Below, one piece after another: positions 1-64,000 of a DNA stretch of 64,000 nt (position 1 is the first letter of the stretch; every line of letters begins with the position of its first letter). The DNA comes from Pedobacter polaris. Its GTDB lineage: Bacteria > Bacteroidota > Bacteroidia > Sphingobacteriales > Sphingobacteriaceae. The position numbers and the translations under genes were made by a program. The stretch spans positions 310,001 through 374,000 of the forward strand of contig NZ_SWBR01000005.1 in the NCBI RefSeq assembly GCF_005116505.1. Reading direction: 5' to 3'. The notes beneath the pieces are model-generated. The model did not search any database. It was not told where the DNA came from and saw nothing but the letters and a program-made list of their open reading frames with translations.

Positions 1-212
1 GAAGTGCTAAAAATTGTTGCCGCTTGAGTTTCTTCACTAACAGAAATTTCTTTGATATTCTTCTCCATTAGTCCTTTATCAAACACAGATCTAGATGCAC
101 CAGTATCTAAAACTGCGAATAACTTTTCTCCAAAAACAACAATTTCCACCAAAAGATGGAAACCGTCGTCTTGTAAGTTTATTAAGGTTAAGGGAACATT
201 AATTGTTCTCAT
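1..212 (-). CDS. Retropepsin-like aspartic protease, N-terminal part (runs off left edge)
   Basis: The gene enters from beyond the left edge; its ATG is at 210-212 on the minus strand, so only about 70 residues are visible. They contain DTGAS at residues 36-40, followed by SVFD. A hydrophobic strand plus D-T/S-G-A/S is the active-site signature of retropepsin-like and clan AA aspartic proteases, which act as dimers with one Asp from each subunit. There is no signal peptide, so a cytoplasmic protein is likely. The rest of the gene, including any second conserved block, lies outside the window. It is not clearly linked to mdh, being separated from it by a repeat hairpin. Confidence 0.6.
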   Translation of the reverse strand, partial: MRTINVPLTLINLQDDGFHLLVEIVVFGEKLFAVLDTGASRSVFDKGLMEKNIKEISVSEETQAATIFST

Positions 213-241
213 ATAGTATTCTTGTCATTCAGAGCAAAATT

Positions 242-299
242 TTTGTCATTCCGAGGAACGAGGAATCTATTTGAGAGATTCCTCTCTCTGAATGACAAA
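242..299. repeat. Dispersed GTCATTCCGAGG-type repeat forming a hairpin
   Basis: TTTGTCATT at 242-250 pairs with AATGACAAA at 291-299, and inside it GAGGAATCT at 260-268 pairs with AGATTCCTC at 275-283. The repeat lies just downstream of mdh on the minus strand, where the hairpin could end transcription although it has no long T run. Related GTCAT(C/T)C repeats occur near 8884 and 10103. Confidence 0.7.
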
Positions 300-305
300 T
301 CTTGA

Positions 306-1244
306 TTAAATTAATTTCATTTCTGCCAATACACTATTCATGTTGCGAACAGCATCAGCACTCTTATTAAAAGCTGCTTGCTCTTCATCGTTTAATTTAT
401 AATCGATGATTTTTTCCCAACCATTTTTCCCAACAATTACAGGAACGCCTAAGCAAATATCATTTTGTCCGTATTCGCCTTCTAAAGCGACGCAACAAGT
501 AAATAATTTCTTTTCATCACGAACAATTGCTTCTACCAATGCTGCGCCAGCTGCTCCAGGAGCGTACCAAGCAGAAGTGCCTAATAAACCAGTTAAAGTT
601 GCACCACCAACCATGGTATCTGCAGCAACTTTCGCTAAGGTAGCTTCGTCTAATAATTCGCTAACAGGTAAACTTTGGTAAGTTGCATAACGTGTTAAAG
701 GAATCATAGTTGTATCACCATGACCACCGATTACAAAACCTTGTAAGTCATTTGAATTACAACCTAAAGCAACACTTAAGTAATATTTAAAACGAGCGCT
801 GTCTAATGTTCCGCCCATACCGATGATACGGTTTTTAGGTAAGCCTAAAGATTTCAATGACAAATAAGTCATGGTATCCATTGGGTTACTGATTACAATG
901 ATAATTGCATCAGGAGAATATTTCAAGATATTTTCTGCTACACCTTTAACAATGCCAGCATTAATACCGATTAATTCTTCACGGGTCATCCCTGGTTTAC
1001 GTGGTAAGCCAGAAGTGATTACAGCAACAGTAGAGCCTGCGGTTTGGCTATAATCATTAGTTACTCCTTTTATTTTTGTGTCAAAGCCTAACAAAGCAGC
1101 GGTTTGCATCATATCGATAGCTTTACCTTCAGCAAAGCCTTCTTTAATGTCTAACAATACTAATTCTTCTGCTAATTCTTTTCTAGCGATGTTATCTGCA
1201 CAGGTTGCGCCCACGGCTCCTGCACCTACTACCGTTATCTTCAT
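306..1244 (-). CDS. mdh: Malate dehydrogenase (LDH-like type)
   Basis: Cytoplasmic TCA-cycle enzyme that interconverts malate and oxaloacetate with NAD. The 312 residues begin with a Rossmann fold with GAGAVG at residues 7-12 and the NAD-selecting acid D32. Substrate arginines appear as R82 and R88 in the RKPGMTR mobile loop and R151; N120 lies in SNPMD. The catalytic pair is D148 and H175 (GGHGDT). The loop R82 position is what separates malate from lactate dehydrogenases. The length is normal for the LDH-like MDH found across Bacteroidota. It stands alone on the minus strand, divergent from the lipocalin gene. Confidence 0.95.
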   Translation of the reverse strand: MKITVVGAGAVGATCADNIARKELAEELVLLDIKEGFAEGKAIDMMQTAALLGFDTKIKGVTNDYSQTAGSTVAVITSGLPRKPGMTREELIGINAGIVKGVAENILKYSPDAIIIVISNPMDTMTYLSLKSLGLPKNRIIGMGGTLDSARFKYYLSVALGCNSNDLQGFVIGGHGDTTMIPLTRYATYQSLPVSELLDEATLAKVAADTMVGGATLTGLLGTSAWYAPGAAGAALVEAIVRDEKKLFTCCVALEGEYGQNDICLGVPVIVGKNGWEKIIDYKLNDEEQAAFNKSADAVRNMNSVLAEMKLI

Positions 1245-1412
1245 ATTAGATTATATTTTGGAATTTCTTTGAAAATTGTTTTTCGATGCCCAAGATATAG
1301 AATTGCATTAGTTTACCCAAATGCTTTGAGAAATTTATAAGGCTTATGATAAATAATTTACATAATTAAAACCTTTTAAATCTCAATCGGTTAAATAATC
1401 AAATCATTAACA

Positions 1413-1871
1413 ATGGAAAACAAACCTGTAAACACAATTGACTACAAAGCATTCGCCGGAAAATGGTATTCATTATATTCTATCCCAACATTACTAGATA
1501 AAAATTGGAAGCAAACCACTGAAATATACACATTAGTGGATGATGAACATTATGAGGTTTATACAACCTATCATAAAGAGGGTAAGTTAGAAGAAAAGTC
1601 CCTTACCTCTAAATTATTTTTTAATAATGCGAAGCCGGATGGAGATATGGAAGCTCAATTTTTATGGCCATTTAAAATTGGCTATTGGGTAATAGAATTG
1701 GCAGATGATTACAGTTACGTGGTTGTAGGTCACCCTGATGAAAAATACCTATTTATTATGGCTAGAGAACCACAAATTGAACCCGAATTACTAAGAGGGA
1801 TTATTGAGCGTTGCAGACAAATGGGTTATGATACAGGAGAATTGGTTAGTCAGGAACACTCTTTGTCTTGA
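1413..1871 (+). CDS. Lipocalin family protein (Blc-like)
   Basis: A 152-residue beta-barrel protein for small hydrophobic ligands. The N-terminal lipocalin signature G-x-W is GKWYS at about residues 16-20, and the DYSYVVVG...YLFIMAREP stretch near residues 99-120 matches the second and third structurally conserved regions of bacterial Blc lipocalins. Unlike E. coli Blc there is no signal peptide or lipobox, so a cytoplasmic location is likely. Its stop codon TGA (1869-1871) lies inside the left inverted repeat of the neighbouring GxxExxY element, so insertion of that unit may have reset the end of the gene. Ligand unknown. Confidence 0.85.
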   Translation: MENKPVNTIDYKAFAGKWYSLYSIPTLLDKNWKQTTEIYTLVDDEHYEVYTTYHKEGKLEEKSLTSKLFFNNAKPDGDMEAQFLWPFKIGYWVIELADDYSYVVVGHPDEKYLFIMAREPQIEPELLRGIIERCRQMGYDTGELVSQEHSLS

Positions 1872-2545
1872 TTAGGATTTTTTGGATTTGAGGATCGTAA
1901 GATTACAGCTCTAAAATTCTCCTACGATAATGTATTGAAAATCATATCATCTATTAGCCCTAAAATCTTATTTCAGACAACCTTTACACTAACTTCTACT
2001 TCTGATTATTCTTATATTCAATATTGTCAGGATGATTTAAGTTATAAACCCTTTTATATTCCAAGCTCCTTCCCCCAAAATTAATTAATAATCCTATTGG
2101 TAATTTATAAGCCTGACAATAATTCATAGCTTGATTTAAATGAGAATCATCCAATATTGACACTGCTTTTAGTTCTAACATAATTAAATCTGAAACAAAA
2201 AAGTCAACCCTTCTAGTCCCAATATCAACTCCATCATAAAAAATTGTCATTTCCATTTCTCTGCTAAATGCCAAGCCCTGCTTATTCATTTCAATAGCTA
2301 GAGCCCTTTGGTAAATAACTTCTCGAAACCCACTTCCAAGAACTGTATGAACCTTCATTGCACACCCAATTATTTGATGTGTTAATTCTTTGTGTTTCAT
2401 TTCCTTTATTTTAAAATCTTGTGGGATGATTTTAAAATTTCAATTTAAGGATTAAATTTTATTGGTAGTAAGAAATTCTTCAATTATTGAAATAACGCAA
2501 TTATAAATCCTAACATCTGTTAATCCTAAAAATCCTAATCAAGAC
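1865..2545. mobile_element. Inverted-repeat unit enclosing a GxxExxY gene
   Basis: The 24 bases at 1865-1888 and the reverse complement of 2522-2545 match at 23 positions, both starting GTCTTGATTAGGATTTTT. Further GGATT words continue inward from both ends. The 681-bp unit holds only the GxxExxY gene. A related but gene-less pair of arms is at 61278-61374. I see no clear target-site duplication, so mobility is inferred only from the repeat structure and the second copy. Confidence 0.55.
1996..2400 (-). CDS. GxxExxY family protein (PD-(D/E)XK-like)
   Basis: A 134-residue protein with the family signature at G24, E27 and Y30 (GFREVIY). D66 in the strand RRVDFFV and E76-x-K78 in MLELKAV lay out a PD-(D/E)XK nuclease core, and the C-terminal part (LNQAMNYCQAY, GLLINFG) fits the usual family end. 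The family has no established function, although the fold suggests DNA or RNA cleavage. The gene lies alone inside 24-bp inverted repeats between a lipocalin and dnaE. The putative catalytic residues are all present, so it looks intact. It is named by motif and not by proven activity. Confidence 0.85.
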   Translation of the reverse strand: MKHKELTHQIIGCAMKVHTVLGSGFREVIYQRALAIEMNKQGLAFSREMEMTIFYDGVDIGTRRVDFFVSDLIMLELKAVSILDDSHLNQAMNYCQAYKLPIGLLINFGGRSLEYKRVYNLNHPDNIEYKNNQK

Positions 2546-2600
2546 CATTTTTCTTATTCGATGTTGATAATTTACTGACAAGTTCCCCATCAAAATTCTC

Positions 2601-2608
2601 TATTTTTG
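2601..2608 (+). promoter_or_regulatory. Promoter -7 box of dnaE
   Basis: TATTTTTG matches the Bacteroidota -7 consensus TAnnTTTG, 20 bases before the dnaE ATG. No good TTTG is seen 19-21 bases upstream. Confidence 0.5.
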
Positions 2609-2628
2609 ATCTCCATCAATTCCCTACT

Positions 2629-5600
2629 ATGTACCTGATTTTTGATACCGAAACTACTGGTTTACCACGTAATTACAATGCGCCTATTACCGATACCGAT
2701 AATTGGCCGCGTTGTATCCAAATTGCTTGGCAGTTGCATGATGAGATGGGGAATCTGATTGAGCATCAAGATTACTTGGTGAAACCAGAAGGATTTAACA
2801 TTCCTTATGATGCTGAACGCATACATGGTATTTCTACAGAATTAGCTGCAGAACAAGGGATAGAACTTGCCGAAGTTTTAGGGAAGTTTAATGTCGCATT
2901 AAGTAAATCTAAATTCATTGTTGGCCAAAATGTTGGTTTCGACGTAAACATTATGGGATGCGAGTTTCACCGATTAGGTGTAGACAGCCCAATGGCAACT
3001 ATGCCTGTTTTAGATACCTGTACAGAAATTACTGCCGACTTATTGAAAATACCGGGTGGTAGAGGCGGACGATTTAAATTGCCCACGTTAACAGAGCTGC
3101 ACCAATATCTTTTTGGGGTACCATTTGCCGAAGCACACAATGCAACTGCAGATGTGGAGGCAACTACACGTTGCTTCTTGGAACTGATTAAAAAAGAAGT
3201 TTTTAAAAAGGAAGAATTGCTAGTTGAGGCTGATTATTTTGAACGCTTTAAAGAAATAAATACCGGTCCCATTGGCTCTTTTGGAATTCAACATGCCAAT
3301 TTAAAAACTGAATCTGATAAAATTAGAAAACGCCAGCAGAGCACACAGGCAGGAGGTATTTCTAAACAAACTCTAGCTGGAAACAAAGAAGAATTAGCAA
3401 ATGCAAACTTTACACATTTGCATAACCATACCCAATTTTCTGTACTACAATCTACCATTAGTGTGCCAGATTTAGTTAAAACAGCTGCTTTGCATAATAT
3501 GCCAGCCGTTGCAATGACAGATCATGCGAATATGATGGGTGCTTTCCACTTTGTGAGCAATGTAAGTAAGCATAACAAGGAAATAAAAGCTAAAAATGCT
3601 GCAGCTTTAGAAAAGGGTGAAGAGCCTACGGCACAAATAGTTAAACCAATTGTAGGAGTTGAGTTTTTTGTTTGTGATAACCACTTAGATAAGACCAAGA
3701 AAGATGATGGATACCAAATAGTACTATTAGCTAAAAATAAAAAAGGCTATCATAATTTAGCTAAAATGTCTTCTATTGCTTATACCAAAGGCTTTTACTA
3801 TGTTCCTCGTATTGATAGAAAAGTAATTGAGCAATACAAAAGCGATATCATTGTGCTTTCTGGAAACCTTTATGGTGAAGTTGCAAGCAAGTTGCTAAAC
3901 ATGGGTGAAAAGCAGGCAGAAGAAGCTTTGGTTTATTGGAAGGAGCAATTTGGAGATGATTTTTATTTAGAAATCATGCGCCATGGTCAAGAAAATGAAG
4001 ACCGTGTAAATACAGATTTGGTTGCTTTATCTGCAAAACACAATGTGAAACTTGTTGCAACAAACAATACTTATTACATCAATAAAAAAGATGCAAATGC
4101 ACACGATATTTTGCTGTGTGTAAAAGATGCAGAGAAACAAGCAACACCAATAGGCCGTGGCCGTGGCTATCGCTATGGTTTGCCCAATCAAGAATACTAT
4201 TTCAAGTCTGCTGATGAAATGAAAGCACTTTTTGCTGATTTACCAGAGGCGATTTTAAGCACGCAAGAAATTGTAGATAAAATTGAAGCTTATGAGCTTG
4301 CCCGAGAGGTATTGTTGCCAAAATTTGGTATTCCTGATGAGTTTTTGGTGGAAGAAGATAATACTGATGCAGGGAAACGCGGAGAGAACAAATATTTAAG
4401 ACATCTTACCTATGAAGGTGCGAAGAAAAGATATGTAGAGCTAACAGAGGTCATTATTGAGCGATTGGATTTTGAATTGGCTACCATTGAGAAAACAGGT
4501 TATCCTGGTTATTTTTTGATTGTACAAGATTTTATTGCCGAGGCTCGTAGACGTGATGTTTCTGTTGGGCCTGGTCGCGGTTCTGCAGCAGGATCGGTAG
4601 TTGCCTATTGCTTGTGGATTACTAATATTGATCCTTTAAAATACGATCTCCTTTTTGAGCGTTTCCTTAACCCAGATCGTGTTTCCATGCCCGATATTGA
4701 TATCGACTTTGATGATGAGGGTCGCGGTAGAGTAATGGAATATGTAATCGATAAGTATGGTTCTAGCCAAGTGGCCCAAATTATTACTTATGGTACAATG
4801 GCGGCTAAATCTTCCATCCGTGATACAGCAAGGGTTTTAGATTTGCCTCTTTTTGAAGCTGATAAAATTGCCAAGTTAATACCAAACATGAAATTGGCAA
4901 AAATATTTAATCTGGAGGAAAAGGCACTAAAAGCGGCCATGCGACCAGATGAATATGAGCGTGTAATAGAGTTAAAAGCGTTGTCAATTGCTAAAAATTT
5001 AAGTGCAGAAACCATTGAGCAAGCTATTATTTTAGAAGGTTCATTAAGAAATACTGGTATCCATGCCTGTGGGGTAATTATTACACCAGATGATATTACC
5101 AATTTCGTTCCGGTTGCTACGGCAAAAGATTCTGATTTATATGTTACCCAATTTGATAACTCGGTTGTAGAAAGCGCTGGCTTATTAAAAATGGACTTTT
5201 TGGGGTTAAAAACATTAACTCTAATTAAGGATACGGTTAAATTGGTTAAGAAAAGACACGACATTGATTTAGATCCAGATGCTTTTCCGATAGATGATGT
5301 AAAGACTTATGAACTCTTTCAACGTGGTGAGACTGTCGGCATTTTCCAGTATGAAAGTCCTGGAATGCAGAAATACATGAAAGAACTTAAGCCAACGGTT
5401 TTTGGAGATTTAATTGCCATGAATGCACTTTATCGTCCAGGTCCGATTGCATATATTCCAAGTTTCGTAAAACGTAAAAATGGAGAAGAAGAGATAAAAT
5501 ACGATTTAGAAGCTTGCGAAGAATTACTTAAAGAAACTTACGGGATTACAGTTTACCAAGAACAGGTGATGCTTTTATCGCAAAAATTGGCCGACTTTAC

Positions 5601-7062
5601 GAAAGGTGAGGCAGACGTTTTGCGTAAAGCAATGGGTAAAAAGCAGCGTGATGTTTTGGATAAAATGAAGCCGAAATTTATTAAGCAAGCAGCAGAAAAA
5701 GGTCATGATGAAAAGGTTTTAGAAAAAATTTGGAAAGATTGGGAGGCATTTGCTGAGTATGCATTTAATAAATCTCACTCTACATGTTATGCTTGGATTG
5801 CCTACCAAACTGCTTATTTAAAGGCAAATTATCCAGCAGAATATATGGCTGCGGTACTTTCCAATAACATGAGTGATATTAAACAAGTAGCATTTTTTAT
5901 GGAAGAATGTAGACAGATGGGCGTTACGGTTTTAGGTCCAGATGTAAACGAATCTGATTTAAAATTCTCTGTAAATGCAAAAGGTGAAGTCCGTTTCGGC
6001 ATGTCTGCGGTAAAAGGAGTGGGAGAGAAAGCTGTAGAAAGTATAATAGAAGAAAGAGTGGAAAATGGACCGTATACTAGTGTTTTTGAATTTGCTAAAC
6101 GATCTAATACCCGTATCGTAAATAAAAAAGCTTATGAAAGCTTTGTATATAGTGGTGCTTTTGATGCTTACGGTTTCCATAGAGCCCAATATTTTTATAT
6201 CGGTCCTAATGATAAAATGAATGGCATTGAGAAGTTAATTAAATACGCTAATGATTTCCAGAATAACCAGAATTCATCTCAATCATCTTTGTTTGGTGGT
6301 TCTAAAGCTGATTTAATTTTAGAGCCAACTTTTCCTGTTTCTCCAGAATGGGGATTGATTGACCGTTTGAAGTATGAAAAAGATGCGATTGGGATTTTCT
6401 TATCAGGACATCCCTTGGATGATTATCGTTTTGAATTGACTAATTTTTGCCAACATTCGGTTAAACATTTAGCTGTTGTTAATAAAATTCGTAGCGGCGA
6501 TACCAATGAAGAGATTTTAGCAGAGTTTGAATCGCTTAAAAATAGAGATTTGGTAGTTGGTGGTTTGGTGGTGATGGCTTCACAAAGAATTACCAAAACA
6601 GGTAAACCATTTGGCACATTCATTTTTGAAGATTATGATGACAGTTGTGAGATTGCTTTGTTTGGAGATGATTTCTTGAAATTTAAGCAGTTTTTAACAG
6701 AGGGATATTTCTTGCAGATTAGAGGTAGGGTAGGTGAACGTTTTAGGAAAGAAGGTGATTGGGAATTTAAGGTTACTTCAATAGACTTATTGTCAGAATT
6801 AAGAGATAAACTGACGAAATGTATTACCATTCAAGTGCCTATAGAAGAAATCAATGACGAGCTAATGGAGAAAATAGACGTTCTTTTGCAGGAGAATAAA
6901 GAAAATAGCGAACGCCATAATTGTAAATTGAATTTTGAGGTTTATGATAGGGTAGAGAATTTAAAGTTAGAATTGCCATCAAAATCACTAAAAATAAATC
7001 CTAACAATAAGTTCTTAGAACAATTAACGAAACTCAATGTTGTAAACTATAGATTGAATTAA
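2629..7062 (+). CDS. dnaE: DNA polymerase III alpha subunit with fused N-terminal DnaQ-like exonuclease
   Basis: Replicative polymerase of 1477 residues, about 300 longer than E. coli DnaE. The N-terminal 190 residues form a DEDDh 3'-5' exonuclease: DTETTG at 6-11, an internal VGFD, and H-N-A-T-A-D. After a linker, the PHP domain begins near residue 261 (FTHLHNHTQFSV). The polymerase core shows GPGRGSAAG and the catalytic PDIDID near residue 690, with the third acid in LKMDFLG near 854. The tail has an OB fold near residue 1307 (LVVGGLVV, then TGKPFGTFIFED). The fusion places proofreading and synthesis in one chain. The start follows a TAnnTTTG box and leads straight into the exonuclease motif. 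Confidence 0.96.
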   Translation: MYLIFDTETTGLPRNYNAPITDTDNWPRCIQIAWQLHDEMGNLIEHQDYLVKPEGFNIPYDAERIHGISTELAAEQGIELAEVLGKFNVALSKSKFIVGQNVGFDVNIMGCEFHRLGVDSPMATMPVLDTCTEITADLLKIPGGRGGRFKLPTLTELHQYLFGVPFAEAHNATADVEATTRCFLELIKKEVFKKEELLVEADYFERFKEINTGPIGSFGIQHANLKTESDKIRKRQQSTQAGGISKQTLAGNKEELANANFTHLHNHTQFSVLQSTISVPDLVKTAALHNMPAVAMTDHANMMGAFHFVSNVSKHNKEIKAKNAAALEKGEEPTAQIVKPIVGVEFFVCDNHLDKTKKDDGYQIVLLAKNKKGYHNLAKMSSIAYTKGFYYVPRIDRKVIEQYKSDIIVLSGNLYGEVASKLLNMGEKQAEEALVYWKEQFGDDFYLEIMRHGQENEDRVNTDLVALSAKHNVKLVATNNTYYINKKDANAHDILLCVKDAEKQATPIGRGRGYRYGLPNQEYYFKSADEMKALFADLPEAILSTQEIVDKIEAYELAREVLLPKFGIPDEFLVEEDNTDAGKRGENKYLRHLTYEGAKKRYVELTEVIIERLDFELATIEKTGYPGYFLIVQDFIAEARRRDVSVGPGRGSAAGSVVAYCLWITNIDPLKYDLLFERFLNPDRVSMPDIDIDFDDEGRGRVMEYVIDKYGSSQVAQIITYGTMAAKSSIRDTARVLDLPLFEADKIAKLIPNMKLAKIFNLEEKALKAAMRPDEYERVIELKALSIAKNLSAETIEQAIILEGSLRNTGIHACGVIITPDDITNFVPVATAKDSDLYVTQFDNSVVESAGLLKMDFLGLKTLTLIKDTVKLVKKRHDIDLDPDAFPIDDVKTYELFQRGETVGIFQYESPGMQKYMKELKPTVFGDLIAMNALYRPGPIAYIPSFVKRKNGEEEIKYDLEACEELLKETYGITVYQEQVMLLSQKLADFTKGEADVLRKAMGKKQRDVLDKMKPKFIKQAAEKGHDEKVLEKIWKDWEAFAEYAFNKSHSTCYAWIAYQTAYLKANYPAEYMAAVLSNNMSDIKQVAFFMEECRQMGVTVLGPDVNESDLKFSVNAKGEVRFGMSAVKGVGEKAVESIIEERVENGPYTSVFEFAKRSNTRIVNKKAYESFVYSGAFDAYGFHRAQYFYIGPNDKMNGIEKLIKYANDFQNNQNSSQSSLFGGSKADLILEPTFPVSPEWGLIDRLKYEKDAIGIFLSGHPLDDYRFELTNFCQHSVKHLAVVNKIRSGDTNEEILAEFESLKNRDLVVGGLVVMASQRITKTGKPFGTFIFEDYDDSCEIALFGDDFLKFKQFLTEGYFLQIRGRVGERFRKEGDWEFKVTSIDLLSELRDKLTKCITIQVPIEEINDELMEKIDVLLQENKENSERHNCKLNFEVYDRVENLKLELPSKSLKINPNNKFLEQLTKLNVVNYRLN

Positions 7063-7148
7063 GATTTAAGCTTGGAGTTCAAAGACCAAAGAAAAAAGCT
7101 TTAATCTTTCAGCTTTTAGCATAGCAATGTCAAATTGACAGCAACCTA

Positions 7149-7178
7149 TTGATGGCATTACAATTGATAATATATTTG
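7149..7178 (+). promoter_or_regulatory. Promoter of trxA (-33/-7)
   Basis: TTG at 7149-7151 is followed after exactly 19 bases by TATATTTG at 7171-7178, a near-ideal match to the Bacteroidota sigma-70-type promoter. The trxA ATG is 22 bases further on. Confidence 0.75.
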
Positions 7179-7200
7179 TATATAAATTAAAAAATAAGTT

Positions 7201-7518
7201 ATGGCTTTAGAAATAACAGATGCAAACTTCGAGGAAGTTGTATTAAAATCAGATAAACCAGTATTAGTAGATTTTTGGGCAGAATGGTGTGGTCCATGCC
7301 GTATGGTAGGTCCAGTTGTAGACGAAATTTCAAAAGAATATGAAGGAAAAGCATTAGTGGGTAAGGTAAACGTTGACAACAACCCTCAAATCTCAACTCA
7401 ATTTGGTATTCGTAACATTCCTGCTTTATTGTTCTTTAAAAATGGTGAAGTTGTAGATAAACAAGTTGGAGCAGTTCCAAAATCTGTTTTAGCTGGTAAG
7501 TTAGACGCACAATTATAA
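7201..7518 (+). CDS. trxA: Thioredoxin
   Basis: Cytoplasmic protein-disulfide reductase of 105 residues. The redox motif WCGPC has C30 and C33 after the VDFWAEW strand, and the cis-proline loop is RNIPALLFF. There is no signal peptide, so this is the general thioredoxin reduced by thioredoxin reductase and supplying electrons to partners such as ribonucleotide reductase and the Bcp peroxiredoxin at 17635-18096. It is monocistronic, with its own strong promoter and a rho-independent terminator 70 bases after the stop codon. Confidence 0.97.
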
Positions 7519-7586
7519 CAACAAGGTTGAGGTTGGAAGGCTGAAGATAAATCAAGTCTATTCATCTTTAATACTAGATATATTAA

Positions 7587-7617
7587 AATCCGAACTCAAA
7601 TGAGTTCGGATTTTTTA
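7587..7617 (+). terminator. Rho-independent terminator of trxA
   Basis: ATCCGAACTC pairs with GAGTTCGGAT around an AAAT loop and is followed by a run of T. Confidence 0.85.
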
Positions 7618-7658
7618 TTGCCAATTTTTTTTTGTTCTTTTAAGAAAATCCCTGTTTT

Positions 7659-8867
7659 ATGAAATATTTTAAATTTCCCTTAGCTAGTTTATTTGCAGCA
7701 AGTTTTTTATTAAGCTGTGTAAATAAAACTGAAGTTTCTGCGCAAAATTCAGTAGAAACTGGAAAACCAACTGCAGATTATAAACCAGCCTTTGATGGTC
7801 AAACTAGAATTAAAGCGGTTAAAACCTCAACACCAATCAGTATTGCTGTAATCAATAAAAAATTAGAAAACCCTTGGGCAATTTCGGTAATGCCTGATGG
7901 TAGGTTTTTCATTACCCAAAAAGGCGGTACAATGGTTATTTTATTGGCCAATGGAACATTATCTAAAACAATAACAGCGCTTCCGAAGGTAGATGACTCA
8001 GGTCAAGGCGGCTTATTAGATGTAACCTTAGCACCAGATTTTGCGAAAAGTAGAATGGTTTATTGGGCATATTCAGAACCTCAAAGCAAAGGTGTTTTGT
8101 TAGCTATTGCAAAAGGTAAATTATCTGCCAATGAAACAAGCATAGAAAATCAAACCATCATCTATAGGGCAACACCAGCGCACACAGGTAAACTACAATA
8201 TGGCTCACGAATAGTTTTTGATAAAAACGGGAATCTATTTGTAAGTACGGGAGAACGTTCTGATAAAAATATCAGGGTGCAGGCTCAATATTTAAATTCT
8301 TCTTTGGGTAAAATTCTTCATTTAACTCCAAATGGAGAAGCAGTTCCTAATGGTCCCTTTGCAGGTAAAAGTAATGCTAGGCCAGAGATTTATGCTTATG
8401 GCCTTCGTAATCCAGATGGTTTGGCAATTAATCTTGCAACAGGAGAGCTTTGGGAAGCAGAATTTGGTCCAAGAGGAGGAGATGAGATAAATTTAATTAA
8501 ACCTGGTAAAAACTACGGCTGGCCCGTTATTACTTATGGAACAGAATACAGCGGGCAAAAAGTTGGTGATGGCATTCAGCAAAAAGCAGGAATGGAGCAA
8601 CCAGTTTATTACTGGAGCCCAGTTATTTCTCCTGGCAGTATTGCTTTTTATACAGGTAATATTACCGAGTGGAAAGGCAATTTATTTGTTGGAGCCTTAA
8701 GTGGTTCACATATTATTAGATTAGTAATTAAAGCCAATAAAGTTGTAGGTGAAGAAAGATTACTAGAAGACAAAGGTGAGCGTTGGAGAGACTTGGTTAC
8801 AGGGAAGGATGGTGCTTTATATGGTGTAACTGATGGTGGGAATTTATACAGGATTGCAAAGAAATAA
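7659..8867 (+). CDS. PQQ-dependent sugar dehydrogenase-type lipoprotein (GSDH family)
   Basis: A 402-residue exported protein. The signal peptide ends in a lipobox, LLSC, with the lipidated C20. The rest is a six-bladed propeller of the glucose/sorbosone dehydrogenase family: NPWAISVMPDG opens the fold, GQGGLLDVTLAPDF and YGSRIVFD follow, and YGLRNPDG, EAEFGPRGGDEINL and NYGWPVITYG are hallmark segments. Family members such as E. coli Asd/YliI oxidise aldose sugars with PQQ. No PQQ synthesis genes are visible here, and many bacteria that lack them still carry this family. The substrate is therefore not predicted. It is flanked by a terminator upstream and a repeat-rich gap downstream. Confidence 0.85.
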   Translation: MKYFKFPLASLFAASFLLSCVNKTEVSAQNSVETGKPTADYKPAFDGQTRIKAVKTSTPISIAVINKKLENPWAISVMPDGRFFITQKGGTMVILLANGTLSKTITALPKVDDSGQGGLLDVTLAPDFAKSRMVYWAYSEPQSKGVLLAIAKGKLSANETSIENQTIIYRATPAHTGKLQYGSRIVFDKNGNLFVSTGERSDKNIRVQAQYLNSSLGKILHLTPNGEAVPNGPFAGKSNARPEIYAYGLRNPDGLAINLATGELWEAEFGPRGGDEINLIKPGKNYGWPVITYGTEYSGQKVGDGIQQKAGMEQPVYYWSPVISPGSIAFYTGNITEWKGNLFVGALSGSHIIRLVIKANKVVGEERLLEDKGERWRDLVTGKDGALYGVTDGGNLYRIAKK

Positions 8868-8883
8868 TAGTCAAACTAAAAAA

Positions 8884-8953
8884 TGTCATCCTGAGCTTGT
8901 TGAAGGAATCTTTTTATTTAATTATTGTCTTTGACTACGCTCAGACTGACAAT
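8884..8953. repeat. Dispersed GTCATCCTGAGC-type repeat, inverted
   Basis: TGTCATCCTGAGC at 8884-8896 is an imperfect inverted match of GCTCAGACTGACA near 8939-8951. The first arm continues TTGTTGAAGGA, the usual form of a dispersed intergenic repeat seen again at 10103. Confidence 0.65.
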
Positions 8954-9039
8954 CCTTGTTTTACCATTCTTTTGGCGTCTCAACGACCGAATACTTGCTT
9001 AATTCGAAAAGCAGTTTCAGTGCTAATCGGTTTCTAAAA

Positions 9040-9092
9040 CCCTGCTAAATGCTTTGCTCACTTCGTTCGTGCTCGCTTATATCAGGTTTATT
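9040..9092. repeat. Degenerate CCCTGCT...ATCAGGTTTATT repeat, copy 1
   Basis: CCCTGCT at 9040-9046 and ATCAGGTTTATT at 9081-9092 bracket a GC-richer, non-coding stretch. The same two words bracket 43972-44032. The remainder of the 8868-9140 gap shows no gene. Confidence 0.5.
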
Positions 9093-9140
9093 GAACAAAA
9101 GGTTAGTACTGAAAAATTATTTATTTATTAGCTTTACACT

Positions 9141-10061
9141 ATGGCAACCATAAATCAATATGAAAACTTACAGCTAAGTTCTAATTTAGAGCTCTTGGCG
9201 CGACAAGTTGTTGAAGGATTTATTACTGGCCTACATAAAAGTCCTTTTCATGGATTTTCTGTCGAGTTTGCCGAACACCGTCTATATAATACTGGCGATA
9301 GTGTAAAGAATATTGATTGGAAATTATTTGCCAAAACAGATAAATTATTCAGTAAGCGGTATGAAGAAGAAACTAACTTGCGTTGCCAATTTGTAATCGA
9401 TACTTCATCTTCAATGTATTTTCCAGCTGATAAATACAATAAACTAATATTTGCAGTTCAGAGCACAGCTTGTTTAATGTATCTTCTCAAAAAGCAAAGA
9501 GATGCATTTGGGTTGAGTTTATTTACAGACCAAGTAGGCTTAAACACACAGGCAAAATCTACCAATACACATCAAAAATATTTATTTGCACAACTAGAGC
9601 AGGTTTTGCAACAGCCTAAAATGAATATCCAAACTAATTTGGCTTTAGCTTTGCACCAAATTGCAGAGCTGATCCACAAACGTTCATTGGTAATTGTGTT
9701 TAGTGACATGTTGCAAACTGTTCATGATGAAGATAAAATCTCTGCTCTATTTTCTTCTCTGCAGCATTTAAAATTCAATAAGCATGAGGTAGTAATTTTT
9801 AATGTCACAGATAAAAGTAAGGAAGTAGATTTTGACTTTGCAAACCGGCCGTATGAATTTATTGATATGGAAACTGGAACAGTTTTAAAAGTACATACTT
9901 CTAAAGTTAAAGATGCCTATTTAGCACAAATGAAAGATTACCGCCAAAAGCTAACCTTAAAATGCGCACAATATAAAATTGATATGGTTGACGCTGATAT
10001 TAATGAAGGTTTTGATCATATTTTACAAGCCTATTTAATAAAGAGGCAGAAGATGGGGTAA
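9141..10061 (+). CDS. DUF58 domain protein (von Willebrand A-like)
   Basis: A soluble 306-residue protein of the DUF58 family. The diagnostic segment is VEFAEHRLYNTGDSVKNIDW near residues 40-60, followed by KLFAKTDKLFSKRYEEE; the vWA-like fold starts at FVIDTSSSMYF, with a MIDAS-like DTSSS. DUF58 proteins usually sit with MoxR AAA ATPases and BatA/BatB-type vWA proteins, acting as chaperones for metal loading or envelope stress. Here no moxR or bat gene is adjacent within the window, so this copy stands alone. It ends in a gap holding a dispersed repeat and a terminator shared with the opposing histidine kinase. Confidence 0.88.
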   Translation: MATINQYENLQLSSNLELLARQVVEGFITGLHKSPFHGFSVEFAEHRLYNTGDSVKNIDWKLFAKTDKLFSKRYEEETNLRCQFVIDTSSSMYFPADKYNKLIFAVQSTACLMYLLKKQRDAFGLSLFTDQVGLNTQAKSTNTHQKYLFAQLEQVLQQPKMNIQTNLALALHQIAELIHKRSLVIVFSDMLQTVHDEDKISALFSSLQHLKFNKHEVVIFNVTDKSKEVDFDFANRPYEFIDMETGTVLKVHTSKVKDAYLAQMKDYRQKLTLKCAQYKIDMVDADINEGFDHILQAYLIKRQKMG

Positions 10062-10102
10062 ATCCTAAAACCTAAGTTCGTTAGTTCATTTTCATTCATA
10101 AT

Positions 10103-10130
10103 TTGTCATCCTGAGCCTGTCGAAGGACAA
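10103..10130. repeat. Dispersed GTCATCCTGAGCCTG-type repeat, single arm
   Basis: TTGTCATCCTGAGCCTGTCG at 10103-10122, then AAGGACAA. It is the same family as 8884 but without a clear second arm. Confidence 0.6.
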
Positions 10131-10181
10131 TCATAAAATGAGTAATTTATATTGCCAGCCAAAGAAGAGTACTCTTAAAAT

Positions 10182-10220
10182 AAAAAAAAACCTTCATGTA
10201 TTTTGCAATACATAAAGGTT
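10182..10220 (-). terminator. Terminator after the two-component operon
   Basis: AACCTTTATGTATT and AATACATGAAGGTT (read on the minus strand) pair around a GCAA-type loop and are followed by a run of T. The hairpin could also serve the converging DUF58 gene. Confidence 0.75.
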
Positions 10221-10352
10221 CAGATAAGGGTAACCGGAAAACTAAAAAACTATTTGATGAATTTTAGATAACAAAACGGAAATCGCTTCTGATGTTTTGT
10301 TATTCAAATATGACGTTTGATTATGAAGTTTTAATGAAGTTTGTCTAAAAGT

Positions 10353-11672
10353 TTAACTTATTGGAAACTCAATTTCAATTTCTGTTCCTTTATCTTTTTC
10401 AGATTGTATCTTAATGTTTAATTGATGGAATTTGGCAATACTATTTACAATTGCTAAGCCCAAACCAAAGCCTTCTTCAGTATTATTATTCTTTCGTTCA
10501 AAACGTTTAAAAGCATCTGATGCGCTATCTTTCTCCATTCCGATACCTGTATCGATAATGCTTAGCACATACATTTTTTGATTGATATGATCGCTTATTG
10601 TAATTTTTCCGCCTTTAATGTTGTACTTAATAGAGTTGTTAATGATATTGATTAGCAGTGTATGAATCAATCCCTTATTTCCTGTTAGGAAGAAATTTTC
10701 ATTAACTGTATTGGTATAAATGATTTCTTTATCTATTATGCGGTCTTCTAAATCTTCATAAATATCATCCAGTTCTTGCTTAATATATATATCATCTGTT
10801 TTTAAATACTGCTCATTTTCTACCTTAGAAATTAACAATAAACTATTGATTATTACTTTTAATCTATTTAATGTTTTTAGCGAAGCAAAAATTTTATTCT
10901 CATGCGCTAATGGTAGATCTTCTGAAGCTAACATGTTTTCTAACCTGCTGCTTAAAATAGAAATTGGAGTGAGCAATTCATGAGAAACATTGGCAATAAA
11001 CTGCTTTTCTAATAAAAATAGATTTGCAATTTTCCGCATTAGGGAATTGATGCTATTGTCTAAAATTCTAAAATCATTGGTGTTTGTAGGGATGTTCGCA
11101 TAGTTATAGTGTGTTGGATCGTTAACCTTATTTATTTTCTGATCTATGATTTTATAGAAAGGCTTTAAAATCAAATTGGTGAAGGCATAATCTGTAATCA
11201 AGGTAATTAATAATGCGATTACCAAAACAATAAGCATATAAAATCTAACCGTTGTTTTAATAGAATCCATGGCAGTCATGGTTTCTCCAAGCTCTAATTT
11301 ATAGCGTTTATTTCTAAATTCGAATTGATCATTAAGTATGCGATAAATTTCAATGTCGCCTTCAATCTCTCTTCTATCTGTTTTAAAAAAAATAGTGGTG
11401 TCAATATTTCCAGTATTCGGGATCGCTGTTAAAACAATAAATTCTTCTTTTAAAATATTGTAATCTGTAAATGAATGATTGTTTTTGATTAGGCTATTAA
11501 TTTCATTGTCGTTTAAGTTTTCAATTACTTTAAGCCTTTTCTTTTTTAAGCGAGCGTCTAAATGATTAGATGAGATTGTCTCTAAAGAAAGCAAAATAAT
11601 AGACCCCAAAACCAAAATAATAGCAATTTTGGTGATTGCATTGTATAGCGCAAATTTGGCTTGAAGATTCAT
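10353..11672 (-). CDS. Sensor histidine kinase
   Basis: Inner-membrane kinase of 439 residues. Membrane segments are near residues 13-31 and 143-166, enclosing a sensing loop of about 110 residues with no recognised domain. The dimerisation domain carries the phospho-accepting H231 in NVSHELLTPIS. The ATPase domain shows the N box (NIINNSIKYN), DTGIGM, an F box and GFGLGLAIV. It is encoded 43 bases after the response regulator at 11716-12393, so the two form a classical phosphorelay pair. The signal is unknown. The output domains are complete. Confidence 0.93.
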   Translation of the reverse strand: MNLQAKFALYNAITKIAIILVLGSIILLSLETISSNHLDARLKKKRLKVIENLNDNEINSLIKNNHSFTDYNILKEEFIVLTAIPNTGNIDTTIFFKTDRREIEGDIEIYRILNDQFEFRNKRYKLELGETMTAMDSIKTTVRFYMLIVLVIALLITLITDYAFTNLILKPFYKIIDQKINKVNDPTHYNYANIPTNTNDFRILDNSINSLMRKIANLFLLEKQFIANVSHELLTPISILSSRLENMLASEDLPLAHENKIFASLKTLNRLKVIINSLLLISKVENEQYLKTDDIYIKQELDDIYEDLEDRIIDKEIIYTNTVNENFFLTGNKGLIHTLLINIINNSIKYNIKGGKITISDHINQKMYVLSIIDTGIGMEKDSASDAFKRFERKNNNTEEGFGLGLAIVNSIAKFHQLNIKIQSEKDKGTEIEIEFPIS

Positions 11673-11715
11673 AATTAGAATAGCCTATTGCTATGTGGGT
11701 ATTGAGACATAGTTC

Positions 11716-12393
11716 TTAATAATTTATTCTATATCCAATGCTGCGAACAGTTTCAAACCAATCTGTGAGCGTGCATTGTGTGAGCTTTTTGCGTAAATTT
11801 TTTACATGTACATCAACAAAGTTTGAATCAGAATTTACTTCTAAAATATCACCCCAAACATGTTCTGTTAGGCTCATTCTAGATACTACCCTATTTTTAT
11901 TTAATACTAGGTAATTAAAAATTTCAAACTCTTTTTTTGTCAGAGGAATTCTTTCTTCATTAAAAGAAACTGTTCTGTTCTGAATATCTAGAACAAAATC
12001 ATGAATTTTAACTTCGTTTTTTTCTAGTTTATGTTTTCTACGGATAATAGCATGCATTCTTGCCATTAATTCATTTAAGGAAAATGGTTTTGGCAAATAA
12101 TCATCTGCCCCTTCTTCCAAGCCTTTAATTCTATCATCTACAGCACCTCTGGCCGTTAAAATGATTACGGCGTCATCACGATTTTTGATATTCTTGAGCT
12201 GTTTAAGAACTTCAAAGCCATCGCCATCTGGCAGTCCCAAATCGAGTAGAATAAAATCATAATTGTTTACAAATATTTTTTCTTCAGCAGAAGATTTTTT
12301 CCATGCATGTTCAACAATATAGCCTTCCTTGCTTAAAAATTCATTCATTTCTAAGGCAAGTGCTTTTTCATCTTCAACAATTAATACATTCAT
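11716..12393 (-). CDS. Response regulator, OmpR/PhoB family
   Basis: A 225-residue DNA-binding regulator. The receiver domain has the acidic pair E7-D8, the phospho-accepting D51 (LLDLGLPDGDG), T80 and K102 (PKPFS). The C-terminal winged-helix domain covers roughly residues 128-222, with LTKKEFEIFNYLVLN and the recognition region VDVHVKNLRKKL. It lies first in the operon, ahead of its kinase. Autoregulation is common for such pairs, but I see no clear direct-repeat operator in the 50-base gap upstream. Confidence 0.94.
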   Translation of the reverse strand: MNVLIVEDEKALALEMNEFLSKEGYIVEHAWKKSSAEEKIFVNNYDFILLDLGLPDGDGFEVLKQLKNIKNRDDAVIILTARGAVDDRIKGLEEGADDYLPKPFSLNELMARMHAIIRRKHKLEKNEVKIHDFVLDIQNRTVSFNEERIPLTKKEFEIFNYLVLNKNRVVSRMSLTEHVWGDILEVNSDSNFVDVHVKNLRKKLTQCTLTDWFETVRSIGYRINY

Positions 12394-12445
12394 TTTCTAC
12401 AAGTTAAAGGTTGCGAGTTACATGCTATGAGCCCAAGCTTTTAAC

Positions 12446-13645
12446 CTACAATTCGTAAGCCACAACCCGATCTACATTTTTCAAGATTACGGCACAAGCT
12501 TCTCTAATTTCATCTACTGTGATAGTTAAAGGTGGGGCAATACGCATTGAATTGCTACAGTGCAAAAACCAATCTGTTATAATCCCATCTTCTATACAAC
12601 CATCAATTATTTTTTTTAGGGTATCGTAACTATCAAATTCTACTGCCAACATCAATCCTTTGCCACGAACTTCTTTTATAGCAGGATGTTTCAGTAATGA
12701 TTTGAAAAGTTCTCCTTTTGCTTCTACATCTTTTACTAAATCTTCATCCAAAATTGCATTTAAAGTTGCCAAGCCAGCTGCACAACTTACGGGATGCCCA
12801 CCAAAAGTTGTAATATGCCCAAGTATTGGATTATTAGCAAATACCGACATTATTTGTGAAGAACTGATGAAGGCCCCAATTGGCATTCCGCCACCAATGC
12901 CTTTTGCCAATAATAAAACATCGGGCACTATGTTAAAATGCTCAAAACCAAATATTTTACCAGTTCTACCAAAACCACATTGAATTTCATCCAAAATTAA
13001 TAATGTTGCTGTTTCAGTACATTTAGCTCTTAAAGCTTTCATATAATCTAAATCTGGAACCCTAATTCCAGCTTCACCTTGCACGGTTTCTAAAAACACA
13101 GCGGCGGTTTTTGTCGTTATTTTATCTAAATCAGGTAATGAATTGAAATTGATAAATTGAACATCTGGTAACAATGGTCGGTACGCTTGTTTAAACTCTT
13201 CATTGCCCATTAAGCTTAATGCACCCTGTGTACTGCCATGATAACTGTTTTTGCAGGCTATTAGTTCTGTTCTATTGGTATATCTCTTTGCTAACTTCAT
13301 CGCACCTTCAACAGCTTCAGTACCTGAGTTTACGAAATAAGTACAATCCAGTTTTTCTGGTAAAACCGATGCCAGCGCTTTGGCAAAATCTACCTGCGAG
13401 CTTTGAACAAACTCTCCGTAAACCATTAAATGCATATAGGTTTCAGCTTGTTTTTTTACAGCTGCTACAACTGCGGGATGGCAATGTCCAACATTACTTA
13501 CGCCGATGCCCGCAATTAAATCCATATACTTTTTACCATTCACATCATACATGTAAATACCTTTTGCCTTTACAAATTCTAATAAAAGTGGCGTTGTAGA
13601 TGTTTGTGCATTGTGTTTTAGAAATAATTGACGTTGTGTAAGCAT
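12446..13645 (-). CDS. Class III PLP aminotransferase (acetylornithine/ornithine type)
   Basis: A 399-residue PLP-dependent transaminase. K248 in LLLAKGIGGGMPIG is the Schiff-base lysine, D219 in LILDEIQCGFGRTG binds the pyridine nitrogen, and SGTEAVEGAMKLA near residue 107 forms the phosphate-binding region. The closest named relatives would be acetylornithine and ornithine aminotransferases, but no arginine biosynthesis genes are adjacent, so the amino donor is not assigned. It follows a terminator and precedes the two-component operon on the same strand, with 52 bases in between. Confidence 0.87.
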   Translation of the reverse strand: MLTQRQLFLKHNAQTSTTPLLLEFVKAKGIYMYDVNGKKYMDLIAGIGVSNVGHCHPAVVAAVKKQAETYMHLMVYGEFVQSSQVDFAKALASVLPEKLDCTYFVNSGTEAVEGAMKLAKRYTNRTELIACKNSYHGSTQGALSLMGNEEFKQAYRPLLPDVQFINFNSLPDLDKITTKTAAVFLETVQGEAGIRVPDLDYMKALRAKCTETATLLILDEIQCGFGRTGKIFGFEHFNIVPDVLLLAKGIGGGMPIGAFISSSQIMSVFANNPILGHITTFGGHPVSCAAGLATLNAILDEDLVKDVEAKGELFKSLLKHPAIKEVRGKGLMLAVEFDSYDTLKKIIDGCIEDGIITDWFLHCSNSMRIAPPLTITVDEIREACAVILKNVDRVVAYEL

Positions 13646-13691
13646 GAGGTAAAAGTAAGGTTTTTTTAAAATCTGCTAATGTCAATTATTA

Positions 13692-13729
13692 AATAAAAAA
13701 ATCCCGTATGTTACTCACATACGGGATTT
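13692..13729 (-). terminator. Terminator of the ECF-sigma operon
   Basis: AAATCCCGTATGT and ACATACGGGATTT form a 13-bp stem around a 5-base loop, followed on the minus strand by a T run. Confidence 0.88.
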
Positions 13730-13749
13730 AAAATTAATCATTATTCAAA

Positions 13750-14199
13750 TTAGTGTTTATTCTGACCGCCTCTAAAGCGAGCCAATAATTCTTTTTTAAA
13801 TGCTTCTTGGGCTCTGTAAAACTTACCAATTAATTTGATAGGTAAACCACTAGATTTAAGCTTAGCGTAGTATTTTTTTTCAATATTTAAATCCCTTTGT
13901 TTATAATCGAAATCGCCGGCAATTAGCATTTGAATATCAGAGTCACTTAAATCATCAATTTCAGTTACTTTTCTAAAACTAATCATCTTTTTCATTCTAT
14001 CTTTTCTCAAAGCATTTTGTTCTTTTTGGTAGTCATTGTAGATTGGCCAAAAAATCTTAGCTTCTTCGGCAGATAGATCTAATTTTTGAGTAAAAAAAGT
14101 AATTTTTGCAGCCTCTATTTTCTCATCTCCTTGACGTGGTCCTTGGGCCAAAGCCAAACCTGGTAGAAAAATAAATAATGCTATAAATAGGTTTTTCAT
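13750..14199 (-). CDS. Exported Spy/CpxP-like small protein of the sigma operon
   Basis: A predicted periplasmic protein of 149 residues. I place the start at the ATG at 14197-14199, because a clean signal peptide (MKNLFIALFIFLPGLALAQ) begins there; a longer frame to 14274 would bury it. The mature part is helical and charged, with KLDLSAEEAKIFWPIYNDYQ resembling the repeats of Spy/CpxP-type proteins that bind unfolded envelope proteins. It is third in an operon after an ECF sigma factor and a membrane protein with VPxxYF repeats. A role in sensing envelope stress is inferred only from this context. Confidence 0.72.
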   Translation of the reverse strand: MKNLFIALFIFLPGLALAQGPRQGDEKIEAAKITFFTQKLDLSAEEAKIFWPIYNDYQKEQNALRKDRMKKMISFRKVTEIDDLSDSDIQMLIAGDFDYKQRDLNIEKKYYAKLKSSGLPIKLIGKFYRAQEAFKKELLARFRGGQNKH

Positions 14200-14289
14200 T
14201 AATTTAAAATTTGCTTTTTTAGAAGTGATGTAGCAATTACGAGCAATATTGATTATCTGTAGGTATTTACTCATGATGCTTTCATTAGT

Positions 14290-14919
14290 TTATAAATTAC
14301 TAGATAGGTCGCTAGATGAATAATTATCTAAAATATAGTTTTCCATTTCTGTCTCAGATGCAGAAGTAGTTGTTACGTTTTGACTTTCTTGAATATGTTC
14401 TATAATTACACTTTCATCAATATCATATAACATTTGCTCGTTAGCTAGCTCGCTATTGTGATTTTGCTTAACCACACTTTGCTCATTAAAATATAAACCC
14501 GAGGCTACTAAAACAATAAAACAAGCTGCTGATGCATATCTCATTAAATCTGAACCCCACAAACGAATAATTTTTGTTTTCGGGGTTGTTGCTGATGTTT
14601 TATTTAAAATCTCAGCATTTAATTTATCAAAATAATTTGTTGGAGTTTTAAATCCATCGTTATTTACTAAAGATTTAAGTTGATCTACAGCAATTCTACT
14701 TTCGATCTGAATACCCAAATCTTCAAAATAATTTTGAGGGACAGTAAAACCTTGATTTTCTTTTTGCATTAAGCCATCAACAAATACTGATTGATTAATA
14801 CGTGTTTGTAAATCATTAAAATACTTATCTGGTACACTATATGGCGTAGTTCTAGGTAAACTCGCTAGGTGCGATGCTTCCTTTTCCCATTCCATATTTT
14901 CATCTTTTATATTCATCAC
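14290..14919 (-). CDS. Single-pass membrane protein with three VPxxYF repeats, putative anti-sigma factor
   Basis: A 209-residue protein with no named domain that I can assign. Three copies of a short motif fill the N-terminal half: VPDKYFNDL at 29-37, VPQNYFEDL at 60-68 and TPTNYFDKL at 92-100, each followed by a helix ending in I. A single membrane segment follows at about 126-144, with an acidic Ser/Thr-rich C-terminal tail. Order, size and position, directly after the ECF sigma gene (38-base gap), suit a membrane anti-sigma factor whose cytoplasmic half binds the sigma factor. No zinc-finger H-x3-C-x2-C is present. The function is inferred from position. Confidence 0.65.
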   Translation of the reverse strand: MMNIKDENMEWEKEASHLASLPRTTPYSVPDKYFNDLQTRINQSVFVDGLMQKENQGFTVPQNYFEDLGIQIESRIAVDQLKSLVNNDGFKTPTNYFDKLNAEILNKTSATTPKTKIIRLWGSDLMRYASAACFIVLVASGLYFNEQSVVKQNHNSELANEQMLYDIDESVIIEHIQESQNVTTTSASETEMENYILDNYSSSDLSSNL

Positions 14920-14957
14920 GTAAGTATTGATACTTTTTATTGCAAAAGGTTTAAAAG

Positions 14958-15509
14958 CTAATCTTCATTTATTAAAATACTTTCTATTTTTTTAACAGCG
15001 ATATGAAAAGAAGCTTTTAAAGCTCCTACACTCGTGCCAAGCACTTCAGATATCTCGTCATACTTCATATCATCGAAATACTTCATATTAAAAATAATGC
15101 GTTGTTTTTCTGGTAGTGTTAAAACGGCCTCTTGTAATTTGCGTTGTATTTTATCACCATCAAAGTAAGCAGCAGCAGTAAGACTTTCTGCCAATTCTCC
15201 ACTTACATCATCTAGAGAGATGTTATTTTTTAATTTCTTTTTATTAAGAAAGGTAATAGATTCATTCGTGGCAATGCGATAAATCCAAGTGTAAAGTTGC
15301 GAATCGCTACGGAAATTGACTAGGTTTTTCCAAACCTTTACAAAAGTTTCTTGTACTAAATCATCGGTGTCATCATGATTAATAACTAACCTACGGATGT
15401 GCCAATAAATTTTTTGTTGATATTTTGTTAAAAGCAAGTTGAAGGCTTCATTTCGTGTTTTTTCTACACCAAATTTTTGCAAAATTTCTGCATCTTCAAC
15501 TTGTTTCAT
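14958..15509 (-). CDS. ECF RNA polymerase sigma factor
   Basis: A 183-residue extracytoplasmic-function sigma factor. Region 2 includes DDLVQETFVKVWKNL (core binding) and TWIYRIATNESITFLNKKK (-10 recognition). Region 4 is a helix-turn-helix, LPEKQRIIFNMKYFDDMKYD, then EISEVLGTSVGALKASFHIA. It is first of three genes on the minus strand that end at a strong terminator, the later two being a membrane protein and an exported protein. The upstream gap is filled by an inverted repeat, so I could not define its own promoter. Confidence 0.93.
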   Translation of the reverse strand: MKQVEDAEILQKFGVEKTRNEAFNLLLTKYQQKIYWHIRRLVINHDDTDDLVQETFVKVWKNLVNFRSDSQLYTWIYRIATNESITFLNKKKLKNNISLDDVSGELAESLTAAAYFDGDKIQRKLQEAVLTLPEKQRIIFNMKYFDDMKYDEISEVLGTSVGALKASFHIAVKKIESILINED

Positions 15510-15516
15510 TTATTAT

Positions 15517-15594
15517 CTAGATAAGAGATCTGAGAATTGAGCTATGAGATTAGTTTAGACACAATGTCTCAAATCTCATAGCCAATAACTCAAT
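15517..15594. repeat. Inverted repeat filling the gap between the ECF-sigma and transketolase genes
   Basis: GCTATGAGATT at 15541-15551 pairs with AATCTCATAGC at 15572-15582, with partial matches inside (TAGACA/TGTCTC), and ATTGAG/CTCAAT outside. It spans nearly the whole gap, from the transketolase stop codon to the sigma start. The flank TATCTAGATAAGAGATCTGA closely resembles 29578-29600. Confidence 0.6.
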
Positions 15595-16551
15595 CTATTT
15601 TTTTCTTTTCATTACTTTTTGCGCTGCAGCAACAATATCAGCTGGATCTAATTTGTATTTAGTCATCAATTGATCTGGAGTAGCACTTTCTCCGAAACTA
15701 TCATTTACAGCTACAAATTCTTGCGGAGCAAGGTATTCGGTAGTTAATAAACGAGCAACACTTTCGCCAAGACCACCATATTTGTTATGTTCTTCACAAG
15801 TAACAACACAACCAGTTTTCTTAACAGATTTTAGAATGGCTTCTTCGTCTAAAGGTTTAATAGTGTGGATATTTATAATTTCTGCATCAATACCAAGTTC
15901 TGCTAGTTTTTCGCCAGCTTCAATTGCTCTCCAAACCATGTGCCCAGTTGCAATAATGGTAACATCTGTTCCTTCATTAACCATCCAAGCTTTACCGATT
16001 TCAAATTTTTGATCTTCAGGAGTAAATACAGGAATTACCGGGCGACCAAAGCGTAAGTATACTGGTCCTTCATAATCCATGATTGCCAATGTAGCAGCTT
16101 TAGTTTGGTTATAATCACAAGGATTGATTACTACCATCCCTGGCAACATTTTCATTAACCCTATATCTTCTAAAATTTGGTGGGTTGCACCATCTTCTCC
16201 TAATGTTAAACCAGCATGAGAAGCGCAGATTTTAACATTTTTGCCAGAATAAGCTATTGATTGGCGGATTTGATCGTAAACACGACCTGTTGAAAAGTTA
16301 GCGAAAGTACCCGTAAATGGAATTTTCCCGTTAATTGTTAGACCCGCAGCAATACCCATCATATTGGCTTCTGCAATACCAACCTGTACAAATCTTTCAG
16401 GAAAGTCTTTGATAAAAGCATCCATTTTTAAAGAGCCAACTAAATCTGCACAAAGCGCAACTACATTTTCATTGCGTTTACCCGCTTCATGTAATCCAGC
16501 TCCAAAACCAGAACGTGTATCTTTTTTTTCAGTATATGTATATTTTTTCAC
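15595..16551 (-). CDS. Transketolase, C-terminal half (split)
   Basis: This 318-residue chain carries the pyrimidine-binding and C-terminal domains of transketolase. FVQVGIAEANMMGIAAGL near residue 55 holds the glutamate that activates thiamine diphosphate, and FANFSTGRVYDQIRQ, CASHAGLTLGEDGATHQ and LRFGRP follow. Transketolase moves two-carbon units in the pentose phosphate pathway. The N-terminal half is the separate gene upstream (16676-17521), 124 bases away. The pair is a normal two-subunit form, because each half has its own start and stop codon and complete motifs. Confidence 0.92.
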   Translation of the reverse strand: MKKYTYTEKKDTRSGFGAGLHEAGKRNENVVALCADLVGSLKMDAFIKDFPERFVQVGIAEANMMGIAAGLTINGKIPFTGTFANFSTGRVYDQIRQSIAYSGKNVKICASHAGLTLGEDGATHQILEDIGLMKMLPGMVVINPCDYNQTKAATLAIMDYEGPVYLRFGRPVIPVFTPEDQKFEIGKAWMVNEGTDVTIIATGHMVWRAIEAGEKLAELGIDAEIINIHTIKPLDEEAILKSVKKTGCVVTCEEHNKYGGLGESVARLLTTEYLAPQEFVAVNDSFGESATPDQLMTKYKLDPADIVAAAQKVMKRKK

Positions 16552-16610
16552 GATGTACTTATTTTTAGTTAAAGGTGTTCAAGCTTGCTTCGCAGGTTTT
16601 CATACCCAAA

Positions 16611-16678
16611 CCCCTAAAGGGGCTTTATTTTTTTATTTGAAATTCTGTTAATTCCCCCTTTAGGGGGTAAGGGGGTTA
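16611..16678. repeat. Inverted GGGG/CCCC repeat pair between the transketolase halves
   Basis: CCCCTAAAGGGG at 16611-16622 and CCCCCTTTAGGGGG at 16654-16667 are each palindromic and lie in inverted orientation to each other with their ACCC flanks. The stop codon of the N-terminal transketolase gene (16676-16678) is part of the outer edge, GGGGGTTAA. Confidence 0.65.
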
Positions 16679-17521
16679 ATAATCCCCAGCTGTTTCTTTA
16701 AGTTGGCCTAATGCTACTTCTAATTGGGCATCACTAGGTGCAGCTCCGTGCCACTTATGTGTTCCAACCATAAAATCAACCCCGTAACCCATTTGAGTAC
16801 TCATTAAATTTAAAATTGGTTTGCCTTTTCCTGTTAAAGATATAGCATAGTGTAATGCCTTGGTTATTTCTCCCATGTCATTTCCATCAGAAGTAATTAC
16901 ATGCCAGCCAAATGCCTCAAATTTTGCCTGAAGATTTTCTAAAGACAATACTTTTTCGGTAGGACCATCAATTTGTTGGCCATTGTAATCTACACTTGCA
17001 ATCAAATTGTCTACTTTATGAAAAGGGGCAAACATTAGAGCTTCCCAATTCTGTCCTTCTTGTAATTCTCCATCACCCATTAAAGCGTATACTAGAGATT
17101 TATCACCATCAATTTTTTTAGCTAATGCAGCGCCAATAGCAACCGATAATCCTTGTCCTAATGAACCAGATGCAATTCGTACGCCTGGCAATCCTTCGTG
17201 AGTTGTTGGGTGACCTTGTAACCTAGAATCTAGCTTTCTGAAAGTAGCCAATTCGCTTACATCAAAATAACCAGATCTAGCTAAAACGCTGTACCAAACT
17301 GGAGAAATATGTCCGTTTGAAAGGAAAAATAAATCTTCACCAGCACCAGCCATTGTAAATTTAGGGTTGTGGTTTAATACTTCAAAATATAAAGCCGTAA
17401 AGAAATCAGCACAGCCTAAAGATGCTCCTGGATGGCCAGATTGAACTGCGTGCACCATTCTTAAACAATCTCTTCTAACCTGTGAGGCAATATCTTCTAA
17501 TTCACTAATTGTATGTTTCAT
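16676..17521 (-). CDS. Transketolase, N-terminal half (split)
   Basis: A 281-residue chain with the diphosphate-binding domain of transketolase. HAVQSGHPGASLGCADFFTA opens it, and the thiamine-diphosphate motif is GDGELQEGQNWEA followed by SVDYNGQQIDG. It has the expected length for the N-terminal subunit of a two-chain enzyme, and pairs with 15595-16551. Cotranscription is probable, although the intervening repeat palindromes could modulate the ratio of the two chains. The gene is separated from bcp by a 113-base AT-rich gap. Confidence 0.92.
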   Translation of the reverse strand: MKHTISELEDIASQVRRDCLRMVHAVQSGHPGASLGCADFFTALYFEVLNHNPKFTMAGAGEDLFFLSNGHISPVWYSVLARSGYFDVSELATFRKLDSRLQGHPTTHEGLPGVRIASGSLGQGLSVAIGAALAKKIDGDKSLVYALMGDGELQEGQNWEALMFAPFHKVDNLIASVDYNGQQIDGPTEKVLSLENLQAKFEAFGWHVITSDGNDMGEITKALHYAISLTGKGKPILNLMSTQMGYGVDFMVGTHKWHGAAPSDAQLEVALGQLKETAGDY

Positions 17522-17634
17522 TTAAAAAGAGTATTTTTTATTAATTAAAGGCAAGGTAATTATAAAAATTTAAGGTATTTCTATTTTGATAAACTTTTAT
17601 AGATTTAGTTGTTAATTTATCAAGGTAAATGCAT

Positions 17635-18096
17635 TTACTTAATCAAGTCTAGTACTTGTGCCGTTGGATTTTTTGAATCTACTTTGTTAATAACGTGTAT
17701 AATGTTCCCATCTTCATCAATAATAAAGGTAGTACGATTAGTGCCCATATATTTTTTACCATACATGCTCTTTTCTCCCCAAACACCATAAGCTTCAACG
17801 ATCGATCTGTCTGTATCTGCTAATAAAGTAAATGGCAAATCATATTTGGTAATAAATTTTTGATGAGATTTTTCATCATCAATACTAACACCTAAAACTT
17901 CAATACCTTGGCTTTTTAGACTCTGGTAATTGTCTCTAAAATCACAAGCTTCTGCTGTACAGCCTGGGGTACTATCTTTAGGATAAAAATATAGTACAAC
18001 TTTCTTCCCCTTAAACTGGGTTAAAGAAACTGCATTCCCGTTTTGGTCTTTGGAAGTAAATTCTGGGGCTTTATCGCCTGCTTTAAGTATACTCAT
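17635..18096 (-). CDS. bcp: Thioredoxin-dependent thiol peroxidase (Bcp/PrxQ)
   Basis: A cytoplasmic peroxiredoxin of 153 residues that reduces hydroperoxides at the expense of thioredoxin. C46 in [12 protein letters not shown] is the peroxidatic cysteine and C51 is the resolving cysteine five residues on, the arrangement of E. coli Bcp. The fold strands [11 protein letters not shown] and [12 protein letters not shown] are in place. It is a single gene on the minus strand. The thioredoxin at 7201-7518 is a plausible electron donor. Confidence 0.95.
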
Positions 18097-18152
18097 ATTG
18101 CTCTTTATTGTGAAATTTTATTATAGGTTGCAATCTGCTAACAATTTATTAA

Positions 18153-19910
18153 TTATAAATAAAAATCTATAGCATAACGCCTAGTATTATCTTTCATGTC
18201 AACAACTATTAATTCAAAGCTATGTTTGCCTGAGGCAGTTTGTGCATCAAAATTATGCCATAAGCTCGCAGTTTTGGTGTCGAATTCCATCAATACCCAT
18301 TTGCCATCAATATATCCGTTAAAACTTTTAATCCCAGAAAGATTATCCCTAAGTTTAAAGTTCATTTTACTTAAACCGTTCATATTTTTGCCATTATTAA
18401 TATTTACAGGTACGATAGTAGGGGCAATCGTATCAATAGCAATAAAGAAACTTCCAAAATTACGAACCTGTGTTTTTACATAACCATTTTCAAAATATCC
18501 ACCTTGTGATAAACGATTTGCATTTACAATTAACGCCTTATTTTGGTATTTAATTAAGCTACTGTCTGCTTTAATCCATAATTCAAAACCTACATGAAGG
18601 GGGGTAAGATTATTCTGGATTTGATGAAGGGCAGAAAAGGCATTGGTTTGTGGTTTAGGTAATTTCTTGTACACAAAATTCAGGTCATTGTATAAAGTTC
18701 CTTTGGGTAGTATTATTTTAATGTCATCATTATTATATTCATTTACCTTATTGTAAGGAAAGAGAAAGCTGTTTGCCTGAACTGGCGGAGTATTAATTAC
18801 AGCTTTTGAATCTGCCTGTACATTAAATGATAAAATGCTTTTATTACCTTTTGCATCAGTAATGGTATATTTTAGTTCATGGAGTTTCCCATCTGTAAAA
18901 ACTACCCTTCCACTATTAACTAGATTGCTATAAATTTGTAACGGATTTCCAGGATCAACAAAGCTTTTTTGGATGCTACGTTTTAAATTAAGAAGGGCTG
19001 GATAATCGATGTGTGAATTAATTGCCTTACTGTTCTCAAAGCTAAATCTTTCTAAGGCAGAGGTAAAAATAGTATTTCCATCTAAAGTTAATTCTATAGC
19101 ATACACACCATTTAATCCAGAATTTCCGCTGTGTTTGTCTGTAGTTATGATTCCGAAACCAACTTCACCATTTAAATTGATGGTACTTACCTTATTTAAA
19201 TTGTATTTGCCATTTCCTCCAATTACTTGAAAATACTGTTTAGGGGTAAATTCATTAAATGGTTTGCCATTAAGTCGATAAACATACATTGAATAAATTA
19301 CTGGCGGAATATTGTCTGGGATTTGGATGCCCAATAATTGAGGGTTAACCGTCGCCTCTGTTTTAGTATCTCTTAGTTCGAAATGTAGGTGTGGCCCTCC
19401 TGAACTTCCAGTATTGCCAGAATAAGCTATAACATCGCCTTTCCTAACCGGGATAAAATCAGAGTTAGGGAATTCATCTATCTCGTAAGATTTTTTTTGG
19501 TATTGAATTTTTTTAACTTCCATCGCAATTTTTGGATTGAATCTGGATAAATGTCCGTAGACAGAAGTAAATCCATTGGGATGATTGATATATAAAGCCA
19601 ATCCAAAGCCGCTGTTCTGAACCCTTAGCCTTGAAATATAGCCGTCCGCCACTGCGTAAACAGGATAGCCTATTCTTTGATTTGTTCTAAAATCTGTTCC
19701 AGAGTGAAAATGATTAGACCTTAATTCTCCAAATGAACCAGCTAACGCTGGCGGTACAATATCCAGAGGTTGTCTGAAATCTGTTAATGGATAAACGTTG
19801 TTACTAAAGATTTGTTGGGCATTAGCATTGTTGGCAATAGAAACAAACAAAAAGATAACATAGAAGTGCTTAAGCCTGCTTAGGCCTGGATAGATTTTTT
19901 GATATAACAT
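18153..19910 (-). CDS. M23 family metallopeptidase, exported
   Basis: A 585-residue envelope protein with an N-terminal signal sequence (residues 10-31, ending NANAQ). The M23/LytM zinc site is H69 and D73 in HFHSGTDF, and H174-x-H176 in GGPHLHFEL; YAVADGYISRL lies between them. The 400 residues that follow are beta-rich and resemble no domain I can name. Members cut peptide cross-links in peptidoglycan, or act as scaffold regulators when the site is degenerate, and here all ligands are present. It lies 5 bases after the FAH-family gene, so the two are probably cotranscribed. Confidence 0.88.
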   Translation of the reverse strand: MLYQKIYPGLSRLKHFYVIFLFVSIANNANAQQIFSNNVYPLTDFRQPLDIVPPALAGSFGELRSNHFHSGTDFRTNQRIGYPVYAVADGYISRLRVQNSGFGLALYINHPNGFTSVYGHLSRFNPKIAMEVKKIQYQKKSYEIDEFPNSDFIPVRKGDVIAYSGNTGSSGGPHLHFELRDTKTEATVNPQLLGIQIPDNIPPVIYSMYVYRLNGKPFNEFTPKQYFQVIGGNGKYNLNKVSTINLNGEVGFGIITTDKHSGNSGLNGVYAIELTLDGNTIFTSALERFSFENSKAINSHIDYPALLNLKRSIQKSFVDPGNPLQIYSNLVNSGRVVFTDGKLHELKYTITDAKGNKSILSFNVQADSKAVINTPPVQANSFLFPYNKVNEYNNDDIKIILPKGTLYNDLNFVYKKLPKPQTNAFSALHQIQNNLTPLHVGFELWIKADSSLIKYQNKALIVNANRLSQGGYFENGYVKTQVRNFGSFFIAIDTIAPTIVPVNINNGKNMNGLSKMNFKLRDNLSGIKSFNGYIDGKWVLMEFDTKTASLWHNFDAQTASGKHSFELIVVDMKDNTRRYAIDFYL

Positions 19911-19915
19911 TTGGA

Positions 19916-20527
19916 TTATTTAACACTAAAATTGAGTAATTGTTTGCCTTCAAGCCAAGCTTCTAACTGATCACCTTGTTTTACTTGACCGACCCCCTCT
20001 GGAGTTCCGGTAAAAATTAAATCGCCTTTTTTTAACGTTATATATTGAGAAACAAATGAAATAATCTTTTCAAATGAGAACAGTAAGTTTGATGTGTGGC
20101 CATTCTGTCGTGTTTCTTTATTAATTTGTAATTCAAATTGTAATTGATACATGTCTGAAAACCCTGCCTTCGGCAAAAAATTACTTATGGCTGCAGAATT
20201 ATCGAATGCTTTTGCTAGTTCCCAAGGTAAGCCCTTTTCTTTATGCTCGGTTTGTATGTCTCTTGCTGTAAAATCGATCCCTAAACCAATTTCATCATAA
20301 TAGTTGCTTGCAAATTTTTCGGCGATATGTTTGCCTTCTTTACAAACTTTTAAAACAACCTCCAGTTCATAATGAATATCTAACGAAAATTCTGGAATGT
20401 AAAAAGGTTTGTTGTCTTTTAAAACAGCGGTGTCAGGTTTTAAAAATATAATAGGTTTTGTAGGAACGGCATTGTTCAATTCTTTAGCATGCGCAGCATA
20501 GTTGCGACCGATAGCAATAATCTTCAT
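19916..20527 (-). CDS. Fumarylacetoacetate hydrolase family protein
   Basis: A 203-residue single-domain member of the FAH family. The family includes acylpyruvases and hydratase/isomerases of aromatic catabolism. The metal site is E-x-E in HYELEVVL, with an Asp in GLGIDFTARD; KGLPWELAKAFDNSA and the end FTGTPEGVG are typical. It is shorter than the 220-residue YcgM-type acylpyruvases but complete. No catabolic cluster surrounds it, so the substrate remains open. The promoter -7 box ends 4 bases before the ATG. Confidence 0.86.
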   Translation of the reverse strand: MKIIAIGRNYAAHAKELNNAVPTKPIIFLKPDTAVLKDNKPFYIPEFSLDIHYELEVVLKVCKEGKHIAEKFASNYYDEIGLGIDFTARDIQTEHKEKGLPWELAKAFDNSAAISNFLPKAGFSDMYQLQFELQINKETRQNGHTSNLLFSFEKIISFVSQYITLKKGDLIFTGTPEGVGQVKQGDQLEAWLEGKQLLNFSVK

Positions 20528-20531
20528 ATAA

Positions 20532-20539
20532 CAAAAGTA
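20532..20539 (-). promoter_or_regulatory. Promoter -7 box abutting the FAH-family start codon
   Basis: TACTTTTG on the minus strand ends 4 bases before the ATG at 20525-20527, so transcription is predicted to begin at or next to the start codon. Confidence 0.5.
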
Positions 20540-20552
20540 GAAAAATTGTAAT

Positions 20553-21059
20553 TTATAAAACAGAAATCTTCTTTACAATCTGCTCACCGCCAGCAATGAT
20601 CTTTAAAAAGTACATTCCTGCATTTAGTTTACTAGGAATAGTGTATGTTTTTGTTTGTTCGCCAGCTGGAGAACGCTCATTTGCTAAATTTAACACATCG
20701 TTACCCAACATATCTGTAATTTTTACAACAAGTAATATATCTCTATCTAAGCGTAAACTAACATTAATCTGTTCACTTACAGGGTTTGGATAAACTTTTA
20801 AAACACTTAATATTTTAGCAGTTTTTGTTGGCGTTACAGATGAAGAGCTGCTGCCAGAGTTAAAACTTACATTACTAGGCTTATATGGTGTGATGTTGGC
20901 CTTAATTTGAGGTACTTTATTTATAACTTTAGCCTTTGGCTTAAAAGATATTTTTGAGGTATCTACCTTTTGCGCAAAAACACTCGAACCCAATAAAACA
21001 ATCATGCAAATTGTGCATAGTATACTCCATGAGAACGCTATTTTTGGCTTTAACTTCAT
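20553..21059 (-). CDS. T9SS type A sorting-domain protein
   Basis: A 168-residue secreted protein. It starts at the ATG at 21057-21059 and opens with a signal peptide ending SSVFAQ. The middle is Lys/Thr/Ser-rich and low in complexity. The C-terminal 80 residues form a T9SS sorting domain: LKVYPNPVSEQINVSL, ITDMLGNDV, then LNAGMYFLKI and KKISVL. Such domains guide passengers through the type IX system and are usually removed. The passenger part is very short and shows no enzyme motif. A longer TTG start at 21074 is rejected because it overlaps the promoter -7 box. Confidence 0.85.
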   Translation of the reverse strand: MKLKPKIAFSWSILCTICMIVLLGSSVFAQKVDTSKISFKPKAKVINKVPQIKANITPYKPSNVSFNSGSSSSSVTPTKTAKILSVLKVYPNPVSEQINVSLRLDRDILLVVKITDMLGNDVLNLANERSPAGEQTKTYTIPSKLNAGMYFLKIIAGGEQIVKKISVL

Positions 21060-21071
21060 CTTTACTGGCAG

Positions 21072-21104
21072 CAAAAATATAAATAATTAAACAAAGAAAT
21101 CAAA
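21072..21104 (-). promoter_or_regulatory. Promoter of the T9SS-sorted protein (-33/-7)
   Basis: On the minus strand TTTG at 21104-21101 is followed after 21 bases by TATTTTTG at 21079-21072. The predicted start site leaves an 8-9 base leader. Confidence 0.65.
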
Positions 21105-21227
21105 CTATTTGTTTAATAAATCAATATTTAACACTATTTAACACCCATTATTTTTAAGCAATTTTTTTAACTTTCAGTTGCTAGATTATGATAAAAATAT
21201 TAATCCGTTTAATACTAATTATTTAAT

Positions 21228-21235
21228 TATTTTTG
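21228..21235 (+). promoter_or_regulatory. Promoter -7 box of the Kup gene
   Basis: TATTTTTG ends 18 bases before the GTG at 21254, and overlaps a possible TTG start at 21233, which can therefore be excluded. Confidence 0.5.
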
Positions 21236-21253
21236 CATCCAAATTTATATCAA

Positions 21254-23215
21254 GTGTCAAATCATAAAAACGTTAATGCACTCACAGCAGGTGGAGTTTT
21301 AGTTAGTTTAGGGATAGTTTTTGGAGATATAGGTACATCACCACTGTATACTTTAAAAGCAATTTTTAAATCGGTAATTGATACTGGACAGGTAATTAAT
21401 TCTGATTTAGTATTAGGAGCATTATCCTGTATCATTTGGACACTTACCCTTCAAACCACCATAAAGTATGTAATTATAACACTAAGAGCTGACAACAAAG
21501 GGGAGGGAGGGATTTTTTCTCTTTACTCTTTAGTTCGTAAAAAGGCAAAATGGTTGGTTATACCTGCAATTATTGGAGGTGCTGCATTATTAGCCGATGG
21601 TATGATTACACCAAGTATTACAGTTACATCTGCTATTGAAGGTTTGAAACTTAAATTTCCAACAGTTCCGGTACTACCTATTGTAATTAGTATTATCACT
21701 TTGTTATTTATTATTCAGCAATTTGGCACAAACCTGGTTGGTAAGCTTTTTGGTCCTATTATGTTTTTTTGGTTTGCAGCTTTAGGTGTTGCTGGCTTAA
21801 CCCATGTAATGGACGATCCATCGGTTTTTAAAGCACTAAACCCATACTATGCAATACACTTATTGGTAACTAACCCTAGTGCTTTACTAATTTTAGGTGG
21901 GGTTTTTCTTTGTACCACTGGAGCCGAGGCCTTATATAGCGATTTAGGGCACTGCGGCAAAAAGAATATTCGAATTAGCTGGATTTTCGTTAAATTAATG
22001 CTGATTTTAAACTATTTAGGGCAAGGTGCATGGGTATTAAGTAACCCAAGCTATAACCCGCATAATGCACTAGAAAATCCATTCTTTAAATTAGTGCCAG
22101 ATGACTTGGTATTGTATATGGTTATTTTAGCTACAACGGCTGCTGTTATTGCTTCGCAAGCAATGATTTCTGGATCATTTACTTTGATTTCTGAAGCTGT
22201 AAGGTTAAATCTTTGGCCAAAAGTGAGAATTAACTATCCAAGTGTTCAAAAAGGACAGCTTTACGTGCCATCAATAAATTGGTTGCTTTGTATTGGCTGT
22301 ATCATCATTGTTTTGATTTTCAAAAAATCAGACAACATGGAGGGAGCATACGGGTTAGCTATTAATTTAACTTTCTTAATGACAACCGTTTTGATTGCTG
22401 TTTACATGTTAAGAAAGAAATTTCCTAAGTATATCATTATCTTATTTATTGTGGTTTATGCAGTAATAGAGATTGCATTTTTAGTAGGTAACATGGCCAA
22501 ATTTATACACGGTGGTTGGGTTACTTTGTTAATCAGTTGTGCATTATTAAGTGTAATGTGGACTTGGTATAACTCTAGAAAAATTAAAAACCGCTTTGTT
22601 AAATATGTAGAAATTGAAGATTACTACACCATTTTAAATGAACTAAGTAACGATGAAAGTGTTCCTAAATTCTCATCTCAATTGGTTTATTTAACTAGTG
22701 CAAACTTTAAAACTGAAATAGAATCGAAGATTATTTATTCTATTATCCAAAAAGAACCAAAAAGAGCAGATGTATATTGGCTAGTTCACGTAGATGTAAT
22801 GGATGAACCTTATACTATGGATTATAAAGTAGAATTCTTAATTCCTGGTAAGTTGATACGTATAGACTTTAAATTAGGTTTTAGAATTGAGCAAAGGGTT
22901 AACTTGTTATACCGTAAGGTTGTTGAAGAGTTGGTTAAAAATGGTGAAGTTGATATTACAAGTCAGTATACATCACTAAACAAACATAAAATTACTGGAG
23001 ATTTCCGTTTTGTGCTTTTAGAAAAACATCTTTCTAAATTCACCAACTTAAGTTTCTATGAGCGTACCATTATGGATTATTATTTTGTACTTAAGCGCTT
23101 AAGTTTATCAGAAGTGAGCAGTTTTGGCTTAGATTCTAGTTATGTAGATGTAGAGAAAGTGCCATTGATATTTGTAACACCTGATGATATAGAAATGAAC
23201 CGACTGTCGGTTTAA
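21254..23215 (+). CDS. kup: Kup-type potassium uptake transporter
   Basis: Inner-membrane potassium/proton symporter of about 653 residues. The hallmark GIVFGDIGTSPLYTLKA lies right after the start, and twelve hydrophobic segments follow, with NKGEGGIFSLYSLVR, then a soluble C-terminal region of about 170 residues. I choose the GTG at 21254, giving MSNHKNVNALTAGG as in relatives. The frame stays open to a TTG at 21233, but this is inside the -7 box and would be untranscribed. Kup takes up potassium at low pH or low turgor. Confidence 0.93.
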   Translation: MSNHKNVNALTAGGVLVSLGIVFGDIGTSPLYTLKAIFKSVIDTGQVINSDLVLGALSCIIWTLTLQTTIKYVIITLRADNKGEGGIFSLYSLVRKKAKWLVIPAIIGGAALLADGMITPSITVTSAIEGLKLKFPTVPVLPIVISIITLLFIIQQFGTNLVGKLFGPIMFFWFAALGVAGLTHVMDDPSVFKALNPYYAIHLLVTNPSALLILGGVFLCTTGAEALYSDLGHCGKKNIRISWIFVKLMLILNYLGQGAWVLSNPSYNPHNALENPFFKLVPDDLVLYMVILATTAAVIASQAMISGSFTLISEAVRLNLWPKVRINYPSVQKGQLYVPSINWLLCIGCIIIVLIFKKSDNMEGAYGLAINLTFLMTTVLIAVYMLRKKFPKYIIILFIVVYAVIEIAFLVGNMAKFIHGGWVTLLISCALLSVMWTWYNSRKIKNRFVKYVEIEDYYTILNELSNDESVPKFSSQLVYLTSANFKTEIESKIIYSIIQKEPKRADVYWLVHVDVMDEPYTMDYKVEFLIPGKLIRIDFKLGFRIEQRVNLLYRKVVEELVKNGEVDITSQYTSLNKHKITGDFRFVLLEKHLSKFTNLSFYERTIMDYYFVLKRLSLSEVSSFGLDSSYVDVEKVPLIFVTPDDIEMNRLSV

Positions 23216-23223
23216 TGAAATAG

Positions 23224-23249
23224 AAACCAGTTTTAGGACTGGTTTTTTT
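23224..23249 (+). terminator. Rho-independent terminator of the Kup gene
   Basis: AAACCAGT and ACTGGTTT pair around a 6-base loop and are followed by a run of T. Confidence 0.8.
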
Positions 23250-23288
23250 ATGGAATAAAGTCACAACCTTTAACCTTTCTGTTCAATA

Positions 23289-24332
23289 CTATCCGACCAC
23301 TTTTGCCAGACCTATTTTCTTCAGCAGATATATCATCAAACCAGAAATACATAAACAGGCTAAAGTAGCAAATGGAATTCCGAATGCTGGTCCCAATACA
23401 GCCCCATTGATTCCGGATTTATTTAGATAAAACAGCACTAGGATATGTATAAAGTATATGCCGAAACTGTGTTTATTAATGAACTTTCGAATAGCTTTCC
23501 ATATAGGATTGGCTAGGTTGATGTGCTTAAAGAACAGAAACAATCCTACTGCAGCGATAATTACGTTAGGAGAAAAGTAAGTGTATAAATCTATCACAAA
23601 ACGGCCACTAATTAGAGATAGGAAGTAAGTTCCAAAAACGGTAAGTAGTACACCAGTTGCGAAAATAAGCAATGCAATTGCTTTGATGTGTTTTACGTTT
23701 TCGAAATTTCTGATAGATAAATAATAACCCAAAACAACATAGCCTATAAAACCAGCAAAGTATTGGAGGTTAAAATCTGGCACATACTTTGAAAATAGAG
23801 GCTGAGCAATAATGATGGCAACTATCCAAAGCAATAAAAAATAATGAATCTCTTTTTCTTTAGCGTTTTTAATCCATTTTGATAGGATGGGGATAAACAG
23901 ATAAATGCCTATGATCATATAAATATACCAAAAATGATAGGTGGTACGATAAGCAAAGGTAGTAGAACCAATGGTTAGCATTTGAAGAAAGGGAAGCTTA
24001 AAACCGTTCTTTAATAGATACAAGACATGAATGGAATAGATTGAGATCCAAAATAGGAATGGGAAAATAATGCGTACCACCCTTTTCTTTAAGTAATCAT
24101 TGAGCTGATAATCTTTTGGAAGTAATAAAGCCCCTGTAATCATCACGAAAATAGGCACGCTAAACCTAACTAAGCTGTCATATACATTTGCTGTCCACCA
24201 GTTGAAACCCGAAATTTTGGTGAATTTGTACAAAAATGGTGCTGCTACATGAAGAAATATCACACTTATAGTTGCAATAACCCTTAAATTATCTAACCAA
24301 GAAGTATCTTCTTTTAATTTAAAATCGCTCAT
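23289..24332 (-). CDS. Membrane acyltransferase (acyltransferase 3 family)
   Basis: A polytopic inner-membrane protein of 347 residues with about ten hydrophobic segments. The N-terminal LDNLRVIATISVIFLHVAAP contains the R and H that mark acyltransferase 3 proteins, which transfer acetyl or other acyl groups to sugars on surface polysaccharides. The middle and the end (KHSFGIYFIHILVLFYL) fit. No polysaccharide locus is adjacent, so the acceptor is unknown. A promoter -7 box lies 8 bases before the ATG. Confidence 0.85.
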   Translation of the reverse strand: MSDFKLKEDTSWLDNLRVIATISVIFLHVAAPFLYKFTKISGFNWWTANVYDSLVRFSVPIFVMITGALLLPKDYQLNDYLKKRVVRIIFPFLFWISIYSIHVLYLLKNGFKLPFLQMLTIGSTTFAYRTTYHFWYIYMIIGIYLFIPILSKWIKNAKEKEIHYFLLLWIVAIIIAQPLFSKYVPDFNLQYFAGFIGYVVLGYYLSIRNFENVKHIKAIALLIFATGVLLTVFGTYFLSLISGRFVIDLYTYFSPNVIIAAVGLFLFFKHINLANPIWKAIRKFINKHSFGIYFIHILVLFYLNKSGINGAVLGPAFGIPFATLACLCISGLMIYLLKKIGLAKVVG

Positions 24333-24340
24333 TATTCGGG

Positions 24341-24348
24341 CAAAGTTA
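24341..24348 (-). promoter_or_regulatory. Promoter -7 box of the acyltransferase gene
   Basis: TAACTTTG on the minus strand ends 8 bases before the ATG. Confidence 0.45.
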
Positions 24349-24380
24349 AATTTTAGATTGGTATATAGATTAAATTATAC

Positions 24381-24854
24381 TCAGATCAATTCGTATTCTA
24401 TAAGCCTTCTAAAATAAGTTAATTTTACCTTTACAATAGATTCTTTTTCTAAATCGTGAAATTGAAGGGGTCGGAAGTAAATAATTATCAGAAATGGTTT
24501 AAATATTATCAGTTTTAGCTTCCCAAATAATCTTATTTTAAGTTTTACAGTACTTACATCTATTTTTTTATATCCTTTTAATCTATCAACCCTCTTAACA
24601 AGATAGTTCGAGATTGAAAGAATACATAATGGGAATATAGGTAATAACCACTGGATTACTTGCTTAACATATTCTTCTGTATTTGTAGGAGGGTTTATTG
24701 GTTTGTGTCTCCAGCCAGTATAAGGCAAGAAAAATGCCAGCGCAAAATAAAATAAACCGATTAAACTTAAAACTAAATACCAATCATTGCTAAGTCTGAA
24801 CAAATTAAGTTTTTTGATTTTGCTTTTATCTTGATCAGTAAGTGGTTGTTTCAT
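24381..24854 (-). CDS. Hypothetical two-segment membrane protein downstream of an amino-acid permease
   Basis: A 157-residue protein I do not recognise. It has a charged N-terminus, hydrophobic segments at about 26-44 and 69-87, and a basic, hydrophobic C-terminal half (KLKIRLFGKLKLIIFKPFL) that could lie on the membrane surface. It starts 7 bases after the stop codon of the permease at 24862-26811, so the two are surely cotranscribed, which suggests an accessory subunit or merely a passenger. There is no signal peptide cleavage site. Codon use looks like the neighbours'. Confidence 0.6.
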   Translation of the reverse strand: MKQPLTDQDKSKIKKLNLFRLSNDWYLVLSLIGLFYFALAFFLPYTGWRHKPINPPTNTEEYVKQVIQWLLPIFPLCILSISNYLVKRVDRLKGYKKIDVSTVKLKIRLFGKLKLIIFKPFLIIIYFRPLQFHDLEKESIVKVKLTYFRRLIEYELI

Positions 24855-24861
24855 TAGCTAT

Positions 24862-26811
24862 TTATGCCTTATCAACCTGCTGTCCCAATTTGCTATGTCT
24901 ATAACCATAAGCGAAATAAACAACTAGACCTACTACCAGCCAAATGCCAAAGCCAATCCAGTTAGAAATGCCAAGCTCACACATCATGTAAAGACAACTC
25001 AATAATCCTAAAACAGGTATTAAAGATAGATTTTTAGTTACGCAGTAGTAACAAATAACAATGCAGATGAATAAGAAAATCCACATCGGAATTTTATGTT
25101 TAAATAACGACCAACCACTTTCATACTTTTTATCGAATGAGATAGATGATTTAGCCATAAAATCATCATACTGAACAGGGGTTAAATTATTTAAATAAGC
25201 CTCAGCATCAATTTGTTTTCCTTGTAAAACTACAGGACTTGTACTAATTTCTTTTTTAACAGTTTCTAATTCTGTAGCACTTAATGAAGTAATAAAGGTT
25301 ACAGGGTCGTTAATCTTAGTCTCGTTGGTAATAAAAGCTGTTGTTTCGGCTTTATATTGTACAAATGAAAATATAATAACGGCTATAAATACAATCGGAA
25401 CAATAAACTTAGAATTTACATAAGGAATTCTGAATTTACCACGTTGTACATCAGGTCTATTCTGTAAAACCAATACACCTGCACAAACCAATACAAAAGC
25501 AAATAAAGTACCTATAGAACATAAATCTGTAACTATAGTTAAATTCATAAATAGAGACGGAACTGCAACTACAAAACCAACAACTATTGTTGCAAAAGAA
25601 GGGGTTTTATATTTAGGGTGTATTTTAGAAAACGATTTTGGTAATAAGCCATCTCTGCTCATACTCATCCAAATACGAGGTTGGCCCATTTGAAAAACCA
25701 ACAATACACTAGCCATTGCAAATACTGCACTAACCGCAATAATACCGCTCATTAATTTAAGGTCTATAGCATCAAAAACGAATGCTAAAGGGTCCCCAAC
25801 CGCTAATGTATCAGATTTAACAATTCCAGTTAATACTAAAGCAATAGCAACATACAGAATTGTACAAATGATAATTGCCCACATCATTCCTCTTGGTAAA
25901 TCACGTTGTGGATTTTTACATTCTTCAGCAGTTGTAGAAATTGCATCAAAACCTATGTAAGCAAAAAATACTGCAGACACACCTTTTAGTACTCCAGATA
26001 CCCCATTAGGTGCAAACGGATTCCAATTTTTTGTATCGATATAGAAAACCCCTACAGCTAAAACCAATAGGATAACTGCTAATTTTACCACCACCATGGC
26101 ATTACTTGCATTTCTAGATTCTTTCATTCCACGGTAAACTAACCATGTAATGAAGATGATAATACCTAAAGCAGGTAAATCTGCCACAAGATGAAAACTG
26201 CCAATTTTTGGCGCAGTTAACCAAGCGTTATTTGCTAATGCAGTAGCAGAATCTAAGTCAGCCATATTTTTGCCTGCATTTAATAAAGCTTCTGCATGTT
26301 TATGCCCATTAAAAGCTGATAAATAATCCATTGTAGCCCAATCTGGGATATTGATACCATCAATCCCTAAAGCTGGTATTCGGATGGAGGAGAGTAATCC
26401 TGTAAAGTAATCTGACCAAGAAATAGCTACTGTTATATTGCCTATAGCATATTCCATAATTAAAGACCAACCAATAATCCATGCTACTAATTCGCCAAAC
26501 GCTACATAAGAATAGGTATACGCACTACCAGAAACAGGTACCATAGATGCAAATTCTGCATAGGCAAATGCCGCAAAACTACAAGCAATAGCAGTAAAAA
26601 TAAACAAGAAAATTACAGCAGGACCGCCATCTGCACTAGCTTTACCAATAGTACTGAAGATACCGGCTCCAATAATGGCTGCAATACCAAAAGCCGTTAA
26701 ATCTCTAACACCTAAAGTTTTATGTAATGAATCGCCATGTTCGCCATAGCCTTTTGCAGCGTCTTCTAAAATCTTACTGATTGATTTCTTTCTGAATAGT
26801 TTATCGAGCAT
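24862..26811 (-). CDS. APC family amino-acid permease (CAT type) with large late insertion
   Basis: A 649-residue inner-membrane transporter of the cationic-amino-acid-type branch. IGAGIFSTIGKASA near residue 50 is the substrate-binding TM1 loop and FFAYIGFDAISTTAEECKNP is the conserved TM6 region. There are about 12 to 14 segments. Compared with the 570-residue homologue at 55506-57218 it has a hydrophilic insertion of about 80 residues between late segments (after VQYKAETTAF), rich in E, K, S and T. Substrate is not assignable from sequence alone. A promoter -7 box lies 18 bases upstream. Confidence 0.9.
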   Translation of the reverse strand: MLDKLFRKKSISKILEDAAKGYGEHGDSLHKTLGVRDLTAFGIAAIIGAGIFSTIGKASADGGPAVIFLFIFTAIACSFAAFAYAEFASMVPVSGSAYTYSYVAFGELVAWIIGWSLIMEYAIGNITVAISWSDYFTGLLSSIRIPALGIDGINIPDWATMDYLSAFNGHKHAEALLNAGKNMADLDSATALANNAWLTAPKIGSFHLVADLPALGIIIFITWLVYRGMKESRNASNAMVVVKLAVILLVLAVGVFYIDTKNWNPFAPNGVSGVLKGVSAVFFAYIGFDAISTTAEECKNPQRDLPRGMMWAIIICTILYVAIALVLTGIVKSDTLAVGDPLAFVFDAIDLKLMSGIIAVSAVFAMASVLLVFQMGQPRIWMSMSRDGLLPKSFSKIHPKYKTPSFATIVVGFVVAVPSLFMNLTIVTDLCSIGTLFAFVLVCAGVLVLQNRPDVQRGKFRIPYVNSKFIVPIVFIAVIIFSFVQYKAETTAFITNETKINDPVTFITSLSATELETVKKEISTSPVVLQGKQIDAEAYLNNLTPVQYDDFMAKSSISFDKKYESGWSLFKHKIPMWIFLFICIVICYYCVTKNLSLIPVLGLLSCLYMMCELGISNWIGFGIWLVVGLVVYFAYGYRHSKLGQQVDKA

Positions 26812-26829
26812 AAGTCAGTTTAGTTTGTT

Positions 26830-26837
26830 CAAACATA
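26830..26837 (-). promoter_or_regulatory. Promoter -7 box of the 649-residue amino-acid permease
   Basis: TATGTTTG on the minus strand, 18 bases before the ATG; no -33 match. Confidence 0.45.
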
Positions 26838-26857
26838 AAAAAAAACTCTGGTTTTTA

Positions 26858-26960
26858 AGTCCGAAAATCTAAAAGTCTAAAGATATATAGAAAAACTATT
26901 TGACTTGTTTATCTCTTCTTCAGACTTTCACTTCTTTCAGACTTCCGGCTTTTCGGACTA
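26858..26960. repeat. Long imperfect inverted repeat at the stop codon of the M3 peptidase gene
   Basis: AGTCCGAAAA at 26858-26867 and TTTTCGGACT at 26950-26959 form the outer arms, and AAGTCT words inside pair with AGACTT. The right arm overlaps the stop codon TAG of the M3 peptidase gene (26958-26960). The loop region also contains pyrimidine-rich iterations. Confidence 0.65.
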
Positions 26961-28673
26961 TCCCAATTTCTCTAATTCTTCTTTTACAAAACTTGCTAAT
27001 TCTTTAACGTAGGCCGCACTAAAGTCGAATTTAATGCCTGCAGTTTCGTAAATTTCATTCATAGGTTTAGTATAACCTAATGCTAAAGCAGCTAAATACT
27101 GTGCTAATGCTTTTGTTGGATTTTCTTTATAGTTTTTCCAAACGGCAATAGCACCTAATTGAGCAATTGCATATTCTATGTAATAAAAAGGAACTTCGAA
27201 CAAGTGTAGTTGTTTTTGCCATAAATTGCCAAACTGTTGCTCAAATCCTGTCCAATCTGCAAAACCTGCTCCAAACCGATTATAAATCTGTTTAAATGAA
27301 GCTTCTCTGTCGGCTGCATTGTGATTTGGATTGGTATAAACCCAGTGTTGAAACTGATCAATTACTGCAACCCATGGTAAGGTTTTTAATACATCTGCTA
27401 ATTGTTCTTTTTTAGCACGATTTAAATCTTCCGGATTGTCGAAATAAATTGCCCAATTGTCCATTGAAATTAACTCCATACTCATAGATGCTAATTCTGC
27501 AACCTCTGATGGACAATGTTTAAAATCATTTAGTTCTAACCCAGCGGTTAAAAATGTATGAATGGCATGGCCACCTTCATGAACCATTGTGGTTAAGTCT
27601 CTTAGTGAGTTTGCCGAATTCATGAATATAAATGGGGCACCTGTTTCTGCTAAAGGATAATTGTAACCACCTGGAGCCTTTCCCATTCTGCTTTCTACAT
27701 CAAACAGCCCATTTGCTTTCATAATAGCGAGCTTTTCACCTAATGACGGATCAATTGAGTTGAAACAATCAATACTTTTATCAATTAATTCCTGGCCATT
27801 GTTAAAAGGTTTTAAAGCAGGCTTTCCAGTGGTACTAACTTCCATATCCCAAGGCTTCAGCTCACTTAAACTTAAAGCTTCTTGTCTTTTTTCTGCTTGT
27901 TCTCTTAAAACAGGAACAACTTCCTTTTCAATTGCCTCAGCAAAATCATAACAATCTTTTGGGGTATAATCAAAGCGGCCTAAAGCTTGAAACATATAAT
28001 CACGATAGTTCTCAAAACCAGCATGTAAGGCAACTTTATGTCGCATTTCTATTAATTCATCAAACAAAATGTTTAACTTATCTTTATCGGCTAACCTGCG
28101 CTGTTGAACAGTTTCCCAAGCATTTTGCCTAACACTTCTATCGGTATCTTTTAAAAAGTTTGATGCTTGCTCTAGCGTATATTCTTGTTCGTTAATGGTT
28201 ACACTCATTGAACCAGTAATGCTCTGGTATTTCTGCTGTTTAACTTGTAACTGTGTAAAAAGCTCAATGTTTTCTTCTCTATATAACTCTAAAGCTTTTT
28301 TAACAGCTCTGATGTAAACGAAGTATTTATCTTGGTCAAGTTGGTCTATAAAAGGGCTCTCACTAAATTTTTTATTTAGTTCATTTGCAAGAGGCGATAT
28401 TTTTGGTTCAATTTCAGTTGCAAAATATTGGAAAGCTGTAACCAAGTCTTCATTGGCCGTATCGCAACTCATCTTAATATATCGCCAAGCAAAATCTTCT
28501 TCAAGGGCAGCTTCAAGTTCACTTTTATCTTTTAACCATTGTTCTAATTGGTCAACATTGTTGATTTCTCTTTTCAACAATTCATCTAAAATAGGAGATA
28601 GGCTATCCCATTCCATCTTTAAATCTTGAGGAATATAAGTTCTTGGTTTCTTATTTATAATTAAGTTGTTCAT
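26958..28673 (-). CDS. M3 family oligoendopeptidase
   Basis: A 571-residue cytoplasmic zinc metallopeptidase of the PepF/thimet oligopeptidase type. The zinc-binding HEGGH lies in TMVHEGGHAIHTFL near residue 366, with the third ligand Glu in the downstream MSMELISMDNW. Members degrade oligopeptides of about 7 to 17 residues released by proteases. The length and helical N-terminal half fit. It has its own -33/-7 promoter, placed over the end of the preceding prenyltransferase gene. Confidence 0.92.
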   Translation of the reverse strand: MNNLIINKKPRTYIPQDLKMEWDSLSPILDELLKREINNVDQLEQWLKDKSELEAALEEDFAWRYIKMSCDTANEDLVTAFQYFATEIEPKISPLANELNKKFSESPFIDQLDQDKYFVYIRAVKKALELYREENIELFTQLQVKQQKYQSITGSMSVTINEQEYTLEQASNFLKDTDRSVRQNAWETVQQRRLADKDKLNILFDELIEMRHKVALHAGFENYRDYMFQALGRFDYTPKDCYDFAEAIEKEVVPVLREQAEKRQEALSLSELKPWDMEVSTTGKPALKPFNNGQELIDKSIDCFNSIDPSLGEKLAIMKANGLFDVESRMGKAPGGYNYPLAETGAPFIFMNSANSLRDLTTMVHEGGHAIHTFLTAGLELNDFKHCPSEVAELASMSMELISMDNWAIYFDNPEDLNRAKKEQLADVLKTLPWVAVIDQFQHWVYTNPNHNAADREASFKQIYNRFGAGFADWTGFEQQFGNLWQKQLHLFEVPFYYIEYAIAQLGAIAVWKNYKENPTKALAQYLAALALGYTKPMNEIYETAGIKFDFSAAYVKELASFVKEELEKLG

Positions 28674-28712
28674 ATAGATTAGTTAATTGGTGAATTAGAT
28701 AATTAGCTAATT

Positions 28713-28743
28713 CAAATTTATCGTGTCCTTAAAAAAGTATCAA
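28713..28743 (-). promoter_or_regulatory. Promoter of the M3 peptidase gene (-33/-7)
   Basis: On the minus strand TTG at 28743-28741, a 20-base spacer, then TAAATTTG at 28720-28713. The promoter overlaps the 3' end of the UbiA-like gene. Confidence 0.65.
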
Positions 28744-29575
28744 TTAAAAAACAGGCTGCAAATATTACAGACGCGTACCCGTTTGTTGTCGCAAAAGCCC
28801 TGTCTACTTTACTAATGTCGTTTGGTTTAACTAACAAATGCTGATAAGTTAGCATTGCACAGAAAAAGGCAATTCCGATATAATAAACCCAACTAAATTC
28901 TGCGAAAAACAAAGGTAGTATTACACACAATGCCGAAAAAACATGCAAAATAACAGATAATCTTAGTGCATTTTTTATCCCAAGTGTTGCAGGAATTGAA
29001 TGTAATTTTTGCTCACGGTCAAATTTTTCATCTTGTAGAGCATAAATAATATCAAAACCGCTCACCCAAAACAAAACCGCAAATGAGTAAAATAGTGGTA
29101 CAATATTAAATGCGCCAGTTACTGCAATGTAAGCGCCAATTGGGGCAAGTGCTAATCCTAATCCTAAAACCAAATGACATAAAGCAGTAAAACGTTTGGT
29201 ATAGCTATAAAATAAAACTACAAATAATGCAATTGGTGATAGGTAAAGACATAAAGTATTGATAAAAGCAGTTGCAATTACAAATAAAACACAGTTTACA
29301 ATTACAAAAGTCAGCGCTTCAGCAGCAGAAACTTTACCTGCCGGGATATCACGCATCACCGTTCTTGGGTTTTTGGCATCGATATTCCTATCTAAATACC
29401 GATTGAATGCCATTGCTGCATTTCTTGCAAAAACCATACAGAGTATAACCAATGCAAATAAATACCAGTTAAATGGATTTTGAGTTGTTGTTACCCCTAA
29501 AAAAAAACCGATTAAAGCAAATGGCAATGCAAATACAGAATGCGCAAATAATACAAGTGAAAAATATTTCTTCAT
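28718..29575 (-). CDS. UbiA-like 4-hydroxybenzoate-type polyprenyltransferase
   Basis: A 285-residue integral membrane prenyltransferase. The first Asp-rich motif is NRYLDRNIDAKNPRT and the second is YALQDEKFDREQ, which bind the Mg-diphosphate of the prenyl donor. Several hydrophobic segments follow. Bacteroidota use menaquinone, and UbiA-like proteins of this branch are MqnP candidates in the futalosine route, which is an inference: no other mqn genes are visible. It is next to yihA and the ubiE-type methyltransferase, whose product acts late in quinone synthesis. Confidence 0.85.
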   Translation of the reverse strand: MKKYFSLVLFAHSVFALPFALIGFFLGVTTTQNPFNWYLFALVILCMVFARNAAMAFNRYLDRNIDAKNPRTVMRDIPAGKVSAAEALTFVIVNCVLFVIATAFINTLCLYLSPIALFVVLFYSYTKRFTALCHLVLGLGLALAPIGAYIAVTGAFNIVPLFYSFAVLFWVSGFDIIYALQDEKFDREQKLHSIPATLGIKNALRLSVILHVFSALCVILPLFFAEFSWVYYIGIAFFCAMLTYQHLLVKPNDISKVDRAFATTNGYASVIFAACFLIDTFLRTR

Positions 29576-29614
29576 TATCTAGATATGAGATTTGAGACTA
29601 GTTTTTCTATCTGA

Positions 29615-30259
29615 TTATACTGTGTTGCTGTTTGAATAAAACTGTGGGTCAATCTCTGGTTTTACGAAATCTTCATTTACTTCGTGTATAAACTGTAACA
29701 CCTTTTCTTTTCCTTGCCCTTTTTCGGCGGAGGTTACAAAGAATGGGGGTACTTCTTCAAACCAACCTAATAATGTTTTATTAAATTTAGCTACATTCTG
29801 GTCAGTTTTTGGAGCCGACTGTTTATCTGCCTTTGTATATACTAATGCAAAAGGAATTTGGCATTCACCTAACCAAGAACAAAATTCTAAATCTATCTTT
29901 TGAGGTTCCAAGCGGCTATCTATCAATACAAAAACGCACTGCAAATTTTCACGTTTAGTTAGGTAGTTTCTAATGAATTTTTCCCATTTCTCACGGCTAC
30001 TTTTTGAAACTTTAGCATAACCATATCCAGGTAAATCTACAATATACCACTTTTCATTGATGAGAAAGTGATTGATTAACTGCGTTTTTCCTGGCCTTTG
30101 TGATGTTTTCGCTAAGCCCTGCACATTCACTAACATATTGATAAGTGATGATTTGCCAACGTTAGAACGACCAATAAATGCATACTCTGGCATGTCTGGA
30201 AGTGGTAATGCAGAAACTTTAGTGTTGCTAACAACAAATGTGGCAGATTTTATGATCAT
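29615..30259 (-). CDS. engB: Ribosome biogenesis GTPase YihA/YsxC
   Basis: A 214-residue GTPase needed for 50S subunit assembly. G1 is GRSNVGKSS at residues 30-38; G3 is DLPGYG; G4 is TKAD. The longer frame from 30301 is not favoured: the ATG at 30257-30259 gives MIIKSATF, as in relatives, and the -7 box TACCTTTG ends 4 bases ahead of it, inside the putative extension. That also predicts a nearly leaderless mRNA. The gene is divergent from ubiE with only 116 bases between the starts. Confidence 0.95.
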   Translation of the reverse strand: MIIKSATFVVSNTKVSALPLPDMPEYAFIGRSNVGKSSLINMLVNVQGLAKTSQRPGKTQLINHFLINEKWYIVDLPGYGYAKVSKSSREKWEKFIRNYLTKRENLQCVFVLIDSRLEPQKIDLEFCSWLGECQIPFALVYTKADKQSAPKTDQNVAKFNKTLLGWFEEVPPFFVTSAEKGQGKEKVLQFIHEVNEDFVKPEIDPQFYSNSNTV

Positions 30260-30263
30260 AATA

Positions 30264-30271
30264 CAAAGGTA
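30264..30271 (-). promoter_or_regulatory. Promoter -7 box abutting the YihA start codon
   Basis: TACCTTTG on the minus strand, 4 bases before the ATG. No -33 match is visible. Confidence 0.55.
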
Positions 30272-30356
30272 AGAATAAGTTTGGAGAAGATAGTTCTGCA
30301 TAAAATCATGCTAAACACATTTTCCATCTTACATTTCACATCTTACATTCATTATG

Positions 30357-30364
30357 TATCTTTG
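30357..30364 (+). promoter_or_regulatory. Promoter -7 box of ubiE
   Basis: TATCTTTG, 11 bases before the ATG; a TTTC at 30334-30337 lies at the 19-base -33 distance. Confidence 0.55.
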
Positions 30365-30375
30365 ACCCAACAATT

Positions 30376-31104
30376 ATGAATCAAGAAGTAACTCCTTACG
30401 CAGACGAAACCACCAAAAAAGAACAAGTAGCTACTATGTTCAACAACATTTCTGGTACCTACGATTTTTTAAATCACTTCCTTTCTTTAGGTATCGATAT
30501 CATTTGGCGACGCAAAGCGATAAAAGAATTAAAATCTATTCAACCAAGAATGATCTTAGACGTAGCAACAGGAACGGGAGATTTTGCATTTGAATCTATT
30601 GACATCCTACAGCCTGATAAAATAATAGGAGTTGATATTTCCGAAGGCATGTTGGAAGTGGCTAAGAAAAAAATTCACGACCGTAACTTAGGGCATATTT
30701 TCTCTGTTCAATTGGGAGATTCTGAAGGATTGAATTTTGAAGACAATACCTTTGATGCAATTACAGTAGCATTTGGTGTTAGAAACTACGAGAACTTAGA
30801 AAAGGGTCTTTCAGATATGCTACGCGTATTAAAACCTGAAGGTAAAATAGTGATTTTAGAATTCTCTAAACCTAAAACCTTCCCTATAAAACAAGGATAT
30901 AATTTCTATTTCCAATATGTAACACCATTCTTTGGTAAATTATTTTCTAAAGATAGTAGAGCTTATACCTACTTGCCCGAATCTGTAGCAGCATTTCCAG
31001 ATGGGGAGTCTTTCACTAGCTTAATGGAAAAAGTAGGTTATAAAAATACCAAACATCGTCCTTTAACGTTTGGAATAAGTGCTATTTACACAGGTATTAA
31101 ATGA
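30376..31104 (+). CDS. ubiE: Demethylmenaquinone methyltransferase (UbiE/MenG)
   Basis: A 242-residue SAM-dependent methyltransferase for the final C-methylation step of menaquinone synthesis. The SAM motif is LDVATGTGDFAF near residue 61, and the preceding MFNNISGTYDFLNHFLSLGID and following FGVRNYENLEKGLSDMLRVL are family signatures. The next gene, porT, starts inside its stop codon (ATGA overlap), which implies translational coupling. The linkage of ubiE to porT is a known arrangement in Bacteroidota with gliding or T9SS genes. Confidence 0.95.
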   Translation: MNQEVTPYADETTKKEQVATMFNNISGTYDFLNHFLSLGIDIIWRRKAIKELKSIQPRMILDVATGTGDFAFESIDILQPDKIIGVDISEGMLEVAKKKIHDRNLGHIFSVQLGDSEGLNFEDNTFDAITVAFGVRNYENLEKGLSDMLRVLKPEGKIVILEFSKPKTFPIKQGYNFYFQYVTPFFGKLFSKDSRAYTYLPESVAAFPDGESFTSLMEKVGYKNTKHRPLTFGISAIYTGIK

Positions 31105-31850
31105 GAAAAAAAATAACGCTTTTTCTTTTCGTTTTTCTTTTTACTATAGGCTTTGCTAATGCCCAAAATTGGGGTGGGGGCATAGATGATGAGCGCTTTA
31201 ATTGGGGATTTAGCTTTCAATACATCATTTCGGAATATAAACTTATTAAAACTAAAAATTGGAGGGAGCCTTATTTTGATATGGAACAAGGAAGGTATGT
31301 TACTGACCCTTTAACGTCTATTTCTTCTCCAACATCGGCAGGCTTTGGAATTGGATTTGTGATAAATAGTAACCTTACCCCAAATTTAGATATTCGTTTT
31401 ACTCCCTCACTTGTTTTTAACGACCGACTGCTAAATTACAGTTATGAAGAGCCTGCTATAAATAATCCCGGAGTTTCATTAACGCAAAAGAAAGTGCAGG
31501 CTACTATGATTGATCTTCCGGTAGGATTAAAATTAAAATCTGATCGATTAATGAATTTTAGGGCTTACATGCTTGGTGGACTAAAATACTCAATGGATTT
31601 AGCATCTGGAAAAAAGACAAATGATGCGGCGGCGGCACCTATAGATAAGCTAGTTAAAAATACAAAAAGCTTTTTGTCTTATGAAGCAGGTATAGGTTTT
31701 GATATTTATTTCGAATACTTTAAAATGTCTCCAGAGGTAAAATTATCTTATTCTTTTAATGATGTTTTGAGACACGAAAATAATCCATATTCAAATCCGA
31801 TAGACAAGGCTAAGCTCAGACATTTTACTTTTAGCTTATTTTTCGAGTAA
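31101..31850 (+). CDS. porT: PorT family outer-membrane protein (T9SS)
   Basis: A 249-residue protein with a signal peptide ending GFANAQ and a beta-barrel type mature part. ISPTSAGFGIGFVINSNLT-like strands, NLDIRFTPSLVF, MIDLPVGLKLKSDR and the end FTFSLFFE fit the PorT/SprT group, an outer-membrane protein required for type IX secretion. It is coupled to ubiE by a 4-base overlap. The gene context matches porT in T9SS-bearing Flavobacteria. Assignment rests on order, size and motif style, and a generic beta-barrel protein is the alternative. Confidence 0.75.
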   Translation: MRKKITLFLFVFLFTIGFANAQNWGGGIDDERFNWGFSFQYIISEYKLIKTKNWREPYFDMEQGRYVTDPLTSISSPTSAGFGIGFVINSNLTPNLDIRFTPSLVFNDRLLNYSYEEPAINNPGVSLTQKKVQATMIDLPVGLKLKSDRLMNFRAYMLGGLKYSMDLASGKKTNDAAAAPIDKLVKNTKSFLSYEAGIGFDIYFEYFKMSPEVKLSYSFNDVLRHENNPYSNPIDKAKLRHFTFSLFFE

Positions 31851-31870
31851 GCTAACCCATTCAAATTTCA

Positions 31871-31878
31871 TACCTTTG
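31871..31878 (+). promoter_or_regulatory. Promoter -7 box of the SDR gene
   Basis: TACCTTTG, 23 bases before the ATG. Confidence 0.5.
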
Positions 31879-31901
31879 TTAATTAACTATTCAATTAACA
31901 C

Positions 31902-32660
31902 ATGGCTAAAATTGCATTAATTACTGGTGCAAGCTCAGGTATTGGCGAGGCTTGCGCACATCTTTTTGCTCAACAAGGTTTTAATTTAATCCTTTTAGGA
32001 AGAAGAGAGCATTTGCTAGAGAAAATTGCGCATCATTTATCAGATAAATATGCTGTTGAAGTAAAAAAAATACAGGCTGATGTGCGGGATAAAGAAAACA
32101 TTAACTATGTACTTGAAACCTTACCAGCTATTTGGAAAAATGTTGATGTATTAATAAACAATGCAGGGTTAAGTCAGGGATTAGAGCCAATTGATAAGGG
32201 AGATAGTGATGATTGGGACATTATGATTGATACCAATGTAAAAGGACTTTTATATGTTTCGAAAGTAGTATCAAGTTGGATGGTTGCTCAAAAGAAGGGT
32301 CATATCATAAACATTGGTTCTATTGCTGGTAAAGAAGTTTATCCTAATGGGAATGTTTATTGTGCTACAAAACATGCTGTAGATGCATTAAATAAAGCGA
32401 TGCGCATTGATCTGTTGCCTCATGGAATAAGGGTTACAGCTATAAATCCCGGAGCTGTAGAAACAGAATTTTCTATAGTACGTTTTAAAGGAGATGAAAG
32501 CAGAGCTAAAAAAGTTTATGATGGTTTTGAACCTTTGATTGCGCAAGATATAGCAGAAGCAATATGGTTTGCAGTAAGTAGACCAGCACATGTAAATATT
32601 AATGACATGTTGATTATGCCAACTGCACAAGCCAATGGTAATTTAATAAAGAGAGACTAA
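31902..32660 (+). CDS. Short-chain dehydrogenase/reductase (YdfG-like)
   Basis: A 252-residue NAD(P)-dependent oxidoreductase of the classical SDR type. The cofactor loop is TGASSGIGE at 8-16, the NNAG motif is near residue 86, and the catalytic Ser, Y153 and K157 (YCATK) are in place. LLPHGIRVTAINPGAVETEF closes the fold. Similar proteins reduce 3-hydroxy acids or small carbonyls, as E. coli YdfG does. The sequence alone does not fix the substrate. It has its own promoter. Confidence 0.9.
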   Translation: MAKIALITGASSGIGEACAHLFAQQGFNLILLGRREHLLEKIAHHLSDKYAVEVKKIQADVRDKENINYVLETLPAIWKNVDVLINNAGLSQGLEPIDKGDSDDWDIMIDTNVKGLLYVSKVVSSWMVAQKKGHIINIGSIAGKEVYPNGNVYCATKHAVDALNKAMRIDLLPHGIRVTAINPGAVETEFSIVRFKGDESRAKKVYDGFEPLIAQDIAEAIWFAVSRPAHVNINDMLIMPTAQANGNLIKRD

Positions 32661-32788
32661 AATAAGGTTAAAGGTTGTGGATTGAAGGTTAAAAGTCTGG
32701 ATGCATAACCAAATACCAATAAAAATAACATTAGTATTACGAATTGAATTAAAACTCATAACCCGTAATCACAATATATAATACAGAT

Positions 32789-33235
32789 ATGATAGCTACA
32801 ACAATAGATCAAGAAATAAAACAAGCCATGTTGGCTAAAGATCAAGCAAAACTTAGAGGTTTAAGAGCAATTAAGGCCGCTTTGTTATTGGCAAGAACAG
32901 AAAAAGGCCATACAGAAGAACTGGATGCAGATGCTGAAATGAAAATTCTTCAAAAACTAGTTAAACAACGTAAAGAATCTGCAACTATATATAAAGAGCA
33001 GGGCAGAGAAGATTTATATATAGTAGAACAAGAAGAAATTGATGTGATTAGTCAGTTTTTACCCCAACAGTTAGACCAATCTGCTATTGAGGCAGTTGTA
33101 GCAAGAATCATTACCGAAACCGGCGCAACATCTATTAAAGAAATGGGTAAAATTATGGGTATTGCTAATAAAGAATTAGCAGGCAAAGCAGATGGAAAAT
33201 TAATTGGAGAAATTGTAAAAGTGAAGCTAGGATAA
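32789..33235 (+). CDS. GatB/YqeY domain protein
   Basis: A 148-residue single-domain protein of the YqeY family, related to the C-terminal domain of the amidotransferase subunit GatB. It shows IDQEIKQAMLAKDQAKLRGL, then LRAIKAAL, RKESATIY and LPQQLDQSAIEAVV, and ends GKADGKLIGEIVK. The free-standing role is poorly known; tRNA-related binding is likely from the homology. It starts at the ATG after a poorly conserved gap and shares no operon with its neighbours. Confidence 0.9.
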   Translation: MIATTIDQEIKQAMLAKDQAKLRGLRAIKAALLLARTEKGHTEELDADAEMKILQKLVKQRKESATIYKEQGREDLYIVEQEEIDVISQFLPQQLDQSAIEAVVARIITETGATSIKEMGKIMGIANKELAGKADGKLIGEIVKVKLG

Positions 33236-33335
33236 TAAAAATCATATTTTTTTAGAAAAATATTCATATTAATTACCGTAAATTAATTTTACTCTATTAA
33301 CTTAGTAGCACATACCAAACAGAAGCATACATTAT

Positions 33336-34100
33336 ATGGAATACGAAGTAATTGAAGAAGAGGGTTTTAAGTATATAGAAGCAGGCGAAGGAGAACCACT
33401 GGTATTACTTCATGGATTAATGGGCGAGCTAAGTAATTGGAGCCCAGCAATAGATCATTTTAAGAAAAATTATCGTGTAATTGTCCCTATTCTACCTATT
33501 TACGATTTGCCTCTGCTTACTTTAGGCGTTAAAAGTTTATCAAAATATGTACACCGCTTTCTAAAATTTAAAAAATTAAATCAAGTTGTTTTAATTGGAA
33601 ATTCATTAGGTGGTCATGTTGGGTTAGTTTTTACAGCTGCTCATCAACAATTTGTAAAAGCTTTAGTTTTAACAGGAAGTTCAGGTTTGTATGAGAATGC
33701 ATTCGGTGGGTCTTTTCCAAGAAGAGAGAGTTACGATTATGTAAGAGAGAAAGTAGAATTTACATTTTATGATCCAGCAACTGCAACAAAAGAGTTGGTT
33801 GATGAGGTATTTAAATCAGTAAATGATCGCTCTCGTGTAATTCGGATTTTAGCCTTGGCTAAATCTGCAATTCGCCATAATATGGCTAAAGAATTACCTA
33901 AAATTACAATCCCTGTATCTTTGATATGGGGTAGACAAGATAAAATTACACCACCTGAAGTTGCTGTAGAGTTTCACGAACTACTTCCAAATTCTGAATT
34001 AAATTGGGTGGATCAATGTGGGCATGCACCAATGATGGAAAGACCAGAAGTTTTTAACGAATTTTTGGATAAATTTTTAAATAGAATTTTACTTAAATAA
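33336..34100 (+). CDS. Alpha/beta hydrolase
   Basis: A 254-residue cytoplasmic hydrolase. The nucleophile is S90 in LIGNSLGGHVGL, the acid lies in WGRQDKITPPE near residue 205, and the histidine is in QCGHAPMMERPE near 235. The oxyanion strand LLHGLMGELSNW is present. The substrate is unknown. Its last base overlaps the ATG of the CBS-domain gene, and this begins a run of eight coupled envelope and metabolism genes to 41003. Confidence 0.9.
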   Translation: MEYEVIEEEGFKYIEAGEGEPLVLLHGLMGELSNWSPAIDHFKKNYRVIVPILPIYDLPLLTLGVKSLSKYVHRFLKFKKLNQVVLIGNSLGGHVGLVFTAAHQQFVKALVLTGSSGLYENAFGGSFPRRESYDYVREKVEFTFYDPATATKELVDEVFKSVNDRSRVIRILALAKSAIRHNMAKELPKITIPVSLIWGRQDKITPPEVAVEFHELLPNSELNWVDQCGHAPMMERPEVFNEFLDKFLNRILLK

Positions 34101-34762
34101 TGATAGCAGAAGAACTCATATCAAATGTAATTCCACCGCTAAAAACTTCTGATACTGTACAGAAAGCTTTGGAAAGGATGAGTGAGTTCAAACTTTACCA
34201 TTTGCCCATTGTAAACGAAACTCAGTTTTTAGGTTTAGTTTCTGAAGATGAGCTTATAGAAATTAGAGAACAAGAAACACCTATTGGTAGTTTATCATTA
34301 ACTATTTTAAATCCATTTGTTTTTCAGGATGCACATATTTATGATGTAATTAGGTTGTTTAACCTGATGCAATTATCACTTGTACCTGTACTTGATTTGA
34401 ATAAAAATTATTTAGGGGTGGTTTCTATCAATAATTTATTGGCTTATACTGCTGATACCTACGCAGTAAAAGAACCAGGAGGGATTATCGTTCTAGAAAT
34501 TAACAATAGAAACAATTCATTGGCACACATGGCTCAAATTGTTGAGGCAGATAACGCTCAAATTTTATCATCTTATGTAAGCTCTTTTCCTGATTCTACA
34601 AGGTTAGAGATTACCTTAAAAATAAATAAAACAGAACTTTCAGGCATTATAGCTTCTTTCGAACGCTATAACTATGAGGTTAAAGCTGTTTTTAATAATA
34701 CGCAAAACGATGATGGTTCAACAGATAGGTTCAATTCCTTCATGAACTATTTAAACGTATAA
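34100..34762 (+). CDS. CBS-domain protein
   Basis: A 220-residue cytoplasmic protein with two N-terminal CBS motifs. The first is around residues 8-50 (TVQKALERMSEFKLYHLPIV) and the second around 73-122 (IYDVIRLFNLMQLSLVPVLD). The C-terminal 85 residues are a different domain that resembles the ACT fold. CBS pairs bind adenine nucleotides and regulate partner proteins. Its start codon overlaps the stop codon of the hydrolase gene, and nadK follows 7 bases later, hinting at a link to NAD(P) or nucleotide status. Confidence 0.88.
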   Translation: MIAEELISNVIPPLKTSDTVQKALERMSEFKLYHLPIVNETQFLGLVSEDELIEIREQETPIGSLSLTILNPFVFQDAHIYDVIRLFNLMQLSLVPVLDLNKNYLGVVSINNLLAYTADTYAVKEPGGIIVLEINNRNNSLAHMAQIVEADNAQILSSYVSSFPDSTRLEITLKINKTELSGIIASFERYNYEVKAVFNNTQNDDGSTDRFNSFMNYLNV

Positions 34763-34769
34763 TTCCCGC

Positions 34770-35651
34770 ATGAAAATAGCAATTTACGGAAGAGATTTTA
34801 ATGATAGTGTTTTACCATTTGTACAACAAGTATTTAACGCATTGTCATTATATAAAATTGAAATAGTAGTTTTTTCTAAGTTTCATAATTTTATAAAAAA
34901 CAAGGTTACTTTACCTCCAGACACAGCAACCTTTTCTGGTCACCAAGAATTATTAGCTATGGGAGATGTTTTGCTAAGTCTTGGCGGAGATGGAACTTTA
35001 TTAGATACCCTTTCTTTAGTTAGAGATTCCCAAATTCCGGTTATAGGAATCAATTTTGGTCGTTTAGGCTTTTTAGCAAGTATCAATAAAAATGAAATAG
35101 ATACTGCAATTGATGCCCTTGTTAAAGGTGAATACTCATTGGATAAAAGAGGAATTCTAAATTTAGAGTCTCAAAATAATCTATTTGGAGATGAAAATTT
35201 TGCGTTAAATGACATGACCATTCATAGAAGAGATAACTCAGCTATGATGATCATACATGCCTATATGAATGGAGAATTTGTAAACTCTTATTGGGCAGAC
35301 GGGCTTATTATAGCTACACCAACAGGTTCTACTGCCTATTCATTAAGCTGCGGTGGGCCAATTATTTTGCCTAATGCACAAAGTTTTGTTATTACCCCAA
35401 TAGCCCCACATAATTTAAATGTAAGGCCAATTATTGTTCCAGATGACGTAGAATTAACTTTTGAAATTGAAGCAAGAAGTACAAAGTTTTTAGTTTCATG
35501 TGATTCGAGAACAGAAACAGTTGATAGATCAGTTAAAATAACAATCAATAAAGCGAAATTTAATGTAAATCTAATTCGCCTTAACAATGAAAGTTACCTT
35601 ACTACGTTAAGGAATAAATTACTTTGGGGCATAGATACCCGTAACTACTAA
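34770..35651 (+). CDS. nadK: NAD kinase
   Basis: A 293-residue kinase that makes NADP from NAD and ATP. GGDGTLLDT at 72-80 is the catalytic and nucleotide-binding motif, NFGRLGFLA follows, and the second site is ALNDMTIHR. ATPTGSTAYSLSCGG is the family signature near residues 178-192. It is followed within 2 bases by the DUF6089 gene. The cytoplasmic enzyme supplies NADPH precursors for lipid and wall synthesis. Confidence 0.96.
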   Translation: MKIAIYGRDFNDSVLPFVQQVFNALSLYKIEIVVFSKFHNFIKNKVTLPPDTATFSGHQELLAMGDVLLSLGGDGTLLDTLSLVRDSQIPVIGINFGRLGFLASINKNEIDTAIDALVKGEYSLDKRGILNLESQNNLFGDENFALNDMTIHRRDNSAMMIIHAYMNGEFVNSYWADGLIIATPTGSTAYSLSCGGPIILPNAQSFVITPIAPHNLNVRPIIVPDDVELTFEIEARSTKFLVSCDSRTETVDRSVKITINKAKFNVNLIRLNNESYLTTLRNKLLWGIDTRNY

Positions 35652-35652
35652 A

Positions 35653-36459
35653 ATGCGCTACATTAAATCTGTTCAACTTATACTGATTTCAATATTTTTA
35701 TCTAGTACAGCGTTTGCACAACAAATTGAACTAGGTATTAATGCTGGCGGAGCGTCTTATCTTGGTGATCTTAACCAATACAATCCAATAAAAATTAGTG
35801 GAATATCTGCAGGAGCTTTCATTAAAGTAAATCTAGATCCACATTGGGCGGTTGGTTTACATTATAACTACGGTAAAATTAAAGGTGCAGACTCTCTTTC
35901 CAGTTATGCGCAATTTAGAGATCGTAATCTTAGTTTTTATACTCCATTAAATGAAGTAAGTCTATTACTCCAATTTAATTTTTTCGACTTGTATTCCCCG
36001 GGAGGAAAAAGACGCTTTTCCCCATATATTTTTGCAGGTATTGGAGCTGTTGTTTTTGAGCCGAAAACAGAATATAAGGATAATGAGTATTTGTTGAGGC
36101 TTTACAATACGGAAGGGCAAAGTATGGCGTATAAAAAACATTCATTAACTATTCCTTATGGTGTGGGAATTAAATATAGATATACTGAAAGCTTAACTAT
36201 TTTTGGGCAGGCTGGTTACAGAAGTCCATTTACAGATTACATAGATGATGTTAGTGGGTTATATGCTAAAAACAACTCTTGGAGTGGCAATAATGCCGAA
36301 ATTAGCAGAGCACTGGCTGATCGTTCTGGAGAGAAAACAGGGAATTATATAGGTAGTCCCGATACCCAAAGAGGAGATTTTAGAAAAAGAGATAATTACA
36401 TGTTTGTAGGTATTGGGATATCTTATACCTTTGTGAGCCAAAAATGTTTTACTTTTTAG
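35653..36459 (+). CDS. DUF6089 outer-membrane beta-barrel protein (PorG candidate)
   Basis: A 268-residue exported protein with the signal peptide ending SSTAFAQQ and a mature part made of alternating beta strands (IELGINAGGASYLGDLN, FIKVNLDPHWAVGLHYNYG, then GIGISYTFVSQKCF at the end). It has an aromatic C-terminus as expected of an outer-membrane barrel. The position between nadK and uppS-bamA is the position of PG0189, porG, in Porphyromonas gingivalis, where PorG is a T9SS component. Identity with PorG is inferred from synteny and style. Confidence 0.7.
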   Translation: MRYIKSVQLILISIFLSSTAFAQQIELGINAGGASYLGDLNQYNPIKISGISAGAFIKVNLDPHWAVGLHYNYGKIKGADSLSSYAQFRDRNLSFYTPLNEVSLLLQFNFFDLYSPGGKRRFSPYIFAGIGAVVFEPKTEYKDNEYLLRLYNTEGQSMAYKKHSLTIPYGVGIKYRYTESLTIFGQAGYRSPFTDYIDDVSGLYAKNNSWSGNNAEISRALADRSGEKTGNYIGSPDTQRGDFRKRDNYMFVGIGISYTFVSQKCFTF

Positions 36460-36477
36460 GGCGCTGACAAAGCAGAA

Positions 36478-37218
36478 ATGGGATTTAAAGAGCAAATAGA
36501 TATTAATCGATTACCAGAACATATTGCCATAATCATGGATGGCAATGGCAGATGGGCAAAAAACCAAGGAAAATTTAGAGTCTTTGGGCACGAGAGTGGT
36601 GTCTTATCTGTAAAAGATATTGTGGAAGGTTGTGTAGATATTGGGATTAAATACCTAACTGTTTACGCGTTTTCTACTGAAAATTGGAACCGCCCAATAG
36701 AAGAAGTTAATGCTTTAATGGAGCTTTTGATTTCTACTATAAATGAACAAGCAGAAACACTAAATAAAAATAATGTAAGACTAAATGCCATTGGCGATTT
36801 AAAATCATTACCACAGAAATGTATTGATGATTTGGCTAATGTGATGGAGATAACCAGCAAAAATAGTAGATGTACTTTAACATTAGCATTAAGTTACAGT
36901 GCAAAATGGGAAATATTAGAAGCTGCTAAGAAAATTGCCCAACAAGTTGAAGAAGGGAAAATGAAATTGAGTGAGATTAATGAAGATGTTTTTGCAGCTC
37001 AATTAACCACTACAAATATCCCCGATCCAGAATTAATGATACGTACCAGCGGTGAACATAGGATAAGTAATTTTTTACTTTGGCAAATGGCGTATACTGA
37101 ATTATATTTTACTGAAACCCTATGGCCAGACTTTAGAAGAGAGGATCTTTTTGAGGCCATAGTAGACTACCAAAAACGCGAACGACGCTTTGGAAAAATT
37201 AGTGAACAACTGAACTAA
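36478..37218 (+). CDS. uppS: Isoprenyl transferase (undecaprenyl diphosphate synthase)
   Basis: A 246-residue cis-prenyltransferase that makes the C55 carrier lipid for peptidoglycan and O-antigen. D21 in IAIIMDGNGRWAKNQ is the essential Mg-binding Asp; VYAFSTENWNRP follows, and the end has RTSGEHRISNFLLWQ and YTELYFTETLWPDF. Full length. It lies directly upstream of bamA, as in many Bacteroidota and Proteobacteria. Confidence 0.97.
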   Translation: MGFKEQIDINRLPEHIAIIMDGNGRWAKNQGKFRVFGHESGVLSVKDIVEGCVDIGIKYLTVYAFSTENWNRPIEEVNALMELLISTINEQAETLNKNNVRLNAIGDLKSLPQKCIDDLANVMEITSKNSRCTLTLALSYSAKWEILEAAKKIAQQVEEGKMKLSEINEDVFAAQLTTTNIPDPELMIRTSGEHRISNFLLWQMAYTELYFTETLWPDFRREDLFEAIVDYQKRERRFGKISEQLN

Positions 37219-37281
37219 TTTTAACTTTAACACTTTTTAACATGTGTTTAAATTAACTTAGCAACGTTTTTTAGATTGTAA

Positions 37282-39822
37282 ATGAAAAGAATATACCAAC
37301 TTATATTTTTGTTATTGATTGGTTCGCCAGCAATAGCTCAAATCCGTAATCAGCCTACACAGGCAACTCCTTCTTTAAAAGTTAATGGGTTAAACCTTGA
37401 CTACTTTAGCCCGAAAGAATACATCATTGGAGGTACAACTTTATCTGGCACACAATATCTTGATAAAGAAGTAATTATAACGCTTTCTAAATTATCAAAG
37501 GGAGAAAGAATAATTTTACCAGGAGAAGCTACAGCTAATGCAATTAAAAATTTATGGGCTCAAGGATTATTTGACGATATACAATTGTATGTTACAAAAA
37601 TTAATTTAGATACTGTTTATTTTGATATTCAGGTAGTAGAACGCCCTCGCTTAAGTTCTTTTGAATTTATAGGGATTAGCAAATCTCAAAAAACTGATAT
37701 TTCTGAAAAATTAGCTGATAAAGCTGGTAAAACCATTATCAATGATAATCTTTATAATACCACAAGAAGTATCATTAATAAGTATTTATTTGAAAAAGGA
37801 TATTTTTATACTACTATAGACTTCGAATCTAAAAAAGATCCTAATCAAGAGAACAGTGTAATCTTACAAGTTAAAATCAATAAGGGCAAGCGTGTAAAAG
37901 TGCATGAAATTACATTTACTGGTAATTCTGCTTTTAAATCTGGTAAACTGAGAAAATATTTGAAAAAAACTAAGCAACAGGCTTTCTATAAGGTTTTTGG
38001 TAGTGGTAAGTTCAATAAAGAGAAATACGAAGAAGATAAAATAAAACTCGTTGCTAAAATGCAAGAAAAAGGTTACAGAGATGCAGCCATTTTAAAAGAT
38101 AGCATTTATAAATACAACGATAAATCTGTTGGTATTAAAATAGACCTTTACGAAGGTCCTAAATATTACTTTGGAGACATTAGTTGGGTTGGTAACGCTA
38201 AGTATACAACTGAATATTTAAAGAAAGTATTTGGTATTGAAAAGGGTGAACTTTTTAGTGAAGAAAAATTAGAGAAGAAATTGCGTGGTAGTGCTAACGG
38301 AGACGATGTATCTAGCGTTTACTTAAATGATGGATACTTAACTTTCAATATAGATCCTGTACAAACTAAAATCCATAGTGATACAGTTGACCTTGAAATG
38401 CGTATTTATGAAGGCCCACAATTCACTAACAATAAAATAACAGTTAAAGGAAATACGATTACGAACGATAAGGTTGTTTTGCGTGAAATTCGTATGAAAC
38501 CTGGAGAGAAATTTTCGAAAGAATATTTAGTAAGAAGTGTTCGTGAAATAGGGGCTTTAGGTAATTTCGATGAATCTAAAACCAATCCAATTCCAAAACC
38601 TAATGCAGACGGTACAGTTGATATTGAATTTAATGTTGAAGAAAAACCTTCTGATCAAATTGAATTATCAGGTGGTTTTGGTGGTGGCCGAGTAATTGGT
38701 ACTTTAGGATTAACATTTAATAACTTCTCTTTAAAAAATATATTTAATGGTGAAGCTTATAAACCGCTACCTAAAGGAGATGGACAAAAATTAAGCTTAC
38801 GTGGACAAACTAATGGTAAATATTACCAATCTTATAGTTTCTCGTTCTCTGAGCCTTGGTTAGGTGGTAAAAAACCAGTTAGTTTTGGTTTAAGTGCCTT
38901 TACTTCCCTACAATCAAACGGAATAGATGTAGACAATAGCCAATATCAAAAAATACGTTTAAATGGTGTTTCAATTAGTTTAGGAAGAAAATTAAAATGG
39001 CCTGATAACTGGTTCTCTTTGGTTCACACAGTGAATTTAAACCAGTACATCTTAAATAACTATCCTGGATATTTATTTAGTACAGGTACTTCTTACAATT
39101 TAAACTTAACACAAGAGATTGCTAGAGATTCTAGAAATCATAATATCTTCCCAACTGGTGGAGCATATATAAGATTTACAATTCAAGCAACACCACCATA
39201 TTCATTGTTAAACAATGTAAATTATGCTACAGCTTCAGATAAGCAACGTTATAAATTTACTGAGTATCACAAATGGAAATTCGAAGCACAATGGTTCCAA
39301 AATGTAGTTGGTAAATTAGTATTTAAAGCACAAGCACAATTTGGTTTCTTAGGTAGTTATAACCAAGCAGTTGGTCAATCAGCTTTCGAAAGATTTAAAT
39401 TAGGTGGTGATGGGATGCAAGGTTTCGACTTCTTACAAGGATCTGAGTTAATCGCAATGCGTGGCTATTCAAATAACTCAGTTATTCCTGTAGGTGCTAA
39501 TGTAACTACTGCACAAAGCTCAGGAAGTCCTATCTTTAACAAATATGTAATGGAGTTAAGATATCCGGTAATTAGCAGTCAACAAGCAACAGCGTTTATG
39601 ACGGTTTTTGCTGAGGGTGGTAACACATGGAATAAGTTTAGCGATTTTAATCCGTTTAATGTAAGACGTTCTGTAGGTGTTGGAGCAAAGATATTTTTAC
39701 CGATATTTGGATTGTTGGGTATAGATTATGGTTATGGGTTTGATAAAATTCCGGGTATTCCAGATGCAAACAAAGGTCAATTCCACTTTAGCATAGCGCA
39801 ACAATTAGGAGGGTTTAACTAA
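37282..39822 (+). CDS. bamA: Outer-membrane protein assembly factor BamA
   Basis: An 846-residue outer-membrane protein that inserts beta-barrel proteins. A signal peptide (LLLIGSPAIAQ) is followed by about five POTRA domains over roughly residues 50-450, visible as repeated segments such as ITLSKLSKGERI and the G-x-N-beta-strand pattern (ITFTGNSAFK, ISWVGNAKY, ITVKGNTIT), then the 16-strand barrel with FGGGRVIGTLGLTFNNFSL. The C-terminus ends in a short GGFN instead of the more usual aromatic residue. Confidence 0.95.
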   Translation: MKRIYQLIFLLLIGSPAIAQIRNQPTQATPSLKVNGLNLDYFSPKEYIIGGTTLSGTQYLDKEVIITLSKLSKGERIILPGEATANAIKNLWAQGLFDDIQLYVTKINLDTVYFDIQVVERPRLSSFEFIGISKSQKTDISEKLADKAGKTIINDNLYNTTRSIINKYLFEKGYFYTTIDFESKKDPNQENSVILQVKINKGKRVKVHEITFTGNSAFKSGKLRKYLKKTKQQAFYKVFGSGKFNKEKYEEDKIKLVAKMQEKGYRDAAILKDSIYKYNDKSVGIKIDLYEGPKYYFGDISWVGNAKYTTEYLKKVFGIEKGELFSEEKLEKKLRGSANGDDVSSVYLNDGYLTFNIDPVQTKIHSDTVDLEMRIYEGPQFTNNKITVKGNTITNDKVVLREIRMKPGEKFSKEYLVRSVREIGALGNFDESKTNPIPKPNADGTVDIEFNVEEKPSDQIELSGGFGGGRVIGTLGLTFNNFSLKNIFNGEAYKPLPKGDGQKLSLRGQTNGKYYQSYSFSFSEPWLGGKKPVSFGLSAFTSLQSNGIDVDNSQYQKIRLNGVSISLGRKLKWPDNWFSLVHTVNLNQYILNNYPGYLFSTGTSYNLNLTQEIARDSRNHNIFPTGGAYIRFTIQATPPYSLLNNVNYATASDKQRYKFTEYHKWKFEAQWFQNVVGKLVFKAQAQFGFLGSYNQAVGQSAFERFKLGGDGMQGFDFLQGSELIAMRGYSNNSVIPVGANVTTAQSSGSPIFNKYVMELRYPVISSQQATAFMTVFAEGGNTWNKFSDFNPFNVRRSVGVGAKIFLPIFGLLGIDYGYGFDKIPGIPDANKGQFHFSIAQQLGGFN

Positions 39823-39837
39823 TTAGCATTTACACAA

Positions 39838-40368
39838 ATGAAAAAATATATATTAGCCAGCTTTTTGCTTTTAATCGGATTAGGGGCATCAGCGCAAAAA
39901 TTTGCTTACGTAGATACTGAGTATATCCTTAAACATTTACCAGACTACAAAGCTGCACAAAGTCAATTAGACGGTTTATCTAAGCAATTTCAAAAACAGG
40001 TTGATGATAACTTTTTAGAAATCGACAAAATGTACAAAGCTTACCAAGCAGATCAGGTATTGTTAACAGATGATATGCGTAAGCGTAGAGAAAATGACAT
40101 TATTGAAAAGGAAAAGAAAGCTAAGGAAATGCAACGTCAAAAGTTTGGCCCTGAGGGAGAGCTTTTTCAAACACGTATTAAGCTATTAAAACCTATTCAA
40201 GAAAAGGTTTCGACAGTGATTGGTGAAACGGCAAAAAACAAATTTATTGATTTTGTTTTTGATAAGAGTAGCGAATCTACAATGATGATTTATGCAAGTA
40301 GCAATTATGACATCAGTAATGACGTTATAGTTAGATTAGGTTACAAACCTGGTACAATTGTAAAATAG
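39838..40368 (+). CDS. OmpH/Skp family periplasmic chaperone 1
   Basis: A 176-residue exported protein. The signal peptide ends LGASAQ, and the mature form starts KFAYVDTEYILKHLPDYKAA, the beginning of the Skp/OmpH fold, then long charged helices (KQFQKQVDDNFLEIDKMY, MRKRRENDIIEKEKKAKEMQ) and the C-terminal FIDFVFDKSSES strand. Skp trimers hold unfolded outer-membrane proteins before BamA takes them. It is the first of two neighbouring paralogues after bamA. Confidence 0.93.
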   Translation: MKKYILASFLLLIGLGASAQKFAYVDTEYILKHLPDYKAAQSQLDGLSKQFQKQVDDNFLEIDKMYKAYQADQVLLTDDMRKRRENDIIEKEKKAKEMQRQKFGPEGELFQTRIKLLKPIQEKVSTVIGETAKNKFIDFVFDKSSESTMMIYASSNYDISNDVIVRLGYKPGTIVK

Positions 40369-40418
40369 GCAAACAAACACACAATCAATTATAAAACAAT
40401 TATTAAGTAAAATAGAAA

Positions 40419-41003
40419 ATGAGAAAGTTAATTAACGTATTATTTGTAGCAGCTGGGTTATTACTTACTGCCAATGTTGCAAATGCACAACAAAAGTTAG
40501 GTCATTTAAACTCTGATGAGATTTATGCAACTATGCCAGAGGCAAAAGCAGCTCAAGCTAGTTTAGAATCATTGGCTAAAACAAAACAAGGTGAGATTGA
40601 TAAAATGATCACAGAATATCAAGCTAAACTTAAAGCAGCACAAGACAAAGAAAAAACTTTAAGCGAAGCTAACAAAGAAGTTGTAGGAAAAGAGTTGCAG
40701 AATGCACAAGTAGAATTGCAAGACCTTGGTAAGAGAATTGAAGATGCTCGTACTAAAGCTACTACTGATGTTCAAACTGAACAAGGAAGACTTTATCCGC
40801 CAATTAACCAGAAACTATCTGCAGCTATGGGTGCAGTAGCTAAAGAAAAAGGTTTAGCTTATGTTTTTGATATTTCAGCTTCATCTGGCTTTAACAATTT
40901 AATTTATTTTGATGGTGGTGAAGATATTACTGCTGCTGTTAAAACTAAATTGGGTATTTCTGCAAGTGCAACTCCAGCAAAAACTCCAGTTAAAAAGAAC
41001 TAA
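40419..41003 (+). CDS. OmpH/Skp family periplasmic chaperone 2
   Basis: A 194-residue paralogue of the previous gene. The signal peptide ends NVANAQ, and the mature protein starts KLGHLNSDEIYATMPEAKAA, with helices KGLKAAQDKEKTL-like and a longer Ala/Pro/Lys-rich C-terminal tail (ATPAKTPVKKN). The tail is absent from copy 1. Tandem Skp-like genes after bamA are a standard Bacteroidota trait; the two copies may form hetero-oligomers or serve different clients. A strong terminator follows directly. Confidence 0.93.
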   Translation: MRKLINVLFVAAGLLLTANVANAQQKLGHLNSDEIYATMPEAKAAQASLESLAKTKQGEIDKMITEYQAKLKAAQDKEKTLSEANKEVVGKELQNAQVELQDLGKRIEDARTKATTDVQTEQGRLYPPINQKLSAAMGAVAKEKGLAYVFDISASSGFNNLIYFDGGEDITAAVKTKLGISASATPAKTPVKKN

Positions 41004-41028
41004 TTAAAAATATAATTTTAATTATCTT

Positions 41029-41063
41029 AGCGGAATAGGTTTCAATACCTATTCCGCTTTTTT
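41029..41063 (+). terminator. Terminator of the ompH genes, ending 3 bases before murI
   Basis: AGCGGAATAGGT pairs with ACCTATTCCGCT around a TTCAAT loop and is followed by six T (41058-41063). The murI ATG is at 41067-41069. Confidence 0.9.
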
Positions 41064-41066
41064 GTT

Positions 41067-41891
41067 ATGGACAAATTTTCTATTGGCGTTTTCGATTCTG
41101 GCTTTGGAGGCTTAACTGTATTTAAATCAATCGTTCAAAAATTACCACAATACGATTATATCTATTTAGGAGATAATGCTCGCTCACCTTATGGCGATCA
41201 TTCTTTTGAAACTGTTTACCAATATACTTTAGAATGTGTAGAATGGCTGTTTGATAAGGGTTGTCCTCTAGTGATTTTGGCTTGTAATACAGCCTCTGCG
41301 AAAGCTTTAAGAAACATCCAGCAATTAGACTTGCCAAAAAAATATCCAAATCATAGAGTTTTAGGCGTAATAAGACCAACAGCTGAAGTGATAGGTGATT
41401 TTACGTATACACAAAATGTAGGAGTGATGGGTACCCGAGGAACAGTAAATTCAAATTCTTACCCAATAGAGATTAATCACTTTTCTCCAGAAGTAAAAGT
41501 ATATCAGCAAGCATGTCCAATGTGGGTGCCTATTATAGAAAATGGTGAACACTTAAATGATGGGGCAGATTTTTTTGTTAAAGCGTATATTCAAGAACTT
41601 TTGCAACAATCTGATGATATAGATTGCATTCTACTCGCTTGTACACATTATCCATTACTAATTCCAAAAATAGAACAATACCTACCCAAAGATATTAAAT
41701 TGTTAAGTCAAGGAGATATCGTTGCCAATAGCTTGGCAGATTATTTGAAAAGGCACCATGAAATTGAAGCCTACTTAGGTAAAACTGAAACTAGAGAGTT
41801 TTACACATCTGGTGATGTAGTTAGTTTTAACAATCATGCTTCAATATTTTTAGGAGAAGAAATAGCGGCAAAAAAGATGAATAACAAATGA
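41067..41891 (+). CDS. murI: Glutamate racemase
   Basis: A 274-residue cofactor-independent racemase giving D-glutamate for peptidoglycan. D10 lies in GVFDSGFGGLTV, the first catalytic cysteine is C73 in LACNTASA and the second lies in LACTHYPLL near residue 195. The start codon is only 3 bases downstream of the T run of a rho-independent terminator, so expression must come from read-through or a promoter that overlaps the hairpin. Confidence 0.96.
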   Translation: MDKFSIGVFDSGFGGLTVFKSIVQKLPQYDYIYLGDNARSPYGDHSFETVYQYTLECVEWLFDKGCPLVILACNTASAKALRNIQQLDLPKKYPNHRVLGVIRPTAEVIGDFTYTQNVGVMGTRGTVNSNSYPIEINHFSPEVKVYQQACPMWVPIIENGEHLNDGADFFVKAYIQELLQQSDDIDCILLACTHYPLLIPKIEQYLPKDIKLLSQGDIVANSLADYLKRHHEIEAYLGKTETREFYTSGDVVSFNNHASIFLGEEIAAKKMNNK

Positions 41892-41976
41892 TTTTTGGCT
41901 TTTAAAAATTAACATTTAAATTACTTAATGTGGGAAATCGTTTGATTTCTTTTTAGGTTTTCAATTATTAAAAGGT

Positions 41977-41984
41977 TAATTTTG
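41977..41984 (+). promoter_or_regulatory. Promoter -7 box of the amidophosphoribosyltransferase gene
   Basis: TAATTTTG, 19 bases before the ATG at 42004. Confidence 0.5.
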
Positions 41985-42003
41985 CGGCTCAATCATCAAT
42001 TCA

Positions 42004-43905
42004 ATGAGCGATCAGATCAAGCACGAATGCGGAATTGCCTTTATCCGCCTGTTAAAACCTCTCTCATACTACCAGGAAAAATACGGTACTGCACTTTACG
42101 GACTTAACAAATTGTATTTGTTAATGGAAAAACAGCATAATCGTGGTCAGGATGGAGCTGGTATTGCAACCATAAAATTAGACATGAAACCTGGTAGTCG
42201 CTACATTAGTCGCTACCGTTCTATGGCTCAAAATGCGGTTGCCGATATTTTTGGATATGTGCAAAATAAATTTGTAGATATTCAGAATGAAACGCCAGAG
42301 TTGATGAAAGATACAGAATGGCTAAAACAAAATGTAAGCTTTATAGGCGAAGTTTTATTAGGTCATTTACGTTACGGAACGCACGGTAAAAACAGTATTG
42401 AAAATTGCCACCCTTTCTTGCGCCAAAATAACTGGATGACTAGAAACTTGGTAATTGCGGGTAACTTCAATATGACTAATGTTGATGAACTTTTAGAGCA
42501 ACTTTACGAACTAGGACAGCATCCAAAAGAAAAAGCAGATACCGTTACGGTCCTAGAGAAAATCGGTCATTTCCTTGATGATGAAAATCAAGAGTTATTT
42601 GATGATTATAAAAAGGAAGGCCTGAATAACGTAGATATTACCCATAAAATATCCGAAAACTTAAATATCGCAAATATACTTCGTCGCTCTGCAAAAGATT
42701 GGGATGGTGGTTATACCATTTCTGGTATTGTAGGTAATGGTGATGCTTTTGTTTTAAGAGATCCATCTGGTATTCGCCCTGCCTTTTATTATGCAGACGA
42801 TGAGATTGTTGTGGCAGCATCAGAAAGACCTGCTATCCAAACAGCTTTTAATGTTCAAATTAAACAGGTTAAAGAGATTGAGCCCGGACATGCATTAATT
42901 GTTAAAAAGGATGGAACAGTTACTCAAGAAATGTATCGTGAGCCTGCAGAAAAAAGAGCTTGTTCATTTGAAAGAATTTATTTCTCTAGAGGTAGTGATG
43001 CTGATATTTATAAAGAACGTAAACAATTAGGTCATTTATTAATTCCTCAAGTTTTAGATGCTGTTAAAAAAGACCTGAAAAATACAGTTTTCTCGTTCAT
43101 TCCGAATACAGCCGAAGTTTCCTTTTATGGCATGGTAGAGGGCCTACATAACCATGTTAGAGAGGTTCAGAAAGATACTTTGCTAAATCGTAAGGAAAAG
43201 CTAAATGATGAAGAATTGAACGAACTTTTATCAATGTCGCCAAGAGTAGAAAAACTGGCCATTAAAGATGTTAAACTTCGTACTTTTATTACACAAGATG
43301 CAGATAGGGGAGAAATGGTTGCCCATGTATACGATACAACATACGGAGTAATTAAAAATCATACTGATACTTTGGTAGCTGTAGATGATTCTATTGTTCG
43401 TGGTACAACATTAAAACAAAGTATCATTAAGATCATTGATAGGCTGCACCCTAAAAAGATTATCATTGTTTCTTCAGCACCTCAAATTCGTTATCCAGAT
43501 TGCTACGGTATTGACATGTCTAAGATGGGCCAGTTTGTAGCTTTCGATGCAGCAATTCAATTGCTTAAAGAACGCGGAATGGAAAGTGTTATTGAAGATG
43601 TGTATCAAAAATGTAAGGCATCTTTATTATTGCCGAAGGAGCAAATTATAAATTATGTTAAAGATATTTATAGGCCTTTTAAACAACAGGAGATTTCTGA
43701 TAAAATTGCTAAGATCATAACCCCAAAAGGAACTATTGCAGAGGTTGAGGTAATTTATCAAACCCTTGATAACTTGCACATAGCTTGCCCTGACCATAAA
43801 GGCGATTGGTATTTCTCTGGTAATTATCCAACACCAGGTGGCAATAAAGTTGTAAATAAAGCTTTTGTTAACTGGAAAGAAGGAAACAACCAAAGAGCAT
43901 ATTAG
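42004..43905 (+). CDS. Amidophosphoribosyltransferase-like protein, long form
   Basis: A 633-residue glutamine amidotransferase/phosphoribosyltransferase. The N-terminal Ntn domain has C9 in KHECGIAFIRL, an RGQDGAG motif and the GHLRYGTHGK segment. The PRPP loop VAVDDSIVRGTTLKQSI is near residue 462. Typical PurF is about 470-510 residues; this protein has extra segments (around residues 390-430) and a C-terminal extension of about 60 residues. It fits the longer PurF-like paralogue of Bacteroidota; whether it makes phosphoribosylamine is not certain, and a second, shorter purF may lie elsewhere. Confidence 0.83.
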   Translation: MSDQIKHECGIAFIRLLKPLSYYQEKYGTALYGLNKLYLLMEKQHNRGQDGAGIATIKLDMKPGSRYISRYRSMAQNAVADIFGYVQNKFVDIQNETPELMKDTEWLKQNVSFIGEVLLGHLRYGTHGKNSIENCHPFLRQNNWMTRNLVIAGNFNMTNVDELLEQLYELGQHPKEKADTVTVLEKIGHFLDDENQELFDDYKKEGLNNVDITHKISENLNIANILRRSAKDWDGGYTISGIVGNGDAFVLRDPSGIRPAFYYADDEIVVAASERPAIQTAFNVQIKQVKEIEPGHALIVKKDGTVTQEMYREPAEKRACSFERIYFSRGSDADIYKERKQLGHLLIPQVLDAVKKDLKNTVFSFIPNTAEVSFYGMVEGLHNHVREVQKDTLLNRKEKLNDEELNELLSMSPRVEKLAIKDVKLRTFITQDADRGEMVAHVYDTTYGVIKNHTDTLVAVDDSIVRGTTLKQSIIKIIDRLHPKKIIIVSSAPQIRYPDCYGIDMSKMGQFVAFDAAIQLLKERGMESVIEDVYQKCKASLLLPKEQIINYVKDIYRPFKQQEISDKIAKIITPKGTIAEVEVIYQTLDNLHIACPDHKGDWYFSGNYPTPGGNKVVNKAFVNWKEGNNQRAY

Positions 43906-43929
43906 AAGAATCTGATAGTTGAAATAAAT

Positions 43930-43959
43930 AAGGGGCGAAAATGGAAGTTTTCGCCCCTT
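43930..43959 (+). terminator. Terminator after the amidophosphoribosyltransferase gene
   Basis: AAGGGGCGAAAA and TTTTCGCCCCTT form a 12-bp stem. The following T run is short. Confidence 0.75.
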
Positions 43960-43971
43960 ATGTTTATTCAG

Positions 43972-44032
43972 CCCTGCTTTTCATTGCAAGTCCTCGCTGC
44001 GCTGTGGGCTTTCCATTTCAATCAGGTTTATT
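43972..44032. repeat. Degenerate CCCTGCT...ATCAGGTTTATT repeat, copy 2
   Basis: CCCTGCT at 43972-43978 and ATCAGGTTTATT at 44021-44032, with a GC-richer stretch between them. Matching ends are at 9040-9092, and a looser relative at 61434-61512. Confidence 0.5.
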
Positions 44033-44119
44033 TTTCAAAGCTTCTGCTAATTACGAACTGCTAATCTCAAAAAAAACATTGCAGTCGTTTATTTGTTTTA
44101 CCTATTAAATAAAATGATT

Positions 44120-44671
44120 ATGAAAAAGATTTTTTTAGGTGTACTAGTGTGTTTAGGTTTGGCTTGTTCAGAAGCTAAACAAGATAAAGTGGAAAATGCA
44201 ATTGCTAAAACAAGTGATAGCTTAAATTCTAAGCTAAACAAGTTGAATGATACGCTTAATAAAGTTAAAGATGATGTAGCTAATAAAATTCCGAAGGTTA
44301 AAATAGAAATTGAACGTAGTATCCCAATTAGTTTGCAGTGGATCAGTTTTGAAAATCAAGGTAAAGCTACTTTAAGCAAAGAAAATGATGGATGGTTTAC
44401 TATTAAAGGCGAACAGACCAATACTAATAATGAGTTTTTAAAGATCAATGGTAAAATTAAAAGAGTAGATCAGCAAACCATTTCTTTTGAAGGAACAATC
44501 ATAACCTACATTAAAACTAATAATGGTGGAGCTCCGTGTGAGAAGACTGGTAAACAAGTTTTTTCAAAAAAAGGAGAGAGAAGATATTATAGGTTGCAAA
44601 ATATGGAAAATTGTGCAGGTGGACGCTTGCTAGACTATGTAGATTTATATGATTTAGATAATAAATTATAG
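44120..44671 (+). CDS. Hypothetical lipoprotein
   Basis: A 183-residue protein. I choose the ATG at 44120 because it gives a short lipoprotein signal with lipobox LGLAC (C16); the frame also opens earlier (44093 TTG, 44114 ATG). Residues 17-65 are charged, with heptad-like Leu/Asn repeats that could form a coiled coil, and the C-terminal half is beta-rich with two cysteines (near APCEKTGKQ and ENCAGGR). No family recognised. It converges with the LysE-type gene, with 3 bases between the stops. Confidence 0.65.
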   Translation: MKKIFLGVLVCLGLACSEAKQDKVENAIAKTSDSLNSKLNKLNDTLNKVKDDVANKIPKVKIEIERSIPISLQWISFENQGKATLSKENDGWFTIKGEQTNTNNEFLKINGKIKRVDQQTISFEGTIITYIKTNNGGAPCEKTGKQVFSKKGERRYYRLQNMENCAGGRLLDYVDLYDLDNKL

Positions 44672-44674
44672 TAT

Positions 44675-45301
44675 TTAGGCATAAAACTGGTGGTAGGTTT
44701 TATACATCAACCACAAAGCAAAAGCGATAATAATTATCCCTGCAATCTTATTCAATTTTCTTAAAGTATCTTCTTTTATCCGGTAACGTAATTTGCTAGA
44801 ATAGTAACTTTTTAAACTATCAATAGCGAGCTGTGTTGCCATTGCAATAAAAAAGCAAAATAGCTTTTCATTCAATCTATTATTCAATTTTACAGAAATA
44901 ATTCCACTTACAATTATCCAGAACATTAAGGTTGATGGTGTTAAAATGCACATCAAAAACCCTTTTAAAAAATAGCCACGTTTGCTAATTTTTATCATCG
45001 TATTGTTTTCATAGTTGATAGAAACTTTAGAAACCAGATAGTAAATTCCTACGGCGAGCAAAAAGATGCCTCCAAACAAACCAACATATTTGTCAAAACT
45101 ATCTTGGTAGGCTAAAAATTGACTCCCAAAAAGAACAAGTCCAATTAGAATAACATCACTAATTATCACGCCAATTGCAAGTGAAAAGCCAGCCATGAAA
45201 CCCTTTTCAATACTGGTCTTAATCATTGCGAAAAAAACAGGACCTGTTAAGAATGAGGAAATTAGCCCTGCACCCATACCTAATAATATCGCTTCAAACA
45301 T
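44675..45301 (-). CDS. LysE family transporter
   Basis: A 208-residue membrane protein of the LysE/RhtB superfamily of amino-acid exporters. GMGAGLISSFLTGPVFFAMIK (residues 8-28) and the later FLKGFLMCILTPSTLMFWI are typical; six hydrophobic segments are seen. I use the ATG at 45299-45301, MFEAILLGMG, because an upstream extension to 45334 is polar and would precede the first membrane segment. The substrate is unknown. Confidence 0.85.
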   Translation of the reverse strand: MFEAILLGMGAGLISSFLTGPVFFAMIKTSIEKGFMAGFSLAIGVIISDVILIGLVLFGSQFLAYQDSFDKYVGLFGGIFLLAVGIYYLVSKVSINYENNTMIKISKRGYFLKGFLMCILTPSTLMFWIIVSGIISVKLNNRLNEKLFCFFIAMATQLAIDSLKSYYSSKLRYRIKEDTLRKLNKIAGIIIIAFALWLMYKTYHQFYA

Positions 45302-45395
45302 TAACCTATCATCATAATTTATGCTAATATGCAATTTTTAAAGCTAAAATCTATTCATTTTTTCACTTAGTTTGTAAGCGATATATAGCTATTAA

Positions 45396-45408
45396 GTGTA
45401 AAATACAC
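45396..45408. promoter_or_regulatory. Palindrome GTGTA-AAA-TACAC, candidate operator 1
   Basis: A 13-base inverted repeat in the divergent gap between the LysE-type and sugar-transporter genes. A second copy with a 5-base spacer lies 43 bases downstream. Confidence 0.45.
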
Positions 45409-45438
45409 GTCTTTATAACGTTTATAAAATTTTTGATT

Positions 45439-45455
45439 AGTGTAAAAAATACACT
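45439..45455. promoter_or_regulatory. Palindrome AGTGTA-AAAAA-TACACT, candidate operator 2
   Basis: A 17-base inverted repeat with 6-base arms and a 5-base spacer, 72 bases before the sugar MFS ATG. Shared half-sites with operator 1 suggest one dimeric regulator. Confidence 0.5.
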
Positions 45456-45526
45456 TCATAAACAATAAATTTTATTTATGTTTAGCCAACCAAAATTTAA
45501 TTTTAAACTTAAACTCTGATCCAAGT

Positions 45527-46957
45527 ATGGAACAAAATTCAAAAACCAATTGGGGGCAGTTCATACCCTTAGTAACTGTTTTCTTCTTTTGGGGCTTCGT
45601 AGCCGCTAGTAATGATATATTAATACCAGTGTTTAAATCTGCTTTTAATTTGTCTCAAAGCGAAAGCCAATTGGTATCATTAGCCTTTTATATTGCATAC
45701 ACTGTTGGTTCGTTAATATATGTGGGTATATCTGCATTAATGAAAACAGATTTAATTAACAAAATTGGTTATAAGAACAGTTTAGCCTTGGGCCTAACTA
45801 TTTCGGCAGTTGGTACTTTATTATTTTATCCAGCAGCAAATACAGGGTCGTTTCCGCTAATGCTTTCTGGGTTATTTATTGTGGCATTAGGGTTTTCATT
45901 ACAGCAAACGGTCGCAAATCCTTTAGCAATTGCTTTAGGGCCAATTAAAACGGGCTCTCAACGATTGACCCTAGCAGGTGGAATAAATAATTTTGGAACT
46001 ACAATTGGGCCCCTTATTGTAAGCTTTGCAATTTTCGGATCAGCTTCAAGTGGTAATACGAACATTAGTATTGAAAGTGTTAAAATCCCCTATTTAATTT
46101 TAGGAGCAGCATTTTTATTGGTAGCAGTATTTTTAAAAATGTCTTCATTACCTGATAAGCCAGCTTTAAGTGAAGCAGTAATTGAGGATGGCTCGTTAAA
46201 AGGTTCGGCTTTGAAATATCCGCAATTGGTTTTAGGGATGATTGCAATTTTTGTATATGTAGGTGTTGAAGTTTCTACAGCTAGTAATTTGCCAGCATAT
46301 ATGGAAGAAGATTTAGGATTTGCAATTAAAGATGTTGCTCCATATATCTCCTTGTATTGGGCAAGTATGATGATTGGTCGTTGGACTGGTGCGGTTGAAG
46401 CGTTTACAGATAAAATTAGCTTACAAAAAGTATTGAGATTTATTGCTCCTTATTTGGCATTTGGCATTTTCTTATTGGTAAATGCTATTGCTGAACATGA
46501 TTTGGCTCCATTCTATGTATATGCATTAATTATTCTTATATTAATCATTGCAGATATGGCTAGTAAAGGAAATCCAGCAAGAATGCTTTTCATATTCTCT
46601 GGTGTTGGAATTTTGGCTTTATTAGTTGGTATGTTTACTACAGGAATGGTAAGTGTTTATGCATTTACTAGTGTTGGTTTATTTTGTAGTACATTATGGC
46701 CTTGTATTTTTACTTTGGCAGTAAGCGGTTTAGGTAAACATACAAGCCAAGGTAGTAGCTATTTAATTATGATGATTATGGGCGGTGGTCTTATCAGCTG
46801 GCTTCAAGGCTATGTTTCAAACTATACAGGTATTCAGTATAGTTATGTTATAGGTATTTTATGTTTCGCATATTTAGCGTTTTATGCATTAAGAGCCAGT
46901 AGTATATTAAAGTCGCAAGGGATTAACTTTGATGAAAAAATTTCAGGCGGACACTAA
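45527..46957 (+). CDS. Sugar MFS transporter (GluP/FucP type) 1
   Basis: A 476-residue inner-membrane symporter with about 12 segments. FFFWGFVAASNDILIPVFK is the N-terminal signature of the glucose/galactose and fucose permease branch, and LQQTVANPLAIALGP and LAGGINNFGTTIGP are its central motifs. Substrate specificity within that branch (glucose, N-acetylglucosamine, fucose) cannot be decided here. It lies behind two palindromes and is followed by a terminator and a close relative. Confidence 0.88.
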   Translation: MEQNSKTNWGQFIPLVTVFFFWGFVAASNDILIPVFKSAFNLSQSESQLVSLAFYIAYTVGSLIYVGISALMKTDLINKIGYKNSLALGLTISAVGTLLFYPAANTGSFPLMLSGLFIVALGFSLQQTVANPLAIALGPIKTGSQRLTLAGGINNFGTTIGPLIVSFAIFGSASSGNTNISIESVKIPYLILGAAFLLVAVFLKMSSLPDKPALSEAVIEDGSLKGSALKYPQLVLGMIAIFVYVGVEVSTASNLPAYMEEDLGFAIKDVAPYISLYWASMMIGRWTGAVEAFTDKISLQKVLRFIAPYLAFGIFLLVNAIAEHDLAPFYVYALIILILIIADMASKGNPARMLFIFSGVGILALLVGMFTTGMVSVYAFTSVGLFCSTLWPCIFTLAVSGLGKHTSQGSSYLIMMIMGGGLISWLQGYVSNYTGIQYSYVIGILCFAYLAFYALRASSILKSQGINFDEKISGGH

Positions 46958-46979
46958 AAAACCGAAATATATTTTATTT

Positions 46980-47014
46980 AAAGAGTCCCGATTTATATCG
47001 GGGCTCTTTTTTTT
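46980..47014 (+). terminator. Terminator of sugar transporter 1
   Basis: AAAGAGTCCCGAT pairs with ATCGGGGCTCTTT (one G-U) around TTAT, then T8. Confidence 0.9.
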
Positions 47015-47103
47015 GCCCTTAATCAAACGTTTGCGCAGTTTTTAATTTTTAAATGCCTTCTATTTTTACTTATGTTAGATAAAATTTAAACCTAAACTAA
47101 ACA

Positions 47104-48390
47104 ATGACATCTATTTCAAACCAAAACAGAACGGCATTATTACCAATGGTAATTTGCTGTGCCTTGTTTTTTATCTTCGGCTTTGTAACCTGGGCAAACG
47201 GTACATTAATCCCTTTCTTAAAACTGGCATTAGATTTAGAAACCGATTTACAAGCATTTTTTGTAACCTTCGCTTCTTACATTGCTTATTTTTTTCTTGC
47301 CTTACCTAGTTCTTGGATTTTACAGAAAATTGGCTTTAAAAACGGATTAGTGCTGGGTATGGTAATTTTAGGGATAGGTTCTTTGATATTTATACCAGCT
47401 GCAGATAATAGAAGTTACGGATTGTTTTTAACAGGAATTTTTATTCAAGGATCGGCAATGGCTTTATTGCAAACTGCAGTAAACCCTTATTTAAGTATTA
47501 TTGGTCCAATTGATAGCGCAGCTGCACGTATTTCGATTGCGGGTTTGTGTAATAAAGGCGCAGGTGTGTTAGTCCCAATTATTTTTGGCGTATTGTTTTT
47601 AAAAAACTCTGCAGAAACAACAGCAAAAATTAACGCAACTACAGATATAAATGCTAAAAATGCAATTTTAGATGAGTTATTACAGCGTGTGCATACACCT
47701 TACATTGTTTTGGCGATAGTTTTTGTGCTTTTTGCGATATTAATCAAATTTGTTAATCTTCCAGAAGTAGAGGCCGAAGAAGATGTCCTGGATGAAGTCA
47801 GTAATGTAAAAGTTAAGTCTAGCATCTTTCAATATCCTCATTTGTTTTTGGGTGCTTTTGCTATTTTCTGCTGTGTAGCAGTAGAAGTTATGGCTGGAGA
47901 TGGAATAGCTACTTACGGACGGGAGCTTAATATAAACCCAAATATTGTACGTTTCTCTACATCATTTACATTAATATGTATGTTAGTGGGTTATGTAATT
48001 GGTATCATCGCTATTCCTAAAATTATAAGCCAGCAAATGGCATTACGCATTTGTGCAATTTTAGGTGTAACATTAACTTTCATTTCAGCTTTTTCAACAG
48101 GTAATGTTTCATTCTATTCTGTGGCATTATTGGGTTTAGCGAACTCGCTAATGTGGCCTGCTATTTTTCCGCTAGGCATTAAAGGTTTAGGTAGGTTTAC
48201 TAAAACAGGTTCAGCAATTATGATTATGGGCATTGCTGGCGGTGCGTTGGTTTTACCCATTTATGGTTTCTTAAAAGATAGTCTTTCGATTGATTTTCAG
48301 CATGCGTTTTTATACACTTTGTTGCCAGCTTATTTGTATATTATTTATTTTGCTGTAAAAGGGCATAAAGCGGGTGCGAAGAAAATATAA
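47104..48390 (+). CDS. Sugar MFS transporter (GluP/FucP type) 2
   Basis: A 428-residue relative of the previous gene with the same branch features: CALFFIFGFVTWANGTLIPF at the N-terminus, MALLQTAVNPYLSIIGP in the middle and GLGRFTKTGSAIMIMGIAGG near the end. It is 48 residues shorter. The two are tandem but separated by a strong terminator, so they are regulated independently. Together they imply that the bacterium imports monosaccharides, possibly released by its own enzymes. Confidence 0.88.
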   Translation: MTSISNQNRTALLPMVICCALFFIFGFVTWANGTLIPFLKLALDLETDLQAFFVTFASYIAYFFLALPSSWILQKIGFKNGLVLGMVILGIGSLIFIPAADNRSYGLFLTGIFIQGSAMALLQTAVNPYLSIIGPIDSAAARISIAGLCNKGAGVLVPIIFGVLFLKNSAETTAKINATTDINAKNAILDELLQRVHTPYIVLAIVFVLFAILIKFVNLPEVEAEEDVLDEVSNVKVKSSIFQYPHLFLGAFAIFCCVAVEVMAGDGIATYGRELNINPNIVRFSTSFTLICMLVGYVIGIIAIPKIISQQMALRICAILGVTLTFISAFSTGNVSFYSVALLGLANSLMWPAIFPLGIKGLGRFTKTGSAIMIMGIAGGALVLPIYGFLKDSLSIDFQHAFLYTLLPAYLYIIYFAVKGHKAGAKKI

Positions 48391-48441
48391 GGTTAAGTTT
48401 TAATTAAGCAAATAAATTAGCCGCATGGCTTAAAAAAACAC

Positions 48442-48449
48442 TAATTTTG
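48442..48449 (+). promoter_or_regulatory. Promoter -7 box upstream of the dCMP deaminase leader hairpin
   Basis: TAATTTTG lies directly ahead of the hairpin at 48451-48481. TTAG at 48417-48420 is a weak -33 candidate. Confidence 0.4.
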
Positions 48450-48450
48450 A

Positions 48451-48481
48451 AAGCTCTCTGGTATTTATCAGAGGGCTTTTT
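48451..48481 (+). terminator. Terminator-like hairpin upstream of dCMP deaminase
   Basis: AAGCTCTCTG and CAGAGGGCTT (one G-U) around an 8-base loop, then T5. It may end the transporter transcript, or lie in the deaminase leader if the -7 box at 48442 is used. Confidence 0.7.
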
Positions 48482-48492
48482 AATTATACGAA

Positions 48493-48954
48493 ATGGCAAA
48501 ACAAGCATTTAATGATATTTACATGAATCTGGCTACAGATTTAGCAACCCGCTCTCATTGTGTTAGGGCCCATGTTGGTGCTGTTTTAACAAAAGATACT
48601 CGTATTATTTCAATAGGCTACAATGGTCCGCCAGCTGGTACACATAATTGCGATGAAGAATGGCCAGAACTTGGATGTGCTAGAGATAGTAAAGGAAGTT
48701 GTTCCTTGGCCCTACACGCAGAAGAAAATGCGATTCTATATGCAGTTAAAAACGGATCAAAAATAGAAGGCTCTACATTGTATACTACACTTTCTCCTTG
48801 TATTGCATGTGCAAGGCTAATTTTATCATCTGGTATCAAAAAAGTTTACTTCAAAGATTCATATGCAGCTTATAAAGGTTTGGCCAGTGATGAAGGTGTA
48901 GATTTTTTAATTCGTTTTGGAGTTGAAGTTTTGCAACACGAGGTTTTGGCCTAA
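48493..48954 (+). CDS. dCMP deaminase
   Basis: A 153-residue zinc enzyme that deaminates dCMP to dUMP for thymidylate synthesis. The zinc ligand H75 and the proton-shuttling E77 lie in LHAEENAIL, with C103 and C106 in PCIACA. It also has the NCDEEWPELGCA segment typical of the ComEB-like branch. Complete and of normal length. It is a single gene with a hairpin in its upstream gap. Confidence 0.92.
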   Translation: MAKQAFNDIYMNLATDLATRSHCVRAHVGAVLTKDTRIISIGYNGPPAGTHNCDEEWPELGCARDSKGSCSLALHAEENAILYAVKNGSKIEGSTLYTTLSPCIACARLILSSGIKKVYFKDSYAAYKGLASDEGVDFLIRFGVEVLQHEVLA

Positions 48955-49206
48955 ATATTCCAAGATTAAAATGATTTTTGTAGATTTTGGTTTCTTGAAG
49001 GAACTATTGATTAATAGCACAATCCTTTTTTTATAGCCCCGATATTAGCGAACACGAACGTAGAGAGTAAAGCGTTTAGCGGGACTGAGCATTGATTTTT
49101 CTATTGTCATTTCGCTTCAAATAATTAAAGATTTTACATCTCTTTCTCATTGTTCGTTGTTCCTTCATCCTTGCTCTTTTTCCTTTAGTCTTTCAGCTTA
49201 AATAAC

Positions 49207-49214
49207 TACCTTTG
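49207..49214 (+). promoter_or_regulatory. Promoter -7 box abutting the guaA start codon
   Basis: TACCTTTG ends 3 bases before the ATG at 49218-49220; TTTA at 49184-49187 is at the 19-base -33 distance. Predicted leaderless transcript. Confidence 0.6.
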
Positions 49215-49217
49215 CGC

Positions 49218-50744
49218 ATGCTAGAAAAAATCATCATTCTCGATTTTGGTTCTCAGTTTACACAGCTTATTGCTCGTCGCGTGCGCGAATTAAATGTTTA
49301 CTGTGAAATCCATCCATTTAATCACATTCCCGAATTAGATTCAACTGTAAAAGGAATTATTTTATCAGGTAGCCCATATTCAGTTCGTCAAGAAGATGCA
49401 CCTTATGTAGATTTATCTTTGTTTACAGCATACCCATTATTAGCGGTATGTTATGGTGCACAATTTATAGCACAACAAAGTGGAGGAGATGTTCAAGCAT
49501 CAAATAGTAGAGAATATGGTAGAGCAAATTTAGATTTTGTAAACCAAGAAAATAAACTTTTTAAGGGCATCAATGTAAATTCACAAGTGTGGATGAGCCA
49601 TGGAGATACCATTAAAAATGTACCAGCTAATTTCGAGATTATCGCTAGCACAGCTGATGTTGAAGTTGCTGGGTTTCAAGTAAAAGATACAAACACTTAT
49701 GCAATACAATTTCATCCAGAAGTAACACATAGTACTGATGGAAAGATTTTGTTGCAAAACTTTTTAGTTGGTATTTGTGGATGCGCTCAAGACTGGACAG
49801 CAGATGCCTTTGTAGAAACAACAATTGCGGCTTTAAAAGAAAAATTAGGAAACGATAAAGTTGTGTTAGGCCTTTCAGGAGGTGTAGATTCTAGTGTTGC
49901 AGCTATCTTATTACACAAGGCAATTGGTAAAAACTTACATTGCATTTTTGTAGACAATGGCTTATTGCGAAAAGACGAATTTGAAAGCGTGTTAGAGCAA
50001 TACAAAGACATGGGCCTAAACATTAAAGGCATTGATGCTAAAGATAGGTTTCTAAGTCAATTGGCTGGTGTTAAAGACCCAGAATTAAAACGTAAAGCAA
50101 TTGGCAGAGTATTTATTGAAGTTTTTGATGATGCTGCCCATGAAGTTAAAGACGTGGTTTGGTTGGCTCAAGGGACTATTTACCCAGATATTATAGAATC
50201 AGTTTCTGTAAAAGGCCCATCTGCAACCATAAAATCTCACCATAATGTAGGCGGTTTACCAGACTTTATGAAATTAAAGATAGTTGAACCACTTAATACT
50301 TTGTTTAAAGATGAAGTGAGAAGAGTGGGGAAATCTTTAGGCATCGAAGGTTTCATTTTAGGCCGCCATCCTTTTCCTGGCCCAGGTTTAGCCATTAGAA
50401 TTTTAGGTGATGTTACTCCAGAGAAAGTAGCTATTTTGCAAGAAGCTGATGCAATTTACATCAATAATTTAAAGGAAGCTGGTTTGTATGACGAAGTTTG
50501 GCAAGCCGGTGCAATATTCTTACCTGTTCAATCTGTTGGTGTAATGGGCGATGAAAGAACTTATGAGAATGTAATTTGTTTACGTGCTGTAGAATCTGTT
50601 GATGGAATGACGGCAGATTGGTGCCATTTACCTTATAACGTGCTCGCAAAAATTTCTAATGAAATAATTAATAAAGTAAGAGGAATTAACCGAGTTGTAT
50701 ATGATATTAGTTCGAAACCGCCAGCTACTATTGAGTGGGAATAA
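49218..50744 (+). CDS. guaA: GMP synthase (glutamine-hydrolysing)
   Basis: A 508-residue enzyme converting XMP to GMP. The class I amidotransferase half has C78 in LAVCYGAQ and H/E in [10 protein letters not shown]; the synthetase half has the P-loop [11 protein letters not shown], then [13 protein letters not shown] and the dimerisation end [16 protein letters not shown]. The ATG at 49218 gives [13 protein letters not shown] as in relatives. A TTG two codons earlier is inside the -7 box and is excluded. The next gene starts 44 bases before its stop codon. Confidence 0.96.
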
Positions 50745-51939
50745 ATTTTGGCCAGTAGTTTTTATTGTTGTATTAATTGCATCCTGCTCTCCAAAAGTTA
50801 ATACAACTATAAATAAACCTGTTAAGGATAATAGTGTTTCTCCAAAAGTAGAAAAGCCTGCAAAAAAGTTTACAAAAGCTGATATTTCGTTGTTGGTGCC
50901 TTTTAAATTGAATCAATTCAATTTAAAAACAGCAACAAAAGCTCAAGTAGATAGAGCAGATATGGCTATAGATTTTTATCAAGGTGTTAAACTTGGAATA
51001 GATTCTGCAGCTGCATTGGGTTTAAATTTTAACTTGAACGTATTTGACACTAAAGACGATAATGCTCAACTTTCTGTACTTTTTAAAAAAGAAACTTTAA
51101 AAAACAGCAACCTTATCATTGGCCCTGTTTTTCCAGAAGGTATTAAGTATATTACTAACTCTGCAATTGCCAATGATTTGGCTATTGTATCACCATTAGC
51201 GGCTTCAAAACCAAGCGATTTTAATAATCCAAAACTCATTTCTATTGTAAATAATATAAATCAGCATGCCATTAAAATAGCCGATTATATTGCTAGTCAT
51301 TACCAGAGTAGTAACTCAATTGTAGTTTTAATTAATCCTAAAAAAACTGCTGACGAACAATTTGCTGAGCCGATTAGAAATCATTTCAAACAAAAGTACC
51401 CTAAATTCATAGTTCAAGAGTTTTCTACCACTTATGCCTTTGAAAAAAGAATGATAAAAGACAAAAATTATGCTTTAATTATTTGCTCTTCAGACGCTCC
51501 ATTTGTAACTCCAAGTATTGATAAAATATATAAGCTTAAAAATTTAAAGGCAGGAGGATATGATATCAATTTATTTGGACATCCAAACTGGATAAAACAA
51601 ACATACAACTTAGATCAGTTACAAGATTTAAATACAATTGTAAGTTCATCTTATAAAATCGATTATAAAAGCACATCTGTGATTAATTTTATTAAAAAAT
51701 ATAGATCAGCATTTAGCTTTGAACCAAGTGAGTATTCTTTTAAGGGTTTTGACATTGGCTTTTATTTTGGAAAATTATTAGCTAAACACGGAGCAAATTA
51801 TTTAGATTACCTTACTAAAGAAAAGTATAAAGGACTGCATAACTCTTTTGAGTTTGAATACAGTCCACAGTTTGGATATTACAATACCGAGCTAATGCTT
51901 TTGCAATACAAGAACTTAACATTAAGTATTATTGATTAA
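50701..51939 (+). CDS. Periplasmic-binding-protein-like lipoprotein
   Basis: A 412-residue lipoprotein with lipobox LIASC (C29). The mature part has the type I periplasmic-binding fold of branched-chain amino-acid receptors: [49 protein letters not shown]. Bacteroidota often carry this domain fused to LysM repeats, and here no LysM is seen. The ligand and any ABC partner are unknown. The ATG at 50701 overlaps the end of guaA by 44 bases; a TTG at about 50731 is an alternative and the exact start is uncertain. Confidence 0.78.
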
Positions 51940-51956
51940 TCCCCATAGGGTTACGG

Positions 51957-53147
51957 ATGAGAGTAGAACATCAGATAAGAGCTTTTGAGCAGATTTTAAA
52001 AGATTATAAAGGTGTTTTGCCATTGCATAGACATTTGTTTACTTATTTCAAGCAAAATAAGCAAATGGGATCCTCAGATAGGAGATGGGCAACGAGATAC
52101 CTTTATAGTTTCTTTAGGTTAGGAAAAGCATTAAGCAAACTAAATAACTTACAAAGATTAGCAATAGCTGATTTTCTTTGCCATGATACTTTAAGCTTGA
52201 TTATTTCTCATTATTTACCAGAACTAGAGGAATCAATAGGAGCATCTATTACAGATAAGATTGCTATTGTTAAAAAGAAATTTTCAGCATTTAAAATAGA
52301 AGAGGTTTTTTCTTTTGATACAGAATTATCTGAAGGGATTTTTAAAGGAGATTTTTACCGTTCATTTTTTATTCAACCAGACTTATTCATTAGGGTTAAA
52401 TCAACACATATTCAAGCCGTAGTAGACCAATTACAAGCTAACGGGGTTTCGGTTAAAGAAATTTCAGCTACTACTTTAGCATTGCCCAATGGAACTAAAT
52501 TAGAACAGGTAATCAATGACCCAAGGTTATATCAAATTCAAGATCTTTCATCACAATATACTGGAACGTTTTTCGGACCTAAGAAATATGACTATTGGTG
52601 GGATAGCTGTGCCGCATCTGGCGGTAAATCATTGTTGTTACATAGTTTAGAGCCAAATATTGAGCTTTTAGTGAGTGATATTAGAGAAAACAGCTTAAAT
52701 AACTTACAAGAACGTTTTCAACTGGCAGGGCTAAAGAAATACCATTTAAAAGCAATGGATTTATTGCAAAATAACGATCAGATCTTACACCACTATGAGT
52801 TTGATGGTATTTTATTAGATGCACCTTGTTCTGGGTCTGGAACTTGGGGTAGAACACCAGAAATGCTTTATTATTTTGAAAAGTATAAGGTCGAAAATTA
52901 CGTGAAATTGCAAAAAGGAATTGCCGCAAAAGTTGTAAAATACCTTAAAAAGGATAAGCCATTAATATACATGACATGTTCTGTTTTTAAAGCAGAAAAT
53001 GAAGATGTTGTGAAATATTTAACAGAAAATTTCGATTTGAAATTAGAAAAAATGGAACTGATAAAGGGTTATGGAAATAAGGCAGACAGTATGTTTGTAG
53101 CCAGGTTAATCAAGCAAGAAAGTTCGGCTATTGATGCCAATGCTTAA
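51957..53147 (+). CDS. RsmB/NOP-type RNA (cytosine-5) methyltransferase
   Basis: A 396-residue SAM-dependent methyltransferase. The N-terminal 140 residues are helical, like the NusB-like region of RsmB. Motif I is WDSCAASGGKS, with S in place of the usual P, and motif IV is LLDAPCSGSGTWGR near residue 283, with the MTCSVFKAEN cysteine of motif VI near 340. Both cysteines of the two-cysteine mechanism are present. It probably methylates rRNA or tRNA cytosines. It is 17 bases downstream of the lipoprotein gene and cotranscribed. Confidence 0.9.
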   Translation: MRVEHQIRAFEQILKDYKGVLPLHRHLFTYFKQNKQMGSSDRRWATRYLYSFFRLGKALSKLNNLQRLAIADFLCHDTLSLIISHYLPELEESIGASITDKIAIVKKKFSAFKIEEVFSFDTELSEGIFKGDFYRSFFIQPDLFIRVKSTHIQAVVDQLQANGVSVKEISATTLALPNGTKLEQVINDPRLYQIQDLSSQYTGTFFGPKKYDYWWDSCAASGGKSLLLHSLEPNIELLVSDIRENSLNNLQERFQLAGLKKYHLKAMDLLQNNDQILHHYEFDGILLDAPCSGSGTWGRTPEMLYYFEKYKVENYVKLQKGIAAKVVKYLKKDKPLIYMTCSVFKAENEDVVKYLTENFDLKLEKMELIKGYGNKADSMFVARLIKQESSAIDANA

Positions 53148-53244
53148 TCTTCCCTTTCAGATGCTTAATAGCTTCGAAAAGAATGGCTAAAACGCCAATG
53201 ATAACCGTAAACTGCTCAAAACTGTTCATATCTTGGTTTAACAT
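53128..53244 (-). CDS. Possible small hydrophobic peptide (38 residues)
   Basis: An open frame with ATG at 53242-53244 and a second ATG at 53229. The predicted peptide has a 14-residue hydrophobic core (FTVIIGVLAILFEA) and a Lys/His-rich C-terminus (IKHLKGKIKHWHQ). It overlaps the end of the methyltransferase gene on the other strand by 20 bases. No promoter box was seen. The single-pass, basic-tail form recalls small membrane proteins and type I toxins, but nothing proves translation. Confidence 0.25.
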   Translation of the reverse strand: MLNQDMNSFEQFTVIIGVLAILFEAIKHLKGKIKHWHQ

Positions 53245-53408
53245 CTATATGACTAATTTAACGAAATTTTGTTACGATTTAGTATCTTAATTAATAAAAT
53301 CTTCATTACCAACTAGATCTAAAGACAAACCAAGCAGAATCATTATGCTCAGCTTTACTGGGCATCGTAATGCGGATTGCAAGATTGTTTGAAGGTTAGT
53401 TTCTTCAA

Positions 53409-53990
53409 TTATAACCCTGTATTTGTTCTGAACAACTTTATGGCAATAGCCAATAAGATAATACCAAATGCTTTTCTAAGGATATTCAGTCCAGTTTTAC
53501 CAAAAAGCTTTTCTAATCTATTGGTATTCTTTAAAACGAAATAAACGAAGAGCATATTTATTATAATACCTACAATTATATTTTGAGTAGCATATTCTGT
53601 CTTTAAAGATAGTAGGGTAGTCATCGTACCAGCACCAGCAATCAATGGAAAAGCTAACGGCACAATAGATGTTGCTGCAGAACTGTCTGCATCATGTTTA
53701 AAAATGGTTAGCCCCAACACCATTTCCATTGCAATAGCGAAAATTACAAAAGAACCAGCTATAGCAAAAGAAGAAACATCTATACCAATCACATTTAGCA
53801 ATGTTTTACCTGCAAATAAAAAAACAATCATTAACACAGTAGCAACAATTGCAGCCTTTTCAGATTCGATATGTCCGGCTTTTTTTCTTAGTTCAATAAC
53901 AATTGGAATAGAGCCTAAAATATCAATAATAGCAAATAATACCATTGTGGTAGATAAGATTTGACTGAAATCAAATTGTAAATGTTCCAT
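53409..53990 (-). CDS. MarC family integral membrane protein
   Basis: A 193-residue inner-membrane protein with six hydrophobic segments. FAIIDILGSIPIVIELRKKAG near the start and VPLAFPLIAGAGTMTTLL in the middle are family marks. The name MarC comes from E. coli, but a role in multidrug resistance was not upheld, and the function is unknown. It has a promoter -7 box 17 bases upstream of its ATG. Confidence 0.93.
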   Translation of the reverse strand: MEHLQFDFSQILSTTMVLFAIIDILGSIPIVIELRKKAGHIESEKAAIVATVLMIVFLFAGKTLLNVIGIDVSSFAIAGSFVIFAIAMEMVLGLTIFKHDADSSAATSIVPLAFPLIAGAGTMTTLLSLKTEYATQNIIVGIIINMLFVYFVLKNTNRLEKLFGKTGLNILRKAFGIILLAIAIKLFRTNTGL

Positions 53991-54007
53991 AATTGGGAGA
54001 TTTACAA

Positions 54008-54015
54008 CAAAGTTA
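54008..54015 (-). promoter_or_regulatory. Promoter -7 box of marC
   Basis: TAACTTTG on the minus strand, 17 bases before the ATG. Confidence 0.45.
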
Positions 54016-54056
54016 AATTAATTAGACTTAACTTAATTAAACTAGACATTAAATTA

Positions 54057-55385
54057 TCAGAAATAGAACTGGGTGCGAATGGTTAAAACATTGTCGTTTA
54101 AATCATTTTCAAAATTTAACAACTTAGTCTTTTCATTTTTTATGATATCATAATAAACAACAGCTTTTAAATGCGGATTAAAATGATGTAGGAGCCCAAA
54201 ACCAAAAGTATCAAACCGCACATCAGCAGCTGAATATCCATTTGCAGCAGTAAGTTCATTTCCTTTAACCTTCGCATTTGGGTCGTACCAATCGTATTTT
54301 AAAATGAGTTGATTATCTGTACTGTTTAGGGTTTGAACAAAAGTAAAGTACGCACCATTAAAGCTTCTAGTATAATAAGGTAGTTTCACTGCATTTTTGT
54401 CTATAGGAAATGTTCCTGGGGTACTGCTATTGGTAGAAGTTCCTGTTTGTAAACCAGTAACATATTCTGCCCTAAGTTCTGATTTCCAACTTTTCTTTCT
54501 AGTTGAAAACTGAACATCAGCTCCATAATATTTTCTTGGTGCAATTTTATTAATGTTGCTAATTGAAGAATCTTTAGCCATTACCCAAGTATTATTTAAC
54601 TTTTGCATTTCATATTTTACTGGTAATTGATGATTTAGTCCACCTAACAAAGCACTAATACCTCCAGAAATATTTAATGGAATTTTTTTAAAGGCATAGT
54701 TTTTATGGCTTAACCTTAAAACAAAATCTTTACTATTGTCAAATTCCTGAGGACCTGATAAACCTTGTCCATTGTAAATACCAAGGTCAAATTGCAGGTT
54801 TTTAAGCTTTGCAGTTTTTTTACGAGGATTAAAGGTAAACATCACTCCTAAATCCCTTTCCGTCTTCATCAGGATTTGAGACATTCTGCCACGCTCTGGA
54901 GCTTCTCTAGCAGAAGATGAGAGTTGTAGCTCATTGCCAAACGGCCTTCCTGCTAAACCTGCTGTAAAGTAGAATAATTGAAAATGATGTTCGTAGTATC
55001 TGCCCCAAAAGTCTCTAACATTTACCCCTTGTTCTGTCCCGTCAAACTGAAACACAAAATAAGTTGATGGAGTTCCATCATCATTTAATAAGCTATAATC
55101 TGCTCTTAATCTGCCACGTCTTAATCTAAATCTATTATCAGTGTTTTCCCCAAAATTACCACCTTGAAATTCTGCTTGTGTACCTTTAGCTTGAGCGAAT
55201 TGGAACTGTGGTTGCATGTAACCTCCAAAAGATACAGATCCATATTTTTTTGAAATTATCAACAAGTTATTTACTGTTGTAGAATCAAGTATGTCATTTA
55301 TGTTTCTTTGTGCCAAAGCATTATTACCAATACAGATTAATAATAGGAGTACCGCACTTCGTAAATAACATTTAAAAACTTTCAT
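54057..55385 (-). CDS. OprO/OprP-type (phosphate-selective) porin
   Basis: A 442-residue outer-membrane porin. The ATG at 55383-55385 precedes a signal peptide ending NNALAQ; a longer frame to 55454 is set aside because the -7 box TACCTTTG at 55400-55407 would lie inside it. Strands include VSFGGYMQPQFQFAQ, FRLRRGRLRADYSLL and TYFVFQFDGTEQG, and it ends in the aromatic TIRTQFYF expected for BamA substrates. Family membership suggests phosphate or polyphosphate uptake, but no phosphate-regulation box was seen. Confidence 0.85.
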   Translation of the reverse strand: MKVFKCYLRSAVLLLLICIGNNALAQRNINDILDSTTVNNLLIISKKYGSVSFGGYMQPQFQFAQAKGTQAEFQGGNFGENTDNRFRLRRGRLRADYSLLNDDGTPSTYFVFQFDGTEQGVNVRDFWGRYYEHHFQLFYFTAGLAGRPFGNELQLSSSAREAPERGRMSQILMKTERDLGVMFTFNPRKKTAKLKNLQFDLGIYNGQGLSGPQEFDNSKDFVLRLSHKNYAFKKIPLNISGGISALLGGLNHQLPVKYEMQKLNNTWVMAKDSSISNINKIAPRKYYGADVQFSTRKKSWKSELRAEYVTGLQTGTSTNSSTPGTFPIDKNAVKLPYYTRSFNGAYFTFVQTLNSTDNQLILKYDWYDPNAKVKGNELTAANGYSAADVRFDTFGFGLLHHFNPHLKAVVYYDIIKNEKTKLLNFENDLNDNVLTIRTQFYF

Positions 55386-55399
55386 TCTTGTATTTTTAG

Positions 55400-55407
55400 C
55401 AAAGGTA
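55400..55407 (-). promoter_or_regulatory. Promoter -7 box of the porin gene
   Basis: TACCTTTG on the minus strand, 14 bases before the ATG. Its position decides the start codon. Confidence 0.55.
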
Positions 55408-55454
55408 ATTCTTATTTGCATAGTAAAATAAGAAGGATAAATAATTTTTGACAT

Positions 55455-55485
55455 AAAAAAGCCTCCCGATTTTTCAATGGGAGGC
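55455..55485 (-). terminator. Terminator of the 570-residue permease gene
   Basis: GCCTCCC and GGGAGGC pair around an 11-base loop and end in T6 on the minus strand. Confidence 0.88.
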
Positions 55486-55505
55486 TTATTAAAATTTTAT
55501 GAATA

Positions 55506-57218
55506 TTATTTAGGTTCTATCTTACTAACAGTGGCAATTCTATAACCATAAATAATTAAGTGTAAAACTGCAAATGCTAATGAGAAGTAATATAAACCAT
55601 AATCTGCCTCAACTGTCGCATCTGCTTTAGTAGCTTCTAATGATAAATGGTGGTGTAAGATTGCTACAATAATTAAAAGTACAGCAAGTGCAAGACCTAC
55701 ATAAGATACTACTTTGTTGCTCTTCATCATTGTCGCTTTTAAATTATCAGATAATAAGCTGTTTTTAATTCCATAGAATAAATAAACATTAATACCGATA
55801 ATCATCCATACCAATAAACGAACCCAAGTATCTAATGGTAAAAACACCATCATACCTAAACATACCAATACACCTAAAATAGGAATAAGTGGTACCAAAG
55901 GCACTTTGAAAGCTCTTGGCAAATCTGGCATGCGTTTTCTCAAAATCATAATACCAATACACACCAAAATAAATGCGAACAATGTTCCAATACTCGTCAT
56001 TTCACCAACCACACGTGCAGGAACAAATGCAGCAAACAAACTCACAAATACCATAAATAACAAGTTACTTTTTGCTGGTGTACTATATTTAGAGTGTACA
56101 CTAGAGAATACTTTTGGTAATAAACCATCTTTACTCATAGAGAAAAATACTCTTGATTGGCCCATTAACATTACCATGATTACAGATGCATAACCACCTA
56201 AAATAGCTAAGATGATTGCTTTGTTTAACCAAGGATATGCTGGACTTACAACACCTGCAGCATTTGTAGTACCCATGTTATCTATTGCAACAGCAACTGG
56301 TGCAATACCATCCTGACCTTTGAAAAGCTCGTAGTTAGCAACGCCAGTCATTACATGTGCGAATAAGATATAAAGTATAGTACAAATAAATAATGAAACT
56401 AAAATACCAATTGGCATATCTTTTTTAGGATTTTTTGCTTCCTGCGCAGCAGTAGAAACAGCATCAAAGCCTATATAAGCAAAGAATACAATACCTGCAG
56501 CTCTAATAACCCCAGATATACCATATTCGCCAAATTTGCCTGTATTATTAGGGATATAAGGACTAAAGTTGTCTGCATTAATATATTTCCATCCTAAGAA
56601 GATAAAAATCAATACGATTACAACTTTAATTGCTACAATTACTCCATTAATTACTGCAGATTCTTTAGTTCCTTTAATTAAGATTAAAGACATTAATACA
56701 ACAATAAATACAGCAGGCAAGTTAAACATACCTGATACAATTGTTCCATCTGCTAAAGTAGCCGTATCAAAAGGTGACATTACTACTTGAGCTGGGAGAT
56801 GTATGTCAAAGTATTCGAGGAACTTGACCAGATATCGACTCCAGCTAATAGAAACCGTTGCGGCTCCAACAGCGTATTCTAGTACTAAATCCCATCCAAT
56901 AATCCATGCTACAAATTCGCCCATAGTGGCGTAAGAGTAGGTGTAAGCACTACCAGCAACAGGAATCATTGATGCAAATTCTGCATAGCATAAACCAGCA
57001 AAAGCACAACCAACGGCTGCTATGATAAATGAAATAGTAATTGCAGGACCGGCGTTATTAGCTGCAGCAGAACCTGTGATTGAGAATAAACCAGCACCAA
57101 TAATTGCACCAATACCCAAAGCAACCAGATTTACAGGGCCGAGGGTTCTTTTCAGTGTACCTTCTCCGCTCTCTTCTGCTTCTTTTGTAAGTAAGTCAAT
57201 TGACTTTCTAAAATTCAT
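55506..57218 (-). CDS. APC family amino-acid permease (CAT type)
   Basis: A 570-residue inner-membrane transporter, homologous to the 649-residue permease at 24862-26811 but without its long late insertion. LVALGIGAIIGAGLFSITG near residue 32 is the TM1 substrate region and VFFAYIGFDAVSTAAQEAKN is the TM6 region. About 14 hydrophobic segments. A terminator follows; no consensus -7 box is seen in the gap to hppA. Confidence 0.9.
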   Translation of the reverse strand: MNFRKSIDLLTKEAEESGEGTLKRTLGPVNLVALGIGAIIGAGLFSITGSAAANNAGPAITISFIIAAVGCAFAGLCYAEFASMIPVAGSAYTYSYATMGEFVAWIIGWDLVLEYAVGAATVSISWSRYLVKFLEYFDIHLPAQVVMSPFDTATLADGTIVSGMFNLPAVFIVVLMSLILIKGTKESAVINGVIVAIKVVIVLIFIFLGWKYINADNFSPYIPNNTGKFGEYGISGVIRAAGIVFFAYIGFDAVSTAAQEAKNPKKDMPIGILVSLFICTILYILFAHVMTGVANYELFKGQDGIAPVAVAIDNMGTTNAAGVVSPAYPWLNKAIILAILGGYASVIMVMLMGQSRVFFSMSKDGLLPKVFSSVHSKYSTPAKSNLLFMVFVSLFAAFVPARVVGEMTSIGTLFAFILVCIGIMILRKRMPDLPRAFKVPLVPLIPILGVLVCLGMMVFLPLDTWVRLLVWMIIGINVYLFYGIKNSLLSDNLKATMMKSNKVVSYVGLALAVLLIIVAILHHHLSLEATKADATVEADYGLYYFSLAFAVLHLIIYGYRIATVSKIEPK

Positions 57219-57301
57219 AGTTTAAGTTTAGTTAAAGTGTTTCAATAAGTTTTCAGTTTGTTTTATAATAGTTTCAAACCTAAATAAAAATTCTGTAATA
57301 A

Positions 57302-57333
57302 TAAAGGGGATTTTTATTCAAAATCCCCTTTAT
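57302..57333 (-). terminator. Terminator of hppA
   Basis: AAAGGGGATTTT and AAAATCCCCTTT form a 12-bp stem around a 5-base loop. The T run on the minus strand is interrupted (TTTATTATT). Confidence 0.75.
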
Positions 57334-57354
57334 TTAGTAACATTTATGATTTAA

Positions 57355-59616
57355 CTAACGATGGGTTAGTGTATCAGTAGTATTTTTAATCGTATCTATT
57401 GTTGCATTACCAGCAGAATCAACATTTTTTTGAATACGAACCTCTTTTACAACTTCTGTAACATGAGGCGCATCTGATGCACTAATTGCAATGTATGGTG
57501 CAATAACTAAAGAAACGATAGACATTAACTTAATTAAAATGTTCATTGATGGGCCTGAAGTATCTTTGAATGGATCTCCTACAGTATCACCCGTTACAGA
57601 TGCTTTATGTGGTTCTGATTTTTTGTAATACATTTCACCATTAATTTCTACCCCTTTTTCAAATGACTTTTTAGCATTATCCCATGCACCACCAGCGTTA
57701 GATTGGAAAATACCCATCAATACACCAGATACAGTTACACCTGCTAATAACCCACCTAAAACTTCTGGGCCTAAAGTGAAACCAACAATTACTGGAGTAA
57801 TTAAGGCAATTGCTCCAGGCAACATCATTTCACGAATTGAGGCTTTAGTAGAAATAGCCACACATTTTTCATATTCAGGTTTTGCTTTGTATTCCATAAT
57901 TCCAGGAATTTCACGGAATTGGCGACGAACTTCTTGCACCATATCCATTGCTGCCTTACCAACTGCTTGAATACATAATGCAGAAAATACGAAAGGTATC
58001 ATTCCGCCAACAAATAACCCAGCTAAAACTGGAGCTTTATATATATCAATAGCAGCTATACCAGCAATACCAACAAAAGCAGCAAATAAAGCCAATGAAG
58101 TTAAAGCAGCAGATGCAATTGCAAATCCTTTACCAGTTGCAGCAGTTGTATTACCTACCGCATCTAAATTATCTGTACGCTCACGAACTTCTGGAGGTAA
58201 TTGACTCATTTCTGCAATACCACCAGCGTTATCTGCAATTGGTCCAAAAGCATCAATAGCTAATTGCATAGCCGTTGTAGCCATCATACCTGCAGCAGCA
58301 ATTGCAACTCCATATAATCCTGCAAAATAATAAGAAGACATAATACCGCCAGCTAATACTAAAATAGGGATAACGGTAGATTTCATTCCTACTGATAAAC
58401 CAGCAATGATATTTGTGGCATGACCAGTTGAAGATTGCTGAATAATTGAATTAACCGGAGCTTTACCCATAGCGGTGTAATACTCAGTTACTATACTCAT
58501 AATAGTACCCACAATTAAACCAACCATAATTGCATAAAATACATTCATGCTCGAAAACTCATAACCACGTAGGCTTAAAGTTTCAGGAAGCATCCATTTT
58601 ACAATAAAGAAAGAAGAAATTGCAGTAATTAAAATTGATGACCAGTTACCTAAGTTTAAAGCATTTTGAACACTAGATTTCTCATCCTTGATGGTTACAA
58701 ACCAAGTTCCGATAATCGAGAAGATAATTCCCAATCCGCAAATTACCATTGGCAATAAAATAGGAGACATACCGCCAAATTTATCAGTTACAGTAATTTC
58801 TTGACCCAACACCATTGTTGCTAAAATTGTAGCAACATAAGATCCAAATAAATCTGCACCCATACCAGCAACATCACCAACATTGTCTCCAACGTTATCA
58901 GCAATAGTTGCAGGGTTACGTACATCATCTTCAGGAATACCTGCTTCAACTTTACCTACTAAATCTGCACCAACATCGGCAGCCTTAGTATAAATACCAC
59001 CACCAACACGAGCAAATAAAGCAATAGATTCTGCTCCAAGAGAAAATCCAGTTAATACTTCGATAGCAGTTTTCATGTTTACTACACTCACAACTCCATC
59101 TGTACCAATTACATCAAATAAAGAAAGAAAAACGATAAATAATCCACCTAATCCTAACACAGCTAAACCTGCAACACCTAAGCCCATTACTATACCGCCT
59201 GTAAAGCTCACTTTTAAAGCTTGTTTTAAACTAGTTCTTGCAGCTTGTGTGGTACGAACGTTTGCTTTTGTTGCCACTTTCATTCCAATGTATCCAGCAA
59301 GAGCTGAGAAAAAGGCGCCAATTAAAAATGAAATAGAGATGATCCAGCTTGAGTGAATTTCTTTACCATTAATTTCGTGGATGGTTCCAGAATAAGCCAA
59401 TAAAGCGGCAGCAAAAACAGCAAAGATGCTTAATACTTTCCATTCTGCTTTTAAAAAGGCCATTGCTCCATCGGCAATGTAACCAGCAAGCTCCTGCATA
59501 TTCGCATCACCAGCATCTTGTTTGTTTACCCATGCACTTTTTACAGCCATAACCAGAATACCGATTAAGCCTAAAAGAGGAATGGAATAGATTAAATTGT
59601 TTTGTAGAAAATCCAT
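57355..59616 (-). CDS. hppA: Membrane-bound ion-translocating pyrophosphatase, K+-dependent type
   Basis: A 753-residue inner-membrane enzyme with about 16 hydrophobic segments that couples hydrolysis of PPi to transport of protons or sodium. The PPi site includes [16 protein letters not shown] at 209-224 and [20 protein letters not shown] at 240-259. Residues A492-A493 follow GNTT at 488-491; Ala at this place marks the K+-dependent subfamily, whereas the K+-independent enzymes have Lys. Sodium or proton specificity cannot be read here. It has a near-ideal promoter. Confidence 0.95.
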
Positions 59617-59672
59617 ATTGTAATTTATATTTTGGTTGTTTAGTTAGTGAAATAAAAATAATACAAGGGTTG

Positions 59673-59703
59673 CAAAAATAAGCGTGTTTAGCTAATAACC
59701 AAA
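59673..59703 (-). promoter_or_regulatory. Promoter of hppA (-33/-7)
   Basis: On the minus strand TTTG at 59703-59700, a 19-base spacer, then TATTTTTG at 59680-59673. The best consensus match in the window; leader about 52 bases. Confidence 0.8.
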
Positions 59704-59855
59704 TTTTTAAGCAAATGATTGTTAACATTTTTTATTTTTTAGTAATAATACGGACGCAAGAACGTTTTAGCCTGTTTTTTTTAATCCATATTTAGTATAT
59801 ATTAGCCAAACTAAACCATCCCGATACTATTGGGAACAAACAAATAAACTAAAAC

Positions 59856-61271
59856 ATGGAAAACCAAAAAGAAGAAGGTTCTTTTAAAAGAGAGCTTGGC
59901 CTATTTGATGGCACAATGCTCGTTGTGGGCTCAATGATAGGCTCAGGTATATTTATAGTAAGTGCAGATATAACTAGGCAGGTTGGTTCTGCAGGTTGGT
60001 TAATCTTAATTTGGGTTCTTACAGCTGTAATTACAATGATTGCCGCCGTTAGTTATGGCGAATTAAGCGCCATGTTCCCTAAAGCTGGTGGGCAATATGT
60101 TTATTTAAAAGAATCATACAATAAATTAATTGCCTTTTTATACGGTTGGAGCTTTTTTGCAGTAATTCAAACGGGTACAATTGCGGCTGTAGGTGTAGCC
60201 TTTGCAAAGTTTGCTGCCTATTTGTATCCTCCATTAAGTAATGAAAATATTTTGTATGAGATGGGATCTTTTCAGTTAAATGCTGCTCAATTAGTTTCTA
60301 TTGTAACTATTGTTTTGTTAACTTATATCAACACAAGAGGAGTTAAGGATAGTAAAATGCTACAGACTTTCTTAACCATCATTAAGATATTATCATTATT
60401 TGGCTTAATTATTTTCGGATTAACCTTAGCGGCTAAAGCTGATGTATGGAATGCGAACTGGGCAAATGCTTGGGATTCTAAAATGTTTGATGCCAGCACT
60501 TCCTCATGGGTAACAATTGGTGGCACAGCTTTAATGTCTGGTATTGTTGCTTCTATGGTAGGCTCATTATTTAGTAGTGATGCTTGGAATGGTGTAACGT
60601 TTATTGCCGGAGAGATTAAAAATCCTCAACGTAATGTTGGTTTAAGTTTGTTCTTAGGTACTTTAATTGTTAGTGTTATTTATATTTTGGCAAACGTAAT
60701 GTATGTTGCAGTTATGCCATTGAATGAAATTGCAAATGCCCCATCAGATAGGGTAGCTGTTGCTGCGGCACAATATATTTTTGGCAATACTGGAACCATT
60801 ATAATTGCAGTAATGATCATGATATCAACTTTTGCTTGTAATAATGGATTAATTATGGCTGGTGCAAGGGTTTATTATACCATGTCTAAAGATGGGTTAT
60901 TCTTTAAAAAAGCTAGTAATTTAAATAAGTTCGATGTTCCTGAATGGGCTTTGTGGGCTCAAGGTATTTGGGCATCCTTATTATGTTTAACTGGTCAATA
61001 TGGTGCATTACTTGATTTTGTAATTATCATTGTATTGATATTCTATATATTAACTATATATGGAATCTTCATCTTAAGAAGAAAAATGCCGAATGCCGAA
61101 CGTCCATATAAAGCGTTTGGATATCCGGTATTACCTTTTATATATATAGTAGTCGCATCCGCAGTTTCAATCGGCTTATTAATTACTAAAACTAGTACTT
61201 GTGGTTGGGGTGTATTGATTATGTTAATTGGTATTCCGGTGTATTACCTAACTAAACCTAAAGAAGCTTAG
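59856..61271 (+). CDS. APC family amino-acid permease (LAT-like branch)
   Basis: A 471-residue inner-membrane transporter with 12 segments. GSMIGSGIFIVSADITRQVG near residue 27 is the TM1 unwound region and YVYLKESYNKLIAFLYGW follows in TM3. It differs from the two CAT-type permeases in lacking FFAYIGFDA, and falls in the LAT/ethanolamine-like branch. Substrate not assigned. It ends 7 bases before an inverted-repeat arm like those around the GxxExxY gene. Confidence 0.88.
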   Translation: MENQKEEGSFKRELGLFDGTMLVVGSMIGSGIFIVSADITRQVGSAGWLILIWVLTAVITMIAAVSYGELSAMFPKAGGQYVYLKESYNKLIAFLYGWSFFAVIQTGTIAAVGVAFAKFAAYLYPPLSNENILYEMGSFQLNAAQLVSIVTIVLLTYINTRGVKDSKMLQTFLTIIKILSLFGLIIFGLTLAAKADVWNANWANAWDSKMFDASTSSWVTIGGTALMSGIVASMVGSLFSSDAWNGVTFIAGEIKNPQRNVGLSLFLGTLIVSVIYILANVMYVAVMPLNEIANAPSDRVAVAAAQYIFGNTGTIIIAVMIMISTFACNNGLIMAGARVYYTMSKDGLFFKKASNLNKFDVPEWALWAQGIWASLLCLTGQYGALLDFVIIIVLIFYILTIYGIFILRRKMPNAERPYKAFGYPVLPFIYIVVASAVSIGLLITKTSTCGWGVLIMLIGIPVYYLTKPKEA

Positions 61272-61277
61272 AAGGTT

Positions 61278-61374
61278 GTCTTGATTAGGATTCTTTAAAG
61301 GATAGTGGGATTAATTTCTACTATCCTTTTTTATGCTAACCATCTCAAAATCCAAGAAATCCTAATTAAGATTA
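61278..61374. repeat. Gene-less relative of the GxxExxY inverted-repeat arms
   Basis: GTCTTGATTAGGATT at 61278-61292 and, inverted at 61360-61374, ATCTTAATTAGGATT-type bases share 13 positions; both belong to the family at 1865-1888 and 2522-2545. Only a terminator-like hairpin lies between. The outer coordinates are approximate to one or two bases. Confidence 0.5.
61297..61333 (+). terminator. Terminator of the 471-residue permease gene
   Basis: AAAGGATAGT pairs with ACTATCCTTT around a 13-base loop, then TTTTTT. It lies between the repeat arms. Confidence 0.75.
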
Positions 61375-61540
61375 GTTTCTTATCATCTTTTTTGTTTTTG
61401 AAAAGCAGTTGTGGTGCTTGTAGGTTGCGATAGCCCCGCTCTTCATTTCAATCTTTTTGTGCTTCAACAATCTTCAGCATTACAAAAAGTATTTTCATTG
61501 CGATCGGGTTTAGCATGCAAAGCCTGTGCTAATACACTCT

Positions 61541-61590
61541 GCAACCCCTCAATCTCCTACAACCATTCCCAAGAACGAGAACCGGCCTTG
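61541..61590. repeat. Repeat module A, copy 1
   Basis: Fifty bases from GCAACCCCTCAATC to GAGAACCGGCCTTG, repeated with one substitution and one inserted base at 61969-62019. Confidence 0.85.
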
Positions 61591-61830
61591 GATGCTAGGA
61601 AAGGAAGAATAGTTAATTGTTCTAAATAAAAATTCTCTCTAGAGAAAAAATAGTAGGGCGGAGAAGAGAGGCATCTTCAGCCGAACGGCTTGTCCTACGG
61701 TAAAAAAACAATTGACGTATTATTCCGCCATAGCATCCACAGCCTAGATGTATTCATCAGTTTATATGTCTTTAATGGTATTCATGCACTCGCAAGCTCG
61801 GGATTGCTCTTTTCATCAATGGAAAAGAAG

Positions 61831-61953
61831 AAGAGCCATTTTGTGGCTAACCGAGGCAAGCCTAAGCGTTGGCAACAATCATAGGTGGCCCCCCAACCAA
61901 AGCAGATTGCTTCGTCCCGATGGAAAATCGGAGACTCGCAATGACGAACATAG
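61831..61953. repeat. Repeat module B, copy 1
   Basis: From AAGAGCCATTTTGTGG to GAACATAG, aligned with 62202-62326 at a 371-base offset. It includes ATTGCTTCGTCCCG and GACTCGCAATGACG, words of a common dispersed repeat. Confidence 0.75.
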
Positions 61954-61968
61954 TTTAAAGGGCGCCAT

Positions 61969-62019
61969 GCAAACCCCTCAATCCCCTACAACCATTCCCA
62001 AGAACGAGAACCGGCCTTG
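61969..62019. repeat. Repeat module A, copy 2
   Basis: Fifty-one bases nearly identical to 61541-61590. Confidence 0.85.
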
Positions 62020-62201
62020 AAGCATTCCGAAGGAGAACGCATTCAAACTTGTGCACTACCATTCAAAAACCACAACTCAAGACAGAAAGCAGTTCGATCC
62101 TTCATCGGACCTTTTTCTGTCGCCCTAAAAGTTTGGATAGTGTAATCCGAGCAATGATTTACAGCCTTGATGTTTTGTTTCTTTTGGATCAAGCCAAAAG
62201 A

Positions 62202-62326
62202 AAGAGCCACTCGGTGGCGGCTAGCCGAGACAAGCCTAAGTGCTGGCAACAATCATAGTTGGTGTCCAACCAAAACAGATTGCTTCGGCCCGAGGGAAAA
62301 TCGGAGACTCGCAATGACAGACATAG
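62202..62326. repeat. Repeat module B, copy 2
   Basis: Diverged copy of 61831-61953 (AAGAGCCACTCGGTGG to GACATAG). Shared core: GAAAATCGGAGACTCGCAAT. Confidence 0.75.
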
Positions 62327-62391
62327 TAATTTAATACAATCATCAAACCTTCAAAATATTACGCAAACCCCTAAACTCCAATTCTTATCCT

Positions 62392-62399
62392 TATCTTTG
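62392..62399 (+). promoter_or_regulatory. Promoter -7 box close to the radical SAM start codon
   Basis: TATCTTTG ends 6 bases before the ATG at 62406. It lies at the right edge of the repeat field. Confidence 0.55.
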
Positions 62400-62405
62400 C
62401 ACTTA

Positions 62406-63377
62406 ATGGGAACTGCATTAGATTCGGGTATAAAAGGGTATAAGGGTTATGGCATTCACTTGCGTGAAAAATACAATGGTCAGCGTGTATTTAAAGTAAT
62501 TGTAGATGGAGGTTTTACTTGCCCTAATCGTGATGGTAGTAAAGGTTATGGCGGATGCACCTATTGCAATGTAGATTCGTTTACCCCAGAACCATCAAGA
62601 AAAAATCCAAATATTAAAGATCAATTGATAGAAGGCATGTCGAGAGCTAAAAACTCTTACAAAGCCGATAAGTATATCGTTTATTTCCAGCCAAACACAA
62701 ATACCTATGCACCAGTACATTATTTAAAGATGATGTATGATGAAGCGTTATCTGTTAATACCGAAGATGTTGTTGGTTTTTCTGTAGGTACCAGACCAGA
62801 TTGTATCGATGCAGAAAAGGTTGCGCTATTAGAAAGTTATACCGATCGTTTCGATGTAGATTTAGAAATGGGAATGGAGTCTATATATGATGAAACTCTT
62901 GAGCAAATTAATAGAGGTTGCAGTCACGGAGAGTTTGTTGAAGCGGTTAAACTTTTAGAAAATTCAAAATTAGATCTCTGTGTACATACTATCTTCGGTT
63001 TTCCTTGGGAAACTAGAGAGATGATGTTGGGTTATATTCACGAAATTAACCGTTTTCCTCAAATCAAGTTTGTAAAATTTCACCATTTGCACATTGTAGA
63101 AGGTTCTATTATGGGGGCTAAGTATAAAAAAAATCCTTTCAAATTATTTACACTTGAAGAATATACCGACCTGCTTTGTGAATTAATTCCTTTGTTAAGG
63201 CCAGATATTGTGATACAACGTTTATTCGGAATTTCTGATTGGGATTTGTTAATTGCACCTAACTGGGGTTTAAATAAATCAGCCATTCAAACCTATATAG
63301 ATAAGGAGATAGAAAGAAGAGGGGTAATGCAGGGTTCGATGTATGTAGTTGGTATGGCTAACAATTCAACAATTTAA
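62406..63377 (+). CDS. Radical SAM protein, TIGR01212/YhcC family
   Basis: A 323-residue radical SAM enzyme. The cluster cysteines C39, C51 and C54 lie in CPNRDGSKGYGGCTYC; their wide spacing (C-x11-C-x2-C) is typical of the YhcC family and unlike the usual C-x3-C-x2-C. VYFQPNTNTYAPV and VDLEMGMESIYDETL follow. I start at the ATG at 62406, giving MGTALDSGIKGYKGYGIHLR, because the -7 box lies just upstream and the longer frame to 62259 is repeat DNA. Its substrate is unknown. Confidence 0.92.
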   Translation: MGTALDSGIKGYKGYGIHLREKYNGQRVFKVIVDGGFTCPNRDGSKGYGGCTYCNVDSFTPEPSRKNPNIKDQLIEGMSRAKNSYKADKYIVYFQPNTNTYAPVHYLKMMYDEALSVNTEDVVGFSVGTRPDCIDAEKVALLESYTDRFDVDLEMGMESIYDETLEQINRGCSHGEFVEAVKLLENSKLDLCVHTIFGFPWETREMMLGYIHEINRFPQIKFVKFHHLHIVEGSIMGAKYKKNPFKLFTLEEYTDLLCELIPLLRPDIVIQRLFGISDWDLLIAPNWGLNKSAIQTYIDKEIERRGVMQGSMYVVGMANNSTI

Positions 63378-63391
63378 CTATAAAGCAATTT

Positions 63392-63865
63392 TTATTGCCC
63401 TGTATAAACGCCAAACAATTCTATCACTTTTTTCTCTCTGAAGGTAAATATCTCTTTGATTTTGTTTTTTACCATGACTTCATGTGCCATTCGTCCTAAA
63501 ATGCCCATCGGCAAAGCGTAGGTTAAAATGTCAGTCATTTCTACGCCGCCTTCTATAGCTTTAAAATGATGCTGGTGATGCCAGAATTTAAACGGACCAA
63601 ACCGTTGCTCATCAATAAAGTACTTTTCATGTTCTACTTGGGTAATTTCTGTCATCCAATTTAAATGTATGCCAAATAAGGGGGATACTTTATAGGTAAT
63701 GATCATTCCTGGGTACATTTTTCCATCACTATCTCCCGAAGTAACAATAAAAGCCATTTCATTTGGGGTAATCTTGGCCAAATTAGCTGGAGAGGAGAAG
63801 AAATCCCAGGCATCGGAACTTGAAATAGGAAGCTTTTGAGCAAACTTTATTTGATAAGATTTCAT
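63392..63865 (-). CDS. SRPBCC family protein
   Basis: A 157-residue cytoplasmic protein with a START/Bet v 1-like fold. LPISSSDAWDFFSSPANLAKITP opens the fold, GMIITYKVSPLFGIHLNWMTEI and FGPFKFWHHQHHFKAIEGGVEMTD follow, and the end is a long helix. The fold forms a hydrophobic cavity; ligand and role are unknown. It converges with the radical SAM gene, with 14 bases between the stop codons. TATCTTTA just upstream is a near match of the -7 box. Confidence 0.88.
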   Translation of the reverse strand: MKSYQIKFAQKLPISSSDAWDFFSSPANLAKITPNEMAFIVTSGDSDGKMYPGMIITYKVSPLFGIHLNWMTEITQVEHEKYFIDEQRFGPFKFWHHQHHFKAIEGGVEMTDILTYALPMGILGRMAHEVMVKNKIKEIFTFREKKVIELFGVYTGQ

Positions 63866-64000
63866 GGTTAAAGATACGTTTATGCCTTAATATTTTGAAT
63901 ATTGTAATTGGGGGTAAAAAAATGTATAAATTTTGCATTTTTGTTAAAATTCATCCATTATTCTTTATAAATTTTTAAAAATTAACCTTTTTTGGCAAAA

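Follow-up and report, generated by a model that had tools for sequence, protein, structure and literature searches.

The closest described counterparts of the gene considered here belong to the type IX secretion system (T9SS). In F. johnsoniae, PorG (Fjoh_1692) is an eight-stranded outer-membrane barrel whose periplasmic, cysteine-bearing tail is disulfide-bonded to Cys343 of GldK, and it has been proposed that the moving track acts on the translocon by force transmitted through PorG, as laid out in the 2025 report (PMC12635249). The same source names Cys356 of PorK, in an RGCF motif, as the P. gingivalis equivalent of GldK Cys343 and as partner of the single tail cysteine of PorG (PG0189). 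It also describes F. johnsoniae SprF as another outer-membrane protein attached to the GldK cysteine that PorG uses, although SprF is a gliding adhesin carrier and not a core T9SS part. Furthermore, PorG has been counted among 17 T9SS components of Sphingobacteriia, according to PMC7323717. Both the occurrence of PorG in Sphingobacteriia (PMC7323717) and the disulfide and force mechanism (PMC12635249) are already in print.

Here, we analysed a window, that is, the whole stretch of 64,000 nucleotides presented above, and conclude with a probability of about 0.9 that its gene at 35653-36459 encodes the Pedobacter-type PorG of the T9SS. A previous reading of the sequence alone had proposed this identity, having noticed a signal-peptide beta-barrel gene between nadK and uppS-bamA-ompH-ompH. 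The open reading frame, the family matches and the coordinates bear out that description, and the identity itself is supported by the equivalog score, the barrel with its cysteine tail, the cysteine of the partner GldK, the nadK/uppS neighbourhood and the loss of the gene together with SprA and PorT in 14/14 genomes. PorT, which had been placed at 31101, scores well above its own family cut-off. The features of the window are as follows.

31101-31850 (+): porT/sprT, another T9SS gene of the window (NF052311, 197.9 bits, cut-off 125)
34770-35651 (+): nadK, upstream of porG with a 1 bp gap (NF002521, 422.7 bits)
35653-36459 (+): porG (DUF6089), encoding a predicted outer-membrane beta-barrel protein of 268 aa (NF052316, PF19573, AlphaFold model)
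35653-35718 (+): predicted signal peptide, residues 1-22, ending in AFA and followed by Q23-Q24 (QQ), from the sequence, with helix 2-19 in the model
35722-36432 (+): eight-stranded barrel, residues 24-260 (DSSP on the AlphaFold model; generic eight-strand matches in the PDB), with strands at residues 24-37, 48-60, 65-79, 94-109, 122-135, 163-176, 181-192 and 248-260 (DSSP on the model)
36433-36456 (+): C-tail, residues 261-268, predicted to be periplasmic, unstructured past strand 8, pLDDT of the last block 63
36445-36447 (+): codon of Cys265, the putative disulfide partner of GldK, invariant in 30/30 aligned sequences
36478-37218 (+): uppS, downstream of porG with an 18 bp gap (TIGR00055, 301 bits)
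37282-39822 (+): bamA, same operon (TIGR03303, 306 bits)
39838-41003 (+): two ompH (Skp-like) genes at the end of the operon, 39838-40368 and 40419-41003 (PF03938, 118 and 97 bits)
41029-41058 (+): intrinsic terminator-like hairpin of 12 pairs plus a T run, after ompH and before murI (murI named by eye, without a family call)

The reading frame is intact and open from ATG to TAG, and at the signal peptide boundary A22 is nearly invariant and Q23 invariant among 30 aligned sequences. The source genome belongs to the Sphingobacteriaceae; in a tree of NadK+UppS, a Pedobacter MAG comes out as its closest named relative (88% over 539 columns), and this MAG also yields the best named PorG match (60% identity). 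Both nadK and uppS lie within 600 bp of porG in 63 of 83 loci, for which short flanks were read and one locus (L029) was entered on the wrong strand. Among 80 loci from named relatives, likewise read with short flanks, both genes are found within that distance in 22 and uppS in 50. The nadK/uppS/bamA order around porG recurs across the class, and porG adjoins uppS in Bacteroidales MAGs. That relatives with the same tail occupy the same slot in many genomes argues, far beyond chance, for a genuine gene.

The protein reaches 150.4 bits against the NCBIfam equivalog NF052316 (T9SS_PorG; cut-off 130, release 20.0). It also matches Pfam DUF6089 (PF19573) with 94 bits, well above the cut-off of 23.2, but Pfam assigns no function to this family and NF052316 says more; Pfam OMP_b-brl matches as well. 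The protein is a typical representative of an established family, and the name PorG predates this work, being used for the family in NCBIfam 2026. Searching the PDB by sequence gave no match. Structure prediction, which had been put forward as a check on the proposed identity, yielded a confident AlphaFold2 model (mean pLDDT 92.1, pTM 0.84) from an alignment of 54 sequences, namely the window protein and 53 of the 80 loci from named relatives. In the model, a helix at the signal peptide precedes eight main strands, and the eight residues after them form a tail that contains Cys265; the number of strands suggests an outer-membrane barrel with a tail that would be periplasmic. Because Foldseek against the PDB retrieved generic eight-stranded barrels only (such as OmpA, OprF and OmpW), the fold is consistent with PorG but not diagnostic of it.

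Seven columns are invariant in the 30-sequence alignment, whose mean column identity is 31%, and Cys265 (of 268 residues) is among them. A cysteine past the last strand is present in 84/84 PorG sequences read, a set that includes one duplicate gene (L085 = L164) and half of a frameshifted gene (L159), and in 79/80 from named relatives, the exception being L256. Most Sphingobacteriaceae read have just this one cysteine in the tail, and it persists even in genus g107, whose short and diverged PorG shows 21-23% identity. On the side of the proposed partner, the GldK of the same genome (L063; 524 bits) carries the motif KGCLQANFK, whose cysteine aligns with position 356 (RGC) of PorK in PDB 9mzu, and the reactive cysteine occurs in 65/65 canonical GldK examined. 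By analogy with F. johnsoniae, a disulfide between Cys265 and GldK would probably form in Pedobacter too. The tail of F. johnsoniae PorG is Cys-X-Cys (225/227), a pattern seen here in the PorG of L005 (229 aa, cysteines at 225 and 227), whereas the window protein has one cysteine, and therefore no intramolecular donor disulfide is possible within its tail. PG0189 shares the single cysteine, but the GldK motif of the window's genome is KGCL instead of RGCF, and the link to this PorG runs through the NCBIfam model.

We thus propose that PorG, exported by Sec, would form an eight-stranded barrel in the outer membrane, leaving a short periplasmic tail whose Cys265 may be disulfide-bonded to the conserved cysteine in the track or ring protein GldK/PorK, by homology with F. 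johnsoniae. The GldL/M motor would move GldK/N and would therefore drag PorG through the membrane. Through PorG, force may in turn reach the SprA translocon and perhaps expel carrier proteins that are loaded, which is a speculation of the authors of PMC12635249. Disulfide and force transfer in the Pedobacter protein would both follow the F. johnsoniae case. A T9SS PorG that acts without the disulfide, through non-covalent contact with ring or translocon, could account for the partial SprB export by F. johnsoniae lacking the PorG cysteines, as reported in PMC12635249, and would fit single-cysteine tails, in which the donor disulfide suggested for CxC tails cannot arise. We nevertheless regard it as improbable, given a cysteine kept in 84/84 and 79/80 sequences although mean column identity is about 31%, and retained in the g107 proteins.

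Presence and absence across genomes, a comparison also suggested by the sequence-only reading, place PorG with the T9SS: in the Sphingobacteriaceae the gene tracks SprA, PorT and cargo. SprA is found in 137 of 151 genomes of the family and missing from 14, and PorG scores above its cut-off in 127. The 24 genomes without an above-cut-off PorG consist of the 14 lacking SprA, five incomplete assemblies, three with a diverged porG, and G205 and G305. Eight apparent cases of SprA without PorG were thereby dismissed: in five (G217, G235, G261, G271, G326) uppS was not found either, so the slot is absent from the assembly, and in three (G223, G239, G251) the nadK-uppS slot holds a diverged, short porG. 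In G205, porG is cut at a contig end. Altogether, porG occurs in 132/132 SprA-positive genomes with the slot assembled, 127 of these above cut-off, and is absent from 14/14 SprA-negative genomes, where nadK and uppS are still adjacent (Fisher p about 8e-20 for the co-occurrence of SprA and porG, uncorrected for kinship). G305 (L159), a single-contig genome with SprA, has a porG split by a frameshift, through either sequencing error or recent damage.

Mapped onto the NadK+UppS tree, the T9SS-negative label must change six times, with at least four of these changes on well-supported branches, so the joint loss of porG and T9SS has recurred. Two of the 14 genomes, G210 (E 5e-8) and G324 (E 1e-8), retain decayed remnants of porG between nadK and uppS, recognised against close T9SS-positive relatives:

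L166, about 1343-1482: decayed porG remnant in a T9SS-less genome
L177, about 1048-1236: decayed porG remnant in a T9SS-less genome

Within a set of 24 genomes, PorT was found in 10/10 SprA-positive and 0/14 SprA-negative members (E<=1e-15), and type B CTD cargo (TIGR04131) in 9/10 versus 0/14; the window's own genome encodes nine type B CTD proteins. Members of the family in genomes fully without a T9SS, named by the sequence-only reading as a finding that would refute PorG, were sought, and none was seen among the resolved cases, including the 14 Sphingobacteriaceae. If porG is useful only where both the translocon and a cysteine-bearing GldK are present, this would explain its disappearance along with the system from an operon whose other genes persist.

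The operon itself might point elsewhere. Embedded tightly with uppS, bamA and two ompH genes in an order that recurs across the class, the protein could be an outer-membrane biogenesis factor for BamA, Skp/OmpH or lipid carriers that merely resembles PorG. We rate this slightly below even the non-covalent PorG and reject an accessory role for BAM or lipid carriers, because the loss affects only porG: nadK, uppS and bamA are kept in 14/14 SprA-negative Sphingobacteriaceae, and this repeated porG-only loss largely refutes it. Moreover, a tail cysteine of this kind is known to pair with GldK (PMC12635249). An uncharacterised small barrel that plays no part in the T9SS, caught by a generic barrel model as the OMP_b-brl and Foldseek matches might suggest, has a negligible chance, being contradicted already by an equivalog score above the curated cut-off and by co-loss with SprA, PorT and cargo.

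As a T9SS component, PorG is an expected part of such a genome, and the added weight comes from the natural knock-outs, in which the translocon is lost, porG decays and its neighbours stay. These lend independent evolutionary support to the 2025 disulfide-tether model. In the accessible parts of the open-access literature searched, we found neither this repeated porG loss with decaying remnants nor the clade of cysteine-less GldK described below.

A further protein of the window had been taken as T9SS-sorted and hence as support for a system. The short protein encoded at 20553-21074 (-) does match Por_Secre_tail, but exactly one short protein with this tail is found in each of the 14 SprA-negative genomes (E<=1e-5), and it adjoins kup, as in the window, in 5/5 of those inspected (G002, G210, G231, G256, G319). 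Because its orthologue is retained in genomes without SprA, the protein is no marker of a working T9SS; either its role does not depend on the T9SS, or the tail has another use.

We extended the comparison to a class sample of 247 genomes (SprA at E<=1e-100, PorG at E<=1e-15), of which 238 have both SprA and PorG, five have neither and four are discordant: SprA only in G486 and G523, PorG only in G395 and G504, with completeness of 70% for G523 and 56% for G504. A phylum sample of 198 genomes included 149 from outside the class, 106 of these with SprA-like proteins; PorG or GldK above cut-off was found in none of the 149, where a divergent GldK is possible. Bacteroides ihuae, one of 14 named control genomes, gave no PorG or SprA match. 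Because SprA-like proteins occur outside the class without above-cut-off PorG or GldK, PorG follows the joint presence of the translocon and a GldK with the cysteine, as expected of an adaptor between them.

The SprA-negative genomes also bear on the motor. Several retain homologues of GldK, GldL, GldM and GldN, which in the one checked (G002) score above the NCBIfam cut-offs; no GldK was found at E<=1e-60 in G211, G230, G309, G324 and G339. A second GldK forms a separate monophyletic clade (support 100/100) and lacks the reactive cysteine in 15/15 members examined, including copies beside canonical GldK in T9SS-positive genomes. Accompanied by its own GldN, and often by its own GldL, GldM and a small barrel, this cysteine-less GldK survives without SprA, PorG, PorT and type B cargo:

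L064 (G002), 3701-9314, and L143-L147: paralogous gldKLMN cluster in T9SS-less genomes, with cysteine-less GldK and an adjacent gene for a small barrel (the stretch read of L143 does not include gldL and gldM)

The small barrel gene is part of the cluster in G002, G231, G282, G288, G319 and G334; the G002 protein reaches only 17.5 bits against the PorG model, and its tail lacks a cysteine. In T9SS-positive genomes (L148-L156), the cysteine-less GldK is an extra copy, mostly with only its GldN, with a full extra gldKLMN cluster in L153 and the gldK alone in L156. G256 (L141) and G275 (L142) differ from these: SprA, PorG and PorT are all absent, yet a canonical gldKLMN persists and its GldK has the reactive cysteine, so retention of this cysteine is not due to PorG alone. 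We tentatively suggest, at somewhat under even odds, that the motor and track of Sphingobacteriaceae GldKLMN may have split from type IX secretion into an envelope machine free of T9SS and of disulfide clients, PorG being the adaptor that would define the secretion version. Searches of the open-access literature turned up nothing that addresses a T9SS-independent GldKLMN or DUF6089. In T9SS-less bacteria that keep the GldKLMN motor, the other work of this motor could be studied directly.

Several minor observations concern relatives of PorG. On the nadK side of porG, L029 encodes at 2259-3161 (-) a PorG-like paralogue without the tail cysteine, and in the phylum sample a longer PorG-like match lies beside porG in other genomes too. 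A small-genome lineage (1.7-1.8 Mb; L161-L163) has a short, diverged PorG of 194-213 aa in which the tail cysteine is retained. PorG is reported missing in Saprospiria in PMC7323717; Saprospira grandis DSM 2844 (L228) encodes a PorG relative with a tail cysteine.
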